DNA from: Chloroflexota bacterium
GTDB taxonomy: Bacteria; Chloroflexota; Anaerolineae; Aggregatilineales; Phototrophicaceae
Assembly (NCBI GenBank): GCA_013388735.1
Contig: JACAES010000102.1
Coordinates: forward strand, 1 to 64,000
Direction of reading: 5' to 3'
DNA length: 64,000 nucleotides
In this document: positions 1 to 64,000 of the stretch, one piece after another
Numbering within the stretch: the first letter of the stretch is position 1
Layout: each line of letters opens with the position of its first letter
The notes under the pieces: model-generated
What the model was told of the DNA's origin: nothing
Seen by the model: the letters and a program-made list of their open reading frames with translations, nothing else
Database searches by the model: none
Position numbers and translations under genes: made by a program

Positions 1-231
1 GCACAGGTGTATCTGTCGGGCGCGGCGTGTGCGTCAGCGTCGGCGTATCCGTTGCAGTCGGTGTAGCCGTCGGTGTATGGCTGGGTGTGAAGGTTGCCGT
101 CGGCGTATCCGTTGCAGTCGGCACAGGTGTATCTGTCGGGCGCGGCGTGTGCGTCAGCGTCGGCGTATCCGTTGCAGTCGGTGTAGCCGTCGGTGTATGG
201 CTGGGTGTGAAGGTAGCCGTCGGCGTCAGGT
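1..231. repeat. Tandem 120-bp coding repeat
   Basis: Bases 1-60 and 121-180 are identical, and 61-107 matches 181-227 with one substitution. The unit is therefore 120 bp (40 codons). One complete unit and most of a second are visible, and the array continues past the left edge. Read on the minus strand it encodes Thr-Pro-rich linker. The near-identity at DNA level indicates recent duplication rather than old codon convergence. Confidence 0.9.
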
Positions 232-853
232 TATCCGGCGCGATCACCGGCAGGTCGTCCACGTTTTCCGCCCAGCGCACCGCCTCGCGCACAATCCAGC
301 CGAAGCCATCCGCAAAGCGAATCATGATCCAGGCGCCATTCTGACTCCGCGCCACCGGCTCTACCTGTTCATTGGGGAGAATATCACCCAACCGCAGATA
401 CAGACGGCCTGGCCCGGCTCGAACGTAAACGCTGCGCGCATCCGACCAGACCCAGTTGCCGGTCGGCGTGGATGTCGGGAAAAACGGCGTGGCGGTGTCG
501 CTTCCGGGTGGAGGTGAGGGTGTCAGATCGCGTTCGCCGATAACCGGCAGCGCCTCAATATCCTCGATCCAGAAGGCCAGATCACGCTGCACCCAACCAA
601 AACCCCGGTAGTAGCGGATCAGCACCCAATCGCCGGTTTCGTCACGGCTGACCGGGAAGACATAGCGGCCCAGGGTCAACCGCCCCACGCGCGGGTAATC
701 CCGCCCAGGGCCGCCGCGCACGATGACATCTTCCGCGATGATTTCGCTGGCAGTCGGCGTGGGTGTAGGCGTCAGCGTAGGTATGGTCTGGGCGCGAACC
801 CCCATACCCGTGACCAGACACCAGGCCAGAACCAGCAGGATACGTCGTTTCAA
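1..853 (-). CDS. Secreted bacterial SH3-domain protein with Thr/Pro repeat linker (3' end beyond window)
   Basis: Partial gene reading off the left edge; at least 284 residues are visible. The TTG start at 853 is chosen because GAGG lies 6 nt upstream and the N-terminus ([20 protein letters not shown], then AQT) is a signal peptide. Two SH3-like modules follow a short TPTPT stretch. Each has the pattern V(I/Y)VR(G/A)GPGR.Y.R.G and ends in GFGW. A long linker of Thr, Pro, Ala and Ser comes after them and is encoded by a 120-bp tandem repeat. SH3_3 modules usually bind cell-wall or surface ligands, so an extracellular role is likely. The substrate is unknown, and the C-terminal domain lies outside the window. 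Confidence 0.8.
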
Positions 854-907
854 CCGACACCTCAATCATCAGCGCAAGATATTAACACAGTCTACTATTT
901 CTGCCAA

Positions 908-1609
908 CTATCCTTCGATAATGACAAAGGCCGCTTCCGGCTCAATGGCCGCGCCATCGGCAAACAGACGCGCCGACCACTGTCCAGGCAGGAACGGCAC
1001 ATCATCCGGCGTGATGAAATACCACAGGCAGAAATCGGCGGCGTCGCGCTGCACCGTCCAGCTATCGGAAAAAACCAGTTCGCCGTCGCGCCGCCACTCG
1101 ACGCTCATCACCGTGCCGGCGCGGATACTGGTGGCGCGGGTGGTCGCGTAAATACGCGCCGCGTCGGGCGTAAACTGCGCCTGCAAACTGTCCGGGCAGC
1201 CGTCGGATTCGCGCACGCTGGCGGCCACGCCGGTGTTCACGAAACCGGAAGATGGCAGGCCACCCTGGCTCATGGCTTCCATGCTGTTTATGCTTTCCGG
1301 CAGGATGGTGCCTTCCACCTGCGGCGCGCTGCCCACCACCCGCTGCGGAGTTGGCGGGATGGCCGCGCGGGCGGTCGCTAAAAGCTGCTGGTTAACGCTG
1401 TTCAGTTCGGCAACCTGGGTGCCGGCGGCAGCGACGGTTGCCTCGATCAGCGCCCGGTCGGACAGCGCGGCAGCGGCGATGGCGGTCGCTTCGGCGACAT
1501 ACGCCGCGCCTTCGGCCAGCAGCGTCGCCTGCACGTCCGGCCCCTGAAGCGCCTGGCAGCCGCTCGCCAGCGCCAGCATCAAGGTTGATAATCTGAGAAA
1601 AATCCGCAT
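908..1609 (-). CDS. Probable lipoprotein of unknown function
   Basis: Protein of 233 residues. The start at 1609 is chosen because it opens a lipoprotein signal (MRIFLRLSTLMLALASGC), with the lipobox LASGC and Cys18 as lipidation site. A longer frame to 1741 would bury this signal. Ala-rich, probably helical residues 25-75 follow. A C-terminal region has paired Cys (CPDS.. and FCLWYF) and the pattern VEWRRDGELVFSD, resembling the beta-sandwich tail seen in many Chloroflexota surface proteins. It lies just upstream of, and on the same strand as, the SH3 protein gene. It is divergent from the O-antigen-ligase gene. No enzyme motif was recognised. Confidence 0.75.
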   Translation of the reverse strand: MRIFLRLSTLMLALASGCQALQGPDVQATLLAEGAAYVAEATAIAAAALSDRALIEATVAAAGTQVAELNSVNQQLLATARAAIPPTPQRVVGSAPQVEGTILPESINSMEAMSQGGLPSSGFVNTGVAASVRESDGCPDSLQAQFTPDAARIYATTRATSIRAGTVMSVEWRRDGELVFSDSWTVQRDAADFCLWYFITPDDVPFLPGQWSARLFADGAAIEPEAAFVIIEG

Positions 1610-1791
1610 CCCGCACTCACTTTTAATCCGCACAAATTGTTCATTATACGCCCAGATGCAGGATGATGGTATCCCGGCGTTACACACGCTAACCCGCGCC
1701 GCAGCAGCGATCCGCCGCTCTCTAAGCCGCCAACCGCACATTGCCGGGTTATAATCGGGAACGTGCGGCTTTTTACGTTGGTGGGCGGTCT

Positions 1792-4191
1792 ATGCGTCGA
1801 ATATTTTTTATCCTCCTGGCGATTTATCTGGTTTTCCTGGGCGGCAGTGCCTACTATACGCTGGTGTTCCCGATACGCATTTTTCATCATGCGCTGGTGA
1901 CGCTGCTGCTGGCCGTATGGCTGATATGCCGCCTGCGCCACCGCCAGGGACTGCCGCAAACGCCGCTTAACCCGCCGATTTACGCCGCCGTCCTGATGTG
2001 GGTTTTCGCCGCCCTGACCAGCCTGGACCCGCGTTCCGCCTTTGAAAACCTGTGGTTTCCCTTCACGCACGTCCTGTTTTTTTTCGCTTTGGTGGAACTG
2101 CTGCGGCGGGGTTTTCAACGTCTGATTCTGGAAACCCAATTTTTGCTGGCGGCGCTGGTGGTTTTCCTCAGCGGCCTGGAACTGGCATCCTGGTATTTCG
2201 GCCTGGGTTTCATCCCCGGCACGCAGACCGGCTGGATAGAGGTGATCGGCCCCGGCGTCTGGCTGCCGCTGGAACTGCCGCGCCTGTCGCTGGCGATGAA
2301 TGTCAGTACGCTGCTGGCGGGGTACGTCGCGCCGCTGGTTTTGCTGGCGGCGGCCTGGGCGCTGACGGCGCGCCGCCAGTACCGCGCCGCTCTGTGGGGG
2401 CTGGCCGGGGCGCTGCTGGTTGTGCTGCTGCTCACGCTTTCGCGCGGCGGTTTGCTTTCACTGGCCGCCGCTGTCGGAACGCTGGCAGCCATTCGCCTGT
2501 CCCAAACGCCCGCCATCACGCGGCGGCTCTCCCCCCGGCTGCTGCTGGGCGCGGCAGGCGCTTTCGGCGCGGTCGCCATCCTTCTGTTCCTGATGATCTC
2601 GCTGCGCTCTGAAACAGGCCGCGAATGGGGCGACGCCGGACGCCTGGATATGTGGCGCAGCGCGGTTGAAATCACCCGCGATTATCCGCTGACGGGCGTC
2701 GGCCCCGGCCTGTTCGGGCGCGCCTTTCGCTCCTACCGCAGCCCGGCGCTGGTGCAGGACAAACTCGCTTCCGCCCATAACGCCTATCTGAACACCACTG
2801 CCGAAACCGGCCTGCCGGGTATCGTCGTCAGCCTATGGCTGGGCGCAGCTTTTGTGCGCGCCTGGCTGGCGAACTGGCGGCGAAGCGATTCGGTCGGGCG
2901 CAAAATCCGGCTGGAAGCGGCGCTGGCCGGGCTGGCCGGGCTGGGCGTTCACAGCCTGGTAGACGTGTTCACCATCACGCCGATCGTGCTGCTGTGCCTG
3001 CTGCTGGCGGCCTACGCCATCACGCCGCTGCCGGAAAGCAAGGTGCTGAAAGAGCCACCGCGTTATACACATCCGGCGCTGGCCGCCCTCGCGCTGCTGA
3101 TCGTCATCCTGTATGGCCTCTGGTTCATCCTGCTAAACCGCGCCCAGAGCCTTTATCAGGACAGCCTGGCGGGCGGTGCTGACAGCCTGCAAAACGTGCA
3201 GGCCGCCATCGAACTCGACCCGGCGCTGAAGCTCTACCCCTTGCATCGGGACTACCTCACCGGCGATCAGGCCGCTTATCTGCACGCACTGGCGCTGGAG
3301 CCGACCTGGGATACCGGCTGGCTGAACCTGGCGGCGCTGCGGCTGCGCGCGGGCGACGATGCCGGCGCGCTGGACGCGCTCGACTGCGCCCGGCAGATCA
3401 GCCAGCGCAGCCCGGCCATGCTGCACTGGGCCGCCCTGGCCGAAAATCTGGCCGCTGCCTCGCCGGAAGCTATCATCGAAGCCTACACTATTGCGATCAA
3501 ATGGCAGGGCAGCCTGCCGCTGTCCGAATTCTGGTGGGAAACGGCGCTGCGTCGGAAAGCGGTGGAGCAGTTCCTGGCCGGCGCGCGGCTCGACTGGCAG
3601 TACCGCGTCCTGGCCGCCCACGACCCCGCCCGCGCCCAAACGCTGGTCAGCGCCGGCCCGCAAACCGCCGCCGAATGGTGGATAGCCGGACAGGATGCCC
3701 TGACCAATCGGGACGACGCGCCCGCCGCTGCCGTCGCTTTTTCCAGGGCGATTGAACTGGCGCGCACCGAAGGCGATTATTATGCTTCCCGCGCCCGCGC
3801 GACGCTGGAAAGCGACCCGCAGGCCGCCCGGCGCGACCTGGACATCGCGGCGCTGCTCGGCACATATGCCGAATATCCCAACACCATCCGCGCCGAACTG
3901 GCGACCACGCCGGAAGAAGCCCGCCGCCTGCGCGCCAACGCCCTGCCGCCGCGTCTGGTCGGCCAGGAATTCGCTGCCGTATTATATGGCCGCCCGGCGG
4001 TTTTCGACCTGCTGCCGGAAGTGCGTTTTATCGGCCCCGGCACAGCGGCCATGAGTCCCTGGTACGCTATCGCCGCCGGTTATCTCGAAGCGGGCGAGCC
4101 GGAAAAAGCTGCCAACGTCTACCGCGCCATCCTGAATTACGCCCCCGACGAGCGCGAGGCGCGTTCGCAGTTGGAGCAGCTTTCGGGATGA
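1792..4191 (+). CDS. O-antigen ligase (Wzy_C)-family membrane protein with C-terminal TPR region
   Basis: Protein of 799 residues; the start at 1792 opens directly on the first membrane helix. The first 430 residues or so hold many hydrophobic segments. The polymerase/ligase signature includes an RGG loop near residue 217 and the periplasmic-loop motif NAYLNTTAETGLPG near residue 329. From about residue 480 the protein is soluble and helical, with TPR-like repeats ending YRAILNYAPDEREARSQLEQ. Family members join polysaccharide or glycan chains to an acceptor at the outer face of the membrane. The glycosyltransferases at 7.2-10.7 kb fit that context. The exact substrate cannot be read from sequence. 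Confidence 0.85.
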   Translation: MRRIFFILLAIYLVFLGGSAYYTLVFPIRIFHHALVTLLLAVWLICRLRHRQGLPQTPLNPPIYAAVLMWVFAALTSLDPRSAFENLWFPFTHVLFFFALVELLRRGFQRLILETQFLLAALVVFLSGLELASWYFGLGFIPGTQTGWIEVIGPGVWLPLELPRLSLAMNVSTLLAGYVAPLVLLAAAWALTARRQYRAALWGLAGALLVVLLLTLSRGGLLSLAAAVGTLAAIRLSQTPAITRRLSPRLLLGAAGAFGAVAILLFLMISLRSETGREWGDAGRLDMWRSAVEITRDYPLTGVGPGLFGRAFRSYRSPALVQDKLASAHNAYLNTTAETGLPGIVVSLWLGAAFVRAWLANWRRSDSVGRKIRLEAALAGLAGLGVHSLVDVFTITPIVLLCLLLAAYAITPLPESKVLKEPPRYTHPALAALALLIVILYGLWFILLNRAQSLYQDSLAGGADSLQNVQAAIELDPALKLYPLHRDYLTGDQAAYLHALALEPTWDTGWLNLAALRLRAGDDAGALDALDCARQISQRSPAMLHWAALAENLAAASPEAIIEAYTIAIKWQGSLPLSEFWWETALRRKAVEQFLAGARLDWQYRVLAAHDPARAQTLVSAGPQTAAEWWIAGQDALTNRDDAPAAAVAFSRAIELARTEGDYYASRARATLESDPQAARRDLDIAALLGTYAEYPNTIRAELATTPEEARRLRANALPPRLVGQEFAAVLYGRPAVFDLLPEVRFIGPGTAAMSPWYAIAAGYLEAGEPEKAANVYRAILNYAPDEREARSQLEQLSG

Positions 4192-4251
4192 AAAATCGGA
4201 CGCGGCAGGCACTTGCCCCGGCTGCGAAAATCTGTTATGATGATGCAAGAT

Positions 4252-4323
4252 GTCCCTGTAGCTCAGTGGATAGAGCGCAGCCCTCCGGAGGCTGAAGCCC
4301 GAGTTCGAGTCTCGGCAGGGACG
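4252..4323 (+). tRNA. tRNA-Arg (anticodon CCG)
   Basis: A full cloverleaf can be drawn by hand. The acceptor arms are GTCCCTG/CAGGGAC with discriminator G, and the D-arm is GCTC...GAGC. The anticodon stem CAGCC/GGCTG encloses the loop CTCCGGA, giving anticodon CCG, which reads CGG. The T-arm is CCGAG-TTCGAGT-CTCGG. CCA is not encoded. A terminator follows at once. Confidence 0.95.
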
Positions 4324-4332
4324 CAGGCCGCG

Positions 4333-4359
4333 AACGGCGCATCACAAGCGCCGTTTTTG
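4333..4359 (+). terminator. Rho-independent terminator after tRNA-Arg
   Basis: Perfect 8-bp stem AACGGCGC/GCGCCGTT with the loop ATCACAA, followed by a T-run. It begins 10 nt after the tRNA discriminator base. Confidence 0.85.
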
Positions 4360-4391
4360 TTTCCCCACCTGCAAGCGTCTGGAAGCCGGTG

Positions 4392-5594
4392 ATGAAGCCG
4401 CGCCCGTTTTCGGTTATCATTCAGACTATGCTTACGCTGCGCTCACGTCTATGGCGGCTGTTCCGCGTCTACTGGCGCTGGTTCATCCGCGCCGGTATCG
4501 TCTGGCTGATCCTCGTCCGCCTGACCCCTGCCCCGCCGCGCGCGCCGCTCGGCCCGCAGCAGATTGTCGAAACGATTAAGCCTCAGGTCTGCGTGCATAC
4601 CCGCCTCATTGACGAAGTATACGAGTGGAAGATCCAGCGTTCCCTACAGATGGCGCGGGAAATGGGCGCGGATACGGTGGTCGAGTTTTTCCCCTGGGCA
4701 TATGCCGAACCGGCCAAAGGACAATATGACTGGACATCCTTCGAGCGCATCATCAAACACGCCCGCAATCAAGGGCTGCACATCATCGCGCGTATGGGAC
4801 TCGTCCCCGCCTGGGCGCGTGAAGACCTGGAAAACGCGACTCTGAATTACCTGCCGGACGAGTCGTTCGACGAATTCGCCGCGTTCGTGGCCGCCTTCGC
4901 CGGGCGTTACGCCGGGGTGGTAGACCACATCATCATCTGGAACGAGCCGAATCTGTCCTTCGAGTGGGGCTACCGCGCCGTTGACCCCGCCGGTTACGCG
5001 CGGCTGCTGGAGGCCGTCTACGCCCCTGCCCACGCTGCCAACCCGAACGTCGTCATCCTGGCCGCGCCGCTCGCGCCGACGCTGGAGCCGCCCGGCAGCC
5101 CCAACGGCCTCAACGATCTGCTCTACCTGGAGGCGCTGTATCAGGCCGGCGCAGCGCCGTACTTCGACGCGCTGGCGATGCACACCTACGGCTTCACCGA
5201 AGCGCCGGAGGCGCCCCCCGCGCCGGACGCGCTCAACTTCCGGCGCGCCGAACTGCTGCGCCAGATCATGGAACGTTACGACGACCCGGCCAGGCCGGTT
5301 TACATCACCGAAAGCGGCTGGAACGATCACCCGCGCTGGACGAAAGCGGTGCGCCCGTCGCTGCGAGTGGCCTACACAGTCAATGCTTTTAAGTGGGCAG
5401 AAGCCAACTGGCCCTGGCTGGACAAACTGTGCATCTGGGCGCTGCGTTATCCCATCTCCACCCGCAGCTACCCGGACAACTTCACCCTGCTGACCGCCGA
5501 TTTTCAGCCCAAGCCCATTTTTACAGCCATCCAGGCTTACGCGCGCGGCTGGCAAGAAAGCGACGATTTATGGCTGCCCGCCCCTGGCGAATAA
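4392..5594 (+). CDS. Membrane-anchored clan GH-A glycoside hydrolase (cellulase/GH39-like)
   Basis: Protein of 400 residues. The ATG at 4392 has GGAAG 7 nt upstream; a later ATG at 4428 lacks a visible site. A basic stretch and one membrane helix (about residues 25-45) act as an anchor, and the catalytic barrel lies outside. Clan GH-A signatures are clear: the acid/base Glu185 in IIWNEPN and the nucleophile Glu307 in YITESGW, with VVEFFPWAYAEP and FDALAMHTYGF on the expected strands. Such enzymes hydrolyse beta-glycosides. The particular family and substrate are not decided. The next gene overlaps its end by 25 nt, so the two are probably co-transcribed. Confidence 0.85.
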   Translation: MKPRPFSVIIQTMLTLRSRLWRLFRVYWRWFIRAGIVWLILVRLTPAPPRAPLGPQQIVETIKPQVCVHTRLIDEVYEWKIQRSLQMAREMGADTVVEFFPWAYAEPAKGQYDWTSFERIIKHARNQGLHIIARMGLVPAWAREDLENATLNYLPDESFDEFAAFVAAFAGRYAGVVDHIIIWNEPNLSFEWGYRAVDPAGYARLLEAVYAPAHAANPNVVILAAPLAPTLEPPGSPNGLNDLLYLEALYQAGAAPYFDALAMHTYGFTEAPEAPPAPDALNFRRAELLRQIMERYDDPARPVYITESGWNDHPRWTKAVRPSLRVAYTVNAFKWAEANWPWLDKLCIWALRYPISTRSYPDNFTLLTADFQPKPIFTAIQAYARGWQESDDLWLPAPGE

Positions 5595-6376
5595 TCCTGC
5601 CCGCGCTGGCGCTGGGTGTCACGCTCTGGTTATGGGCGCTGGCCGGAGTCCTGTTCGTCCTGCGCTGGAACGCCGTTGAACGCCCCGGCCCACCGCTCAA
5701 AGAGCTGTTCCCCTACGGCGAGATGCGCGTCGGTGTGGATGCCAGCTATCCGCCCTTCGCCGTTGCCACTGCCGATGATCTGTTCGGGCTGGATATAGAC
5801 CTGGGGCGGGCGATTGCAGAGCGCCTGAGCGTGCCGGTGCGGTTCGTCAACATGGGCTACGACGGCCTGTACGATTCGCTGAAGGCCGATCAGGTGGATG
5901 TGGTCATTTCGGCGCTGGTGATTGACTACTCTCGCGCCAACGACGTGTTATACACCATCCCCTACTACAACGCCGGCTTTGTGCTGGTCAGCCGCGCCGA
6001 CACACCCCTGATGGCGATGAATGCGCTGGCCGGGCATTCGCTGGCCTTCGAGTTCGGGTCAGATGCCGATACGCTGGCGCGCGCCTGGCTGCGGCGCATC
6101 CCGCCTTTTGAAACGCGCCCCTACGAACTGCCGGCCTATGCGCTGGACGCCGTTCGGCTTGAACAGGCTGATGCCGCGTTGGTGGACGCGACTGCCGCAC
6201 GGCTGTACCGGCGCAACTTCCCTGACTGGAATATCCAGGTACAGCCGGTTACAGATTCGCTGTATGCGGCGGCGGTGCGGATTGACCGGGGCAAAACCTG
6301 GGAGGCGATCAACTACGCGCTGCAAACGCTGGCCGACGACGGCACGCTGGCGGCGCTGATCGAACGATGGTTGTAA
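5570..6376 (+). CDS. Extracellular solute-binding protein, family 3 (amino-acid type), membrane-anchored
   Basis: Protein of 268 residues. The start at 5570 is chosen because it opens on a hydrophobic N-terminal segment (residues 6-28) that serves as uncleaved anchor or signal. The mature part carries the SBP_bac_3 pattern MRVGVDASYPPFA, then FGLDIDLGRAIAERL, then YDGLYDSLKADQVDVVI, ending ALQTLADDGTLAALIERWL. These proteins capture polar amino acids or related ligands outside the cell. No ABC permease or ATPase gene adjoins it, so here it may deliver to a distant transporter or act as a sensor. It is translationally overlapped with the glycoside hydrolase. Confidence 0.85.
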   Translation: MAARPWRIILPALALGVTLWLWALAGVLFVLRWNAVERPGPPLKELFPYGEMRVGVDASYPPFAVATADDLFGLDIDLGRAIAERLSVPVRFVNMGYDGLYDSLKADQVDVVISALVIDYSRANDVLYTIPYYNAGFVLVSRADTPLMAMNALAGHSLAFEFGSDADTLARAWLRRIPPFETRPYELPAYALDAVRLEQADAALVDATAARLYRRNFPDWNIQVQPVTDSLYAAAVRIDRGKTWEAINYALQTLADDGTLAALIERWL

Positions 6377-6390
6377 CAACCAGCCGCGTT

Positions 6391-7152
6391 TCAGGCGTCC
6401 CAGCCACCCACTTCTTCCGCCAGCTTACGATAGGCCGCCGCGCCGGGGCTGTCCGGCGCGTAGTCCAGCACCGGTTTGCCCTGGTGCGGCGCGTCGGCGA
6501 TATGCACATCATAGGGGATAACCGTTTCCAGCACCGGCACCAGCGCGCGCAGTTCGTCCAGGGTCTTCTGGGCATAAATCGCCTGCGGGTCGAAAAAAGT
6601 CGCCAGCACGCCGCACAAGCTCAGGTCGGCGTTGCCCAGGCCGTCGCACACCCGCGCCACCATATCCTGAATGGCGCGCACCCCCAGCATCGCCAGGTGG
6701 TCACACTGCGCCGGGATCACCACCGAATCGGCAGCCAGAAAACCGGCGACGGTCAGCACATTTAAACCCGGTGGGGTATCCAGCAGGACGGTATCAAACA
6801 GCATCCGGCTCTGACGCAGCGCGTCGCGCAGCCGCGTAAGCGGGTGGCGCTCCTGCACCAGTTTGACGGCAGCCGTCGCCAGATCAATGCTGCCGGGGAC
6901 CAGCGCCAGGTTGGCACGCGGCGTTTTGAGCGCGCGCGCCAGACCCATACCGTCGAACATCAGCAGCGAATAACTGCTGCGCTCGATTTTGTAGGGGTCA
7001 AAACCCATCAGGGCGGTCAGGCTGGCCTGCGGGTCAATATCCACCAGCAGCACGCGCCGCCCCTGCCCGGCCAGCGCCACGCCGAGGTTGAATACGGTGG
7101 TGGTTTTGCCCACCCCGCCTTTTTGATTCGCCAGTACCAGAATTCGTGTCAC
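6391..7152 (-). CDS. ParA/Soj-family ATPase
   Basis: Protein of 253 residues starting at a GTG, with GGATGAG upstream. The deviant Walker A motif KGGVGKTT (residues 11-18) carries the signature Lys of the ParA/MinD class. DIDPQASLT follows, then the Walker B region LFDTVLLDTPPGLNVLT and DSVVIPAQCDHLAMLGV. ParA proteins bind DNA non-specifically with ATP and move cargo such as chromosomes, plasmids or protein clusters. No parB or parS sites are adjacent, so this is probably an orphan ParA, perhaps positioning an envelope complex. It is convergent with the solute-binding gene and divergent from the glycosyltransferases. Confidence 0.9.
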   Translation of the reverse strand: MTRILVLANQKGGVGKTTTVFNLGVALAGQGRRVLLVDIDPQASLTALMGFDPYKIERSSYSLLMFDGMGLARALKTPRANLALVPGSIDLATAAVKLVQERHPLTRLRDALRQSRMLFDTVLLDTPPGLNVLTVAGFLAADSVVIPAQCDHLAMLGVRAIQDMVARVCDGLGNADLSLCGVLATFFDPQAIYAQKTLDELRALVPVLETVIPYDVHIADAPHQGKPVLDYAPDSPGAAAYRKLAEEVGGWDA

Positions 7153-7176
7153 GCGCGCTCATCCATGTTCGCTACG

Positions 7177-7221
7177 ATTATATCCTAAAGTCTGGATTGT
7201 TCACCGTCGAACCGCTATACT
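7177..7221. promoter_or_regulatory. Divergent -10 elements between parA and the glycosyltransferases
   Basis: On the minus strand a perfect TATAAT (7182-7177) precedes the ParA gene. On the plus strand TATACT (7216-7221) precedes the gene at 7231. The -35 regions are poor, so only the -10 hexamers are supported. Confidence 0.4.
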
Positions 7222-7230
7222 GATACCATT

Positions 7231-8346
7231 ATGCAGATCGGCATTGACGCACGCCTAACAGCCTATCGCACCGGCGGCATCAGCACCTATATCCGGCGTC
7301 TGATTGCGGCGCTGGAGTCGCTTGACCCTGATGGACGGTACATCGTCTTTCACAGCCGCAAAGCGTCGGACTCGCTGGTGGCGCATTTTCGGTGCGCCAC
7401 CTTGTGGACACCCTGTCATCACCGCCTGGAACGGCTGGCGCTGTCGGTCGAACTGGCGCGTTTCCGGCTGGACGTCCTGCACAGCCCGGATTTTATCCCG
7501 CCCCGGCGCGGCGCGCGGCGGCATATCATCACCGTGCATGACCTGACCTTTCTGCATTATCCGCAGTTCCTTACGGCGGACGCGCGCCGTTATTATAACG
7601 ATCAGATCGCCGCTGCTGTCCGCCAGGCCGATCACATCCTGGCCGACAGCCAGTCCACCAAAAACGATCTGGCGCATATGCTGGGCGTGCCGTCGGATAA
7701 AATCACGGTGCATATGCTGGGCGTGGACGAACGTTTCCGCCCGCTGCCGGCGGAAACGCTGGCGGCGGCGCGGGCGCGGCTGAATCTGCCGGAGCGATAT
7801 ATCCTGCATGTCGGCACGCTGGAGCCGCGCAAGAACATCGCCGGCCTGCTGGACGCTTATCACCAACTGGTCGGACGCCTGCCGGACGCGCCGCCGCTGC
7901 TGCTGGCCGGGCGCAAGGGCTGGCTGTTCGAGCAGACACAGGCGCATGTAGCCGAACTGGGCTTAGAGTCGCGTGTGATCTGGCGGCAGGACATCGCCGA
8001 TGACGATCTGCCGGCGCTGTACAATCTGGCTGCACTGCTGGTCATGCCATCATTTTACGAGGGTTTCGGCTTCCCTCCGCTGGAAGCAATGGCCTGTGGC
8101 ACGGTGATTGTCGTCAGCGACCGCGCCTCGCTGCCAGAAGTAGCCGGCGAGGTGGGCTTGCAGATCAACCCGGATGACCCGGCGGCGCTGGCCGAGGCGC
8201 TGGAAAAGGCGCTCACAGATGACACCTGGCGCGCCGCCGCGCGGGTAGCCGGGCTGGAACGCGCGCGGCTGTTCACTTGGGCGCACACCGCCTCGATTGT
8301 TTTATCGGTCTATCGCGCTGTTGGCGAGGAGTTATGCGCATACTGA
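7231..8346 (+). CDS. GT4-family glycosyltransferase
   Basis: Protein of 371 residues with the two-domain GT-B layout. The N-terminal half holds GIDARLTAYRTGGISTY and HSPDFIPPRR. The C-terminal half holds the nucleotide-sugar site YILHVGTLEPRKNI and the family motif FYEGFGFPPLEAMACG, with the two Glu of the EX7E signature. Members transfer sugars from nucleotide donors to lipid-linked or polysaccharide acceptors. The stop overlaps the next glycosyltransferase by 13 nt, marking a three-gene glycan operon. The donor sugar cannot be inferred. Confidence 0.9.
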   Translation: MQIGIDARLTAYRTGGISTYIRRLIAALESLDPDGRYIVFHSRKASDSLVAHFRCATLWTPCHHRLERLALSVELARFRLDVLHSPDFIPPRRGARRHIITVHDLTFLHYPQFLTADARRYYNDQIAAAVRQADHILADSQSTKNDLAHMLGVPSDKITVHMLGVDERFRPLPAETLAAARARLNLPERYILHVGTLEPRKNIAGLLDAYHQLVGRLPDAPPLLLAGRKGWLFEQTQAHVAELGLESRVIWRQDIADDDLPALYNLAALLVMPSFYEGFGFPPLEAMACGTVIVVSDRASLPEVAGEVGLQINPDDPAALAEALEKALTDDTWRAAARVAGLERARLFTWAHTASIVLSVYRAVGEELCAY

Positions 8347-9551
8347 TGTTAACTGCCAGCCTGCCCTATCCGCCGCACCAGGGCGGCGCGCTGCGCGCCT
8401 ATGGCATTCTGGACGGGCTGCACCGCGCCGGGCATGAAATCACCCTGCTCAGTTTTGATGACGGCGGCGTGCGCGTGGAGGATACGCCCCTGGCCGACTG
8501 CTGCGCGCGCGTGGAAACGCTGCCGCCGCCAACCCGCGCCCGGCAGGATCGCCTGCGCGACCTGCTGCTCTCCGGCCAACCGGACATCGCGCGCCGCCTG
8601 TACGACGAGCCGTTCTGGCGCTGCCTGCAAGAGCTGATGACGGAAAACCGCTACGATCTGGTGCAGTTCGAGGGCATCGAGGTGGCCTGTTACCTGCCGC
8701 TGGTCCGGCAGACCGGGACACAGGTGAAACTCATCTACGACGCTTTTAACGCCGAGGCCGCCTTGCAGCGGCTTATCTTCCGTGTTGACCTGGGCAGCCC
8801 CCAACGCTGGCCCGCCGCCGCCTATTCGTTCATCCAGGCGCGGCGCATCGCCCGCTTTGAAAGCCTGCTCTGCCGGTTGGCCGACCGCGTGATCGCCGTC
8901 TCGGACGAGGACGCCGCGCTCCTGCGCGAATTCTGTCCCGACCGGGACGTGCCGGTCGTCAATAACGGCATCTTCGTGGACGATTACACCTGTGACGGCC
9001 AGCAGGTCGACCTGGGCGAGTCGGCGCTGGTTTTCACCGGCAAGATGGACTACCGCCCCAACGTGGATGCGATGGTCTGGTTCGCAGAAGCCATCCTGCC
9101 GCGCGTGCAGCAGCGTTTCCCTGAGGCGAAGCTGTACATCGTCGGCCAGAAGCCGCACGCCCGCATCGAAAAACTGCGCGCCCGGCACGGCATCGAGATC
9201 ACCGGGTGGGTGCAGGATGTTCGCCCTTTTTTATACGGCGCGAATGTTTACGTCGCGCCCCTGCGGATGGGCAGCGGCACGCGCCTGAAAATTCTGGAGG
9301 CGATGGCTGCCGGATGCGCGGTGGTCGCCACCGTCATCGCCATCAGCGGGATGGTGTCCGACGTTCACGAAGTGGCGATTATCGCCGACACGCCCGCCGA
9401 AATGGCAAACGCCATTGTCAGCCTGCTTCAGGACTCGAACCGGCGGCAGGCTTTAGGCGAACGCGCCCGCCGCTACGTCAAACAGCATTACGATTGGCCG
9501 GTGTTGATCCCCCGCCTGCTGGCGATCTACAAGGAACTCGGTCTTGAATAG
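8334..9551 (+). CDS. GT4-family glycosyltransferase
   Basis: Protein of 405 residues. The ATG at 8334 is preceded by GAGGAG and overlaps the previous gene. The N-terminus MRILMLTASLPYPPHQGGA is typical of the GT-B fold. Later come ALVFTGKMDYRPNVDA, GITGWVQDVRPF-type donor-site residues, and MGSGTRLKILEAMAAGCAVV. This last region resembles the sugar transferases of PEP-CTERM and exopolysaccharide loci. The gene belongs to the same overlapping operon as its neighbours. It probably adds one sugar to an exported glycan; the specificity is unknown. Confidence 0.88.
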   Translation: MRILMLTASLPYPPHQGGALRAYGILDGLHRAGHEITLLSFDDGGVRVEDTPLADCCARVETLPPPTRARQDRLRDLLLSGQPDIARRLYDEPFWRCLQELMTENRYDLVQFEGIEVACYLPLVRQTGTQVKLIYDAFNAEAALQRLIFRVDLGSPQRWPAAAYSFIQARRIARFESLLCRLADRVIAVSDEDAALLREFCPDRDVPVVNNGIFVDDYTCDGQQVDLGESALVFTGKMDYRPNVDAMVWFAEAILPRVQQRFPEAKLYIVGQKPHARIEKLRARHGIEITGWVQDVRPFLYGANVYVAPLRMGSGTRLKILEAMAAGCAVVATVIAISGMVSDVHEVAIIADTPAEMANAIVSLLQDSNRRQALGERARRYVKQHYDWPVLIPRLLAIYKELGLE

Positions 9552-10740
9552 GGAGACGCTCGTCCTCCGCAATCGTCACATGGCGGAAGCCTTCCACAGC
9601 ACCGCGCCCAAACATCACCTGCGCCGCCTGCTGCTTTCGGCAGCCGCCCGCCTGCCCATCCCACACGTCCCGGCCCAGGAACGAAACCGCATCCTGCTCA
9701 TTCGCCCGGATCATCTGGGTGACGTGCTGCTAACCACGCCCGCCATTCACGCCCTGCGCGCCGCCAATCCGCAAGCGGAAATTCACGCCCTGGTCAGCCC
9801 ATCGTCGGCGGACGTGATGGCCGCTTACCCGGAAGTAGACCTGGTTCTGACGCTGCCGTTTCCCGGTTTCAGCCGCACGCCCAAAGAGAGTTTACGCTCG
9901 CCCTACGATCTGGCCGCCCGGACGGCGCGGCAGCTTCGCGCCATCGGCTACAGCAGCGCCATCATCTTCCGCCCCGATCACTGGTGGGGCGCGCTGGTGG
10001 CAAAGCTGGCCGGCATCCCGGAACGCATCGGCTACAACCTGCCCGACGCAGCGCCCTTCCTGACCACCGCCCTCGAACACCGGCAGGAGCATGTCGTCAG
10101 ACAAAGCCTGCGCCTGGTCGAAGGCTGGACAGGGCCGCTGCCGCCGGAAGCAGTCGTTTATCGTTTTCCGGTGGATTCGGCCAGCGACGGTTATGTGAGG
10201 GGTTATTTACAGGAATGGGGCATTCCCGACGGCGCGAAGCTGCTGTGCATCCATCCCGGCACAGGGACATGGGTGAAACACTGGCAGGAAGAACGCTGGG
10301 CATCGGTGGCGGACACCCTGGCGGAACAGCTTAACGCGCGCGTGGTGTTCACCGGCGGTGATCACGAGCTGGCGCTGGCGCAGCGCATCACCTCGCAGAT
10401 GCAGCAGCGCGCCTGTATCATGGCCGGGGATACCCGCATCGGCCAGTTGGCGGCCCTGTTCAAACGCGCCGCCGTCGTCCTGGGGCCGGACAGCGGCCCG
10501 TTGCATCTGGCGGCGGCAGTCGGCACACCCACCGTCACGCTTTACGGCCCGGCAGACCCGGCAGAATTTGGCCCCTGGGGGCCGCCCCAGAAACATCTGG
10601 TGATCGCCAGCGACATCGGCTGTCACCCCTGCCGCGTGCTGGACTGGGGCAGCGACGATCCCGCCTTTCACCCCTGTATGCGGGATATCACCGTTTTCCG
10701 CGTGCTGGACGCTGCCCGCCGTGCCACCAGCAACCGCTAA
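9544..10740 (+). CDS. GT9-family glycosyltransferase (heptosyltransferase-like)
   Basis: Protein of 398 residues. A TTG start at 9544 is preferred: AAGGA lies 8 nt upstream and the start overlaps the preceding stop by 8 nt, whereas the ATG at 9580 has no visible site. GT9 signatures are RILLIRPDHLGDVLLTTPA near residue 45, CIHPGTGTWVKHW, and GPDSGPLHLAAAVGTPTVT followed by LYGP. In Gram-negatives the family adds heptose to LPS. In this probable Chloroflexota genome the acceptor is more likely a different surface glycan. The last 4 nt overlap the convergent PPK2 gene. Confidence 0.88.
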   Translation: MNRETLVLRNRHMAEAFHSTAPKHHLRRLLLSAAARLPIPHVPAQERNRILLIRPDHLGDVLLTTPAIHALRAANPQAEIHALVSPSSADVMAAYPEVDLVLTLPFPGFSRTPKESLRSPYDLAARTARQLRAIGYSSAIIFRPDHWWGALVAKLAGIPERIGYNLPDAAPFLTTALEHRQEHVVRQSLRLVEGWTGPLPPEAVVYRFPVDSASDGYVRGYLQEWGIPDGAKLLCIHPGTGTWVKHWQEERWASVADTLAEQLNARVVFTGGDHELALAQRITSQMQQRACIMAGDTRIGQLAALFKRAAVVLGPDSGPLHLAAAVGTPTVTLYGPADPAEFGPWGPPQKHLVIASDIGCHPCRVLDWGSDDPAFHPCMRDITVFRVLDAARRATSNR

Positions 10741-11543
10741 TCCGGTATCACCACCTGGTCGAGTCCGGCTTCGGCGGGCGGGAAGCGCGGGTTCATCGCT
10801 TCCAGTGTCTTCAAAATCACCTGCGTCACGAACAGATCACGATACCATTTGCGGTTGGCCGGCACGATGTGCCAGGGCGCGTACTCGGTGTTGCAGCGCG
10901 TCAGCGCGTCCTCGTAGGCTTTCATATAATCGTCCCAGCGTTCGCGCACCGGCAGGTCGCCCATCGAGAATTTCCAGTGTTTGTCCGGGTTATCCAGCCG
11001 CGCCTGAAGCCGCGCCTTCTGTTCGGCCTTGCTGATGTGCAGATAAAACTTTAGGATGCGCGTGCCGCTTTCCGCCAGCAGCCATTCAAAAGCGTTGATG
11101 TGATCGTAGCGGCTTTTCCACACTTCCGGCGGCACCAGGTTGTTGACCCGCACCACCAGCACATCTTCATAATGGCTGCGGTTGAAGATGCCGATGTAAC
11201 CTTTGGCCGGGGTATGCCGGTGAACACGCCACAGAAAATCGTGCGCCAGTTCTTCCGCCGTCGGCGCTTTAAACGGCGTGACGGTCACACCCTGCGGATT
11301 GACGCCGCTGAAGACCTTGCTAATCAGCCCGTCCTTACCGCCGGTATCCATCGCCTGCAAAACGATCAGCAGCGCCTGTTTGCCCTCCGCGAACAGGCGT
11401 TCCTGCAAATCGCTGATGCGTTCCTGCAAGCGGTCGGTTTCTTCTTTGGCGGTCTGTTTCGTCCATTCCTCGTGGAAGTCCGGGTCATAATCCTTAAGGT
11501 TTATTTTTGTGTCCGGTAAAGGAGAAAAATCGGCTCTTTTCAT
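10737..11543 (-). CDS. Polyphosphate kinase 2 (PPK2) family phosphotransferase
   Basis: Protein of 268 residues with GGAG 8 nt before the ATG. The PPK2 core is complete: a Walker A-like MDTGGKDG near residue 65, GYIGIFNRSHYEDVLVVRV as the Walker B and lid region, and the polyphosphate-tunnel Arg/Lys cluster around FYLHISKAEQKARLQARL. PPK2 enzymes transfer phosphate between polyphosphate and nucleoside mono- or diphosphates. The FNRSHYEDVL form resembles the PPK2-related subgroup that includes class III enzymes acting on AMP and ADP, but the class is uncertain. It begins 16 nt after rqcH and is probably in the same transcript. Confidence 0.88.
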   Translation of the reverse strand: MKRADFSPLPDTKINLKDYDPDFHEEWTKQTAKEETDRLQERISDLQERLFAEGKQALLIVLQAMDTGGKDGLISKVFSGVNPQGVTVTPFKAPTAEELAHDFLWRVHRHTPAKGYIGIFNRSHYEDVLVVRVNNLVPPEVWKSRYDHINAFEWLLAESGTRILKFYLHISKAEQKARLQARLDNPDKHWKFSMGDLPVRERWDDYMKAYEDALTRCNTEYAPWHIVPANRKWYRDLFVTQVILKTLEAMNPRFPPAEAGLDQVVIPD

Positions 11544-11559
11544 TTTTTTCGCTCCGTTG

Positions 11560-13269
11560 TTATTCGGCCTCGCTGCGCGGCCAAACCAGGCGCGTTTCTT
11601 CGTTGCGGTACGTCACCATACCCTGCCCCGCGCCTTTGATCTTTTTCACGTACATGCAGCGGGTGACATCCACCGGGGCTTTGCCTTCGCCCCGGCTGGC
11701 GCTGTAATAGGCTGCCAGCCCGGCAGCCCGCTCGATCACGGCGTCGGGAACGGGCCGCCCGTCGAACTTGATGACGACGTGCGCGCCGGGTACGTCGCGG
11801 GCGTGCAGCCACCAGTCCTGCCCGCCGCCCTTGCCGAACGTGACCTGTTCGTTCTGGCGGCTGTTGCGCCCGACCCAGATCACAAAACCATCCGGCGTGA
11901 CCACTTTCAGCGGCGCGCTCTGGCCGCTGCCGGCGATACGTTTGGCTGTTTTGCCATGCCAGTATCCTTTGGCCTGTAGAATCTGCTGCACCTCGTCAAT
12001 TTCCGGCCAGTTGGCGGCCAGGTTAAGGTCGGTTTCCAACTGCGCCAGGAAGGCCAGTTCGTGGCGCGTTTCTTCGATCAGGCGCGGCACTTCGTCCAGG
12101 GCGCGTTTGGCCTTGTCGTAACGCTCAAAGTACCGCTGGGCATTCTCCAGCGGCGTCAGCGCCGGATCAAGTTTGATGACCCGTTCCGGCGCGTCCGGGT
12201 GGTATTGCGCTTTAAGTTCGGTTTGCCCCGGCTGAAGCGTATATTGATAGGCCAGGATTAACTCGCCGCTCTGGCGCAGGTGTTCGCGTTCGGCTTCGTC
12301 GGTGAGCGATTTTTCCAGCGAGGCCAGCTTGCCGCGCTGGCGCGCCTGTGCCTCGTGGATGGCATCCCGCACCGGAACTTTGGCCGCCTGATAGGCGTCC
12401 TCGCCCACCGGCGCGCCGTAAAAAGCGGCCAGGGCTTCGCTGACCGTCGCCACCGGATGCCAGCCGGGAATGCTTTCCAGCGGGTAAACGCTGTAGGCCG
12501 CCGCGCCGTTTTCATCTTCGGCGATGCCCGGCTGCCATGCGCGCCGCGCCAGGGGTTCGACGATGGCGACCAGCGCCGCATAGGTGCGCTCCACGTCAGC
12601 ATCGAACACCTTCTGATTGGCGTCGCCCCCCGTCCGATAGATGACCTCGCGCGCCAGCAGCGGGCTGACTCCCAGCAGCCGCGACGCGAGAAGCTGCTGC
12701 GTTTTACGTTTGGGGTCGTCGTTCTGCTGGAAGATGCCGTCGAAGGCTTCCGGCGTCAGGCGGGTGGGGTCGAGCTTGCCGACCTGCGGCGGCGGCAGTT
12801 TATAGTCGTGCGCGGGCAGGCTCAGGCGGTAGCGGTTTTCGTCCGGCCCAACGCGCCGCAGACAGTCCAAGATGACGCCGCGCTGCACCAGCAGGATATT
12901 GCTGCGCCGCTCCATCGGTTCAACGATGATGCTGACCTGGCCTTCCGGTCCGTCCACGTCCAGCGTCAGGATGCGCTCCCAGGCCGGTTGGCTGACGTGA
13001 GTCACCACCCCGCCCTCGATATAACGCCGGAACAGCAGCCCCAGCTGGCTCGGTTTGCTCAGGCCGCGCCGCAGTTTATCGCCGACCAGGTGAAGACGCG
13101 GCGTCTGCGGATCGGCGCTGAGGTAGAGATACTGTCGCCGGTGATGCGCGTAGATCTCCAGACCCAGGCCGGCAGCGTCCACGTCCAGCACATCCTGGAC
13201 ACGACCGCCGACCAGCGTATCCAGAAATTCGTCCACCAGCGCCGACAGCGTGAAAACATCCAGGTACAT
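11560..13269 (-). CDS. rqcH: NFACT-family ribosome quality-control protein RqcH (Rqc2/FbpA homologue)
   Basis: Protein of 569 residues, usual for the family. It opens MYLDVFTLSALVDEF, the NFACT-N domain, with GVITHV-type and EPMERRSNILLV segments. The helix-hairpin-helix and coiled-coil parts follow (about residues 180-430). It ends with the NFACT-R domain: VWVGRNSRQNEQVTFG, WWLHARDVPGAHVVIK and VDVTRCMYVKKIKG. In bacteria RqcH binds obstructed 50S subunits with tRNA-Ala and adds alanine tails to stalled nascent chains. Older annotations call it fibronectin-binding protein. It lies immediately upstream of PPK2 on the same strand. Confidence 0.9.
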   Translation of the reverse strand: MYLDVFTLSALVDEFLDTLVGGRVQDVLDVDAAGLGLEIYAHHRRQYLYLSADPQTPRLHLVGDKLRRGLSKPSQLGLLFRRYIEGGVVTHVSQPAWERILTLDVDGPEGQVSIIVEPMERRSNILLVQRGVILDCLRRVGPDENRYRLSLPAHDYKLPPPQVGKLDPTRLTPEAFDGIFQQNDDPKRKTQQLLASRLLGVSPLLAREVIYRTGGDANQKVFDADVERTYAALVAIVEPLARRAWQPGIAEDENGAAAYSVYPLESIPGWHPVATVSEALAAFYGAPVGEDAYQAAKVPVRDAIHEAQARQRGKLASLEKSLTDEAEREHLRQSGELILAYQYTLQPGQTELKAQYHPDAPERVIKLDPALTPLENAQRYFERYDKAKRALDEVPRLIEETRHELAFLAQLETDLNLAANWPEIDEVQQILQAKGYWHGKTAKRIAGSGQSAPLKVVTPDGFVIWVGRNSRQNEQVTFGKGGGQDWWLHARDVPGAHVVIKFDGRPVPDAVIERAAGLAAYYSASRGEGKAPVDVTRCMYVKKIKGAGQGMVTYRNEETRLVWPRSEAE

Positions 13270-13317
13270 AACATCAGTTCCATTTGTCGAGCCAACGCTG
13301 GAGCGCGACTGCCGCCG

Positions 13318-13791
13318 TCAATAAGCGTCCGGGCTGAGTAGATAGGCGATGATGTCGCCCAGGTCGCGCCCGGTCAGCAGGTCAGGGTAATTCTGCGGCA
13401 TGGCCGGGCTGAACCCCTCCACGACATAAGCCGTCGGGTGCGTGATGGATTCGTAAACGTAGGCTTCGGCACTCAGCGGCGGGCGTCGAAGCCCGGCGCG
13501 CGCCGCCAATCCCTGAAACGGTGGAGCAATGTTGTTTTCCGCGCCCATCCGGTGGCAGGCGATACAGTTGTGTTCTTCCACCAGCGCCGCGCCGCGCTGC
13601 GGGTCGGCATCCGCCAGCAGTGGCAGCACCTCGTCTTGATAGCTGGCAGCATCCAGCGTGGCCGAGGGCGTCTTTTGCAGTTCGGCGCCGGTCGAAACCG
13701 CGAACTCGACCAGAAACACCACCGAGATAACGACCAGCATCCCCAGCGCGACAAACACGGGCCAGCGGCTTAAACCACTTCCATCCTTCAC
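13318..13791 (-). CDS. Membrane-anchored class I cytochrome c
   Basis: Protein of 157 residues. The GTG start overlaps the ctaB stop (GTGA). One N-terminal helix (residues 10-30) anchors a periplasm-side domain with a single heme site, CIACH (near residue 75). The Met in SPAMPQNYPDLL fits the sixth ligand. The fold continues into the usual C-terminal helix DLGDIIAYLL. It is coupled to heme-A biosynthesis genes, so it probably feeds electrons to, or is part of, a cytochrome oxidase. The oxidase subunit genes are not in the window. Confidence 0.88.
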   Translation of the reverse strand: MKDGSGLSRWPVFVALGMLVVISVVFLVEFAVSTGAELQKTPSATLDAASYQDEVLPLLADADPQRGAALVEEHNCIACHRMGAENNIAPPFQGLAARAGLRRPPLSAEAYVYESITHPTAYVVEGFSPAMPQNYPDLLTGRDLGDIIAYLLSPDAY

Positions 13792-14684
13792 AACACCAAC
13801 CGATCAATCATCATGGCTAAAAACAGGAAGGCCAGGTAGGCCGTCGAAAACTTGTACATACTGCGGGCTGCCGCGCCGGTCGCCTGCCGGATCAGCCGCA
13901 CCGACGCCCGTATTAAACCCAGTCCCAGCGCTACCGCCGCCAGCAGGTAAATCACGCCCAACACCTGGAACGGCACGGGCAGCAGCGTGATGATGAACAA
14001 CTGAATCGAATACAGCAAAATCTGAAGCCGCGTCACCTCTTCGCCGCGCGCCACCGGCATCATCGGCACGTCGGCTAGCGCATAGTCCTTGTTGACCAGA
14101 ATCGCCAGCGCCCAACTGTGCGGCGGCGTCCAGTAGAACACAATCGCAAACAGGATGAACGCCTCCAGCGACAGCGAGCCGGTCACAGCTGCCCAGCCCA
14201 CCAGCACCGGCACCGCCCCCGCGCCGCCGCCGATGAGGATGTTCACCACCGTATTGCGCTTGAGAATCAGCGTATACAGGATGACGTAGTACAGGCTGCC
14301 GAACAGCGACAGCCCCGCCGCCAGCCAGTTCACCCACAGCCCCAGCACCAGCACCGCCCAGGCCACCAGCGCCAGCCCGAACAGCAGCGCGTTAATCGGC
14401 TCGATGCGGCCTGATGGCAGGGGGCGCCGCGCAGTGCGCGCCATCTTGGCATCCATATCCCGGTCGAGATACTGGTTGATGGCGCTCGAACCTGCCGCCG
14501 CCAGCGCGCCGCCGACCAGCGCCGGTATCAGAAGCCCCAGATCGGGGATGCCGTCCGCTGCGATCACCATCGTCGTCAGTGTGGTGAACAGCAGCAGCAG
14601 GACGATGCGCAGTTTCGCCAGTTCCAGATAATTCTTGAGGGTCGAAGTAACGGTTAACTGGTAACTTCGGATTGTGGATTCCAT
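13788..14684 (-). CDS. ctaB: Protoheme IX farnesyltransferase (heme O synthase)
   Basis: Protein of 298 residues, the normal length, with about nine membrane segments. The UbiA-family prenyl-diphosphate motif NQYLDRDMDAKMARTARRPL near residue 70 carries the Asp residues that bind Mg-farnesyl diphosphate. FYWTPPHSWALAI near residue 182 is specific to heme O synthases. The enzyme attaches a farnesyl group to heme B, giving heme O, which the neighbouring CtaA oxidises to heme A. The start overlaps the ctaA end by 31 nt and the stop overlaps the cytochrome c start, so the three genes are translationally linked. Confidence 0.95.
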   Translation of the reverse strand: MESTIRSYQLTVTSTLKNYLELAKLRIVLLLLFTTLTTMVIAADGIPDLGLLIPALVGGALAAAGSSAINQYLDRDMDAKMARTARRPLPSGRIEPINALLFGLALVAWAVLVLGLWVNWLAAGLSLFGSLYYVILYTLILKRNTVVNILIGGGAGAVPVLVGWAAVTGSLSLEAFILFAIVFYWTPPHSWALAILVNKDYALADVPMMPVARGEEVTRLQILLYSIQLFIITLLPVPFQVLGVIYLLAAVALGLGLIRASVRLIRQATGAAARSMYKFSTAYLAFLFLAMMIDRLVL

Positions 14685-15604
14685 CTCTGCTCGCTTACAT
14701 TATTAGTCGCTTCCCGACTGTCCATCCATTCCATCGCGCTCAACACCACCAGCAGCCCCCAGGTCGCCGCCGCCAGCCCGACGTGCGCGGCGCCCCACAG
14801 CGGCCCGGCGCTGCTCAACACGTACAGCGCCCCCACCCCGGCCTGCCCAAGATACGCCGCCAGCGCCAGCCCGGCCAGCAGACGCGCTTCCCGGCCACGA
14901 TTTTTAAACACGTACCAGACCAGCATCAGCAGCGAAACACCCAGCGCCAGCACCGCAAAACGGTGAATCATGTGGATAGTCGCCAACTGTCCCTGGCCGA
15001 AGGGGAACACCTGCCCGTTGCACAGCGGCCAGTCGGCGCAGGCCAGCGTCGCCCCGCTGCCGCGCACCAGCGCGCCGGTCAGGATAATCACCAGCGCCAG
15101 CGCCGCCGTCACATACGCCAGCGCCGTGACCAGATCGCCCTGACGCGCCGGCGCGGGCCGGTACGACGCCCATACGCCCGCCACCAGCAGCGCGCCCAGC
15201 AGCAGCATGGCCGTCCCCAGATGCAGCGTGACGAACGTCGGCGGCAGTTCCATCACCACCACAATCGCGCCCAGGGCGCTTTGCAGTGCGAACAGCGCCG
15301 CCGCCGCCAGCGTGATATTCAGCACCGCTTTCGACTGCCGGCGGTACGCCCGCAGCGCCACTACCAGCATCCCGACGCCCAGCAGGCCGATCAGCACGGC
15401 GAACAGCCGATGCAGCCACTCAATCCAGGCGGTGAGGTTGTCCAGCGGAGGGAAGATCGTGCCGTTGCACAGCGGCCAGTGGTTGCCACAGCCCAGGCCG
15501 GAGTCCGTCACCCGGACAACCGCGCCGAAAACAATCAACCCGAACGTAAAAAGCGCCGTCGCCAGGGAAAGGCGCGTGAACAGACGTGGAGAAACCGACT
15601 GCAT
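14654..15604 (-). CDS. ctaA: Heme A synthase (COX15/CtaA)
   Basis: Protein of 316 residues starting at the ATG at 15604; a TTG six bases upstream is possible. Eight membrane helices form two similar halves. Each half holds the paired signature: GAVVRVTDSGLGCGNHWPLC with EWLHRLFAV, then GALVRGSGATLACADWPLC with HMIHRFAVL. The His residues bind heme, and the Cys in each loop match the two-Cys type found in many aerobic bacteria. The enzyme converts heme O to heme A for aa3-type oxidases, which implies aerobic respiration. About 190 nt separate it from the small membrane protein upstream. Confidence 0.93.
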   Translation of the reverse strand: MQSVSPRLFTRLSLATALFTFGLIVFGAVVRVTDSGLGCGNHWPLCNGTIFPPLDNLTAWIEWLHRLFAVLIGLLGVGMLVVALRAYRRQSKAVLNITLAAAALFALQSALGAIVVVMELPPTFVTLHLGTAMLLLGALLVAGVWASYRPAPARQGDLVTALAYVTAALALVIILTGALVRGSGATLACADWPLCNGQVFPFGQGQLATIHMIHRFAVLALGVSLLMLVWYVFKNRGREARLLAGLALAAYLGQAGVGALYVLSSAGPLWGAAHVGLAAATWGLLVVLSAMEWMDSREATNNVSEQRWNPQSEVTS

Positions 15605-15802
15605 AACCAACCCAACTTACTAACTACCCGGCCAGAAGGTTCTGTGTTTGAACAAAAGGAATGGATCACTAGTGTTATCTCAGCGTATCAGGCTTGAATA
15701 CTGCCTGTAAATCACAAGTCCATAAGATGCCAGATCAGGTATTCAGGGTCATCAAGGGTGTGATTTAAACTGTTAACTGACAACTTGCAGCTGGAAGCTG
15801 CA
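15605..15802. other. Non-coding gap upstream of ctaA
   Basis: Base composition here is more AT-rich than in the neighbouring genes, and no convincing reading frame or clear promoter was found. A segment near 15770 (CTGTTAACTGACAACTTGCA) resembles CGGTTAACTGGTAACTTCGG near 14651, inside the ctaA/ctaB overlap, so a short dispersed sequence may be present twice. Confidence 0.4.
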
Positions 15803-16150
15803 CTAGGTTTCTTCGACAGGGCGCGGCGCGGCGGCTTCAAGGCGGGACTCGGCCTTCACTTTTTTCACCTGCCAGTTCAAAAACCAAAATACCAGCGTCA
15901 GGGTCAACCCCGCGCCGATCAGATTGAATACCACGCACGCCAGAACCAGGAAAAGCTGCTCAGCCTTCCAGGGGGTCATATCCAATGCCGAGGCGTCAGG
16001 ATTGGCCGTCGAGCGGATAACCCAGGGAAAAGTCGCCGATCCGCCCTCTGCCGCAATCTGCGCCGTCAGGCCGCCGCCAACAATTAAGACCATCACCAAA
16101 GCTGCAACCAAGATCAATCGCCTCACCAGAAACCCTCCGCTTTTCAACAA
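15803..16150 (-). CDS. Small membrane protein of the heme A/cytochrome cluster
   Basis: Protein of 115 residues, not assigned to a known family. It has an N-terminal hydrophobic segment (about residues 9-30), an outside loop with STANPDASALDMTPWKAEQ, and a second membrane helix (about 68-92). A short charged tail ends PRPVEET. The arrangement suggests two membrane passes with both ends in the cytoplasm. Its position upstream of ctaA on the same strand suggests a role in oxidase assembly or electron transfer, but this rests on context alone. Confidence 0.7.
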   Translation of the reverse strand: MLKSGGFLVRRLILVAALVMVLIVGGGLTAQIAAEGGSATFPWVIRSTANPDASALDMTPWKAEQLFLVLACVVFNLIGAGLTLTLVFWFLNWQVKKVKAESRLEAAAPRPVEET

Positions 16151-16217
16151 ACACAGACTGCTGCGAAATTGTACTCTTTCTCACAACCCGTCGCAAGACG
16201 GGCGCGCGCCTATTCAT

Positions 16218-17090
16218 CTACCGATCATCTCCGTTGGACGGGTCATCTACCGGCATTTCGCGGGTTTCCTGCGAGTCGTCGCTGATGGCATCGCGCTCCT
16301 CGCTGGCGGACGGAACCTGGCGCGTTTCGCGGCGTTCCGCCCCTTCCCCGACCTCATGGCGCGCTTCGGCCAGTCGCTCGCCCCCTTCGCTGACCGCATT
16401 CTGAAGCGGCAGCGCCACATAAAACATCGTGCCGTCCAGCTTCGGTTTACTCTCCAACCAGATGCGCCCGCCGTGTTTCTGCACAATCGCTTTTGTGATC
16501 GCCAGCCCCAGGCCGCTGCCTTCGATCTTGCGCGCCACCCCTTCCCGTGAGCGGAAAAACCGCTCGAAGACATGTGGTTGGTCTTCCGGGCTAATGCCGA
16601 TACCGCTGTCCCGCACGCTTAACAATACCCGGTCTTCCTGCCGGATGGCCTTAATCCAGACCTGCCCGCCGTCAAGATTGTATTTGACGGCGTTCGATAC
16701 CAGATTATCAACCACCTGGGTAATCCGCTGCATATCGGCGATAATCATCCCCAGCTTCGGGTCGAGATCAAGCTGAATTGTGATCTGGCGGCGCTCCGCC
16801 GATGGGCGCAGCAGGTCTACGACTTCGCGGATAATCATCCCCAGGTCGCAGTCCATCAGGGACAGCGCCATCTCGGCGTCAATCCAGGAGATTTCCAGCA
16901 GCCGGGCAACCAGATGTTCCATGCGCTGCAAGCCGGTCATCGCCTTGTCGGCAAAATGCTTCTGGCGCTCGTTGAGCGGGCCAAGCTGCTGCACGAGTTC
17001 AATGCAGCCGCGCACCGAATTGATCGGCGTCTTTAAGTCGTGGGCAACCGTGTTTAACCAGTCGGCTTTCGCCTCATTAACCTGTGTCAT
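16218..17090 (-). CDS. Soluble histidine kinase without sensor domain
   Basis: Protein of 290 residues. It begins almost directly at the dimerisation helix, with the phospho-acceptor His17 in NTVAHDLKTPINSVRG. The catalytic domain has N box NLVSNAVKYN, G1 RDSGIGIS, F box VFERFF and G2 GSGLGLAITKA. Residues after about 235 form an acidic, probably disordered tail. There is no membrane segment, PAS, GAF or HAMP domain. The start overlaps the stop of the BtuF-like gene by one base (TGATG), so the two are translated together. No response regulator adjoins it. The signal may come from the BtuF-like partner. Confidence 0.85.
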   Translation of the reverse strand: MTQVNEAKADWLNTVAHDLKTPINSVRGCIELVQQLGPLNERQKHFADKAMTGLQRMEHLVARLLEISWIDAEMALSLMDCDLGMIIREVVDLLRPSAERRQITIQLDLDPKLGMIIADMQRITQVVDNLVSNAVKYNLDGGQVWIKAIRQEDRVLLSVRDSGIGISPEDQPHVFERFFRSREGVARKIEGSGLGLAITKAIVQKHGGRIWLESKPKLDGTMFYVALPLQNAVSEGGERLAEARHEVGEGAERRETRQVPSASEERDAISDDSQETREMPVDDPSNGDDR

Positions 17091-17983
17091 CAGTCTTCAT
17101 CCCAGCCTAATAAAGCGGGTAAGCTGTTTAAAGCCTGGGCCAGGCGCGTGCCATGCCAGGTCAGCAGCGAACCATCCACCAGTTTAATCCGTCCATGACG
17201 CGCCGCCGGCACATCCAGCGCCGCGAACAGCGGGATATGCGCCTCGGTAAACGCAAACGGCTCGCTGGGCAGCAGAATAACATCCGGCTGTGCGGCGGTC
17301 ACTTCGTCCAGCGTCACGCGCGGATAGCGGGTATCCCGCCCGGCGGCACGCGGGTCATCGGCGGCATACGGCTCAGCCGTTCCCAGATCGGCTTTCAAAG
17401 GATACCGCCGCTCCCGGTCGGCGAACACGTTCAGGCCGCCGCAGGCGCGCAGCAGGTCATGGCAGTAGGTGTCAGCGTTGAAGGTCATCAGCGGATCCAG
17501 CCAGATGGGGACAAATACGCGGGTGGGCTTCTCCCGGTTTTCGCTCAGGCGCAGCACCCAGTCGTAGGTCTGTTCGATCAGCCGCACGCGCGGCACCATC
17601 ACCGGCTCATCGAAGACGTGCATGATGTTCCACAGCAGATTGATGGCGTCCGCCACCGTGCGCGGGAACGTCACCCACACCGGGATTCCAGCCTGGCGCA
17701 GGGCATCCACATGCTCCTGATGATTCTCCTCGCGGTTAGCGATCACCAGATCGGGCTTTAGAGCGATGATGCGCGCCACGTCGGGATTTTTCGTTCCACC
17801 CATGCGCGGCAGATTTTTGACGCCCTCTGCCGGAAATACGCAGTAATCGGTGATACCGACCAGCCGATCACCCAAATTCAGGTCGAACAGCGACTCGGTC
17901 ACACTTGGCACCAGCGAAACCACGCGGCGTGGCGGCTGTGTAACCGGCGCTTCCATCTGGTAATAATAGGTTCGGGCATCCAA
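17090..17983 (-). CDS. BtuF-like helical-backbone metal/cobalamin receptor, without signal peptide
   Basis: Protein of 297 residues. A TTG start at 17983 is chosen because GGAGG lies exactly 8 nt upstream; the ATG at 17956 has no such site. The fold is the periplasmic-binding type III pattern: RRVVSLVPSVTESLFDLN, DRLVGITDYCVFP, DVARIIALKPDLVIANREEN, then a long helix and QPDVILLPSEPFAF. Relatives bind cobalamin, heme or siderophores for ABC importers, but those are exported. Here no signal peptide or lipobox is seen and no transporter adjoins it, so a cytoplasmic ligand-sensing role with the coupled histidine kinase is possible. Confidence 0.8.
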   Translation of the reverse strand: MDARTYYYQMEAPVTQPPRRVVSLVPSVTESLFDLNLGDRLVGITDYCVFPAEGVKNLPRMGGTKNPDVARIIALKPDLVIANREENHQEHVDALRQAGIPVWVTFPRTVADAINLLWNIMHVFDEPVMVPRVRLIEQTYDWVLRLSENREKPTRVFVPIWLDPLMTFNADTYCHDLLRACGGLNVFADRERRYPLKADLGTAEPYAADDPRAAGRDTRYPRVTLDEVTAAQPDVILLPSEPFAFTEAHIPLFAALDVPAARHGRIKLVDGSLLTWHGTRLAQALNSLPALLGWDED

Positions 17984-18012
17984 AATGTTTGCCTCCAGCC
18001 ACCGGGCAACCG

Positions 18013-19302
18013 TCAGTCGAAGCGCACCAGTTGGTCGCGCTCCGGCCCGACGCTGACCGTGAAAACCGGCGTCTCGCACAGCGCGGCGATACGCCGGATG
18101 TAGGCGCGCGCGGCTTCCGGCAGGTCGGCGGCCCGGCGCGCCGCGCTGATGTCCTCCTGCCAGCCGGGCAGCGTCTCGTACACCGGCTCGACGCGCTCCA
18201 GGTCGCGGTTTGCGGTCGGCGGTTCGGTCAAAGTCTGGCCGTCCAGCCGGTAAGCGACCGCCAGTTTGAGTTCATCGAAGCCGCTCAGTACGTCAAGTTT
18301 AGTCAGGAACAGTTCGGTGCAGCCGTTGATCTGTGCCGCGTAGCGCAGCATGACGCCATCCAGCCAGCCGCAGCGGCGCGGGCGTCCGGTGGTTGTGCCG
18401 AACTCGTCCCAGAAATGTTCGCCGGTGCCGCGCAGCCGGTCGCCGATTTCGCCGTGCTGTTCGGTCGGCATCGGCCCCGCGCCCACCCGCGTGCTGAAGC
18501 TCTTGGCCGCCCCGACCACCCGGTCAACGTATCCCGGCCCGATACCCAGGCCGGTCAGCGCGCCGCCGGCGGTCGGCGATGAACTGGTGACGAACGGATA
18601 GCTGCCATGATCCACGTCCAGCAGCGTCCCCTGCGCGCCTTCGCACAGCACCCGCGCGCCGGCCTTCAGCCGTCCGTTCAGGTAAACCGCCGTATCGGTC
18701 AGATACGGTTTCAGGCGCTGCGCCGCGTCCAGATATGGCGCGACCGCCGAACCCGCATCTATCGCTTCCAGCCCCTGCTGAAGCATCGCGGCGTTCGCCT
18801 CCTGAATCGCCTGGTGCAGCATGTCGGCGAAATCTTCCACGTTCGCCATTTCCCCGGCGCGGATTCCCCGGCGTCCGGTTTTGTCCAGGTAAGCCGGGCC
18901 GATGCCGCGCAGCGTCGTGCCGATGGCCTGGCTGCCCAGTTTTTTCTCCGACGCGCCGTCCAGAGCGATATGCGCCGGGGTGATGATGTGCGCCCGCGTG
19001 CTGATACGCAGCCGCTCCGGCGAAACGTCCGCGCCCAGTTCGCGCAGGTGGTTTATTTCCTTCACCAGATTAACCGGGTTAATCACCATGCCGTTGCCCA
19101 GCACGCAGACCGCACGCTCGTGCAGGATGCCGGACGGAATCAAATGCAGCTTGAACACCTTCTGTTCAACGTAAACCGTATGTCCGGCGTTGTCGCCGCC
19201 GCCGTAGCGCGCCACCACATCTGACTCGGCGGCCAGCCAGTCCGCGATACGTCCTTTACCCTCGTCGCCCCATTGAGCGCCCACCAGAATTGTCGCAGGC
19301 AT
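18013..19302 (-). CDS. purA: Adenylosuccinate synthetase
   Basis: Protein of 429 residues, standard length. It opens MPATILVGAQWGDEGKGR, with the GTP-binding loop and catalytic Asp, and continues with GGDNAGHTV and its catalytic His. Further signatures are GTTLRGIGPAYLDKTGRRGI, CEGAQGTLLDVDHGSYPFVTSS and GRPRRCGWLDGVMLR. It joins aspartate to IMP using GTP, the first step from IMP to AMP. The start overlaps the upstream stop (TAATG) with GGGGG ahead of it, so it is probably translated together with the unknown gene before it. Confidence 0.97.
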   Translation of the reverse strand: MPATILVGAQWGDEGKGRIADWLAAESDVVARYGGGDNAGHTVYVEQKVFKLHLIPSGILHERAVCVLGNGMVINPVNLVKEINHLRELGADVSPERLRISTRAHIITPAHIALDGASEKKLGSQAIGTTLRGIGPAYLDKTGRRGIRAGEMANVEDFADMLHQAIQEANAAMLQQGLEAIDAGSAVAPYLDAAQRLKPYLTDTAVYLNGRLKAGARVLCEGAQGTLLDVDHGSYPFVTSSSPTAGGALTGLGIGPGYVDRVVGAAKSFSTRVGAGPMPTEQHGEIGDRLRGTGEHFWDEFGTTTGRPRRCGWLDGVMLRYAAQINGCTELFLTKLDVLSGFDELKLAVAYRLDGQTLTEPPTANRDLERVEPVYETLPGWQEDISAARRAADLPEAARAYIRRIAALCETPVFTVSVGPERDQLVRFD

Positions 19303-19970
19303 TAATCCCCCTTTGGGTTTGTATAGTCGCTTCCCAGGGCTACCGTCACCTGACGCTGCCCCCAGGCTTCGACCTCGCCATCCGGTCCCAGCGCCAGCGC
19401 TGAACCCATGCCGATGCCGACCGCTATCGCGGCAGAATGCTCGCGCAGCACGTTCTGTGCCAGTTCAGACTGCGTGACGCTGGTGACGCCCGGCAGAACG
19501 AGCGCGTTTTCTAGCCACCCCAGGCCGGGAAGCAGTTGGCCCGCCGATTTCGCCACCCATGCGCCAAAAACCATCGCGGCTAAACCCTCCACCAGCACAA
19601 CCGCCCCGTTCTCGAAAGCGGTTTGTATACCGGCAGCCGCCGCGCCCATCAGGCCAGAGCGCAGCACTTCGACATCCGGCCCATCTTCAATCAGGATGAT
19701 GCCGGCGTCGGCCAGCAAAGCGGAGAGTGTCTGGTCGTCTTCGGTCAGCGCGTCCACGACATAACCCGGCGGCGCGCCCAGGCCGTCCATGTCGGCCAGC
19801 GTATGATCGCTCCAGCCGTCGTGATCGCCCAGGGTGACGTAAGCGATGCCGCCATCGGCAGCCGCCCGGCCCAACGCCTGCCCGCGCACCGCGCTGCTTT
19901 CGCCCCGCGCGCCGGACAGCACCAGCCAGCCGCGCCCATCACGCCAGCGCAAAATACTCGAACCCGCCAT
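19302..19970 (-). CDS. Conserved-looking protein of unknown function
   Basis: Protein of 222 residues, using the ATG at 19970 that overlaps the amidohydrolase stop (TGATG); a GTG one codon earlier is possible. The sequence alternates beta-strand-like and Gly-rich stretches. Examples are WLVLSGARGESSAVRGQALG, GIAYVTLGDHDGWSD, ADAGIILIEDGPDVEVLRSG and FENGAVVLVEGLAAMVFGAWV. The order of strands faintly recalls the cyanophycinase/peptidase S51 layout, but no Ser-His pair of that family is convincing, so no function is claimed. It sits between an M20 amidohydrolase and purA with overlaps on both sides. Confidence 0.7.
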   Translation of the reverse strand: MAGSSILRWRDGRGWLVLSGARGESSAVRGQALGRAAADGGIAYVTLGDHDGWSDHTLADMDGLGAPPGYVVDALTEDDQTLSALLADAGIILIEDGPDVEVLRSGLMGAAAAGIQTAFENGAVVLVEGLAAMVFGAWVAKSAGQLLPGLGWLENALVLPGVTSVTQSELAQNVLREHSAAIAVGIGMGSALALGPDGEVEAWGQRQVTVALGSDYTNPKGD

Positions 19971-21151
19971 CACGCACCCGGTAAAACGTATTCCGCCACC
20001 GCCGCCGCCAGCAGCGCCGCGCCCAGCGGCAGGCTGTCTTCACAAAAATCAAAACGAGGATGGTGATGGCCGTAATAGGTTTCCTGGTTCGGCACAGCCG
20101 CGCCCAGGAAGAAGTACAGGCCCGGTATATCGGTCATGAACAGGCCCACATCCTCAGAACCCATCGTGCGCTCGTCCAGCACCAGGGCGTCCGCGTCCAG
20201 CATCCGGCTGAAAACCGCCCGCAGCCGCGCGCTCACCTCCGGGTGATTGATTACCGGCAGAACATGATGTTCGATAGAAAGTTCGGCGGCGCAGCTCATC
20301 GCCGCGCTGATGCCCTGGCTGATTTCGTTCATCCGGCGCTCAACGAGATCGCGCATGTCCAGCGTAAAGGTGCGGATTGTGCCGCGCATTTCGACCGACT
20401 GCGGGATGATGTTAAAGGCCGTGCCGGCGTCCAGCCGCGTGACGGAAATCACGGCGCTGTCCAGCGGGTCGGCGTTCCGGCTGACGATGGTCTGCATGGC
20501 AGTGATGATCTGCGCCGCGCACACCACCGGGTCTATCGTCTGGTGCGGCGAAGCAGCATGGCCGCCCTTGCCGGTGATTTTCAGCGTGAAGATAGACGAC
20601 CCCGCCATCACTGGGCCGTCCGCCGCGCCCACCTTGCCGAACGGCATCCCGTTCCACAGGTGCAGCCCCACGCTCACGTCCGGGCGCGGGTCGCGCAGCG
20701 CGCCATCGGCGATCATGGCTTTCGCCCCGCCGACGATCTCTTCCGCCGGCTGGAACACAAATTTGACCCGCCCGGCTATCCGGTCACGGCGCTGAGACAG
20801 CAGCTTCGCCACGCCCAGCGCAATCGCCGTATGTCCATCGTGGCCGCAGGCGTGCATCACGCCGGGCTTAGCCGACGCATATTCAAAGGTGTTTTCTTCC
20901 AGGATGGGCAGGGCGTCCATATCGGCGCGCACCAGCACCGTTGGCCCATCCAGTTCGCCTTCCAGCAGGCCGATCACGCCGGTTCTGCCGACGCCGGTCT
21001 GCACTTCCAGTCCCAGCCGGGCAAGTTCCTGGGCGACGATGCCCGCCGTCCGGGTTTCCTCAAACGCCAGTTCCGGGTGCTGATGAAAATCGCGCCGGCG
21101 AGCAATCAGTTCATCCCGCAGCGCCGCCGCTTCGACCTTAAAATCAATCAT
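19970..21151 (-). CDS. M20-family amidohydrolase (hippurate/IAA-amino-acid hydrolase type)
   Basis: Protein of 393 residues. Metal-binding signatures of the M20D group are present: RRDFHQHPELAFEE at the N-terminus, VRADMDALPI, MHACGHDGHTAIALGVA and FQPAEEIVGGAKAMI. MGSEDVGLFMTDIPG is at the C-terminus. A dimerisation domain lies between (about residues 185-290), including GKGGHAASPHQTIDP. Such enzymes cleave N-acylated amino acids such as hippurate. The substrate here is not decided. Its stop overlaps the next gene. Confidence 0.9.
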   Translation of the reverse strand: MIDFKVEAAALRDELIARRRDFHQHPELAFEETRTAGIVAQELARLGLEVQTGVGRTGVIGLLEGELDGPTVLVRADMDALPILEENTFEYASAKPGVMHACGHDGHTAIALGVAKLLSQRRDRIAGRVKFVFQPAEEIVGGAKAMIADGALRDPRPDVSVGLHLWNGMPFGKVGAADGPVMAGSSIFTLKITGKGGHAASPHQTIDPVVCAAQIITAMQTIVSRNADPLDSAVISVTRLDAGTAFNIIPQSVEMRGTIRTFTLDMRDLVERRMNEISQGISAAMSCAAELSIEHHVLPVINHPEVSARLRAVFSRMLDADALVLDERTMGSEDVGLFMTDIPGLYFFLGAAVPNQETYYGHHHPRFDFCEDSLPLGAALLAAAVAEYVLPGA

Positions 21152-21181
21152 AATCCCTTCTCACAATGCAGCGTGTCCCGC

Positions 21182-21901
21182 TCAATACAGCGTAATCACG
21201 CGAAAATAATCCATATAACGCGGCTGGTCAGCCGGCGCTTCCGGGTCTACGTTGGCCCGCAGGCGTTTTTCCAGCGCCTCAAAATCCCTGATCTGGCTTT
21301 TGTGTTCGCGCAGCGCCGCCAGGCGCGTCTCAAAAAAAGCTGTCACGTCCACTTTGGTATTCGCCTCGCGCGTGCCGGCAATCCATATCTGGTGGACTTT
21401 ATGCGGCGGCAGCCCTTCATCACGCTCCAGCTCGGTGAAATACAGGCGGTTGCCTGCCCCCGGAAAAACCGCTTCCAGCGCCGCCGCGCCGATAGCCCGA
21501 TGGTCGGGATGGTTGAGGCGGTTGGCGCTCGACCACCAAGTCGTCGGGTCGCCTGTCACCAGAATATCCGGCTTTTTCAGGCGAATCAACCGGGCGATGT
21601 CCCGGCGCAGTTCCGGCGTCGGCTGAAGTTCGCCATCCCGGTAGCGCAAAAAGATCACCTCCTGAACGCCCAGCGCCGCCGCCGCCCGGCGCTCCTCTTC
21701 TTCCCGCAAGGCGGCCAGCCGTTCCCCGGTCATCTCCGGGTCATCACTGCCTTTATCGCCGCTGGTCGCCAGTACAAACGTGATATGCGCGCCTTCCGAC
21801 GCCCAGCGGGCGAACGTGCCGCCGCAAAAAAACTCTGGGTCATCCGGGTGCGCGAACACGCTCATAATCCGTTTCGGCGTCTGTGTCATTGAATCAGCCA
21901 T
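21182..21901 (-). CDS. PIG-L family deacetylase
   Basis: Protein of 239 residues with GGAGAG upstream of the ATG at 21901. The zinc-binding signature AHPDDPEFFCGGT is present (His, Asp and catalytic Asp), with the later partner NHPDHRAIGAAALEAVFPGAG. LATSGDKGSDDPE follows the first strand as usual. Family members remove acetyl groups from N-acetylglucosamine in sugar conjugates or small-molecule thiols such as bacillithiol and mycothiol precursors. The LmbE-like form here could act on a surface glycan or a thiol; neither is settled. It is encoded 30 nt upstream of the amidohydrolase, in the same direction. Confidence 0.9.
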   Translation of the reverse strand: MADSMTQTPKRIMSVFAHPDDPEFFCGGTFARWASEGAHITFVLATSGDKGSDDPEMTGERLAALREEEERRAAAALGVQEVIFLRYRDGELQPTPELRRDIARLIRLKKPDILVTGDPTTWWSSANRLNHPDHRAIGAAALEAVFPGAGNRLYFTELERDEGLPPHKVHQIWIAGTREANTKVDVTAFFETRLAALREHKSQIRDFEALEKRLRANVDPEAPADQPRYMDYFRVITLY

Positions 21902-21956
21902 GTTCTCTCCAGTTGGCGTGCGAAACGGGGTTTTTACCCGCGCCGTTCACTTTTTA

Positions 21957-22886
21957 TTACGAGGCGTCCGCCTTGCTTTTACCCGGCTTTGCGCCGCAGT
22001 CGCACGGCCCGTCGCCATGTTTTTCACACGGTTCTTTGGCCTTCTTTTGCAGGGCTTCCCATTCTTCAATCGGGATGATCGCTTCCCGTGTGACCAGATA
22101 GCGCACATCTTCCACCAGCACCGTCGCCGCGTCCTGAAGCGGGTGAACGTCCAGCACTTTGCCCTCGCCATACGGCGTGCCGACCCGCTTATTCTTCTTC
22201 GGCAGATGTTTGCGCGCCTCGACGTACTGTTCGTATTCGTAGACCAGGCAGCAGCGTAAACGTCCACACATGCCGGTGATCTCAGACGGATTGAGCGAAA
22301 TACCCTGGGCTTTCGCCATCTTGATCGAAATCGGGCTGAAATCGGTGAGGAAGGTGCTGCAGCAGCGCGCCTCGCCGCAGGCGCCAAAGCCGCCCAGCAG
22401 CTTGGCGACATCGCGCGGGCCGATCTGACGCATCTCTACCTGAGCAGCCGGGAACATCCGGTTCAGCTCGTTCCACAGGCGGCCTGTATTCACCTTGTCT
22501 TCCGCCGTGAACAGAAAAGTCAGCAGCGTGCCGTCGTAGTTATACAGGGCGGCGACGAACTTAACGTTCTCAAAACCGCCAATCTGCGCTGCTTTATCCT
22601 CGCAGCGTTCCAGCGCCTCTTCCTGTTTGGCTTCCCACTGCTGTTTAAGCAGCAGATCGCGCGGCGTTGCCAGCCGCAAAATCGGCTTATAGTCCCAGTT
22701 CTGCTCCTCGGCAGCGGCGAAACCCGCTACCTGCCCCATCTGGCGACCGCGCGCCGTTTCGACGATCACAAAATCACCGGCTTGCAGCGTCGGAAACGCG
22801 CTGTAATCGAAGTGATAAAGTTTGCCTACCTTGTAAAATCGCACGCCAGCGACCATCTGCCGCTGGCCGTCCTGAACATCAATCAT
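21957..22886 (-). CDS. PSP1-domain protein (YaaT/RicT-like)
   Basis: Protein of 309 residues. The core holds FGACGEARCCSTFLTDFSPI and GMCGRLRCCLVYEYEQYVEA, two Cys clusters typical of the bacterial PSP1 family. The preceding RLWNELNRMFPAAQVEMRQ also fits. In Bacillus subtilis the relative RicT works with RicA and RicF, which share two Fe-S clusters, to guide RNase Y in mRNA processing. Ric partners are not in the window. The last 25 residues add CEKHGDGPCDCGAKPGKSK, another Cys-rich tail. A likely promoter region is shared divergently with lysC. Confidence 0.85.
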   Translation of the reverse strand: MIDVQDGQRQMVAGVRFYKVGKLYHFDYSAFPTLQAGDFVIVETARGRQMGQVAGFAAAEEQNWDYKPILRLATPRDLLLKQQWEAKQEEALERCEDKAAQIGGFENVKFVAALYNYDGTLLTFLFTAEDKVNTGRLWNELNRMFPAAQVEMRQIGPRDVAKLLGGFGACGEARCCSTFLTDFSPISIKMAKAQGISLNPSEITGMCGRLRCCLVYEYEQYVEARKHLPKKNKRVGTPYGEGKVLDVHPLQDAATVLVEDVRYLVTREAIIPIEEWEALQKKAKEPCEKHGDGPCDCGAKPGKSKADAS

Positions 22887-22975
22887 GTCGGTTTACCCTA
22901 AAAAACTCATTCCAGAATACCCAAAGCCCCTTATGTTCATCCATCATAAGGCACGCCAGGCATTCTGGCAAAATA

Positions 22976-23004
22976 TTGACATAAATTCGGCAAAATGCTA
23001 GTCT
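22976..23004 (+). promoter_or_regulatory. Sigma-70-type promoter of lysC
   Basis: TTGACA at 22976-22981, a 17-nt spacer, then TAGTCT at 22999-23004 preceded by TG one base upstream (extended -10). It points to lysC and would give a leader of about 90 nt. Confidence 0.65.
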
Positions 23005-23009
23005 CAAAA

Positions 23010-23050
23010 AGCTGCGGCCATAACCTGCACACCTTTCAGGTGTTTCAGCT
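23010..23050 (+). promoter_or_regulatory. Two-tier hairpin in the lysC leader
   Basis: The predicted transcript starts with an outer stem AGCTG (23010-23014)/CAGCT (23046-23050). It encloses an inner perfect stem ACACCT/AGGTGT with a TTC loop (23029-23043). There is no T-run, so it is not a plain terminator. The leader is too short and lacks the layout for a lysine riboswitch. A role in mRNA stability or binding of a regulator is possible. Confidence 0.4.
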
Positions 23051-23099
23051 CAGATAATCAAGACATTACCGTCGTTGTATGGTAGGCGGCAGGGGGCAT

Positions 23100-24509
23100 A
23101 TGAGAACCCTGGTCATGAAATTCGGCGGGTCATCTGTCGGCACGAAAGCGGCGCTGACCCAGGTCTTAAGCATTGTCCTTTCCGAACGGGAACAGTGGGA
23201 TCGTATCATCCTGGTCGTCTCCGCGTTGGATGGCGTCACCGACGCCCTGATCGAAGCCGCCCACCTGGCCCACCTGGGCAACCAGCGCGGCTACCGGCGT
23301 ATCGTCGCCAATCTGCGAACTCGCCACCTGGCCCTGATCGAAGAACTGCCCCTCAGCGCCACCGAACGCGCGGCGCTCCAGGCCGATATTGACCGACTGC
23401 TGTTTGACATGCTCGATGTTTACGAGGTCATGTCCAGCACCCCTGCCGAAACCCCGATTCCGCATCTGGTGGATGCGACCCTCGGCGTTGGCGAAAAACT
23501 GGCGGCGCGGCTGGTGGCCGCCCTGCTCCGCCAGAAGGACATCCGCAGCGTGGCGCTGGACACGACCGATCTCGTCATCACCGACGACGTTTTCGGCAAC
23601 GCCACGCCCGACCTGACCCTGACCCGCGAACGCATCGAAAAGAACCTGCTGCCCAGCCTGGAACGGAATATCATGCCGGTTGTCACAGGCTTCATCGGCG
23701 GCACACAATCCGGCAAACCCACCACCCTGGGGCGCGGCGGCAGCGACTATACTGCATCCGTTTTCGCCGTCTGCGTCAACGCCGACGAAGTGTGGATCTG
23801 GTCGAGCGTGGATGGCATGATGACCACCGACCCGCGCGAAGTCCCGGACGCCCGCGTCATCCCCGCGCTGTCCTATGGCGAAGTGGCGGAAATGGCCTAC
23901 TTTGGCGCGCGGGTGCTGCACGCCCGCATGATCGGCCCGCTGCATGAACGGCATATCCCGCTGCGCATCAAAAACGTCTTTAAGCCCCAACTGCCCGGCA
24001 CGCTCATTCACGACTCGCGTCCCGAACCGGCGCAGAGTCTCAAAGCTGTCACGTCCATTCCCGGCCTGGGTTTAAACGCGGCGCACAACGGCCCGCTGGG
24101 CGCAATTTCGATGCTGGTGGATGCAACTCTGTTCGCCAACACCCACAACCACGCCGACGTGATGATTGCCGCACAGTCGGCCACGCACAGCTTCATCTGC
24201 TTTCTTGCCCCCACCAGCGCCGGGCCGGATGCCCTGCACACCATACACGCAGAGTTGGAAGACAGCCTGCGCAGCAACACCGAAACCGGACACTGGACAG
24301 TCAGGCCGGTAAGTATCATCACGGTGATCCGAGATCAGATTGATGAGACATCCGGTCTGACGGCGGGCATCATCCAGGCGCTCAACGGCATCCGTATCCT
24401 GGCTTTAAGCCAGGCGCCTTCCCGATGCAGCCTGTCTGTCGTGGTGGACATAGAAAACAGCGAACGGGCGCTGCTGACCATCCACGACCTCATTCTCAAT
24501 AGCGCATGA
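23100..24509 (+). CDS. lysC: Aspartate kinase
   Basis: Protein of 469 residues. The ATG at 23100 follows AGGGGG and opens on the family signature MRTLVMKFGGSSVG. Other landmarks are NIMPVVTGFIGGTQSGKPTTLGRGGSDYTA, split here across the catalytic loop, and VWIWSSVDGMMTTDPREV. The C-terminal third forms paired ACT domains, which in this family bind Lys or Thr for feedback control. The enzyme phosphorylates aspartate, the first step to Lys, Thr, Met and Ile. It is monofunctional, with no homoserine dehydrogenase part. Its end overlaps convergent glnA by 14 nt. Confidence 0.93.
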   Translation: MRTLVMKFGGSSVGTKAALTQVLSIVLSEREQWDRIILVVSALDGVTDALIEAAHLAHLGNQRGYRRIVANLRTRHLALIEELPLSATERAALQADIDRLLFDMLDVYEVMSSTPAETPIPHLVDATLGVGEKLAARLVAALLRQKDIRSVALDTTDLVITDDVFGNATPDLTLTRERIEKNLLPSLERNIMPVVTGFIGGTQSGKPTTLGRGGSDYTASVFAVCVNADEVWIWSSVDGMMTTDPREVPDARVIPALSYGEVAEMAYFGARVLHARMIGPLHERHIPLRIKNVFKPQLPGTLIHDSRPEPAQSLKAVTSIPGLGLNAAHNGPLGAISMLVDATLFANTHNHADVMIAAQSATHSFICFLAPTSAGPDALHTIHAELEDSLRSNTETGHWTVRPVSIITVIRDQIDETSGLTAGIIQALNGIRILALSQAPSRCSLSVVVDIENSERALLTIHDLILNSA

Positions 24510-25818
24510 GGTAACGTTCCAGTTCCCACGCTGTCACCTGCCGGTTATACTCATCAAATTCCTGCCGTTTGGCCGCGCCATAACGGTCGCTGATGTATGG
24601 CCCCAGCGCGGCCAGAATCACGTCGTCCTGGTCAAGCGCATCCAGCGCCTCGCCTAACGATGTGGGCAGCACTTCCAGATGTCGCAGACGAGTGCGGTCG
24701 TGCCGCACCAGTGTTTCTTCCAGTGGGTCGGGCAGCGACATCCGCTGGCGAATCCCATCCAGACCGGCCATCAGCATCACAGCGCCGGCAAGGTAGGGGT
24801 TGGCGCTGGGATCGGGACAGCGCAGTTCCAGGCGTGTATGGGCTTCCTTGCCCGCCGAAATGTGCGGCACGCGGATCAGCGCCGCCCGGTTGATGTGCGC
24901 CCAGGTGACGTAAACCGGCGCTTCAAAACTCGTCCCCAGGCGTTTGTAGGAATTCACCAGCGGAGACAGCACCGCGCACATGGCGCGAGCATGGGCAAGC
25001 TGCCCCGCCAGGAAGTACCGCGCCGTTTCCGACAGGCCGTATTCGTCGTTGACATCTGCGAATACGTTCTGCCCGCCCTGGACGCTGTGCAGACTCTGAT
25101 GAGTGTGCATCCCTGAACCGGGTAAATCCATGCCGGGGCGCGGCATAAACGTGCAGTGCAGCCCGTTCCGCTGCGCCACCGCCTTGAGCGCCACCCGCGA
25201 CATCAGGATTTTATCGGCCTGCGCCAGCGCGCCGTCATACTGAAAATCAATCTCATGCTGGCCGGAGCCGATTTCGTGATGTGTGGAGTCGACATGAATC
25301 TGCATCGCCTCCAGCGTATCGAGCATCTGATGGCGGACAGACTGCGGCATATCGGTGGACAGCTCAAAATAGCTGGCGTCATCCTGGGGGCGCAGCGGCA
25401 GCACCGGCTGGTCGCCGGAACGAAACAGGAAAAACTCCAGTTCGACGCCGGTTTTGTAGACGACACCCATTTCTTCGGCCTGCTTCAAGGCCCTGACCAG
25501 CGCGTTGCGCGGGTCGCCAATGAACGGGTCGCCCTGCAAAGTATGGACGGTGCAGATCAGGCAGGCCGTCTGCGTTTCCCAGGGCAGAACCGTGAACGTA
25601 TCGAGGTCTGGAACGAGGATCATATCGCTTTCGGCCACGCGGGCAAACCCTTCGATGGACGAACCGTCGAAGTGCAGGCCAAACGCCATTACCTCGGCCA
25701 GCTTGCCCACCGGCACGGTGATGCTCTTGACCATACCGGTGATGTCCGTAAACCACAGGTCAATGAACCGGACACCGTTTTCTTCGACAACCGCCAGAAT
25801 AGACTCTTGGGCTGCCAT
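24496..25818 (-). CDS. glnA: Glutamine synthetase, type I
   Basis: Protein of 440 residues, the length of short GSI enzymes. The ATG at 25818 with AAGG upstream is preferred to a TTG at 25836. N-terminal beta-grasp: VRFIDLWFTDITGMVKSITV. Active-site landmarks: HFDGSSIEGF, VELEFFLF, the Glu-rich GSGQHEIDF, GSGMHTHQSL and LELRCPDPSANPYLA. It makes glutamine from glutamate, ammonia and ATP. Glutamine is the amide donor for anthranilate synthase, encoded in the same large cluster. The 142-nt space before it (from aroQ) has a possible -10 (TATAGT), so it may also have its own promoter. Confidence 0.92.
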   Translation of the reverse strand: MAAQESILAVVEENGVRFIDLWFTDITGMVKSITVPVGKLAEVMAFGLHFDGSSIEGFARVAESDMILVPDLDTFTVLPWETQTACLICTVHTLQGDPFIGDPRNALVRALKQAEEMGVVYKTGVELEFFLFRSGDQPVLPLRPQDDASYFELSTDMPQSVRHQMLDTLEAMQIHVDSTHHEIGSGQHEIDFQYDGALAQADKILMSRVALKAVAQRNGLHCTFMPRPGMDLPGSGMHTHQSLHSVQGGQNVFADVNDEYGLSETARYFLAGQLAHARAMCAVLSPLVNSYKRLGTSFEAPVYVTWAHINRAALIRVPHISAGKEAHTRLELRCPDPSANPYLAGAVMLMAGLDGIRQRMSLPDPLEETLVRHDRTRLRHLEVLPTSLGEALDALDQDDVILAALGPYISDRYGAAKRQEFDEYNRQVTAWELERYLMRY

Positions 25819-25960
25819 AAACCGCCTTTCCAACAAACCAGGACACGATTATTTCGCATCCCCGCATTTAATCTACGCCGTAACTATAACCGCCTGAGCG
25901 CGGCCTGACCAGGGCGCAGCCAACCAAAATTTCAGGCGTTCTGTTATCAAGGGCGAACAA

Positions 25961-26416
25961 TTAATCCGGGTTCGGCAGCAGCCCCAGATGACCGAGCAGT
26001 GCATCTATGCCCAGCAGGTAGCTGCGCCAACCGAAGCCGCTGATCTGCCCCACGCAGACCGGCGCGATCATCGAAACATGGCGGAACGATTCACGCGCGT
26101 GGACGTTCGACAGATGCACCTCAACCACCGCCAGCCCGATGGCGCTGATGGCATCCCGCAGCGCGATGGATGTATGCGTGTACGCGCCGGGGTTAAAAAC
26201 CACGCCCTCCGCCCAGTTACGCGCGATGTGCAGCATATCCACCAGCGCGCCTTCATGGTTCGACTGTTCCGCCCGCAGCCCGACGCCCCGCCGGCGAGCA
26301 TAAGCCGCCGCCCAATCGTTGATTTGTTCCAGCGTGAGGTGGCCGTAAACCTGCGGTTCGCGGCTGCCGAGCAGGTTGAGGTTTGGCCCGTGCAAAAGCA
26401 AAATCTCTTTGGACAT
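25961..26416 (-). CDS. aroQ: 3-dehydroquinate dehydratase, type II
   Basis: Protein of 151 residues. The ATG at 26416 is used, with GGGTGAGG just before it, instead of the ATG four codons upstream. Type II signatures are complete: [20 protein letters not shown] with the catalytic Tyr, [24 protein letters not shown] with the catalytic His, and [12 protein letters not shown]. It removes water from 3-dehydroquinate to give 3-dehydroshikimate. It is the last gene of the aromatic supercluster and follows the zinc-ribbon gene by 4 nt. Confidence 0.95.
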
Positions 26417-26420
26417 CACC

Positions 26421-26879
26421 TCACCCATCCAGTGAATGCCCGCACTCCGGGCAGACTGTCACCGTCGCAGCGTAGGAAAGCCGGCAGTTCGGGCAGGTGC
26501 GCCGCCCCACCCCGACCACAGCATTGATGGTCGCCCAGGCCACCTCCCGATCAAGACCGGCGGCGGTCAGATCGCGCACCAGGTACTCAACCGGATAACC
26601 GCCTTCCAGCCGCGCTTTCGCCGTATTGATGAGTCCGGCCAGATCAGGCGGTTTTTCCTGCGGTTTCATGTTCAGCACATCGGGCTGAAAGGCCATGCCG
26701 CAGGTCTGGCACAGGACAAAACGCCCGGCTTCGCCCAGCGGAATGAGGGGGATAAAATACAGGCTGAAGAACTGCCGCGCCTGTTTGAGTTCATACCGGC
26801 GCGTTTCCTGGCAGTTCGGACAGTAGAACAGCCCCTCGCCGATGGTTTTCGTCCTGGCCGATGTCCCGAAGATAATCAT
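26421..26879 (-). CDS. Double zinc-ribbon protein
   Basis: Protein of 152 residues, not tied to a named function. An N-terminal zinc ribbon uses CPNC (residues 20-23) and CQTC (57-60), with a hydrophobic stretch [16 protein letters not shown] between them. The middle third is helical. A C-terminal ribbon uses CPNC and CPEC near the end. The layout, with the zinc-15-like start [16 protein letters not shown], is found in small bacterial proteins of unknown role. It lies inside the aro operon with 4 nt to aroQ, so it is certainly co-transcribed, but no link to aromatic synthesis is known to me. Confidence 0.75.
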
Positions 26880-26897
26880 GGTAACACCTTAGTCTGT

Positions 26898-27974
26898 TTA
26901 TTGAAGCGTGCGCAGCACGTCCAGAACCATTTCTTTCGGCACATCATCCACAATGACCGGCTGGCCGATGCCGCGCAGCAGCACGAAACGCAGACGCCCG
27001 GCCTGCCGTTTTTTGTCCGTTCCCATCGCCCGATAAAGCGCCTCCGGGTCAAAGTCGCCCAGGCGCGTGGGCAGCCCGACGCCGGTCAGGATGCGTTCGA
27101 CGCGCTCCGGCAGCGCCGCGCCGCACAGCCACAGCCGGTGCGACAGCCAGGCCGCCGCCGCCAGCCCCACGCCGACCGCCTCGCCATGCGGCCAGGCATA
27201 AGCCGACACCTGCTCGATGGCATGGCCGAAGGTATGGCCCAGATTTAAATGCGCGCGGACACCCCGCTCAAAGGGGTCGGCCTGCACGACATCCACTTTT
27301 ACCTGCACCGCGCGCCGCACCAGTTCGGCGGCCCATTCCGGCTGAATCTCACGGTCAAAAACGCCGGTCTGCTCCACCTGTTCCAGCAGCCCTTCATCGG
27401 CCAACAGACCATGTTTGATGACCTCCGCCAGCCCGCAGCGCCATTCCCGCTCCGGCAGCGTTTTTAACACCTCCGGGTCTATCAGCACCGCGTCCGGCTG
27501 TTTGAACGCGCCGACCAGGTTTTTGCCCTGCGGCAAATCCACGCCGACCTTGCCGCCCACGCTGGAGTCCACCATCGCCAGCAGGCTGGTGGGCATCTGC
27601 ACCAGGCGCACACCGCGCAGGTAGGTTGCCGCAGCAAAACCGGCCACGTCACCCACCACGCCGCCACCCAGCGCGATCACCGTTCCCTGACGATCCAAAC
27701 CCGCCGCGACAAAATCGGTATACAGTCTGGCGGCGCTCGCCAGCGTTTTGTACTGTTCGCCGTCCGGCAGCACGACCAGCGCCCACGCCGGAAACGCCCT
27801 AACCAGCGACTCGCCGTACAGCGGCGACAGCGTGACGTTGGTCACGACGACGCCCCCATCATCGAAGCAGCCGCCCGGCAGCAATTCCCCGCCTTCAATC
27901 ACCGCGCGCAGCAGCCCCGGCTCGATCAGAATGTCGTACCCGCCGCCGGGCGCATCTACACGGATACGGCCCAC
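26898..27974 (-). CDS. aroB: 3-dehydroquinate synthase
   Basis: Protein of 358 residues starting at a GTG that lies 19 nt inside the end of aroK. NAD-binding and catalytic landmarks: LPDGEQYKTLASAARLY, IALGGGVVGDVAGFAAATYL, TSLLAMVDSSVGGKVGVD, CGLAEVIKHGLL and LNLGHTFGHAIE, the last holding the zinc-binding His pair. It cyclises DAHP to 3-dehydroquinate, the second shikimate step. The 18-nt gap to the zinc-ribbon gene suggests one transcript. Confidence 0.96.
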   Translation of the reverse strand: MGRIRVDAPGGGYDILIEPGLLRAVIEGGELLPGGCFDDGGVVVTNVTLSPLYGESLVRAFPAWALVVLPDGEQYKTLASAARLYTDFVAAGLDRQGTVIALGGGVVGDVAGFAAATYLRGVRLVQMPTSLLAMVDSSVGGKVGVDLPQGKNLVGAFKQPDAVLIDPEVLKTLPEREWRCGLAEVIKHGLLADEGLLEQVEQTGVFDREIQPEWAAELVRRAVQVKVDVVQADPFERGVRAHLNLGHTFGHAIEQVSAYAWPHGEAVGVGLAAAAWLSHRLWLCGAALPERVERILTGVGLPTRLGDFDPEALYRAMGTDKKRQAGRLRFVLLRGIGQPVIVDDVPKEMVLDVLRTLQ

Positions 27975-28459
27975 AGCGCCAGAACCTCTCTAGCTACCTG
28001 CTCCGGCGTTTTGCCGGTCGTCTCCACCTGGCACGGAATGGCCGCATAAGCCGCGCGGCGCTGCTCCATCAGGGCGCGCCAGTCCCCGCGCAGCAGCGGG
28101 CGTTCGGTCGGGTCATCCTGCAGGCGCGCCAGGATGGTATCGGGGTGCGCCGTCAGACAGACCACGATTCCAGAAGCCAGCATCACATCGCGGTTGCCCG
28201 CGTCTACCAGCATCCCGCCGCCGGTGGCGATCACCAACCCACCCTGCGCCGCCAGAAAACGGCACAGCCGCCGTTCAACATGCCGGAACGCCGGCTCGCC
28301 ATCGGTCGCAAAAATCTCGGCTATGGACTTGCCCGCCTGCCTGACGATTTCCGCGTCCGTATCCACAAACGGTCGTCCCAGGTGTTCGGCCACCATCTGC
28401 CCGACCGTCGTCTTTCCCGTCCCCATAAAACCTGTCAGCACGATATTCCGATCAGTCAT
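27956..28459 (-). CDS. aroK: Shikimate kinase
   Basis: Protein of 167 residues; the ATG at 28459 overlaps the aroC stop by 8 nt and opens on MTDRNIVLTGFMGTGKTT. Walker A is GFMGTGKT (residues 10-17). Asp in FVDTDAEIV contacts Mg, EPAFRHVERRL and ATGGGMLV form the shikimate site, and RPLLRGDW is the lid with its Arg. It phosphorylates shikimate with ATP. Length and motifs are normal for the family. Confidence 0.95.
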   Translation of the reverse strand: MTDRNIVLTGFMGTGKTTVGQMVAEHLGRPFVDTDAEIVRQAGKSIAEIFATDGEPAFRHVERRLCRFLAAQGGLVIATGGGMLVDAGNRDVMLASGIVVCLTAHPDTILARLQDDPTERPLLRGDWRALMEQRRAAYAAIPCQVETTGKTPEQVAREVLALWAVSV

Positions 28460-29627
28460 AACCAAAACGCCACTCCATACCATCCATCGGCAGATCGCTT
28501 ATGCGTGACCGGCGCAGCGCGGCAAAACGCGGGCGCATCTCGTCCAGGCTGTCACCGCCAAGCTTTTCGACCAGCGCATCCGCGATCACAATCGCCAGCA
28601 TGGCCTCGCCAATCGGCACGGCACGCGGCAGCGCGCAGAAGTCGCTGCGTTCATAGGTGGTTTGTTCTGGCTGGCCGGTCGCCAGATTGACCGACTCCAA
28701 TCCCTGCAAGAGGGTCGCTATCGGTTTCATGGCCGCCCGCGCCACAATCGGTTCACCGGTGCTGATGCCGCCTTCGATGCCCCCGGCGCGATTGGTACGG
28801 CGGATCAGTTCGCCGGCTTCGTTCACGTCAATCGCGTCGTGAACCAACGAGCCGCGTTTGCCGGCGCTCTCGAAAGCCTGGCCGACTTCCGCGCCTTTCA
28901 TGGCATGGATGCTAACCAGCGCCGCCACGATGCGCGCGTCCAGCCGCCGGTCATAATGCACATGCGACCCCAACCCCGGCGGCGCGTTTAAAACCACCAC
29001 TTCAAAGATACCGCCCAATGTGTCCTTGTCAATCTTCACCTGCCGGATAGCTTCGTGCATGGCCTCGACTACTTCGGGCTGCGGGCAGCGCACATCGTTT
29101 TCTTCCGCCCGCCGGAAGCGTTCCGGGTACGGCATGTCCGGCGGAATATCGGCCTTCACATCGCCCACCTGCACCACGTAACCGCCGACGACGATGCCAA
29201 ACTCCGCCAGCAGCTTTTTGCAGATCGCGCCGACAGCCACACGCATGGTCGTTTCGCGGGCGCTGGCGCGTTCCAATGCCAGCCGCAGGTCACGATAGCC
29301 GTATTTAACCGTGCCGGTCAGATCGGCATGGCCGGGGCGCGGCGTGGTCATGGGCGGGATATCTTTCTCGCGCCAGTTTTTGAAGTCGCGGTTTTCCACC
29401 AGCAGCGCCACCGGCGCGCCGGTGGTGAGGCCGTTCATCACGCCGGCGGTGATTCGCGCTTCGTCGCGCTCGATGCTCATGCGCCCGCCGGAGCCGTAGC
29501 CCTGCTGGCGGCGCAAAAGGTCGGCATTGATGTCCTCCGGCGACAACGGCAGCCCGGCGGGCAGCCCTTCGATGATGGCCGTCAGCATCGGCCCGTGCGA
29601 CTCTCCGGCAGTCAGAAAACGAATCAT
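28452..29627 (-). CDS. aroC: Chorismate synthase
   Basis: Protein of 391 residues with AAGGG 6 nt before the ATG. Signatures: RFLTAGESHGPMLTAIIEG, QGYGSGGRMSIERDEARIT, TPRPGHADLTGTVKYG, RASARETTMRVAVGAI, and GGISTGEPIVARAAMKP near the C-terminus. It eliminates phosphate from EPSP using reduced FMN, giving chorismate, the branch point for Trp, Tyr and Phe. It is packed tightly between aroE (2 nt) and aroK (overlap). Confidence 0.96.
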   Translation of the reverse strand: MIRFLTAGESHGPMLTAIIEGLPAGLPLSPEDINADLLRRQQGYGSGGRMSIERDEARITAGVMNGLTTGAPVALLVENRDFKNWREKDIPPMTTPRPGHADLTGTVKYGYRDLRLALERASARETTMRVAVGAICKKLLAEFGIVVGGYVVQVGDVKADIPPDMPYPERFRRAEENDVRCPQPEVVEAMHEAIRQVKIDKDTLGGIFEVVVLNAPPGLGSHVHYDRRLDARIVAALVSIHAMKGAEVGQAFESAGKRGSLVHDAIDVNEAGELIRRTNRAGGIEGGISTGEPIVARAAMKPIATLLQGLESVNLATGQPEQTTYERSDFCALPRAVPIGEAMLAIVIADALVEKLGGDSLDEMRPRFAALRRSRISDLPMDGMEWRFGYD

Positions 29628-29629
29628 GG

Positions 29630-30463
29630 TTAACCCTTACGAATTTCCATTCGCGCCGCCTCGAACATCACCTCGACCGGCGCGGGCTGCCCCGTCCAGA
29701 TTTCAAAGGCCGCCGCGCCCTGCCGCACCAGCATCCCCAGACCGCCGATGACAGACCCGCCGGCGGCCTCCGCCTGCCGCATCAGCCGCGTCATCGCCGG
29801 GCGATATACCATATCATACACCGTTACGCCGCGCGGGAACGGCAGGCCGCTGATCCAGGGCGAGTCGTCCACATGCGGCCACATACCGACCGAGGTGCAG
29901 TTCACGATCAGGGACACGCCGTCCTGCTCCAAGGCTTCGTCCAGCGTTTTCGCCTCTACACCCTGGATGCCCGCCGAAAGCGCCAGATCGGCCAGCATCA
30001 GCCGGGCTTTTTCCGGCGTGCGGTTGACCACCGTCACGCGCGCGCCGGCCCGCGCCAGCCCGTACACCGCCGCCCGCGCCGCGCCGCCCGCCCCCAAGAC
30101 GATCACGCGACGGCCTGGCACAGTCACGCCATTTGCTTCCAGATCGCCCAGGAAGCCGGCCACGTCGGTATTGGTGCCGGTGTTATCACGGAAGTTTATC
30201 GTATTCACCGCGCCGACTGCCCGCGCCCGGTCGTCCGGTTTGATATAGGGCATGACCGCCTGTTTGAGCGGCACGGTCACGTTCACGCCGATGAAGCCGC
30301 CCTCGTCGCGCAGTGTCCGCAAGCCCTGGCGCACGATGTCCGGCGGAATCGGCAGCAGTTCATACGACCAGTCGTCCAGGCCGAGCGCAGCAAAAGCCGC
30401 GTTGTGCATGGCCGGACTGATGCTGTGCGTCACCGGCCAGCCGATTAATCCAACTCGGTTCAC
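29630..30463 (-). CDS. aroE: Shikimate dehydrogenase
   Basis: Protein of 277 residues. The GTG start at 30463 overlaps the upstream stop (GTGA), has AAGGG before it, and opens on MNRVGLIGWPVTHSISPAMH. The catalytic Lys is in GVNVTVPLKQAVMPY and Asp is in NTDVAGFL. The NADP-binding turn is VIVLGAGGAARAAVYGL with the NRT phosphate clamp in VTVVNRTPEKAR. It reduces 3-dehydroshikimate to shikimate. The longer open frame to 30628 only overlaps the preceding gene and is not used. Confidence 0.95.
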   Translation of the reverse strand: MNRVGLIGWPVTHSISPAMHNAAFAALGLDDWSYELLPIPPDIVRQGLRTLRDEGGFIGVNVTVPLKQAVMPYIKPDDRARAVGAVNTINFRDNTGTNTDVAGFLGDLEANGVTVPGRRVIVLGAGGAARAAVYGLARAGARVTVVNRTPEKARLMLADLALSAGIQGVEAKTLDEALEQDGVSLIVNCTSVGMWPHVDDSPWISGLPFPRGVTVYDMVYRPAMTRLMRQAEAAGGSVIGGLGMLVRQGAAAFEIWTGQPAPVEVMFEAARMEIRKG

Positions 30464-31014
30464 AGCAGCCCTTTCAGCACAATTAAACCCAGCGCGCCCG
30501 CCCCTGGAATGATCGGCAGCGGGCAACACAGGATGGCCGGCGTCCGGCTGATGACCGCCGACACCAGCGCCGTCGCGCCCCACAGGCCGAAGCCCACCAC
30601 CGCCAGCACAACGATCAGCGTGCCGCACTGCACGGTGCGCCGCTGGCTCTCATACTGCCGGTTCGCCTCCGGCGGCACGCGCCCTTTGCCGCCGCACAAC
30701 CCGCACGGCGCGAAGCTGAACACCTGCTCGGTTTCGTCTTCACTTTCGCCCCAGCGCCAGGTGCGCTTGCCACCTGTCCCCTGACAGGATGGACAGACCG
30801 GATAACGCGCAAACGTCTGCCACTCGTTGAGCTGCTGGCGTGTGACCGGTTCGCCGCCGCAGAACCAGCACGGCTCGGCGTGCGGTTGGCTTTCGCCCAT
30901 GATGTCGTAGCGGTGGCGCGGCTTGAAAACATAGGTCTTCTCGCGCTCCCCCACCCCGCCGCAGACCGGACAGGTATCCGGCTCAAACCGTTGAATCTGT
31001 TCTGGAGTCGTCAT
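30460..31014 (-). CDS. Zinc-finger membrane protein (DnaJ-like CxxCxG repeats)
   Basis: Protein of 184 residues. Four Cys pairs line up as in the DnaJ cysteine-rich domain: CPVCGGVG (15-22), CWFCGGE, CPSCQGTGGK and CGLCGGKG. A basic linker follows, then two hydrophobic segments (about 130-155 and 160-182), so the zinc part probably faces the cytoplasm at the membrane. There is no J domain. The gene is co-transcribed with aroA and overlaps aroE. Its function is not recognised. It is the second small zinc protein in this operon. Confidence 0.72.
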   Translation of the reverse strand: MTTPEQIQRFEPDTCPVCGGVGEREKTYVFKPRHRYDIMGESQPHAEPCWFCGGEPVTRQQLNEWQTFARYPVCPSCQGTGGKRTWRWGESEDETEQVFSFAPCGLCGGKGRVPPEANRQYESQRRTVQCGTLIVVLAVVGFGLWGATALVSAVISRTPAILCCPLPIIPGAGALGLIVLKGLL

Positions 31015-31037
31015 AAAACCGTGTCTTAAAGGATAAT

Positions 31038-32351
31038 TCAGGGAGGGGTTAAAGCCCTCTGGCTTATGTCCGCCCCCAGCGCCGCCATCGTCTCGGCAAA
31101 GCCGGGGAACGAATCTCCCGCGCACCGGGCATCCAGCACCGTCGTTTGACCGCCGGCCACCAGACCGGCCACACTCAGGCTCATGGCAATCCGGTGGTCG
31201 TCGTGGCCGTCTACCGTCGCGGCTTTCAACGTTTGCGGCCCGCGAATGATGAAGCCATCCGGCGTCTCGGTGATGTTGGCGCCCAGCTTCGCCAGTTCCG
31301 CCGCCATCACGCTGATGCGGTCGGTTTCCTTCACGCGCAGTTCCGCCGCGTCCCGCACGACGGTTTCGCCCTCTGCCGCCAGCGCCGCCACCATCAGAAT
31401 CGGAAACTCGTCAATCATCTCCACGACAACATTCCCGCCGACTTCCACACCCTTGAGCATACTATGACGCGCGCGAATCGTGCCAACCGGCTCACCGGCT
31501 TCTAATCCGGTTTCGGTCACGGCGATGTCCGCGCCCATGCGCCGCAGCACATCCAGCAAACCCGTGCGCGTCGGGTTGAGATTGACGCCGGTCAGGGTGA
31601 TGTCGCTGCCCGGCACCAGCAGCGCCGCCACCAGCGGGAAGGCCGCCGAGGAAATATCGCCCGGAACGGTCAAATCCAGCGGGCGCAGTTCGCCGTTTGG
31701 CATCAGCACGATCCGATTTCCGTCAGTCACGATGTCCGCGCCCATCGCGCGGAGCATCCGTTCGGTATGGTCACGCGCCGGGCCAGGCTGCACGACCGCC
31801 GTCGCGCCCTCGGCAAACAGCCCCGCCAGCAGCACCGCACTTTTGACCTGGGCGCTGGCGACCGGCATCTCGTAGATGAACCCGCGCAGACCGGCAGGTC
31901 TGATCGTCAGGGGCGCGCGGTCGTTGACGCCGCTGATGTCCGCGCCCATCATTCGCAGCGGCGTGATGATACGTTTCATCGGGCGGCGGCGCAGCTGTTC
32001 GCTGCCGTCCAGCACGCTTTCAAACGGCTGTCCGCACATCATCCCCGCCAGCAGCCGGATGCCCGTCCCGGCATTGACCAGATTCAGCGGCGCGCCCGGC
32101 GGCAGGAACGGGCCGCCGTGAATCGTGAGATCATTTTTGCCGTGACGTTCGATCGGTATCCCCAATGCCTGAACGCTGGCTAACGACGCCTCGGTATCCC
32201 CCGCCGCCAGCCAGCCCCGAACGCGCGTGATGCCGTGCGCCAGCGCGCCGAACATCACCGCCCGATGCGAGATGGATTTATCGCCGGGGACAGTAGCCGC
32301 GCCCTTCAGGCCGCCCCCCGCTTTGACCAGAAAACAATCCTGTGCGGTCAT
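31038..32351 (-). CDS. aroA: 3-phosphoshikimate 1-carboxyvinyltransferase (EPSP synthase)
   Basis: Protein of 437 residues, normal length. Landmarks: VPGDKSISHRAVMFGALAHG with the catalytic Lys, LVNAGTGIRLLAGMMCG, RRRPMKRIITPLRMMGAD and QVKSAVLLAGLFAEG. Later come DEFPILMVAALAAEGETVV, LRVKETDRISVMAAEL, and DGHDDHRIAMSLSVAGL near the C-terminus. It transfers enolpyruvyl from PEP to shikimate-3-phosphate. The start overlaps the tyrA stop by 4 nt (ATGA). Confidence 0.96.
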   Translation of the reverse strand: MTAQDCFLVKAGGGLKGAATVPGDKSISHRAVMFGALAHGITRVRGWLAAGDTEASLASVQALGIPIERHGKNDLTIHGGPFLPPGAPLNLVNAGTGIRLLAGMMCGQPFESVLDGSEQLRRRPMKRIITPLRMMGADISGVNDRAPLTIRPAGLRGFIYEMPVASAQVKSAVLLAGLFAEGATAVVQPGPARDHTERMLRAMGADIVTDGNRIVLMPNGELRPLDLTVPGDISSAAFPLVAALLVPGSDITLTGVNLNPTRTGLLDVLRRMGADIAVTETGLEAGEPVGTIRARHSMLKGVEVGGNVVVEMIDEFPILMVAALAAEGETVVRDAAELRVKETDRISVMAAELAKLGANITETPDGFIIRGPQTLKAATVDGHDDHRIAMSLSVAGLVAGGQTTVLDARCAGDSFPGFAETMAALGADISQRALTPP

Positions 32352-33241
32352 TTTTTATACCCGTTTTCATACTTTTGAATCCACTTGAGCCGCGCCTGCC
32401 GCGCCGGTTTGAGGAACTCCGCCACCTTCTGATCGTCGCGCGAGACCAGCATGGCTTCCAGCATCGCCAACTGCACGCGGAACAGCGCCAGCAGGGTCGC
32501 CACCGCCTGCGTGTTGGTGCTGAGGATGTCCCCCATCATCTGCACATCCTGCGAGGCCAGCCGCGACATATCCCGGAAGCCGCCCGCCGCCAGTTCCCAG
32601 ACGGTCGGGTCAGTCTGCCCCTGCTGCGCCACCGTCGCCACCAGCGTCGCGCTCAGAATGTACGGCAGATGGCTGATGGCCGCCACCAGATGATCGTGCC
32701 GCTCCGCCTCCATCTCGAACGGCACCGCGCCCAGTGCATCCACCAGCGCCAGCGCCCGCTCCCGCGCTGCCGGCGTCGTGCGCCGGGTGGGGCATAATAC
32801 AAATGGCCGTCCCCGGTATAATGCCGCTTCGCTATAACGGATGCCGGGGTTTTCCTTGCCGGTCATCGGGTGGCCGCCGACGGCCTGGATGCCCACCGGC
32901 AGCCGCCCCATGGCCTCGCAGATGTCGTGTTTGGTGCTGCCGATGTCCAGCAGCAGCGTATTCGAGCGCAGATACGACCCGATGCGCCGCTCCACCATCC
33001 CCTGGATGGCGCGCACCGGCGCGCACAGAATGACGGTATCCGCCTCGGCCACGCCTTTTTGTAAATTGTCGGTGGCGGCGTCCACCATCCTCGTCTCAAG
33101 CGCATAGGCGCGCGCCTCCCGGTCGAGTTCAATGCCCGTGATGGTATCCACACATCCCCGTAGCGCCAGCGCCAGTGACCCGCCCATCAAACCCAGACCA
33201 ACGACGGCCAGGTGACGGCTCGTAAAACCACCTGAAGCCAT
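32348..33241 (-). CDS. tyrA: Prephenate dehydrogenase
   Basis: Protein of 297 residues. The NAD-binding turn is VVGLGLMGGSLALALRG (about residues 13-29). DTVILCAPVRAIQGMV and GSTKHDICEAM follow. The catalytic His is in AVGGHPMTGKENPGI, and DHLVAAISHLPYILSATLV belongs to the helical dimer domain. It oxidatively decarboxylates prephenate to 4-hydroxyphenylpyruvate, the tyrosine branch. No C-terminal ACT domain is present, so feedback control may lie elsewhere, for instance in the leader upstream of aroH. Confidence 0.93.
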   Translation of the reverse strand: MASGGFTSRHLAVVGLGLMGGSLALALRGCVDTITGIELDREARAYALETRMVDAATDNLQKGVAEADTVILCAPVRAIQGMVERRIGSYLRSNTLLLDIGSTKHDICEAMGRLPVGIQAVGGHPMTGKENPGIRYSEAALYRGRPFVLCPTRRTTPAARERALALVDALGAVPFEMEAERHDHLVAAISHLPYILSATLVATVAQQGQTDPTVWELAAGGFRDMSRLASQDVQMMGDILSTNTQAVATLLALFRVQLAMLEAMLVSRDDQKVAEFLKPARQARLKWIQKYENGYKK

Positions 33242-33292
33242 ACTTATTCACCTACCTGTACACAGACGTTGTGCATTTTTCGTCGTCCCCGC

Positions 33293-34309
33293 TCAGGCCG
33301 TGCGCCCGACGGCTTCCGCCACCCGGCGCACCTGCTCCATCATCGCCTTAAAGCGGTCGGGTTTGAGGCTCTGGCGGCCATCCGACACAGCTTCTTCCGG
33401 CCTGGCGTGAACTTCAACGATCAGGCCGTCCGCCCCGGCGGCGACGGCGCTGCGCGCTATCGGCTCGACATATTCCCATAAGCCGACCGCGTGGCTGGGG
33501 TCGGCGATCACCGGCAAATGTGTGGCGGCCTTGAGAACGGGGATGGCGTTCACGTCGAAGGTGTTGCGCGTGGCCTTCTCGAACGTGCGGATGCCGCGTT
33601 CGCAGACCATCACCCGTTTGTTGCCGTGCGCCAGGATGTATTCCGCCGACATCAGCAGGTCTTCAACCGTGCTGCTCATACCGCGTTTGAGCAGGATGGT
33701 CTGCTGGCTTTCGCCCGCCGCGTTCAGCAGCGTGAAGTTCTGCATATTGCGCGCCCCGATCTGAAGCACGTCGGCGTACTGACAGACCAGCGGCACCAGA
33801 GCCGCGTCCATCACTTCTGTCACCACCGGCAGGCCGGTGCGCTCGCGGGCTTCCGCCAGCCATTGCAGAGCTTTTTCGCCATAACCCTGAAAGCTGTACG
33901 GCGATGTGCGCGGTTTAAACGCCCCGCCCCGCAGCGCCGTCGCGCCGGCCTCTTTGACCGCGCAGGCCAGTTCGATGATCTGGTCGCGGCTTTCGACCGA
34001 ACACGGCCCGGCGATCACCAGCACCTTTTTGCCGCCCATCTGCGAACCGTTCAGCGGCACCAGCGTATCGGCGGGATGGAAGTGCCGGCTGGCGAGTTTG
34101 TACGGCACCGAGACGCGCACCACTTTTTCCACGCCGTCCATCACGCTGTAGTTTTCTTCCTTCAGCGGCGTCGGGCTTTCCCCCACCACGCCGATGATGG
34201 TATGCTGTTCGCCCTCCGAAAGATGCGCCCGGTAGCCGTCGGCCTGGACGTGGTTTATCACATCGGAAATCTGCCTGGCGGTCGCCTTCGCCTTCATCAC
34301 AATAATCAT
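33293..34309 (-). CDS. aroF: DAHP synthase, type I-beta with N-terminal ferredoxin-like domain
   Basis: Protein of 338 residues. Residues 1-70 form the ferredoxin-like (FL) domain, and [15 protein letters not shown] opens the catalytic barrel. Active-site landmarks: [66 protein letters not shown], and [17 protein letters not shown]. It condenses PEP with erythrose-4-phosphate, the committed step of the pathway. In Thermotoga the FL domain carries Tyr/Phe feedback; the same is plausible here. The start overlaps the aroH stop by 4 nt. Confidence 0.95.
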
Positions 34310-34710
34310 GGCGCTACCCTCCCGTTCAAAACGATTTTATTGTCCGGGTAAAGATCGGGACGCAGCACCAGCGCATCCCGCATGTATACATGGCGAATTT
34401 CTTCCAGGCTGCGCGTTGTATTCCAGTGAATAAGGATGCGGATGCAGCGTGGGATGGCGTCCACGCAGTCCATCTCCTGGAAACCCAGCAGCGCGGCCTG
34501 ACGCCAGCCCAGATCGCGCGCCGCTCTGGCCGGATAGGCGGCGTGTAAATCCGGCGTGGTCGTAAACAGCACGCTGGCCGCATCCTTTTCTTCGATGCCG
34601 TTCACCTCGATCATGGCCTGGAACAGTTCCCGTGTCGCGCTCAGAATTTCCTCCGCCGTATCCTGCTGGACGGTGGTCGCCCCGCGCACGCCTCGCAGCA
34701 TCATCGTCAT
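34306..34710 (-). CDS. aroH: Chorismate mutase, AroH type
   Basis: Protein of 134 residues with GGGGAG just before the ATG. The trimeric AroH fold is indicated by [20 protein letters not shown] with the active-site Arg, [20 protein letters not shown] with further active-site Arg, and [18 protein letters not shown]. It rearranges chorismate to prephenate and so opens the Tyr/Phe branch. It is the first gene after the aromatic leader and terminator, and it overlaps aroF. Confidence 0.95.
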
Positions 34711-34737
34711 CGTTCTCCCCTTTCGTCGGCTGATGCA

Positions 34738-34771
34738 ACAAAAAAGGCGCGGAGCGTTTGCTCTGCGCCTT
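34738..34771 (-). terminator. Intrinsic terminator/attenuator before aroH
   Basis: Minus-strand stem AAGGCGCAGAGC (34771-34760), loop AAAC, then GCTCCGCGCCTT (34755-34744), with one mismatch and a run of six T. It ends 27 nt before the aroH start, so RNA polymerase must read through it to express aroH and the genes after it. Confidence 0.85.
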
Positions 34772-34797
34772 GTGGTTCCCCGGTTACTCCGTTCAGT

Positions 34798-34896
34798 TCA
34801 GCAGCTTACCGTCCATCCAGCACGCAACGCTCCACCCGTTATTATGTGGCTCGTAAAGTAATAATAGGTGAAACGAAAGCTGTATCGAATGTTCAC
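34798..34896 (-). CDS. Putative aromatic leader peptide
   Basis: A 32-codon frame starting at GTG. Near the N-terminus it reads NIRYSFRFTYYYFTSH: eight of these sixteen residues are Tyr or Phe, including three Tyr in a row followed by Phe. No Shine-Dalgarno site is seen. However, an eight-codon frame starting at ATG 34916 (MFPVFSA) ends at 34893, so its stop overlaps this GTG as GTGA, which would allow coupled translation. The same frame stays open upstream to 34983 and includes further Tyr and Phe codons, so the real start is uncertain. Confidence 0.5.
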   Translation of the reverse strand: MNIRYSFRFTYYYFTSHIITGGALRAGWTVSC

Positions 34897-34984
34897 GCCG
34901 AAAAAACCGGAAACATACTGATATAGCGCAGAGCGTAACACAAGGTCATCGAAACTGTCAAATTTCCGGCTGCAAAATTCCACC

Positions 34985-35087
34985 TTCCATTCAAAATCCG
35001 TTCAGTCTGCACAAGATCGTCTGTGCGCCTTAAACGGGAAACACGCCTTAACTTTTCTTCGTGCCTTTGCCTCTCAGCGCCTTTGCA
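34985..35087. repeat. Post-stop repeat fragment after trpA
   Basis: Directly after the trpA stop the minus strand reads GCAAAGGCGCTGAGAGGCAAAG and on through GGCACGAAG. This is similar in style to the CACAGAG/CAAAGG repeat elements at 51.4 and 52.7 kb, but only one arm is present. The rest of the gap shows no recognisable feature. Confidence 0.4.
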
Positions 35088-35897
35088 TCAAACATGAACT
35101 GCTTCCCGCAGCCGGGCCGCCAGCGCCCCAACCGGGCCCGCGCCATCTTTGCCGGCTTTCACCAGCGCGCTGCCAACGATGAAGCCATCTACCAGGCCGT
35201 TCATCGTCCGCGCCTGCTCCGGCGTGCTGATGCCAAAACCCAGCACCAGCGGTTTGTCGGCCAGCGCGCGCACCCGCGTGATAAAGCCGGTGAGGTCAGG
35301 CGGCAGCTCGGCGCGCGCGCCGGTCACGCCGGTTAACGACACGACATAGATAAACCCGGTCACGTGCCGGTTGACCAGTTCAACGCGCCGGCTGTCGCTG
35401 GTCGGCGCCAGGAAAAACACGGTCGCCAGCCCCGCGCCCCGGCAGATTTCCGACCACGCTTCCGCTTCCTCCGGCGGCAAGTCCGGCACGATCACGCCGT
35501 CCGCCCCGGCGGCGCGGGCATCGGCGGCGAAGCGTTCCGGGCCGTAAGCCAGCAGCGGATTGAGGTAGCTCATCAGCAGCATCGGCTGTATCACGCCGCG
35601 CCTGCGCAGCGCCTGCACCGCGTCCAGGCACTTGCCGACCGTGATGCCGTTTTCCAGCGCGACCTGAGTCGCCGCCTGGATGGTCGGGCCGTCGGCCAGC
35701 GGATCGCTGAACGGCACGCCGATTTCGAAGCCATCCGCGCCGGCTTCGGCCATCGCCTGAATCGCATCCAGCGAGGCTTCGTAGGTCGGATACCCGACCG
35801 GAAAATACGGCAGGAAGGCCGCGCGCCGCTGCTGCTTCGCGCGGTCGAACATGGCCGCCAGAGCTTTTATCCCGAACACTTGACCCATTTCAGCCAT
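35088..35897 (-). CDS. trpA: Tryptophan synthase alpha subunit
   Basis: Protein of 269 residues; the ATG at 35897 lies 2 nt after the upstream stop with GGGAG ahead. Landmarks: FLPYFPVGYPTYEASLDAIQ, GADGFEIGVPFSDPLADGPTIQ with the catalytic Glu and Asp, GVIVPDLPPEEAEAW, TGFIYVVSLTGVTGAR and LVLGFGISTPEQAR. The alpha subunit splits indole-glycerol phosphate and passes indole to TrpB. Unusually, two unrelated genes stand between trpB and trpA. Confidence 0.96.
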   Translation of the reverse strand: MAEMGQVFGIKALAAMFDRAKQQRRAAFLPYFPVGYPTYEASLDAIQAMAEAGADGFEIGVPFSDPLADGPTIQAATQVALENGITVGKCLDAVQALRRRGVIQPMLLMSYLNPLLAYGPERFAADARAAGADGVIVPDLPPEEAEAWSEICRGAGLATVFFLAPTSDSRRVELVNRHVTGFIYVVSLTGVTGARAELPPDLTGFITRVRALADKPLVLGFGISTPEQARTMNGLVDGFIVGSALVKAGKDGAGPVGALAARLREAVHV

Positions 35898-35899
35898 GA

Positions 35900-37207
35900 T
35901 TACTTGCTCCCTACCCGCAGGATTTTGGCATCCACGAACTTTTCGCCGTCGAACATCAGCCGCGCGCCCTCGCACCAACTGCACGCGCCGCCCCAGGCGG
36001 CATGATCGGCATCCGGCAGGCAGCCGACCGCCTGCGCCTCGACGATGCCGCCGTGCGAAACCACCAGCGCCGACCCGCCAGGGGGCAGCGCCGCCGCCAC
36101 TTCACGCACGAACGCGGCCTGCTTCTGCACGTAACGCGCCGCCGTGCCGCCCAATCGCGCCGCGGCTGCCCAGGCCGCGAATCCGGCGTCCCAAGCCACC
36201 TCATTCTCAACGCCGTCGTCAATCATGCCCAGCGCCTCAAGCTGTTCGTCAACCGCGAAACCCATCGCCAGCGCCGTTTCGTAAGCGCGGGGAATGGTGC
36301 TGGTGATAACCCGGTCAAACGGCCCGGCGGCGCTGCCTACTCGCCGCGCCAGTTCCACGCCCGCCTGCGACAAACGCTGCCCCGGCTTGACCCGCATGGT
36401 ATGCCGCCGCAGTTCGACCGTTCGCAGGCTGGCCGCGTTCGCCACCAGCGGACGCCGCAGCGCATCCAGCCCGGCTTCGATGATTTCCTGCGTGACGGCC
36501 ACCCGCATCGCCCAGTTCTGCGCCGCTTCGTCGTAAGCCTGGGCAAATCGCCGCTGGATGTCCGCATCGGCGGCCTGTTCCTGATAACGATCTGCCGACT
36601 CCCAATCCAGGCCGTCCACGAAAACCGGCCTCACGGCAAATCCCGCCCGGTGCAGCAGCACCGGCCATTCAGTATCCGCGCCCAACGCGCGCGCCGGCCA
36701 GGTGTTCGCCATCAGGAACTCGACCGCCCGGCGGCTGAAGCCTTTCGACCCCGCGCCAAAATCCATCGTCTGACCCAGCAGGTACGAAAAGACGCGGTTG
36801 ATGATGTCCTCCGCCTGGAACATGGCGCGCGGATGCGTCTCCCACGCCGCCGCCGTCCGGCCAATCACTAGGCACTCGGCGCGCCGCACCTGTTCGACCG
36901 TCTGCCGCCACTCGTCCGGGCGCGTTTCGACCCAGCGCAGCAGGCGATCCATGTCGGCATAATGAACGGCCTGGGCAGGGCTTTCCAGCGCGGCCTTGAG
37001 CGCCCTGTACCGCCCGTGCTGCCAGTCGTCATTGACGAAAGCATGGACGCCGCTTAAGGCCTGGATCGTGACTACATCTTCCGGCGTCGCCGTCGGCGGC
37101 AGCGAAACGATCACGCGCTCATAAACAGCTAACAGTTCCGGCAGCAAACGCCGCAGCCGCCCGATTTCCCCACGCGGGTTAAAGGTAGTCGCCAGTACAA
37201 CCATCAT
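35900..37207 (-). CDS. Fusion: GT-A-like N-terminal domain plus histidine-phosphatase C-terminal domain
   Basis: Protein of 435 residues. The first 250 or so look like a nucleotide-sugar-type GT-A fold: VVLATTFNPRGEIGRLRRLL, a DMD motif in HYADMDRLLRWVE, and MDFGAGSKGFSRRAVEFL. From about residue 270 a phosphoglycerate-mutase-like domain begins with RRHTMRVKPGQRLS, followed by DRVITSTIPRAYETALAMGF and VVSHGGIVEA. The RHG motif is RHT here, so the catalytic His is kept. The two activities have no known link to Trp synthesis. It overlaps the Nudix-GNAT gene by 4 nt and lies 2 nt before trpA. Confidence 0.75.
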   Translation of the reverse strand: MMVVLATTFNPRGEIGRLRRLLPELLAVYERVIVSLPPTATPEDVVTIQALSGVHAFVNDDWQHGRYRALKAALESPAQAVHYADMDRLLRWVETRPDEWRQTVEQVRRAECLVIGRTAAAWETHPRAMFQAEDIINRVFSYLLGQTMDFGAGSKGFSRRAVEFLMANTWPARALGADTEWPVLLHRAGFAVRPVFVDGLDWESADRYQEQAADADIQRRFAQAYDEAAQNWAMRVAVTQEIIEAGLDALRRPLVANAASLRTVELRRHTMRVKPGQRLSQAGVELARRVGSAAGPFDRVITSTIPRAYETALAMGFAVDEQLEALGMIDDGVENEVAWDAGFAAWAAAARLGGTAARYVQKQAAFVREVAAALPPGGSALVVSHGGIVEAQAVGCLPDADHAAWGGACSWCEGARLMFDGEKFVDAKILRVGSK

Positions 37208-38106
37208 TGGCTGCTCTCCTCCGGCAGTTCCTTAACCAGTGTGCCAATCCTGTCCGGGCCTTTGGGATGGTCAACAATCTCGACGATCTCGTAACCCAGG
37301 CTTTGATAGAGCGCCACGTTCGCCGGCAGCGACATGCGCACGCCGACGTGAATCCGGCTGTACCCGTGCTGACGAGCAACCTGTTCCATATAGCGCATGA
37401 TCGCCTTGCCGATGCCGCGCCGGCGGTAGGCCGGCAGCACCGATACGCGCCCCACATACAGCGCGTCGTCATCCAGCCGGTAGCGCGCCGAGGCCGCCGG
37501 CGTGTCGCCCATCCAGGCCAGCACTGCCCCGCCCTGCTGCATGGCCGCCTGCACATCCTCAAGCGTTTCGCGGTTCGCGCCGGACTGCGGCTGTAGTACC
37601 CCATCGTATTCGGCAAACGACTCGCGCATGATGCGGTGTACCAGCGGCGCGTCGTCGGGCGCCGCCGGGGTGATGCGCGGGATCAAACCCGGCTGTTCCG
37701 CAAAAAACGCCCGGAAAAGCTGATCGAGGCTGAAGGCAAACGGCAGCCGGTTGATGTCGTCCGCGTCCAGATAGGCGACGCGCTGGCCTTCGTGCAGGCG
37801 GATGTCGCCCGCGCTGATCGCCGTCTCGCCCACATAGCAGAAAATCTCTACGTCAGCCGGCGTTCCGTTCAGCCAGAACCGGTGATCGAAGCGCCGCCAG
37901 AAGGCCAGCGGTGGCGTCAGTTCGGTTTCTTCTAGCAGTTCGCGCCGCGCGGCTTCGTCCGGCGTTTCGCCATCTTCGATTGCGCCGCCCAGCGTTGACC
38001 AGTGCGCCGGGAACGGGATGCCCGGTTTATCATCCCGAAGCTGCGCCAGGACTTTGCCCTCTGCATTGCGCAGGAAAATGCTCACCGTTCGCGGACGTTC
38101 AGCCAT
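37204..38106 (-). CDS. Nudix hydrolase-GNAT acetyltransferase fusion
   Basis: Protein of 300 residues. Residues 1-135 form a Nudix domain with a complete box, [20 protein letters not shown] followed by ETEL. Residues 140-290 form a GNAT domain with the acetyl-CoA motif [15 protein letters not shown] and the C-terminal [14 protein letters not shown]. Nudix enzymes split nucleoside-diphosphate-linked compounds, and GNAT enzymes acetylate amines. Either substrate is unknown. The gene overlaps trpB by 8 nt and the fusion gene after it by 4 nt, so it is translated within the trp operon. Confidence 0.85.
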
Positions 38107-39322
38107 TCAACCCCAACTCCCGCATGACGGTATCCAAATCTTTATCGCCGCGCCCGGACAGATTCACCAGGATGATCGAATCTTTCGGCATACCCGGCGC
38201 GCGTTTGATGACCTCCGCGACGGCGTGCGAGCTTTCCAGCGCGGGAATGATGCCCTCAAGCTGGCACAACGTCTGGAAGGCGGCTAAGGCTTCCTCGTCG
38301 GTCGCGTAGGTGTAGTAGGCGCGTTCCTGCGCCCGCAGATACGAATGTTCCGGCCCGACCGAAGCGTAATCCAGCCCGGCGGATACGCTGTGGGTGTTGA
38401 CGATCTGGCCGTCGGCGTCCTGCATTACGAACGAGCGCGTACCGTGTAAGACGCCGGGGCGTCCCAGGTTCGGGTCGGCAAAACGCGCCGCATGTTCGCC
38501 GCCTTCGATGCCGCGCCCCCCGGCCTCCACGCCGATCAGATCGACGTTTTCGTCGTCACGGAAGGCGTGGAACAGGCCGATGGCGTTGCTGCCGCCGCCC
38601 ACGCAGGCCACACAGGCATCCGGCAGCCGTCCGGCCATTTCGACAATCTGCTGCCGCGCTTCGAGGCCGATCACGCTCTGGAAGTCGCGCACCATCATCG
38701 GGTACGGGTGCGGCCCCAACGCCGAGCCGAGCAGGTAAAACGTATCGCGCACGTTCGTCACCCAATCCCGGATGGCCTCGTTAATGGCGTCCTTCAATGT
38801 TTTGCTGCCGCTTTCAACCGGGATGACCTCCGCGCCCAGCAGTTTCATGCGGAATACGTTTGGCTGCTGGCGGGCGATGTCCACGCTGCCCATGTACACA
38901 TGGCATTCCAGCCCCAGCAGCGCCGAAGCCGTCGCGCTGGCGACGCCGTGCTGCCCCGCGCCGGTTTCCGCCACCACGCGCTGTTTGCCCATGCGCCGCG
39001 CCAGCAGCGCCTGGCCGAGCGCGTTATTGATTTTGTGCGCGCCGGTGTGCGCCAGGTCTTCGCGCTTCAGGTAAATCTGCGCCCCGCCCAGATGTTCCGA
39101 CAGGCGTTTAGCGTAGCTGATCGGCGTAGGTCGCCCGGTGTAGGTGGCCTGAAGCTGTGCCAAGTCCTGCCGGAAGGCCGGGTCGGCCATCGCCGCGTGA
39201 TAAGCGGCGGTCAGTTCGTCTAGCGCCGGGATGAGCGTTTCCGGCACGAAGCGTCCGCCGAACTCGCCGAAGTACCCGCGCTCGTCGGGGACAGGGGTTG
39301 TAGAGGTTTGGATATAAGTCAT
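38099..39322 (-). CDS. trpB: Tryptophan synthase beta subunit
   Basis: Protein of 407 residues, the TrpB1 type. Landmarks: [37 protein letters not shown], and [20 protein letters not shown] with the PLP Lys. [20 protein letters not shown] and [15 protein letters not shown] (phosphate site) follow, then [17 protein letters not shown]. It joins indole with serine to give tryptophan. It begins 12 nt before the AT-richer gene ends. Confidence 0.97.
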
Positions 39323-39334
39323 CTGATGACAGCC

Positions 39335-39820
39335 CTACTTTAACTTTTCAGATAATTCTGCGAGAAACGCTTCATTACGCGCATGGAAGATCGCCAACTT
39401 TACTCTTATACCTCTCAATGCTTCTGGAGAAAAAGAGCTGCGATAAAATTCTTTACGCCATTCAACTGAACGGCGATGTGAATAAAAAGGCCGTAAGCTG
39501 CGATTATATCTGTATGGCCCGATAACTTTGCCCACATAGACTTTTCTCTCGCGCCACGTTGGAGCATAGACTACAAAGTCGCCGATTTTCACTCGATGAA
39601 TAAAACTGTAAAACATGGCATAGAAGATATTTGCCTGCTTCGGTGAACTTTCGGGATGCTTCTTAAGCCATTGATCTCTAAATGCCTGAGGATTTGATTC
39701 GAGTTTGCTCAGGTCTCCCAGTTCATCACCAAAACCTAGCCCAATACTGCGATCCTGTAGAAAAAGTCTGTAAGTTGCTTCATCTCGACGATGGCCAGTC
39801 GCCTGCGCGCATGGCTTCAA
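39335..39820 (-). CDS. PUA/EVE-like domain protein, possibly truncated; AT-rich insertion in the trp operon
   Basis: Frame of 161 residues beginning at a TTG. Recognisable features are IGLGFGDELGDLSKL, then VKIGDFVVYAPTWRERKVYV, GKVIGPYRYN, and HRRSVEWRKEF. These resemble the EVE/PUA-like module found at the N-terminus of Mrr-type restriction enzymes. The usual start (a Trp/Arg-rich strand before this) looks eroded, and no nuclease domain follows. The DNA is clearly AT-richer than all neighbours, which suggests recent acquisition. It stands between the Nudix gene and trpB, with a 79-nt gap on its 5' side. It may be a decaying fragment. Confidence 0.5.
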   Translation of the reverse strand: MKPCAQATGHRRDEATYRLFLQDRSIGLGFGDELGDLSKLESNPQAFRDQWLKKHPESSPKQANIFYAMFYSFIHRVKIGDFVVYAPTWRERKVYVGKVIGPYRYNRSLRPFYSHRRSVEWRKEFYRSSFSPEALRGIRVKLAIFHARNEAFLAELSEKLK

Positions 39821-39899
39821 TAGAGATATTCACACTCAAACCTCTACCGTCACCCAATCTTTCACCCTCCATGAGGGAGAGGGGTCGGGGGTGAGGGCA
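39821..39899. repeat. C/G-run dispersed repeat
   Basis: Plus strand TTTCACCCTCCATGAGGGAG followed by AGGGGTCGGGGGTGAGG. This has the form of the GGGAGAGGGTCGGGGTGAG-type dispersed element seen in many bacterial genomes, here with a short palindrome CCCTCCATGAGGG. It marks the border of the AT-rich gene. Confidence 0.45.
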
Positions 39900-40526
39900 T
39901 CAAATCACCAGATGTTTTTCACCGTTCAGGCAGCGTTTTGCCAGAATCAGCACCTTGTACATGCCGTCGTCGTTGGTCGGCACAAAGTCGGCAGGCGTGA
40001 TCGTCATCACATCCTGTCCAAAACCGACCGCCTGCGCCTGGACGGACTCGCGCTCCCCGGCATACATCGCCAATCCGTCGTCTATGTCAAAGGCCACCAG
40101 TCCATCCACCTCTTCCCGCTGGTAGTTGTACTCGCGCAGCGGCCTGTCGCAGATGTAAAAAAACACATCGGCGATTTCGTGGTCAACCAGATCGCCCTGC
40201 CGGGCTATCCTCACACGCCTGCCGACCGGGATTAAATCCTCGTACTCCACGTTTAGACCCAGTTCTTCGCGGACTTCGCGCACGCCATCGCGCATGGTTT
40301 CCCCGGCAGTGTAATGGCCGGCAGCGGTCACGTCCAGCCGGTTCGGGAAGAAGTCCTTATCTGCGCCGCGCCGCTGTAAAACAATCCAATCCCGGCCATG
40401 TTCATCCCGGTAGATCACCCAGCACTGGAACACACGATGCCAATCGCCGTCCCGGTGAACCGCGTCGCGCGCCTTCGTGCCAAGCCAGGTCAGGTTTTCG
40501 TCGTAAATATCCAGAATCTCACCCAT
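39900..40526 (-). CDS. Nudix hydrolase (isopentenyl-diphosphate isomerase-like form)
   Basis: Protein of 208 residues. The start LDIYDENLTWLGTKARDAVH and HRVFQCWVIYRDEHGRDW match the subgroup that resembles IPP isomerase type 1. The Nudix box is GHYTAGETMRDGVREVREEL. The Cys and Glu that define real IPP isomerases are not clearly matched, so a hydrolase role is more likely. It overlaps the trpF stop (TAATG). Confidence 0.8.
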   Translation of the reverse strand: MGEILDIYDENLTWLGTKARDAVHRDGDWHRVFQCWVIYRDEHGRDWIVLQRRGADKDFFPNRLDVTAAGHYTAGETMRDGVREVREELGLNVEYEDLIPVGRRVRIARQGDLVDHEIADVFFYICDRPLREYNYQREEVDGLVAFDIDDGLAMYAGERESVQAQAVGFGQDVMTITPADFVPTNDDGMYKVLILAKRCLNGEKHLVI

Positions 40527-41182
40527 TATGCGCCGCGTACTGTCTGGACAAACGCCCGCATCCTGCCGGCGTCTTTTTTCCCCGGCTCGGCCTCCACGCC
40601 GCCCGCGACATCCACGCCCCAGGGACGCACCTGTTCGACCGCCCCGGCCACGTTTTCCGGCGTCAGGCCACCCGCCAGCATCAGACGCGGTACGGCATCC
40701 CGCACGGCCAGCGCGATATCCAGGCCGACCGTCGTGCCGGTGCCGCCGTACAGGCCGGGCTGGTTGGCGTCCAACAGCAGCGACGGCAGATGCTCGTTAG
40801 ACGGGAACAGCGGGCGATAATAGTTCACGTCGTCCAATGCCTGCGCGACGTTCATCGGGCGAATGGCCTTAAAAGCCATCCCGCGCAGTTCTTTGAGCAG
40901 ATCGTCCGACTCGTCACCGCTGAGCTGCGCGCAGTCCAGGCCAACTTTGTTGGTGACAGCCGAAATGTTGCTCACGATTTCGTTAACAAATAACCCGACC
41001 AGCAGTGGGCAGGCCGGCCCCAACTGGCTGCGCAGCGCGTCGCAAATCGGCAGGGCGGCGTCTGGTGTGATATAGCGGGGGCTTTTTTTGAAAAAATTGA
41101 ACCCCAGCATATCCGCGCCCGCCTCTGCCGCCAACAGCGCATCCTCGAATGTCATCAGTCCGCAAATTTTGATCCTGGTCAT
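40526..41182 (-). CDS. trpF: Phosphoribosylanthranilate isomerase
   Basis: Protein of 218 residues opening MTRIKICGLMTFEDALLAAE with the catalytic Cys. GADMLGFNFFKKSPRYI, LLVGLFVNE, DCAQLSGDES, and a phosphate site LMLAGGLTPENV follow; the late Asp is in GVDVAGGVEAEPGKKD. It isomerises phosphoribosylanthranilate to CdRP. The start overlaps the trpC end by 4 nt. Confidence 0.95.
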   Translation of the reverse strand: MTRIKICGLMTFEDALLAAEAGADMLGFNFFKKSPRYITPDAALPICDALRSQLGPACPLLVGLFVNEIVSNISAVTNKVGLDCAQLSGDESDDLLKELRGMAFKAIRPMNVAQALDDVNYYRPLFPSNEHLPSLLLDANQPGLYGGTGTTVGLDIALAVRDAVPRLMLAGGLTPENVAGAVEQVRPWGVDVAGGVEAEPGKKDAGRMRAFVQTVRGA

Positions 41183-41997
41183 GATCTCACCTCACGGGGT
41201 TGGCTGCTAAACTCCTGCACCCGTAAGGCGATATTATCCGCACGCACCAGCGATTCGCCAACCAGAACCGCCTGCGCCCCACACGCGCCCATCTGCCGCA
41301 CATCTTCTACCCGGCGGATGGCGCTCTCGGCCACCAGCGTCACTTCCGGCGGCACCCGTTTCGCCAGCCGTTGGGTGGTGGTGATGTCCTCATCAAAGGT
41401 CTTTAAATCACGGTTATTGACGCCGACCAACCGCGCCCCGATTTTGAGCGCCCGCGCCAGTTCGTCCTCATTATGGACTTCCACCAGCGCTGCCATACCC
41501 AGCCCGGTTATCAGGTCGTGCAGGTCGCGCAGGTGCGAGTCGGCCAGCGCCATCACGATCAGCAGCATGGCGTCCGCGCCCGCTGCCCGGCCTTCGTACA
41601 CCTGATATTCATCAATGATGAAATCCTTCCGCAGCACCGGCACAGCCGCCGCCGCGCGTACCAGCCGCAGATGCTCCAGGCTGCCCTGGAAGAACGGTTC
41701 GTCGGTCAGCACCGAAATCGCCGCCGCGCCGTTTTCGGCGTAGGTTCGCGCCAGCGCCGCCGGGTCGAACGTTTCGATCAGGACGCCTTTGCTCGGCGAG
41801 GCTTTTTTGACCTCGGCGATCAGCGCCACCGTATCCTGCCGCAGGGCTTTCGTAAAATCGCGCGCGGGCGCGGCCAGCACAGCCATCTGCCGAACCCGCG
41901 CCGCCTGCGCCGGGTCGCTCGTTTGCGCGGCCACATCCGACGCTTTGCGCGCCAGGATTTTATCCAGAACGGTATCGGTCTTGATGTAGGAAGCCAT
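41179..41997 (-). CDS. trpC: Indole-3-glycerol phosphate synthase
   Basis: Protein of 272 residues. The ATG at 41997 is used, with GGGTGA ahead; a GTG two codons upstream is possible. Landmarks: TVLDKILARKASDV, LIAEVKKASPSKGVLIETFD with the catalytic Lys, AISVLTDEPFFQGSLEHL, VLRKDFIIDEYQVYE, AALVEVHNEDELARAL, VGVNNRDLKTF and LVAESAIRRVEDV. It closes the indole ring from CdRP. Confidence 0.96.
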   Translation of the reverse strand: MASYIKTDTVLDKILARKASDVAAQTSDPAQAARVRQMAVLAAPARDFTKALRQDTVALIAEVKKASPSKGVLIETFDPAALARTYAENGAAAISVLTDEPFFQGSLEHLRLVRAAAAVPVLRKDFIIDEYQVYEGRAAGADAMLLIVMALADSHLRDLHDLITGLGMAALVEVHNEDELARALKIGARLVGVNNRDLKTFDEDITTTQRLAKRVPPEVTLVAESAIRRVEDVRQMGACGAQAVLVGESLVRADNIALRVQEFSSQPREVRS

Positions 41998-42007
41998 CTT
42001 CACCCGG

Positions 42008-43042
42008 CTACTGCGCTATCGCAAACTTCTGACTATACGCAATCAGGGCATCCAGTTTTGCCAGCGCCGCGCCGTCGTCCAGCACTTTCGCCGCCAGATC
42101 AATTCCGTCGCGCAGGTTTTCGACCAGGCCGCCGGCCATCAGCGCCGCCCCGGCGTTCAGCAGCACCACATCGCGCCGCGCATCCCGGATTTCGCCGCTG
42201 AGAACGCCGCGCAGGATGGCCGCGTTGGTCGGCGCATCGCCGCCCAGCAAATCGGCGATGTTCGCCCCTTTAAAGCCATAATCGCGTGGGTCGAGATCAT
42301 GCGTCGTCGCCACGCCGTCCATGTAATAACTGACGCGGTTCGGCCCGGTGGTGGTCAGTTCGTCCAGGCCGCCGTAACCGCTGACCACGATGGCCGACTT
42401 CGCCCCCAGCGCGCCCAACACGTGCGCCAGCATGTCCGTCAGGTCGGCGGCAAAAACGCCCATCAACTGCCGCTGCGCGCCTGCCGGGTTGGTCAGCGGG
42501 CCGAGGATGTTAAAGATCGTCCGAATCCCCATCTGGCGGCGCGGCCCGATGGCGTGTTTCATGGCCGGGTGCAGCTTGGGCGCGAACAGAAAGCCCACGC
42601 CGATCTCGTCTATACACTGGCCGACCTGCTCCGGCGTCAGATCAAGGTTAACGCCCAGTTCGGCCAGCACGTCGGCGCTGCCGCATTTGCTGCTGGCGGC
42701 GCGGTTGCCGTGTTTGGCGACCGGGATACCCGCGCCCGCCGCCACAAACGCCACCGCCGTGCTGATGTTAAACGTGCCGGATTTATCGCCGCCCGTGCCG
42801 CAGGTGTCCAGCAGTTCGCCGTTAAAGCGCGTCGGCACGCGGTGCGCGTTGGAGCGCATCGCCCGTGCGCTGCCGGTGATTTCGTCCTGCGTTTCGCCTT
42901 TCATCCGCAGCGCCATCAGGTACGCGCCGATCTGCGCCTCGGTCGCGCCGCCGCCCATGATCTGGTTCATCACCGCTTCGGCTTCTTCGGCCTGCAAATG
43001 CCCAAAACGGCTGAGTACATCTATCGCGCGTTGAATATCCAC
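42008..43042 (-). CDS. trpD: Anthranilate phosphoribosyltransferase
   Basis: Protein of 344 residues. The GTG at 43042 has a strong GAGGGGG 5 nt ahead and gives the standard N-terminus; an ATG at 43060 is the alternative. Landmarks: LDTCGTGGDKSGTFNISTAV (PRPP loop), GIPVAKHGNRAASSKCGSAD, FLFAPKLHPAMKHAIGPRRQ, RTIFNILGPLTNPAG and GYGGLDELTTTGP. It transfers phosphoribose from PRPP to anthranilate. Confidence 0.95.
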   Translation of the reverse strand: MDIQRAIDVLSRFGHLQAEEAEAVMNQIMGGGATEAQIGAYLMALRMKGETQDEITGSARAMRSNAHRVPTRFNGELLDTCGTGGDKSGTFNISTAVAFVAAGAGIPVAKHGNRAASSKCGSADVLAELGVNLDLTPEQVGQCIDEIGVGFLFAPKLHPAMKHAIGPRRQMGIRTIFNILGPLTNPAGAQRQLMGVFAADLTDMLAHVLGALGAKSAIVVSGYGGLDELTTTGPNRVSYYMDGVATTHDLDPRDYGFKGANIADLLGGDAPTNAAILRGVLSGEIRDARRDVVLLNAGAALMAGGLVENLRDGIDLAAKVLDDGAALAKLDALIAYSQKFAIAQ

Positions 43043-43060
43043 GTTTTCCCCCTCGATCAT

Positions 43061-43648
43061 TTATAACCCCGCCGCCACCGGTACTCTGATTTCCAGGAAG
43101 TTCTGCAAAATGCGCGTACCGAACTTCGTCAGGATGCTTTCGGGATGGAACTGCACGCCGTAAACCGGATGCTCACGGTGGCTTAGCCCCATGATCTCGC
43201 CCTGATCGGTGAAGGCCGTGATCGCCAGGCAGTCCGGCAAAGACGCCTCTTCCACAATCAGGCTGTGATAGCGCGTGGCCTCGAACGGGCTGGGGACGCC
43301 CTTAAAAATGCCGTCGCCTTTGTGGTAAATCTGGCTGGTTTTGCCGTGCATCAGGCGCGGCGCGCGCGCCACCACGCCGCCGTAGGCCTGCCCAATCGCC
43401 TGATGCCCCAGGCAGACACCCAGAATCGGCAGGCTCGCGCCCAGCTCGGCGATCACCGCCAGCGACACGCCGGCGTCGTCCGGGTCGCCCGGCCCCGGCG
43501 AGATGACGATATGCGTCGGCTGCATGGCGCGTATCTCGTCCACCGATACCTGATCGTTGCGCGCCACCTGCAAATCTGCCCCCATCTCGCCCATCAACTG
43601 CACCAGGTTATACGTAAAGCTGTCGTAGTTATCAATCACCAGAATCAT
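43061..43648 (-). CDS. trpG: Anthranilate synthase glutamine amidotransferase subunit
   Basis: Protein of 195 residues. It opens [20 protein letters not shown]. The class I amidotransferase triad is present: Cys in [17 protein letters not shown], and His and Glu in [16 protein letters not shown]. It supplies ammonia from glutamine to TrpE. The same protein may also serve PabB, since no separate pabA is seen. Its start overlaps the phosphatase-like stop (TAATG). Confidence 0.94.
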
Positions 43649-44286
43649 TAGTTATCCTCCAGTTCCGGGTAATGTTGGGTTTCCAGCCCTTCCAGGTGCG
43701 ACACATCGTCCACCGCCACCAAGCGCCACTCGTCGTCGCGGGCGATGGTCGTCACCGACATATTGCTGACGGCCACTTCATTGGCGCAGCAGCCCGCGAT
43801 CAATTCATTCAGCAGCGCGTGAATGGCCGTCGTGTGCGAAATGATGCCGATGGTTACACCGCGATCCTGCGCCAGTATCTCGTCAAAGGTCTCCATGGCG
43901 CGCTGCTGCACCTGAAGGAATGACTCGCCGCCGGGAACTTCAAAGTCGTCCGGCGATTCCAGCAGCCGCGCGTAATCATCGGGATACCAGGCGCGGATTT
44001 CGTCCAGTGTCAGGCCCTGCCACGCCCCGATGTTCCGTTCACGCAGCCGCGAATCGTAGACCGGCGCAAAACCCAACTGCTCGCTCAGGATTTCCGCCGT
44101 CTCCACCGCGCGCCGCAGATCGCTGCTGTACAGCGCGCTCAGGCCGATGTTGCGGATGAACTGCGCCAGTTTGCGCGCCTGCCGCCGGCCCAGATCGTTG
44201 AGCGGCACGGCCACCCAACCCTGCCAGCGCCCCAGCCGGTTCCAGTCCGTTTCGCCGGGGCGAATAAAAATAACCCGTTTCACCAT
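43648..44286 (-). CDS. Histidine-phosphatase-family protein with Pro in place of the nucleophilic His
   Basis: Protein of 212 residues; the ATG at 44286 is preceded by GGAGACTCC. The whole phosphoglycerate-mutase-like fold is there: [71 protein letters not shown], and [14 protein letters not shown]. The normal motif is RHGE; here codon 10 is CCC, giving RPGE, so the phospho-accepting His is missing. The second His (151) and the Arg residues are kept. It may bind a phosphate ligand without cleaving it. It stands between trpE and trpG in the trp operon. Confidence 0.85.
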
Positions 44287-44321
44287 ACCGGAGTCTCCCT
44301 GCCGGCGATCAGCGTCCACCG

Positions 44322-45836
44322 TCACACCAGGCCGCGCTCGGCATACCGGACGGAAAACGCCACCGCCTTTGCTTTATTGATCGTTTCTTCGTACTCGCGG
44401 GTCGGGTCGCTGTCCGCCACGATGCCTGCGCCGACCTGAATATGCACCGTCTCCCCCTGCATCAACAGAGCGCGAATGGTGATGCAGGTGTCCATCGAAC
44501 CATCAAAGCTGAAGTATCCCACCGCGCCGCCATAGGTCGCCCGGCGCGTGCCTTCCAGTTCCTCGATAATCTCCATCGCGCGCACCTTTGGCGCGCCGCT
44601 CAAGGTGCCGGCCGGGAAAGTCGCCCGCAGCAGATCGAACGCATCCATGCCGGCGCGCAGGCGTCCCTGTACCTGGCTGACGATGTGCATCACGTGGGAG
44701 TACCGCTCTACGTACATCATATCCGGCACGCGCACTGTGCCGTAATCGCACACACGCCCCAGGTCGTTGCGCCCCAGGTCTACCAGCATAACGTGTTCGG
44801 CACGTTCTTTCGGGTCGGCCAGCAGTTCTTCCGCCAGCCGACGGTCTTCGTCGTCGTCCACCCCGCGCGGGCGCGTCCCGGCGATGGGGCGAACGGTGGC
44901 CGTGCCATCTTCCAGGCGCACCATCATCTCCGGCGACGCGCCGATCAGGCTGAAGTCGCCGTTGAAGTTGAGCAGAAACATATACGGCGAGGGGTTGAGC
45001 ATCCGCAGCGCGCGGTAAATCGCCAGCGGCGTGGCCGACGTGCGCCGCTTAAAACGCTGCGACAGCACGATCTGAAAGGCGTCCCCGGCGGCGATGTACT
45101 CCTTTGCCGCGCGCACGTTTTCCTCAAAACGCGCCTGCGACATATTCGACTCCAACTCGTCATCCAGCGACGGCGCGGCCTCCGGCAGCGGCGGCAGCGG
45201 CTCGCGCAGACGCGCGGTGATTTCGTCTATGCGTCGCACGGCATCGTCATAAGCGGCGTCCGGGTCGCCCTGGTTATGCGCGTTCGCCAGGATGATGAGC
45301 TGGTGTTTGGCGTGGTCGAAGATCACCAGCGTATCCGGCAGCAGGAAAGCCACGTCCGGTACGTTCAGGTCTTTCGAGGCGCTTTCCGGCAGCCGCTCGA
45401 AATAACGCACCACGTCGTAACCAACATACCCCACCGCCCCGCCGATGAAACGCGGCAGTCCGTCCACCTTCACCGGCTTCACACGGGCAAACTCTGCTTT
45501 AACCGCGCCCAGCGGGTCTTCACCGGCTTCCAGCCGGCGTCGGCTGGTTTGGCCGTGCAGCGTCCGCGTCACCAGATTATCCTGTACGGTAATCACGCCC
45601 TTCGGGTTCACGCCCAGAAACGAATACCGCCCGACATGCTCGCCGCCTTCCACGCTTTCCAGCAAAAACGAATACGCGCTGTCCTGCGTCAGCTTCAGAT
45701 AGACCGATACCGGCGTCTCCATGTCGGCGAGCAGCGTGCGGTACACCGGCACCAGATCGCCCTGTTCAAACAGCTTCAGGGCGGCCTCTCGCCCCGGCAA
45801 AACCTGTTCCCGCGCGGGTACTGTAAATAGCGCCAT
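44322..45836 (-). CDS. trpE: Anthranilate synthase component I
   Basis: Protein of 504 residues. The ATG at 45836 is used: GGGGAGG lies 8 nt upstream and it follows the T-box terminator, while a longer frame to 45929 would run through the riboswitch. The feedback motif LLES appears in SAYSFLLESVEGGEHVGRYS. Catalytic landmarks: FQIVLSQRFKRRTSATPLAI, PSPYMFLLNFNGDFSLIGAS, PIAGTRPRGVDDDEDRRLAE, and FPAGTLSGAPKVRAMEII. It makes anthranilate from chorismate. It is the first gene of the trp operon. Confidence 0.96.
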   Translation of the reverse strand: MALFTVPAREQVLPGREAALKLFEQGDLVPVYRTLLADMETPVSVYLKLTQDSAYSFLLESVEGGEHVGRYSFLGVNPKGVITVQDNLVTRTLHGQTSRRRLEAGEDPLGAVKAEFARVKPVKVDGLPRFIGGAVGYVGYDVVRYFERLPESASKDLNVPDVAFLLPDTLVIFDHAKHQLIILANAHNQGDPDAAYDDAVRRIDEITARLREPLPPLPEAAPSLDDELESNMSQARFEENVRAAKEYIAAGDAFQIVLSQRFKRRTSATPLAIYRALRMLNPSPYMFLLNFNGDFSLIGASPEMMVRLEDGTATVRPIAGTRPRGVDDDEDRRLAEELLADPKERAEHVMLVDLGRNDLGRVCDYGTVRVPDMMYVERYSHVMHIVSQVQGRLRAGMDAFDLLRATFPAGTLSGAPKVRAMEIIEELEGTRRATYGGAVGYFSFDGSMDTCITIRALLMQGETVHIQVGAGIVADSDPTREYEETINKAKAVAFSVRYAERGLV

Positions 45837-45858
45837 CTCATTAACCTCCCCATACCAA

Positions 45859-45898
45859 ACAAAAAACCCCTTCCCGCCATTGAGGACGAGAAGGGGTT
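45859..45898 (-). terminator. T-box-controlled terminator before trpE
   Basis: Minus-strand stem AACCCCTT (45898-45891)/AAGGGGTT (45872-45865), then a run of T at 45866-45861. The 5' arm follows the T-box sequence by a few bases, as expected for terminator/antiterminator exchange. Confidence 0.9.
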
Positions 45899-46152
45899 CC
45901 CGTGGTGCCACCTCTGTTGTTTCACCCATACAGGGTAAAACACTCTTTATGGGTACGGGCCAACCTTACAGCCAACCGATACCCTGCGCCTGTAACGGTG
46001 CGCTTCCGGCGCGGACTACTCTACAGTTCGCCCGTGCAACTCCCTGGCCCATTCCACCCCACCGTATGTACCGCTTTCACAGCTTCCGGCGGCTCTCTGA
46101 ACACCGCTGCGGGGTGTACTCTTCCAGATCAGCGTTGTTATGTATTCAACTG
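45859..46152 (-). ncRNA. T-box riboswitch, tryptophan type
   Basis: Leader of about 290 nt read on the minus strand. The 14-nt T-box core AGGTGGCACCACGGG lies at 45913-45899, just ahead of the terminator. Stem I elements are visible: GGAAGAGTA (specifier-side bulge), CAGAGAGCC (AG bulge) and GAAGCTGTGAAAGC (distal loop). A UGG Trp codon is available in the specifier region at 46056-46054, with a second at 46051-46049. The antiterminator bulge reads UGGC; its C would pair with discriminator G, which fits bacterial tRNA-Trp (G73). Uncharged tRNA-Trp should therefore open expression of trpE and the genes after it. Confidence 0.93.
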
Positions 46153-46158
46153 CCCACC

Positions 46159-46187
46159 AGCATAACGAGATTTCGGACGGCTGTCAA
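46159..46187 (-). promoter_or_regulatory. Promoter of the trp T-box leader
   Basis: TTGACA at 46187-46182, exactly 17 nt of spacer, then TATGCT at 46164-46159. This is a near-consensus sigma-70 promoter, starting transcription near 46152. Confidence 0.85.
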
Positions 46188-46206
46188 GCATTTTGTGGGG
46201 GGAAAA

Positions 46207-46764
46207 TCATTCCTCAAAAACAGCATGGACGGCTAGCCCGAACCCTGGCAGCAGTTCGCCGCCGCTCACCGTTTCGCTGTCGGAGAAAATGTCGAACTCG
46301 CCATCCGGGTACAGCGCCTCGACCAGGCGCTTTTTCGGATACACCAGCCACACCAGCCGCGCGCCGTTCGCCAGATAATAAGCGGCCTTGTCGCGCATAG
46401 CTTTCGGCGTATCGTCCGGCGACTGCACCTCGATGCACAGATCGGGCATCTGCGGGACTGCACCCTGCTCCACGACCGTCAGCAGCCGCTCGGTACGCGT
46501 GAAGGATACATCCGGTATGCGCGCGTTATGCGGATCATCAGGCAGACGGTAGCGCACTTCAAAGACTACCCGTCCCAGACCATGCGCTTTGACATATTCA
46601 CGAAGGGCCGCATAAATGTTGCCTGCAATTAAGCTGTGCAGTTCGGTCGGCACTTTTTCGACAATCTCCCCCTCGACCAGTTCAAACAGCCGGTCGGCGT
46701 TGTCCGGTTGGGCGATAAACTGTTCAAACTCCTCGACGGTATATAACTTCTGTCTAACGACCAT
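46207..46764 (-). CDS. Uma2-family (DUF820) putative endonuclease
   Basis: Protein of 185 residues. The ATG at 46764 is used; a TTG six codons earlier is possible. The PD-(D/E)XK-like Uma2 pattern is present: YTVEEFEQFIAQ, FELVEGEIVEKVP, ARIPDVSFTRTERLL with the catalytic Asp, PDLCIEVQSPDDTPKAMRDK with Glu/Asp, and ARLVWLVYPKKRLVEALYP. The family is very abundant in Cyanobacteria and Chloroflexota and often associated with mobile DNA. Its cellular role is unknown. It lies just upstream of the trp promoter. Confidence 0.88.
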   Translation of the reverse strand: MVVRQKLYTVEEFEQFIAQPDNADRLFELVEGEIVEKVPTELHSLIAGNIYAALREYVKAHGLGRVVFEVRYRLPDDPHNARIPDVSFTRTERLLTVVEQGAVPQMPDLCIEVQSPDDTPKAMRDKAAYYLANGARLVWLVYPKKRLVEALYPDGEFDIFSDSETVSGGELLPGFGLAVHAVFEE

Positions 46765-46885
46765 TGCAGCAGACCGCTCCAAATCTCACTATACTCAAAG
46801 GTGATTATACTCTACTGTGGCACCTGTTTCGTCATGTGCAGATGCAGTATAATCAACCTAAGACAAAAGTTCTAGGAGTACCCCC

Positions 46886-48640
46886 TTGTCTATCACCAAC
46901 CGCGAAATTGCCGACACGTTTGAAACCATCGCCGATATGCTGCAAATCAAAGGCGAAAGCATCCACCGCGTGATGGCCTACCGCAATGCGGCGCTCGCCA
47001 TCCGCGACCTGCCCCGCGACCTGCGCGCCGTCGCCGCCGAAGGCACGCTCACCGACATCCCCAACGTCGGGGACACGCTGGCCGCCAAAATCACCGAAAT
47101 GCTGGACACCGGCAAGCTCGAATTTTACGAGCGGCTGGCGAAGGAAATCCCACCGGGGCTGGTACAGGTGATGCGCATCAACGGCGTCGGGCCGAAAAAG
47201 GCCAGACTGTTCTGGGAAAAACTCGGCATCACCGGCGTCCAGGCGCTGGAAGCCGCCGCCCGCGCCGGCCAACTGCGCGACCTGCCCGGTATGGGCGAAA
47301 AGAGCGAACAGAAAATCATCGAAGGCATCGAAGCCCTGGCGCGGCAAACGGGCCGCGCCCCGCTGGGAGTCGCCCTGCCCGCCGCGCAGGCCATCCTCGA
47401 TCACCTGATGCAGCTGCCGGGCGCGCTGGAAGGTGCGGTCGCCGGCAGCATCCGGCGCGGACGGCCAACGATTGGCGACGTAGACCTGCTGATCGCCAGC
47501 CACGAGGCCGCGCCGATCATGGACGCTTTCGTGACGATGGAACAGGTCGCCCGCGTACTCGGTCATGGCCCGACCAAAAGCTCGGTGGAACTGCACAGCG
47601 GCCTGCAAGTAGACCTGCGCGTCCTCGAACCGGCGCGCTGGGGGACGGCCCTCAGCTACTTCACCGGCAGCCAGGCGCACAACATCCGCCTGCGCGAACT
47701 AGCGCTCAAAAAGGGGTTCAGCCTCAACGAACATGCCTTCAGCCCGGTAGGCGCTGATGGCAGCATCATCGAAGACGCGCCCAAAATTCTGTGCGCCACC
47801 GAAGAAGAAGTCTACCGGACGCTTGACCTGCCCTGGATTGCGCCGGAACTGCGCGAGGATGCCGGCGAAATCGAAGCGGCGTTGGAAAACCGACTGCCCA
47901 ACCTGATTGTAGTGGCGGACATCCAGGCCGATCTTCATATGCACACCATCTGGAGCGACGGCACGCTCAGCATCCGCGAAATGGCCGAAGCCGCCAAGTC
48001 GCGTGGGCGTAAATACATCGTCATCACCGACCACTCGCAGTATTCGACCATCGCTAACGGCCTTTCGGTCGAGCGTATCTTGCGGCAGCAGGAAGAAGTG
48101 CGCCGCGTGGACGCCGAAATGTCGCCGGATTTGCGCGTCTTTCATGGCGTCGAAATGGACATTCGCAGCGACGGCACGCTCGATTTTCCCGATGAAGTGC
48201 TGGCGCAGTTGGATTTCGTCGTCGCTTCGCTGCACTTCAGCCTGCGCCAGGAACGCAGCCAGATCACGCAGCGGGTTTTAAACGCCATCCGCAACCCGCA
48301 CGTTGACCTGATCGGCCACCCGCGCGGCCAGTACATCCCCGACCGCGAACCCGCCGACCTGGACATGGACGCCGTTTTCGAGGCCGCCCGCCAACACGGC
48401 ACCGCTCTGGAGATCAACTCTAACCCACGCCGGCTTGACCTGGAAGCGGTTTATGCCCGGCGCGCGGTCGAACTGGGCATCCCGCTGGCGATTGATACCG
48501 ACGCGCACAGCGCCGCCCAGATGGATTTGTTATACTTCGGGGTGTTGACCGCGCGCCGGGGCTGGGTGCAGGCCGAAAACGTACTCAACACCTGGCCGCT
48601 GGAGCGCTTTTTAAGTTGGGTTCAAAGCCGGGGAAAGTGA
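46886..48640 (+). CDS. polX: DNA polymerase X family protein with PHP domain
   Basis: Protein of 584 residues. The TTG start at 46886 has AGGAG 7 nt upstream. Order: 8-kDa-like helix-hairpin-helix part (INGVGPKKARLFWEKLG, LPGMGEKSEQKI), nucleotidyltransferase palm with GSIRRGRPTIGDVDLLI holding the catalytic Asp pair, and YFTGSQAHNIRLREL. From about residue 350 a PHP domain starts with DLHMHTIWSDGTLSIREMAE; ITDHSQ, GVEMDI, HFSLRQ and GHPRGQ supply the further metal ligands. Bacterial PolX fills short gaps in base-excision repair, and the PHP part adds 3'-5' exonuclease activity. Confidence 0.93.
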   Translation: MSITNREIADTFETIADMLQIKGESIHRVMAYRNAALAIRDLPRDLRAVAAEGTLTDIPNVGDTLAAKITEMLDTGKLEFYERLAKEIPPGLVQVMRINGVGPKKARLFWEKLGITGVQALEAAARAGQLRDLPGMGEKSEQKIIEGIEALARQTGRAPLGVALPAAQAILDHLMQLPGALEGAVAGSIRRGRPTIGDVDLLIASHEAAPIMDAFVTMEQVARVLGHGPTKSSVELHSGLQVDLRVLEPARWGTALSYFTGSQAHNIRLRELALKKGFSLNEHAFSPVGADGSIIEDAPKILCATEEEVYRTLDLPWIAPELREDAGEIEAALENRLPNLIVVADIQADLHMHTIWSDGTLSIREMAEAAKSRGRKYIVITDHSQYSTIANGLSVERILRQQEEVRRVDAEMSPDLRVFHGVEMDIRSDGTLDFPDEVLAQLDFVVASLHFSLRQERSQITQRVLNAIRNPHVDLIGHPRGQYIPDREPADLDMDAVFEAARQHGTALEINSNPRRLDLEAVYARRAVELGIPLAIDTDAHSAAQMDLLYFGVLTARRGWVQAENVLNTWPLERFLSWVQSRGK

Positions 48641-48643
48641 ACC

Positions 48644-51410
<2,767 letters not shown>

Positions 51411-51420
51411 AATATAAAAA

Positions 51421-51490
51421 CATAACCCAGAGACGCAGAGGCACAGAGCGGTTCCTCTCTGTGTCTCCGAACCTTTGAGCCTCTGTGTTG
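51421..51490. repeat. Palindromic CACAGAG repeat, copy 1
   Basis: Begins 10 nt after the ligA stop. ACCCAGAGACGCAGAGGCAC leads the left arm, and the right arm CTCTGTGTCTCCGAACC runs on to GAGCCTCTGTGTT, giving an imperfect hairpin. Copy 2 is at 52735-52803. Confidence 0.7.
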
Positions 51491-51510
51491 AGTCTTCTAA
51501 GGAATTTTTT

Positions 51511-52734
51511 ATGTCCGAAGGTATCATCGTTATCAGGAAAGGCCGCGAGAAGCCCATCGTCCAGCAGCACCCCTGGATTTTTTCCGGCGCGATTGAAGCC
51601 GCGCGCGGCGACCCTGCCCCCGGCGACATCGTGACCGTCACCGACTACAATGGCGCATTCCTGGCGCGCGGCTACTGGAATCCCAGATCGCAGATTCAGG
51701 TGCGGATTCTGACCTGGCAGGACGAACCGATCACCCGCGACTGGTGGCGAAAGATGCTCAGGCGGGCGATCAAGGGGCGCGACCGGTATACCTACCTGCA
51801 CACGCGCGACACTGCCCTGCGCCTGGTGAACGCCGAAAACGACTTCCTGCCCGGCCTGGTGATAGATCGTTACGGCGACTGGCTGGTGTTGCAGGCGCTC
51901 ACCCTGGGCATCGAGTGCCGCAAAGGGCTGCTGGCCGAACTGCTGATGGAACTGATCGCGCCCGCCGGCATTTATGAACGCAGCGATGTGGACGTGCGCG
52001 GCAAGGAAGGGCTTTCAGCATCGAGCGGCGTCCTGGCCGGGCAGCCGCCCGCGTCCCCCCTGGCGATCATCGAAAACGACTTCACGCTCCGGGTGGACAT
52101 CGTGAACGGGCATAAAACCGGCTATTACCTCGACCAGCGCGCCAACCGCACCGTATTGAAAGAAGTCTGCCTGGAGAAAGCCGCCTCGGATACGCAGCTT
52201 CAGCAGCTTCGCGTCCTCAACCTGTTCAGTTATACCGGCGGCTTCGGGCTGTATGCGCTGGGCGGCGGGGCGGAATGGGTCGTCAATGTGGATGCTTCGC
52301 GGGACGCGCTGGAACTGGCCGAAGCCAATTTTGAACTCAACAGATTCCCGCCCAACCGCGCCGAGTTCATCCAGGCCGATGTATTCGATTACCTGCGCGA
52401 TCAGGCTGCCGAGGGCGCGCTGTATGATGTGATCGTCTGCGACCCGCCCAAGTTCGCGCACAATACCGGGCAGGTCGAACGCGCCGCGCGCGGTTACAAA
52501 GACCTCAACCTCAACTGCTTCAGACTGGTCAAACCCGGCGGCTACCTGATGACGTTTTCCTGCTCCGGCGCGATCAGCGCCGATCTGTTCCAGAAGATCA
52601 TTTTTGGCGCGCTGGCCGACAGCCGCCGCCAGGCGCAGATCATCCAACATCTGACGCAGGCCGAAGATCACCCGGTCGCGCTCACCTTCCCCGAAGGCGC
52701 GTATTTGAAGGGTCTGCTGCTGCGGGTGTATTAA
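51511..52734 (+). CDS. Class I SAM-dependent rRNA methyltransferase with PUA domain (RlmI-like)
   Basis: Protein of 407 residues; the ATG at 51511 has AAGGA 7 nt upstream. Residues 1-75 form a PUA domain (QQHPWIFSGAIEAARGDPAP). The Rossmann methyltransferase part has NGHKTGYYLDQRANR, motif I VLNLFSYTGGFGLYALGGGA, and YDVIVCDPPKFAHNTGQVER as motif IV. GYLMTFSCSGAISADLF follows. RlmI modifies C1962 of 23S rRNA in E. coli; the exact target here is not proved. The gene is bracketed by two related palindromic repeats. Confidence 0.9.
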   Translation: MSEGIIVIRKGREKPIVQQHPWIFSGAIEAARGDPAPGDIVTVTDYNGAFLARGYWNPRSQIQVRILTWQDEPITRDWWRKMLRRAIKGRDRYTYLHTRDTALRLVNAENDFLPGLVIDRYGDWLVLQALTLGIECRKGLLAELLMELIAPAGIYERSDVDVRGKEGLSASSGVLAGQPPASPLAIIENDFTLRVDIVNGHKTGYYLDQRANRTVLKEVCLEKAASDTQLQQLRVLNLFSYTGGFGLYALGGGAEWVVNVDASRDALELAEANFELNRFPPNRAEFIQADVFDYLRDQAAEGALYDVIVCDPPKFAHNTGQVERAARGYKDLNLNCFRLVKPGGYLMTFSCSGAISADLFQKIIFGALADSRRQAQIIQHLTQAEDHPVALTFPEGAYLKGLLLRVY

Positions 52735-52803
52735 AAGCATAACACAGAGTCTCAAAGGCCCAGAGCATCCCTCATGTCTCTGAACCTCTGAGACTGTGTG
52801 TTA
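52735..52803. repeat. Palindromic CACAGAG repeat, copy 2
   Basis: Starts directly after the stop codon of the methyltransferase. AACACAGAGTCTCA (52741-52754) pairs with TGAGACTGTGTGTT (52789-52802) with one mismatch, so the RNA or ssDNA would fold into a strong hairpin. The prefix aaaAGCATAAC is close to that of copy 1 (aaaaacataac). Confidence 0.8.
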
Positions 52804-52812
52804 CGTTCTGTC

Positions 52813-53760
52813 CTAAACGCCGGCGCTTTCGTCCTGGAGCTGCTGCTCAACCAGCTTCTTCAGCTTCTCGTGCGTCTCTACCCAGCTAATCGGGCTGAGG
52901 CCCAGCTTCTCGCGGATGTAATCCTCCGTCTGCCCGGCGCGGGTGTCACGCACGGCGCATGTCCAGCGCAGCATCTCGAACGAAAGCTTGTGCGGAATAC
53001 CTGCCGCCTCGCCGATGTCGGTCAGGATGTATTCAAGGTTGCGGGCGGTGCAGTTAAAAATCGTTTCCTGGGGACGATACTGCATCAGGTACTCATCCAG
53101 CAGGCGTACCCACTCTGGCGAAAGTTCGATCTTGCGCTCTTTGTACACGTTGCGGACTTTGTGCCTGACCACCAGCAGCGGTTTTTTCGGATCGCTGCGG
53201 TCAATGTGCTGCGGCACAAGCGCGACCGTTTCACTTTTTTTGATGCCGGTATCGAGGATGAGGCGGAACAACATTTCCGGGCGCGTATCCGGTTCTTCAC
53301 CGCGTTTCATCTGCCGCGCGGCGAAGATGGCCGCCTGCACCTCGTCCGGCGCAAGCACGGTCGCCAGCGGCGCAGGGCCGGAACGCTGCAAGACTGCTTT
53401 GGCCGGGTCGTGCAGAATCGCGCCCAGGGTGTGCAGCCACTTAAAGTATACCTTCAGCGTCGTCACCCGCCGCGCGTAGGACTTGCGACTGCACGGCACC
53501 CCGCGTCCGTATTCCAGCCAGTCCAGGAACGCATTCAGCATCGTCGTCGTATACTGGCCGACAGCGGTGGTTTCGCCGCTCTGCTCTCCAAGCAGCTGCA
53601 AATCGGACGTGAAGGCTTTAATCGTGTGTTCCGACTTGCCCTCGCGGATCAAGTACTGCTGGAATATCGAGACGGTGTGGCGCAGTTCGGTATGCCGGTT
53701 TAAATCTTCCGCCGAAGTCGGCAGGTCAGGGAACAGCGGTATCTGGCGAACGTCGGACAT
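52813..53760 (-). CDS. Tyrosine-recombinase-like DNA-binding protein without catalytic residues
   Basis: Protein of 315 residues; the ATG at 53760 has AGGTG 5 nt ahead. An N-terminal SAM-like core-binding domain (about 25-115: FQQYLIREGKSEHTIKAFTS, ARRVTTLKVYFKWL) is followed by a catalytic-like domain. The pentad is lost. Compared with XerD, Arg I of TGLR is Lys174 (TGIKKSE), the His before LR is Glu, the LGH His is Leu288 (LGLSPIS), and the nucleophilic Tyr position reads His297 (WVETH). Only the beta-hairpin Lys and Arg265 remain. It probably binds DNA without recombining it. No phage genes or att sites adjoin it. Confidence 0.85.
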   Translation of the reverse strand: MSDVRQIPLFPDLPTSAEDLNRHTELRHTVSIFQQYLIREGKSEHTIKAFTSDLQLLGEQSGETTAVGQYTTTMLNAFLDWLEYGRGVPCSRKSYARRVTTLKVYFKWLHTLGAILHDPAKAVLQRSGPAPLATVLAPDEVQAAIFAARQMKRGEEPDTRPEMLFRLILDTGIKKSETVALVPQHIDRSDPKKPLLVVRHKVRNVYKERKIELSPEWVRLLDEYLMQYRPQETIFNCTARNLEYILTDIGEAAGIPHKLSFEMLRWTCAVRDTRAGQTEDYIREKLGLSPISWVETHEKLKKLVEQQLQDESAGV

Positions 53761-53846
53761 AACAGCACCTAACTCATAATAAGTTGCTGACTCACCCTGT
53801 AGAATAAGCGAAAATAGAACATCAGTCAAGTTTCCGGCGCGCGCTG

Positions 53847-54689
53847 CTACCGACGTCGCGTGTAAGCCTCGCTGCCGTACACATCCACCGCCAGCCGCTC
53901 CGCTGCCGCCTGTTCTGTATCCGAAAGCTCGCCGCGTTCAAACACGATCTCGAACGTTTCCGCGAATCCCACCACCATCGCCTCCGCCACCGCGCGCCAG
54001 CTTATTTCTTTCTCTTCTCTCAATGAGGCGGCGATGTCGGGGGTACGCAGCGCCTCTTCCAGCGTGGCGGCGCGCGCCCGCACCTGGGGCTTGGCGCTTT
54101 CCCTGGCGGTTTCGTCGGGGTAAACCAGCGCGTCATTAATGCGCCCCAGGTCGCCGCACAGCGGCAGCGAGCCGTGCTGCAAGATGCCTTCCTGCCGGCG
54201 CACCTGGGCGCTGCCGATCAGTTTGCGCCCGCCGACGGTGATTTCATAGTGCGACGGCATCTCGAAACAGACCGGCCCGCTGTCCTTCACACCCTCGGCG
54301 CGCCGGTCGGCCTGCGGCCTGACACCCAGTTTTTCCAGGCCGGCCACCAGCGCCCGGCTGAGGCGGCGGTAGCTTTCCACCACATCACCGGCGGCAATCG
54401 TATCGCCGGCGGGCAGCGCCACGCTGTAGGTCAGTTCGTCGGTGTGCAGGATCGCCCGCCCGCCGGTAGGTCGCCGCACCACATCCCACCCCAGCGCCGC
54501 CGCCCGCGAAAAGTCCACATCCGACGCTTTCTGCCCGTATCCCAGCGAGATACAGGGCGGGTCCCAGGCATACAGCCGCAGCGTAGGCAGCGCCCGCCCG
54601 GCCCCGACCGCCTGAAGAATCGCCTCGTCTCTCGCCATGTTGTATCGCCCCGCAAAAGGGGCATCGTAGATCAAGCGCCATTGACGCAT
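53847..54689 (-). CDS. Lipoate/octanoate or biotin ligase-family protein (BPL_LplA_LipB)
   Basis: Protein of 280 residues. It opens MRQWRLIYDAPFAGRYNMAR. The family motif RRPTGGRAILHTDELTYS (near residue 72) carries the Gly-rich lipoyl-AMP loop. VGGRKLIGSAQVRRQEGILQ contains the Lys of the catalytic site. Relatives transfer octanoyl or lipoyl groups to carrier proteins. The LipM/LplA type is most likely, but the acceptor and donor cannot be fixed by sequence. It is divergent from the LCP gene, whose promoter overlaps the start of this gene. Confidence 0.85.
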   Translation of the reverse strand: MRQWRLIYDAPFAGRYNMARDEAILQAVGAGRALPTLRLYAWDPPCISLGYGQKASDVDFSRAAALGWDVVRRPTGGRAILHTDELTYSVALPAGDTIAAGDVVESYRRLSRALVAGLEKLGVRPQADRRAEGVKDSGPVCFEMPSHYEITVGGRKLIGSAQVRRQEGILQHGSLPLCGDLGRINDALVYPDETARESAKPQVRARAATLEEALRTPDIAASLREEKEISWRAVAEAMVVGFAETFEIVFERGELSDTEQAAAERLAVDVYGSEAYTRRR

Positions 54690-54709
54690 ATAACAAGCCT
54701 GCCTATACT
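54681..54709 (+). promoter_or_regulatory. Promoter of the LCP gene
   Basis: TTGACG (54681-54686), 17-nt spacer, then TATACT (54704-54709). The -35 box lies inside the first codons of the divergent ligase gene. Confidence 0.7.
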
Positions 54710-54738
54710 GTTAATCATCATCAGGGGTTCGCATTTCG

Positions 54739-56046
54739 ATGGAAGATGGTACGGACTTAATGCAGAACGATTGGACTGCCGACGACAAACCCACCCTGCC
54801 CCACAATCACCCGGTCGAACCCGACCTTGACGCGCTTTCATCCAGCGCCGCGACTCTGGCGCATAACCGGCCTGTCAGCGTTTATCCAAGCGACTATTAT
54901 AGCGAAGCCCTGCGCCCGCCGCCGCCGCCACCTCTCAACCGCGAGTCGGCAGCGCGGGAACGGATGCGCCGCCGCCGTGTGCGGACGCGCCGGGGTGGGG
55001 AATGGGCCTGGGTGGTGATCGCCGCCGCCATGCTCGGCGTAGTGGTCATCATCAGCATGAGCGCCTTCATCCTGCTGCGCGCTGCGCAAACCGAAGCGGA
55101 GTTCGTGCCGACGGCAGTGGTTGAACTGCCCACGCCGGTAGATGCGCGCAGGCCGCTGGGTGCGCTCGGCAGCGGACAGCAGCTCACCCTCAGCGACGGG
55201 CGCAGCATAACGCTCACGCCCTGGGATGGCGTGTCGCGTTTTACGGTGCTGCTGATGGGACTCGACCGCCGTCCGGGCGAAACCGGCCTGGCCTACCGCA
55301 CCGATACGATCATGCTGGCGAGCATTGACCCCGCCACCAACAGCCTGGGCATCCTCAGCATCCCGCGTGATCTGTACGTCGAAGTCCCTGGCTACAGCGA
55401 ACTCCAGCGCATAAATTCCCCGATGGTGCTGGGCGAACTGCGGCAGCCGGGGTACGGCCCGCAGTTGATGATGCAGACAACCCAGTACAACCTGGGCATC
55501 CGCGTCCACGATTACCTGGCGGTGGACTTTAATACCGTCATCACCCTGGTGGACGCCATCGGCGGCATAGACATAGACGTGCCGTATACCATCAACGATC
55601 CCCAGTATCCCGACATGAACTTCGGTTATGACCCGCTTTTTATCCGCGCCGGTTTGCAGCACATGGACGGCAGGCTGGCGCTCAAGTACGCCCGCACCCG
55701 GCACGGCGACAGCGACTTCCAGCGTGCCGAACGCCAGCAGCAGGTTTTGTACGCCGTCCGCGATAAAGTGTTGAGCCTGGATATACTGCCACAGTTGATT
55801 ATCCAGTCGCCGACGCTGTGGGGGCAGCTTAACCAGGGAGTCAGCACCGGCCTCACGCTCGATCAGATCATCCAGCTGGCCTGGTATCTCAAGGATGTCA
55901 GCAGCGAAAACATCCGCACCGGTGTGATTAACGAACAGTATACGGCCTTTTATACCACCCCCGCCGGCGCTTCCGTGCTGGTGCCTGATCGCAGCACGCT
56001 GGGCGCTTTGATGGTGGATGTCTTCGGGCAGAACTATTCCGAATAG
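54739..56046 (+). CDS. LytR-CpsA-Psr (LCP) family glycopolymer transferase
   Basis: Protein of 435 residues. A long cytoplasmic part, Pro- and Arg-rich, precedes one membrane helix (about residues 93-115, WVVIAAAMLGVVVIISMSAF). The LCP domain outside has VLLMGLDRRPGETGLAYRTD, TIMLASIDPATNSLGILSIP followed by RDLYVEVPGY, and LKYARTRHGDSDFQRAERQQ, which contain the Asp and Arg residues that bind polyprenyl-pyrophosphate. LCP proteins attach glycopolymers to peptidoglycan or surface proteins. The start could also be the ATG at 54760. Confidence 0.92.
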   Translation: MEDGTDLMQNDWTADDKPTLPHNHPVEPDLDALSSSAATLAHNRPVSVYPSDYYSEALRPPPPPPLNRESAARERMRRRRVRTRRGGEWAWVVIAAAMLGVVVIISMSAFILLRAAQTEAEFVPTAVVELPTPVDARRPLGALGSGQQLTLSDGRSITLTPWDGVSRFTVLLMGLDRRPGETGLAYRTDTIMLASIDPATNSLGILSIPRDLYVEVPGYSELQRINSPMVLGELRQPGYGPQLMMQTTQYNLGIRVHDYLAVDFNTVITLVDAIGGIDIDVPYTINDPQYPDMNFGYDPLFIRAGLQHMDGRLALKYARTRHGDSDFQRAERQQQVLYAVRDKVLSLDILPQLIIQSPTLWGQLNQGVSTGLTLDQIIQLAWYLKDVSSENIRTGVINEQYTAFYTTPAGASVLVPDRSTLGALMVDVFGQNYSE

Positions 56047-56057
56047 ACCGCCGCACA

Positions 56058-56100
56058 AAATAAAACAGCGCGCCCGATCAAGAGGACGCGCTGTAGCGTT
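56058..56100. terminator. Bidirectional terminator between LCP and the 6S RNA candidate
   Basis: Perfect 8-bp stem ACAGCGCG (56065-56072)/CGCGCTGT (56087-56094). On the minus strand it is followed by TTTATTTT, a good T-tract, so it can end the 6S-like transcript. On the plus strand the T-run is weaker. Confidence 0.8.
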
Positions 56101-56283
56101 TTCGATCACCCTGCCATGCCGTGTGAACGCGATGTTTTTGAACCTGCTTTCGCAGGTGGGTCATCTAACTGATATATCCGGTCTCAGCTCCGCAAGCCTA
56201 TCACCATCAATAACAGACTCTTGATGCCCTTCATTTGGGTGTTGGCTCAAAACTCATTGCGCCATCACGCGCACAGCAGGTTG
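56100..56283 (-). ncRNA. ssrS: Probable 6S RNA
   Basis: About 184 nt on the minus strand. The closing stem is long: ACCUGCUGUGCGCGUG (56281-56266) pairs with CACACGGCAUGGCAGG (56125-56110) over roughly 14 pairs with one bulge and one mismatch. The 5' bubble strand contains UUUUGAGCC, close to the conserved CUGAGCC. The 3' side has the small hairpin CCCACCUGCGAAAGCAGGUU followed by CAA, as in known 6S RNAs (CACCU...AGGUUCAA). CAUCAA/UUGAUG can form an apical hairpin. A promoter and a terminator frame it exactly. 6S RNA binds the housekeeping RNA polymerase and restrains it in slow growth. Confidence 0.7.
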
Positions 56284-56288
56284 GTATT

Positions 56289-56318
56289 GTTATACCAGAC
56301 GCTTTGATGAGTTGTAAA
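56289..56318 (-). promoter_or_regulatory. Promoter of the 6S RNA candidate
   Basis: TTTACA (56318-56313), 18-nt spacer, TATAAC (56294-56289). The start would fall near 56283, right at the closing stem of the predicted RNA. Confidence 0.65.
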
Positions 56319-56358
56319 GACTCAGCTTGCCGCCCGCGCTGCCATACACAAACCGCCA

Positions 56359-58164
56359 TCAGGCGTCTTCTTTATCTTCCTCGATCACCACCGCGATCCC
56401 CAGTTCTTCCAACTGACCCGGCTCTGCCGGGCTGGGCGCGTGCGCCATGATGTCACTGCCGGTCTGCGTCTTGGGAAAGGCGATCACCTCACGGATGTTC
56501 GGCGCGCCGGCGAACAGCATCGCCAGCCGGTCTATCCCGGCGGCAATCCCGCCATGCGGCGGCGTGCCATACTCGAACGCTTCCAGCATATGGCCGAACT
56601 GCTCGCGGGCATGTTCCATCGTCTGGCCGATCAGCGGGAAGATTTTTTCCTGCATGGCGCGGTCGTGGATACGGATGCTGCCGCCGGCGACTTCATAACC
56701 GTTGCACACCAGATCATACTGCGAGCCGCGCGCTTTACCGGGGTCGGTGTCCAGCAGCGGCAGGTCTTCCGGCATCGGCGCGGTGAACATGTGCTGCGAG
56801 GGGTCCCAGCGTTTGTTTTCCTCATCCCACAAAAACAGCGGGAAATCAATCACCCAGATGAAAGCGAACTGGTTCGGGTCCAGCAGGTTCAACTTATCCG
56901 CCAGCGTGCGGCGCAGAATATCCACCGCATTGTAGACCACCTCGCACCGGTCGGAGAGAAACAGCAGCAGGTCGCCGGGCCGGGCTTCCAGCCGCTCGAA
57001 AAGTTCCAGCTTTTGTTCGACGGTGAAAAACTTGCCAATCGGCCCCTTCACCTCGTCATTTTCATCGGTTGGCAGCGCCATCCAGGCCAGCCCTTTTGCG
57101 CCGGCAGAGCGCGCCAGGTCTTCCAGTTCGGCGGTATCTTTCCGAAGCTGCGTCCCGCTGACCGCCCCCGCCCCCGGCACGCGCATCGCCTTAACCGGAC
57201 GCCCTTCGGCAACGTTGGTCTGGAACACGCCGAACCCGCTTTTGCCGGCGATGTCGCTGACATCCACCGCCGCCATGCCGTAGCGCAGGTCGGGTTTGTC
57301 CGAGCCATATTTCTCCATCGCTTCGGTATAAGTCAGGCGCGGGAACGGCTTCCACAGCAGTTGTTTGTTCGTCCCAACCCCTTCCACCAGCGCGATCATC
57401 ATGCCCTCGACAAGCTGCATGATGTCCTCGCGCTCAATAAAACTCATCTCCATATCAAGCTGCGTGAACTCCGGCTGGCGTTCACCGCGCAGGTCTTCGT
57501 CACGGAAGCAGCGCGCGATCTGGAAATACCGTTCGTAGCCGGCCACCATCAAAAGCTGTTTCAACTGCTGCGGGCTTTGCGGCAGGGCATAAAACTTACC
57601 CGGCTGAAGGCGGTACGGCACGAGAAAATCGCGCGCGCCTTCCGGCGTGGTTTTGAACAGGATCGGCGTTTCGATTTCGACAAAACCGCGCGCATCCAGG
57701 TAATCACGCAGAAATTTGATGATACGATGCCGCAGCACGATATTGTACTGCATGGATGGGCGGCGCAGGTCGAGGTAGCGGTACTGCATCCGCCGGACTT
57801 CCTCGATGCGTTCTTCTTTGTTGATATAAAACGGCGGCGTTCTGGAAGCATTCAGCAGCGTGATATTCTGCGCCACAACCTCGATTTCCCCCGTCTCCAG
57901 TTCCGGGTTGGCCGTCCCCGCCGGGCGCACACGCACCACGCCCTGCACCTGAAGCACGTATTCGCTGCGGGCATCGCGGGCAATCGGGTGCGCCTGGGGG
58001 GAAGTGGCCTCATCCACCACCACCTGCGTGATTCCCCAGCGGTCGCGCAGGTCAATAAAAACCACTCCCCCCTGATCGCGCTGGCGGTTAACCCAGCCCG
58101 CCAGCGTCACCTGCTGGCCGGCATGTTCGACTCGAAGTTCGCCGCAGTTATGCGTCTTTAACAT
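56359..58164 (-). CDS. aspS: Aspartyl-tRNA synthetase
   Basis: Protein of 601 residues, the bacterial type. The ATG at 58164 opens on MLKTHNCGELRVEHAGQQVT with AGGAG upstream; the frame open to 58329 crosses the likely promoter and is not used. Order: OB anticodon domain (WVNRQRDQGGVVFIDLRDRW), class II motif 2 (ARCFRDEDLRGERQPEFTQL), the bacterial GAD insertion (about 290-410) and motif 3 (GGIAAGIDRLAMLFAGAPNI). It charges tRNA-Asp, and possibly tRNA-Asn if non-discriminating. Confidence 0.96.
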   Translation of the reverse strand: MLKTHNCGELRVEHAGQQVTLAGWVNRQRDQGGVVFIDLRDRWGITQVVVDEATSPQAHPIARDARSEYVLQVQGVVRVRPAGTANPELETGEIEVVAQNITLLNASRTPPFYINKEERIEEVRRMQYRYLDLRRPSMQYNIVLRHRIIKFLRDYLDARGFVEIETPILFKTTPEGARDFLVPYRLQPGKFYALPQSPQQLKQLLMVAGYERYFQIARCFRDEDLRGERQPEFTQLDMEMSFIEREDIMQLVEGMMIALVEGVGTNKQLLWKPFPRLTYTEAMEKYGSDKPDLRYGMAAVDVSDIAGKSGFGVFQTNVAEGRPVKAMRVPGAGAVSGTQLRKDTAELEDLARSAGAKGLAWMALPTDENDEVKGPIGKFFTVEQKLELFERLEARPGDLLLFLSDRCEVVYNAVDILRRTLADKLNLLDPNQFAFIWVIDFPLFLWDEENKRWDPSQHMFTAPMPEDLPLLDTDPGKARGSQYDLVCNGYEVAGGSIRIHDRAMQEKIFPLIGQTMEHAREQFGHMLEAFEYGTPPHGGIAAGIDRLAMLFAGAPNIREVIAFPKTQTGSDIMAHAPSPAEPGQLEELGIAVVIEEDKEDA

Positions 58165-58261
58165 AAGCTCATCGCTCCTAACGCAGCACGTTTGAGGTTT
58201 ACAGCGGATATTGGGCGAAAAGCATAACACGTTCTGGTTTAGAAACAAATAGTTAGATTGC

Positions 58262-58291
58262 GAAAACACAAAACGGCGCATGTGCGCCGTT
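58262..58291 (-). terminator. Terminator after the DUF4870-like gene
   Basis: Perfect palindrome AACGGCGCA-TG-TGCGCCGTT (58272-58291); the minus strand continues TTTGTGTTTTC. It ends the gene at 58330. Confidence 0.85.
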
Positions 58292-58329
58292 CCGACCGCC
58301 CGCGGCAAGGTAGGGCCGCTTTGCAACAT

Positions 58330-58977
58330 TCAGAGTGTGTTCAGAAAACCCCCGGCAAGCTGCCGGTCAACCCACTTCGCCACAAACGGGTAGTGATAAT
58401 CTGCCCGGTTATAAGTCTGGACGGCGGCAACCGTGCCGAAAAACAGCGCGGCAAACGGCATCATCACCACCAGCACCGCCAGCGCCACACCCAACAGTCC
58501 CCACAGCGGCACCAGCACGATGCCTGCCAGCACGAAAACCGCCAGCAGCGCGATCACCATGCCCAGCGCCCAGGCCACGCCGCCCACCACCAGCAGCGCC
58601 AGCACGCCCACCGTACTCAGCACTTGCAGAACAAAAGCTTGCAGCGCATGAAACGACACGTAGTCGGAGCGTTTGCGGTACATGAAATAAATCACCAGCG
58701 GCAGAAAAATGCTCATCGGCACCACAAACCCGGCGGTGAACAGGCCGCCCAGCATCGTCAGCCAGATGCTGGCGTGCGCGATGGCTGCCCACTGCCGCTC
58801 CTCATCCGAGATGTTCATGGTGCTGTAGCTGCGCGGTTTGGCCTTCGTCTTGCGCGGCTCGTAGTAGCGCGTTTCATATTCGCGCACAACGTCCGGCTCT
58901 GGGGACGATGATGCTAACCGCGCAAACCGCTCGGTCTCGGCCTTGTCCTGCCTGCTCTGACGTTCTTCATCGTTCAT
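58330..58977 (-). CDS. DUF4870-like membrane protein
   Basis: Protein of 215 residues. The ATG at 58977 has GAGG 8 nt upstream. A charged N-terminal 60 residues rich in Glu, Arg and Lys is followed by ISDEERQWAAIAHASIWLTM and GGLFTAGFVVPMSIFLPLVIY, then RSDYVSFHALQAFVLQV. This arrangement is typical of DUF4870. Two or three further helices form the C-terminal half, which ends YNRADYHYPFVAKWVDRQ. The function of the family is not known. The unusual part is the extended acidic/basic N-terminus. Confidence 0.8.
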   Translation of the reverse strand: MNDEERQSRQDKAETERFARLASSSPEPDVVREYETRYYEPRKTKAKPRSYSTMNISDEERQWAAIAHASIWLTMLGGLFTAGFVVPMSIFLPLVIYFMYRKRSDYVSFHALQAFVLQVLSTVGVLALLVVGGVAWALGMVIALLAVFVLAGIVLVPLWGLLGVALAVLVVMMPFAALFFGTVAAVQTYNRADYHYPFVAKWVDRQLAGGFLNTL

Positions 58978-59083
58978 TCGCCAAACCTCATTCAGCATTG
59001 AGAGGAATTCCATTTGCAGGGTATTTCACGTATTTCCATATACGGATTTGCCGCCGATAAGTTTCAGCAGCGGCGCAGTATGG

Positions 59084-59089
59084 TATACT
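59084..59089 (+). promoter_or_regulatory. Extended -10 element just before a possibly leaderless gene
   Basis: TGGTATACT: a TATACT hexamer with TG one base upstream. The hexamer ends 8 nt before the ATG at 59098, so transcription would start at or next to the start codon. No Shine-Dalgarno site is visible. Confidence 0.5.
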
Positions 59090-59097
59090 AACCCCTC

Positions 59098-59313
59098 ATG
59101 TTTAGCAATGACTTTACGCTCACCAAACGTCATTTAGGGCTGATTCTGCTGGTCGGCGGTGGCCTGGGTTTTGCCGCCATCCTGGGCATAGACATCCTGG
59201 ACGCCGGACGCGAAGGCGGCATCGGCCCGGCGCAGCAGATCGCGCTTGGCCTGTGTCTGCTGTCGGCGCTGGTCGGCCTCAGCCTGTTTCCCCTGGGTGA
59301 TAAACCCGCCTGA
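59098..59313 (+). CDS. Small membrane protein, two helices
   Basis: Protein of 71 residues. Two hydrophobic segments (about 14-31 LGLILLVGGGLGFAAILG and 45-65 QIALGLCLLSALVGLSLFPL) are linked by a short polar loop DILDAGREGGIGP. The function is not recognised. It ends 4 nt before the GT-C gene and probably shares its transcript, so an accessory role in the same process is possible. Confidence 0.65.
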   Translation: MFSNDFTLTKRHLGLILLVGGGLGFAAILGIDILDAGREGGIGPAQQIALGLCLLSALVGLSLFPLGDKPA

Positions 59314-59317
59314 CGGT

Positions 59318-60976
59318 ATGATCTATGCTTCGACGAACGCCGTGGAAAAACCGATTTTGCGTATTATCAATCGCACTCTGATTGCCGCCGCCCTGCTGGT
59401 GCTGATCGGCCACCTGGCCGTTTACGTAGCTTATGCCGCCAACCTGATGCGCTTCCCCTTCGATTACGATCAGGGTGAAGGTTTTGAACTGGTGGACACG
59501 GTGCTGTTCAGCCAGGGGCAATGGCCGTACCGCGATACCGAAGTTTTCCCGTTTTACTCCAGCAACTACCCGCCGCTGTTTCATATCCTGGCCGCGCCGT
59601 TTGTATGGCTGGCCGGGCCGGCCCACTGGTACGGGCGGCTGCTTGGTTTTTTGGGAACGCTGGTGACGGCGGCAGCCATCGGTTACGCGGTCTACCGCGA
59701 CGGCGCGGGCAGCGGGCGGCTGCGGTGGGCCATCGCGGCGCTGTCCGGCCTGGCCTATCTGGCGTCGAACACGGTTTATCACATCGGGCCGCTGTTCCGC
59801 CAGCACGCCAGCATGGTGATGTTTGAAACGCTGGCGGTCGTTGTTCTGGCGAATGCCAACGAGATCACCCACGTCCGGCGCCGACGGCGGACGCTGGCTG
59901 CCGGGCTGCTGCTGGTCATCGCCGCCGGATATACCAAGCAGCTTGCAATCATCACCGCCCTGGCCGTCGGGCTGTTTCTGCTCATTCGCCAGCCCCGGCG
60001 CGCCCTGGCCTGGGGAAGCCTGGCAGCAGCGGTCGGCGTCGGCGTGTTCGCCTGGATGACCGCCGCGACGAACGGCGAATGGTGGCGGCAGGCCATCGTC
60101 GCCAACGTCAATGATCTGAATATCCAGCAGTCGGTTGGGCTGTTCCGGCTGTGGTTTTCGCTGCACGGCTTTCTGATCGTCCCGGCGGCGCTGCTGGCGC
60201 TTTACGAACTGTACTTCGACCGGCTTTCGTTATATGCCATCTGGTTTTTGCTGGCGGCGGGTTTCAACGGCGCGGCTTCCGGCACGTGGGGCGGCGGCGA
60301 CAGCTACTTCGCTACGGCTATCGCGGCCACCTGCATCCTCGGCGGCATCTTCGCGGCGCGCACGCTGGCCGGAGTATGGAAGTTCCCCGACAACTATCTC
60401 AGCCGCCGGCTGGTATACCCACTCAGGCCGCTCGCGCCGGGGCTGTTCCGCGCCGGACTCGTCATCGTGCCGCTGCTGTACCTGGGCTACGGTCGCGCGA
60501 CTCTCCACCTGCCCACGCAGCAGCCGCCCTTCGACGCCTTCGCCCGCGTGTTAAACCTCCAACCCAACGCGCTGAACGGCTTTTATGACTCGGCGCGAAC
60601 GGCAGACGGCCAGTTCGCCGGCGGGTATGCCGACATCGGCCACTTCACCACGCCGGACGATGTGCAGGCCGGCTGGCAAATCGTCGAACGGGTGCGCGCG
60701 GCCAGCGGCCATGTGATGAGCGAGGAAGCCGGTTTCAGCCTGGCCGCCGGGCGGCAGATCATCACCAACCCTACCCAACTGCTGAACCTAGATAAAAAGG
60801 CTTTGTACGATGGCGGCGAACTCATCCAGATGATCGAAGACCGGGCGTTCGGCCTCATCATCTTCCGGGCGCAGTTTTACCCGCCGCGCCTGCTGCGCGC
60901 CATCGGCGACCACTACCGACACACCGAAAGCATCTTCATGAACGGCTTCGAATATCGGCTGCTGATTCCCGATTAA
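59318..60976 (+). CDS. GT-C superfamily membrane glycosyltransferase
   Basis: Protein of 552 residues; the ATG at 59318 follows the small gene by 4 nt. About ten membrane helices form the first 400 residues. The first outside loop carries PFDYDQGEGFELVDTVLFSQ and SNYPPLFHILAAPF, the acidic residues and NYPPL motif usual in ArnT/PMT-like enzymes that use polyprenyl-phosphate sugars. A soluble outside domain (about 420-552) ends the protein. It probably adds a sugar from a lipid carrier to a surface molecule; donor and acceptor are unknown. Confidence 0.85.
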   Translation: MIYASTNAVEKPILRIINRTLIAAALLVLIGHLAVYVAYAANLMRFPFDYDQGEGFELVDTVLFSQGQWPYRDTEVFPFYSSNYPPLFHILAAPFVWLAGPAHWYGRLLGFLGTLVTAAAIGYAVYRDGAGSGRLRWAIAALSGLAYLASNTVYHIGPLFRQHASMVMFETLAVVVLANANEITHVRRRRRTLAAGLLLVIAAGYTKQLAIITALAVGLFLLIRQPRRALAWGSLAAAVGVGVFAWMTAATNGEWWRQAIVANVNDLNIQQSVGLFRLWFSLHGFLIVPAALLALYELYFDRLSLYAIWFLLAAGFNGAASGTWGGGDSYFATAIAATCILGGIFAARTLAGVWKFPDNYLSRRLVYPLRPLAPGLFRAGLVIVPLLYLGYGRATLHLPTQQPPFDAFARVLNLQPNALNGFYDSARTADGQFAGGYADIGHFTTPDDVQAGWQIVERVRAASGHVMSEEAGFSLAAGRQIITNPTQLLNLDKKALYDGGELIQMIEDRAFGLIIFRAQFYPPRLLRAIGDHYRHTESIFMNGFEYRLLIPD

Positions 60977-61004
60977 GGGCGCGGCTGCGCCCTCAACCGT
61001 CTGT

Positions 61005-61667
61005 TTATGATCCCATCGAGTCCGACCACTCGCGGCGCAGGCGCACCGTCTGCGACCGGCAGACTTCGCCGCTGTCATCCAGCGCCACCACGTACCACGA
61101 GAAATTGATGCCGCGCCCGATAACGGCCAGTTCCATATTACCGCGCGTCTTGGTGATGCCGCCGGGTACGTCCAGGCCGCTCACAAGCTGCCCGTTTTCG
61201 TTCAGCACGTACACCTGATAATGGGTGATGTCGCCGGAACGGGGCGCATCCCAATAGAAAGTGGTTTCGCCGTTCGGGAAACCGTCCAGCGGCGACGTGG
61301 CGCGGAAGCCCGTACAATCCACCGGCGCGGCAGGGACAACCACGCCCTCCACCGGCACGACAACGGTATTAACCGTCGTCAGCGTGACGGTCGTGGTCGC
61401 CGAGACGACTACGGAACTCACGCCTGTCTCGCCAGCGCACGGGATGTAAATCTGCTGGCCGACGTAAATGCGGCGCACGTCGGCGATGCCGTTGGCGGCG
61501 GCGATAGCATTCATGCTCACGCCGTAGTGCAGGGAAATCCGAAACAGGTTTTGCCCGGCCTGCACGGTATGGTACACGCCGCATTGGGCTTGAACCGGCG
61601 TCGTTCCCCAGGCCAGCAAACTCGCCAGGACGAGAGTCAGGGTCAGTATACGGATCATGTTACGCAT
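61005..61667 (-). CDS. Secreted LysM-domain protein
   Basis: Protein of 220 residues; the ATG at 61667 has GAGG 6 nt upstream. A signal peptide (MRNMIRILTLTLVLASLLAW, ending VQA) is followed by a LysM module: YHTVQAGQNLFRISLHYGVS, NAIAAANGIADVRRIYVGQQ, and IYIPCAG. A Val/Thr-rich linker leads to a beta-sandwich C-terminal part (TTFYWDAPRSGDITHYQVYV and on to VCRSQTVRLRREW). LysM binds N-acetylglucosamine polymers such as peptidoglycan. It is likely an envelope protein. Confidence 0.85.
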   Translation of the reverse strand: MRNMIRILTLTLVLASLLAWGTTPVQAQCGVYHTVQAGQNLFRISLHYGVSMNAIAAANGIADVRRIYVGQQIYIPCAGETGVSSVVVSATTTVTLTTVNTVVVPVEGVVVPAAPVDCTGFRATSPLDGFPNGETTFYWDAPRSGDITHYQVYVLNENGQLVSGLDVPGGITKTRGNMELAVIGRGINFSWYVVALDDSGEVCRSQTVRLRREWSDSMGS

Positions 61668-61739
61668 AACTATCCTCACGGATTGATTGCCGCGGTCGAA
61701 TACCTCTATCACTATGATATAAAATTCCAGAAAGTGTGC

Positions 61740-61757
61740 GGTTAGATATTACTAACC
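61740..61757. repeat. Inverted repeat GGTTAG-N6-CTAACC
   Basis: Perfect 6-bp arms with a 6-nt spacer, in an AT-richer gap upstream of the LysM gene. A further GGTTAG half follows at 61769-61774. It could be an operator site for a dimeric regulator. Confidence 0.45.
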
Positions 61758-61848
61758 TACGCACTAAGGGTTAGATAAGATTAACTTTGGCCGGGTCAGG
61801 TTATCAGATTCATACGGAAAAGTTGGGAAGCGGCGGCAAGTCGGCAGA

Positions 61849-61872
61849 TAAAAAAACCGCCCTGGTGGGCGG
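61849..61872 (-). terminator. Terminator of the AAA ATPase gene
   Basis: Minus strand CCGCCC/GGGCGG stem with loop ACCA (61872-61857), then seven T. It begins directly after the stop codon. Confidence 0.9.
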
Positions 61873-63183
61873 CTATCCAAACGGATTATAGCGGGGAAGT
61901 TTTTTTGGCTGCACTTTGGCGGAGTTGTTACTCACCAACCCCATCGGGCGGCGCTCCTTCAGGAAGTCGTTGCCGGAGCGAACCTGCCGCAGCAGGCTGT
62001 CAATGGACTGCTGGAGATACTCCAGCGTCACTTCGGTGCGGTGTTCATGAGCTGCCAGCATCCGGGCGTGCAGCGCCGCTTCGCGCACGAACGCGCCCGG
62101 CTGGTTGATGAGTTCCGGGATGACCATCAGGTGTTCGTCTTTCCACTGGTCGGCCATGTAATAGCGCAGCATTTGCTCAGCGTGATGGTCGTCCTGAATG
62201 GTCGGTATGACAAAAATGCGGTCGAGCCGGCCAGGTCGCTTGGCGATGCGTTCGTCAATTACTTCGGGATAGTTGGTGGTCGCCAGCATCAGCGCGCCTT
62301 CCGGGTTGTTGGGCGACTCCACGCCGTCAAGGACGTTCAGGATGCGCGCTTTATCGTCACCCTGCAAATAGGCATCCAGTTCCTCCACAATCAGCAGGAC
62401 GGGATAACGCGCTGCCGTCACCGCCTGGAGCGCGCGCTGGATTTTCTCGAACGATGCGCCGTCCCGGTCGGAGCCGGACACATAAACGACGATGCGCCCC
62501 TGGTTGATCGCCAGCTTCGCCATCGCCGCGCACAGCATGGTTTTGCCCGTACCCGGCACGCCCGCCAGCAGCAGTTTGCGGAACGGCGCCAGTTTAAGCT
62601 GCCGGTAGATAAAAACGCCTTTGGTGAAAAAGGCTTCCATATCATCCAGCAGGTCATCTTTTAAATCGTCCGGCAGGATGACATCTTCCCAATCTACCGT
62701 CGGGTCGAAAAAAGCGTCCGTACCGCCGATGATGTACACATCCCGGCGGCGGCGGATACGCGGGCGCACCGCCCGCGCGCAGGCGAACTCGAAGGCCGCC
62801 CAGGTTTCCAGCTTGCCGGAAGGCACCAGCGCAACCGCCGTTAAATCCTGCACATCGTCATCAAAATACGAACTGGCATAAACGACTTCGAAGAGGTCTT
62901 CGTCTTCCACCGAAAACCGGAACGCATATGCCCCGGCGGTGGCCGTCAGCACCATTCGTTTGCCCCGCGAGCCGTAATCGCTGATGGGGACGATGACCGG
63001 GCATTCGAGCGGTTCGACGCCATCGTAACGCGCTTTTCCTCGCAGCTTGCGCCCAGGTTTAATCTGATTCTGGGCGATCATATTGCTGCATTCTGCGGAC
63101 GCCCAGATTGTTGTGTACGCGCGCCCTGGCCAGCGTTTCTCCCAGGTATCACGCGCCCACTGCACCAGACGTTCATACTGCAT
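61873..63183 (-). CDS. AAA-family ATPase
   Basis: Protein of 436 residues. The N-terminal 165 residues are a separate domain not recognised (MQYERLVQWARDTWEKRWPG; ends around RRRRDVYIIGG). The AAA module then shows Walker A GVPGTGKT, Walker B VLLIVEELDAYL, sensor 1 ALMLATTNYPEVI, and an arginine-finger region RPGRLDRIFVIPT; residues 360-410 form the helical lid. The Walker B has EE where most have DE. It resembles FtsH/BCS1-like single-module ATPases but lacks a protease domain or membrane segment. It may remodel a protein target; the partner is unknown. Confidence 0.85.
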   Translation of the reverse strand: MQYERLVQWARDTWEKRWPGRAYTTIWASAECSNMIAQNQIKPGRKLRGKARYDGVEPLECPVIVPISDYGSRGKRMVLTATAGAYAFRFSVEDEDLFEVVYASSYFDDDVQDLTAVALVPSGKLETWAAFEFACARAVRPRIRRRRDVYIIGGTDAFFDPTVDWEDVILPDDLKDDLLDDMEAFFTKGVFIYRQLKLAPFRKLLLAGVPGTGKTMLCAAMAKLAINQGRIVVYVSGSDRDGASFEKIQRALQAVTAARYPVLLIVEELDAYLQGDDKARILNVLDGVESPNNPEGALMLATTNYPEVIDERIAKRPGRLDRIFVIPTIQDDHHAEQMLRYYMADQWKDEHLMVIPELINQPGAFVREAALHARMLAAHEHRTEVTLEYLQQSIDSLLRQVRSGNDFLKERRPMGLVSNNSAKVQPKKLPRYNPFG

Positions 63184-63254
63184 ATGGTTTTATCCCCTCG
63201 AAATCTCCACCCCAGGTTCAGGCACATGATGACTAACCGGGGAGGGGTAAGGTC

Positions 63255-63260
63255 ATTATA
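63255..63260 (-). promoter_or_regulatory. TATAAT -10 element for the AAA ATPase gene
   Basis: Perfect TATAAT read on the minus strand, about 72 nt before the ATG at 63183; no clear -35. Confidence 0.4.
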
Positions 63261-63372
63261 AAAGTCTTTACCCAAAACTGAAAGGGTACTTGCCGAATTA
63301 CTCATTTGCCGTCACAATCCGGGCATCGGTGCCGGCTGCTTCCGAAAGTTTGCTGTTGGAGTTCATCCGGTT

Positions 63373-64000
63373 ATGACGACCGTTTATGTCACACACCCCC
63401 GTTATGTCGAACACGATCTGCCGGGACATCCCGAACATGCCGGGCGCATCCGCGCCATCTGGCAGCAGCTTGATACAACCGGCCTGAGCAACCGCCTGGG
63501 CCGCCTGGAAGCCCAGCCGGTGGCCGAAGAATGGGTCGCCGCCGTCCATACCCGCCCCTATTTAGACCTGCTCAATAAAGTCGAGCGTATTCAGGATCAG
63601 GTCATCCACCTGAACCCGGATACCTACGTTGGGCCGAACGGTTACACCATTGCGCGGCTTTCAGCCGGCGGCGTGGTGATGGCCGTCGAAGCCGTCCTGA
63701 GCGGCAAAGCGCACAATGGCCTGGCCGCCGTTCGCCCGCCAGGACATCATGCCATGCCGGGTTACAGCATGGGCTTCTGCCTGCTGGGCAACGTCCCCAT
63801 CGCGGCACATTACGCCCGGCAGGTACACGGCATCCGGCGGCTGATGATCGTGGATTTCGACGTGCATCATGGCAACGGCACCGAAGCCATGTTTTACGAC
63901 GACGACGGCGTGCTGTTCGTCTCCACCCACCAGTACCCCTTTTACCCCGGCACGGGCGCTGCCGACGATACGGGCCGGGGCCGGGGTAAGGGTTTTACCA
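63373..64000 (+). CDS. Histone deacetylase superfamily protein (3' end beyond window)
   Basis: Partial gene; 209 residues are visible. It opens MTTVYVTHPRYVEHDLPGHP and continues HAGRIRAIWQQL, AAVHTRPYLDLL and AVRPPGHHAMPGYSMGFCLL. VDFDVHHGNGTEAMFYDD then supplies zinc ligands and the His-Asp relay. LFVSTHQYPFYPGTGAADD continues toward the right edge. The bacterial members remove acyl groups from polyamines, acetoin-related products or proteins. The substrate cannot be read here. Confidence 0.92.
   Translation, partial: MTTVYVTHPRYVEHDLPGHPEHAGRIRAIWQQLDTTGLSNRLGRLEAQPVAEEWVAAVHTRPYLDLLNKVERIQDQVIHLNPDTYVGPNGYTIARLSAGGVVMAVEAVLSGKAHNGLAAVRPPGHHAMPGYSMGFCLLGNVPIAAHYARQVHGIRRLMIVDFDVHHGNGTEAMFYDDDGVLFVSTHQYPFYPGTGAADDTGRGRGKGFT

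Follow-up and report, generated by a model that had tools for sequence, protein, structure and literature searches.

A predicted tyrosine/phenylalanine leader-peptide attenuator upstream of aroH in Chloroflexota

Most descriptions of leader-peptide attenuation come from Proteobacteria and Actinobacteria, with a few later cases in Firmicutes (PMC2965389, PMC9413887). As stated in PMC2965389, no leader-peptide system had been known beyond the first two phyla before the Firmicutes case reported there. The closest described systems to the element analyzed here, which lies upstream of aroH in a 64,000-nt stretch of Chloroflexota DNA (the window), are the pheA, pheST, and trp attenuators of Proteobacteria (Rfam Phe_leader and Trp_leader). 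Like these, the aroH leader has a short frame with regulatory codons, an antiterminator and a terminator that exclude each other, and pathway genes downstream, and it is predicted to work in the same way. It differs from them in mixing Tyr and Phe codons, in its phylum, and in its lack of sequence similarity to the Rfam models, with no match to Phe_leader or Trp_leader at the gathering score or at E values up to 10. In addition, antiterminator covariation in the window's family is with the loop and 3' arm of the terminator and not with its 5' arm. This antiterminator geometry is the main departure from known attenuators and may reflect clade drift.

Other described elements share single features with this one. 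The His leader peptides of Firmicutes are leader-peptide attenuators from beyond Proteobacteria and Actinobacteria (PMC2965389, PMC9413887), and the aroH leader differs from them in amino acid and phylum. The uORFC-13-1 motif, found before aroF (DAHP synthase) in Acholeplasma, is a candidate Phe-codon leader with a promoter and a terminator; it is confined to Acholeplasma and environmental sequences and is proposed to respond to Phe only (PMC8632094), whereas the aroH leader has mixed Tyr and Phe codons, precedes aroH, and occurs in Chloroflexota. Three T-boxes per genome, two of them trp related, have been reported in Dehalococcoides (PMC2494555). These T-boxes are likewise RNA switches for aromatic tRNA charging in the same phylum, but they bind tRNA directly, while no T-box match is found for the aroH element, which contains a coding frame. 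According to the original prediction for this locus, no such element was known for this type of cluster in Chloroflexota, and the literature that we searched, which lay largely outside subscription journals, contained no report of such an element in this phylum. The class of mechanism is already known; the phylum and the sequence family appear to be new within that literature.

Parts of the aroH leader and its gene neighborhood

The aroH and trpA genes are separated by a gap of 377 nt on the minus strand, and all of the leader elements lie on that strand. The upstream operon runs from trpE to trpA and is preceded by a T-box leader. The downstream genes were identified with NCBIfam models, and the assignments are all clear except for that of tyrA, whose best score is below the model cut-offs.

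45879-46141, minus strand: T-box leader before trpE (RF00230, 119 bits)
35984-35088, minus strand: trpA, upstream neighbor of the leader
34306..34710, minus strand: aroH, chorismate mutase, predicted first regulated gene (TIGR01796, 133.5 bits, cut-off 82)
33293..34309, minus strand: aroF, DAHP synthase (TIGR01361, 382 bits)
32348..33241, minus strand: tyrA, prephenate dehydrogenase (best of many prephenate dehydrogenase models, 205 bits, under the model cut-offs)
31038..32351, minus strand: aroA, EPSP synthase (TIGR01356, 406 bits)
29630..30628, minus strand: aroE, shikimate dehydrogenase (open frame, with the true start further inside; TIGR00507, 228 bits, residues 59-329)

The T-box before trpE contains GAA-UGG-GCC, which suggests a Trp specifier codon, and the same gene cluster would have two different tRNA sensors, this T-box at trpE and the leader frame at aroH. 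A gene inside the trp operon (35900-37207, minus strand) has no NCBIfam match and resembles a histidine-phosphatase domain in its C-terminal half. Elsewhere in the window, a 6S RNA is found at 56104-56285 on the minus strand (RF00013, 68.8 bits).

The gap holds a promoter and a 32-codon GTG frame, together with a short protector hairpin and an antiterminator segment; a strong intrinsic terminator stands just ahead of aroH.

34956..34961, minus strand: -35 hexamer TTGACA
34932..34940, minus strand: extended -10 TGTTACGCT, with an 18-nt spacer from the -35 hexamer to TACGCT and a predicted start site
34798..34896, minus strand: leader peptide frame of 32 codons with a GTG start and a TGA stop, (M/V)NIRYSFRFTYYYFTSHIITGGALRAGWTVSC, identified by conservation of frame and stop
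34855..34884, minus strand: aromatic codon run YSFRFTYYYF, identified by Tyr/Phe density and stall folding
34866-34855, minus strand: predicted sensing codons TAT TAT TAC TTT, the last four of the run, from stall-position folding
34846..34849, minus strand: 5' arm of the protector hairpin, CCAC (alignment A1 columns 25-28)
34832..34835, minus strand: 3' arm of the protector hairpin, GTGG (alignment A1 columns 40-43)
34818..34837, minus strand: antiterminator segment GGGTGGAGCGTTGCGTGCTG, complementary to the terminator (duplex of -28.6 kcal/mol with its own terminator)
34740..34771, minus strand: intrinsic terminator GGCGCAGAGC-AAAC-GCTCCGCGCC-TTTTTT, with its stem at 34769-34746 and a T6 tract, supported by pairing in relatives

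The near-consensus -35 element that had been noted in front of a short aromatic frame is present, as is the second segment described as complementary to the terminator: GGAGCGUU of the antiterminator is perfectly complementary to AACGCUCC of the terminator, which ends about 29 nt upstream of the aroH ATG at 34710. The Tyr/Phe density of the leader (five of six codons) is reached in 0.15% of dinucleotide shuffles of the region. The lack of a Shine-Dalgarno site had been named as a weak point; the GTG start in the window has none, and a motif resembling one is found in only 34 of 94 homologues (background, 12%). It had been proposed that an eight-codon ATG frame (34916-34893), which overlaps the leader GTG, might supply coupled initiation through a GTGA overlap; L003, a close relative, has lost the ATG of this frame, and coupled initiation is therefore not a conserved feature.

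Conservation and pairing in relatives

Our aroH searches covered 61 relatives as well as genome sets for the order (154), the class (199), and the phylum (221), and we then read the upstream regions. An aromatic frame and a terminator occur together at 115 loci in the class, or 95 once near-duplicates are removed. Of 125 regions upstream of aroH in the class, 115 have at least four Tyr or Phe codons within six, compared to 5.9% of dinucleotide shuffles and 0% of opposite strands. Since the frame was picked by its aromatic content, start, stop, and promoter serve as the independent tests. A stop-free in-frame ATG lies upstream of the run in 77 of the 95 homologues (26 and 10 for the other two frames), and the stop of the frame precedes the terminator in 94 of 95. 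A promoter-like pair (TTGA[CT]N-16..19-TANNNT, with a -10 that is mostly TGTTATGCT) is present upstream of the frame and its run in 86 of 95, compared to 1% of shuffles, which places the predicted start of transcription ahead of the frame and not after it. Neither of the outcomes named beforehand as refuting the attenuator was seen: relatives with the terminator but not the frame or the pairing, or transcription starting after the frame. In two relatives, L006 and L027, the leader and the terminator are both missing and trpA continues straight into aroH, so that aroH would fall under the trp promoter and T-box. Outside the class, an aromatic frame is found at 9 of the 34 aroH loci examined from other classes of Chloroflexota, most of which have no such frame before aroH.

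The sequence CATA just past the run (about 34848-34843 in the window, minus strand; alignment A1 columns 27-32) recurs across families in two reading frames, CAC ATA and CAT ACG, which points to a constraint on the RNA and not on the peptide.

The terminator stem is paired in 99.2% of the cells in a column test, with 20 double-change cells. For the antiterminator, the same kind of test in a fixed alignment register showed little covariation because the register of the helix slides between species; for example, L022 pairs GGTGTAGA with TCTACACC, and L024 pairs GGGCGTTGC with GCAACGCCC. The fixed-register test was therefore uninformative and was replaced by swap tests, in which the antiterminator was taken as +0 to +40 nt after the last aromatic codon and was paired either with its own terminator or with terminators swapped inside each clade to compare the energies. 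Own terminators pair better than swapped ones, with z values of -6.1 for the window's family, -8.5 for the remaining families of the order, and -5.8 for other orders, and none of 20,000 permutations reached the observed value in any of these clade groups. For controls, we used the following segment and upstream segments and obtained z values from -2.4 to +1.9, the value of -2.4 coming from one upstream segment in the window's own family. The antiterminator signal is located in the loop and 3' arm of the terminator in the window's family and in the 5' arm and loop in other orders.

The pairing that would hold the antiterminator back differs from the one first proposed. A hairpin with its 5' arm built on the Tyr codons does form in the minimum free energy structure of the window's leader folded with no ribosome, as had been described, but it finds no support as a conserved pause or protector structure, with 70.5% of cells paired across relatives compared to 70.0% after shuffling, and we rejected it. 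Covariation in relatives had been suggested as a check on both original pairings; it bore out the antiterminator-terminator pairing in the swap tests, and in place of the Tyr-codon hairpin the protector that finds support in the window's family is a short CCAC/GUGG hairpin right behind the run. In that family, all four pairs of this protector have double changes, 80.6% of cells are paired, and there are 18 double-change cells, compared to 3 to 7 in a slid register. A blunter swap test of the protector was negative, including in other families, and the column-test support comes from the window's family alone.

Predicted switching and rival explanations

We modeled switching by equilibrium folding of the window leader and its 95 homologues, placing a ribosome at each codon in turn to mask the RNA. 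In the window, the terminator probability is 0.96 with the ribosome stalled well before the run; falls to 0.26, 0.13, 0.03, and 0.03 when TAT, TAT, TAC, and TTT, respectively, occupy the A site; and is 0.96 to 0.97 from ATA to the stop codon. Across the 95 homologues, the mean terminator probability is lowest, at 0.67, at the last aromatic codon, compared to 0.82 ten codons earlier (P = 1.5e-7) and 0.93 five codons later (P = 8.5e-12), and Tyr and Phe are overrepresented among the codons at which a stall opens the terminator (odds ratio, 4.9). At equilibrium, the terminator probability drops below 0.5 on stalling in only 28 of the 95 homologues, compared to 10% with foreign spacers, and in L013 it is 0.92 at every stall position. 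Equilibrium folding thus suggests that a stall at the regulatory codons would relieve termination, and it predicts an effect for the final Y Y Y F codons alone and none for the earlier YSFRF.

These computed parts, with the frame, terminator, antiterminator pairing, and upstream promoter all kept in relatives, agree with the original prediction of a Tyr/Phe leader-peptide attenuator, and we infer that the leader is translated, that ribosomes stall on it, and that it regulates in vivo in response to amino acid and tRNA supply. The aroH leader is very probably a ribosome-mediated transcription attenuator that senses a shortage of charged tRNA-Tyr and tRNA-Phe. Transcription from the promoter between trpA and aroH would produce a leader RNA with the 32-codon frame. 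When Tyr and Phe are plentiful, the ribosome would pass TAT TAT TAC TTT and reach the stop codon; CCAC would then pair with GTGG, or the ribosome itself would cover the segment, and with the antiterminator segment unavailable the terminator would halt transcription upstream of aroH. With charged tRNA-Tyr or tRNA-Phe in short supply, the ribosome would stall at the last aromatic codons and cover CCAC, releasing GGGTGGAGCGTTGC to invade the terminator, and RNA polymerase would continue into aroH-aroF-tyrA-aroA.

A different sensor could in principle act on the same RNA. The nascent peptide might sense free Tyr or Phe, as in TnaC, instead of the codons stalling on uncharged tRNA, and residues near the run do recur (YYYFxSHI in the window's genus). 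However, across families only the aromatic codons recur, Tyr and Phe are freely interchanged, the N-terminal part is unrelated, the recurring CATA in two frames fits an RNA constraint, and the predicted effective stall site is the aromatic run itself, all of which make peptide sensing very improbable. Direct binding of uncharged tRNA-Tyr or tRNA-Phe by a T-box riboswitch, with no leader translation, is the least probable of the alternatives weighed here, even though a T-box stands before trpE in the same cluster and GGGGAACCAC before the aroH terminator is faintly like T-box sequence. The Rfam T-box model finds no match in 34600-35200 even at E values up to 10, while scoring 119 bits upstream of trpE; the T-box-like string GGAACCAC is not conserved in relatives; and what is conserved is a frame that ends in a stop and uses TAT/TAC and TTT/TTC synonymously. 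The missing covariance-model match and the unconserved string refute, in practice, a T-box identity for the aroH leader.

The terminator might also be constitutive and simply end the trp operon, with the aromatic-looking frame arising by chance from T-rich DNA. It does sit after trpA, and the leader is more A+T rich than its surroundings. However, a conserved promoter precedes the frame, so a constitutive terminator would block aroH's own transcript, and the frame, its start, its stop, and a covarying antiterminator are conserved over many families; we regard this explanation as even less probable than peptide sensing.

Other leaders in Chloroflexota

A covariance model of the leader finds one copy in the window's genome and additional matches in relatives, twice before aroF and once before tyrS. 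In L187 (G025:C37), an aromatic leader and terminator lie upstream of a second aroF, and in L192 (G050:C434) they lie before aroF-aroA in a genome in which no aroH was detected. In one genome (L189, G044:C19), the leader MLRNSNLYYYSKAIRVSMARVSGR and a terminator precede tyrS; its run has Tyr codons and no Phe, which is what codon-determined specificity would predict.

Through the same covariance model, we reached Thr/Met-rich short frames with a terminator before aspartokinase at 21 of 25 family loci (L223-L246), among them MMTTMGMGTYPHRKVQGSFRLP in the window's own genome (L235, G000:C58); none were found at the five aspartokinase loci from other families of the order. These frames are likely a second leader-peptide attenuator. 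We think it more probable than not that Chloroflexota have old, lineage-specific leader-peptide attenuators for Tyr/Phe (aroH/aroF), Tyr (tyrS, in one genome), and Thr/Met (aspartokinase), beside T-boxes in the same clusters and with an antiterminator whose complementarity extends over the loop and both arms of the terminator and is not limited to the 5' arm. Leader-peptide attenuation in at least two Chloroflexota classes bears on how often such control arose, and a T-box adjoining a leader peptide in one cluster bears on how a pathway is split, with Trp handled by the T-box and Tyr/Phe by the leader. The set of 95 sequences gives directly testable, position-specific predictions, in that the last aromatic codons alone should matter, and the covariance model is a possible addition to Rfam.

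No leader peptides were seen before ilvB and pheS in relatives, so leaders do not precede every such gene. Two pheS loci, L283 and L287, have no Rfam match. At five others (L278, L282, L288, L289, and L294), the region upstream of pheS has a recurring CTCGTCCCT...GGGGCGAG hairpin followed by a T tract, which resembles the end of a T-box leader.
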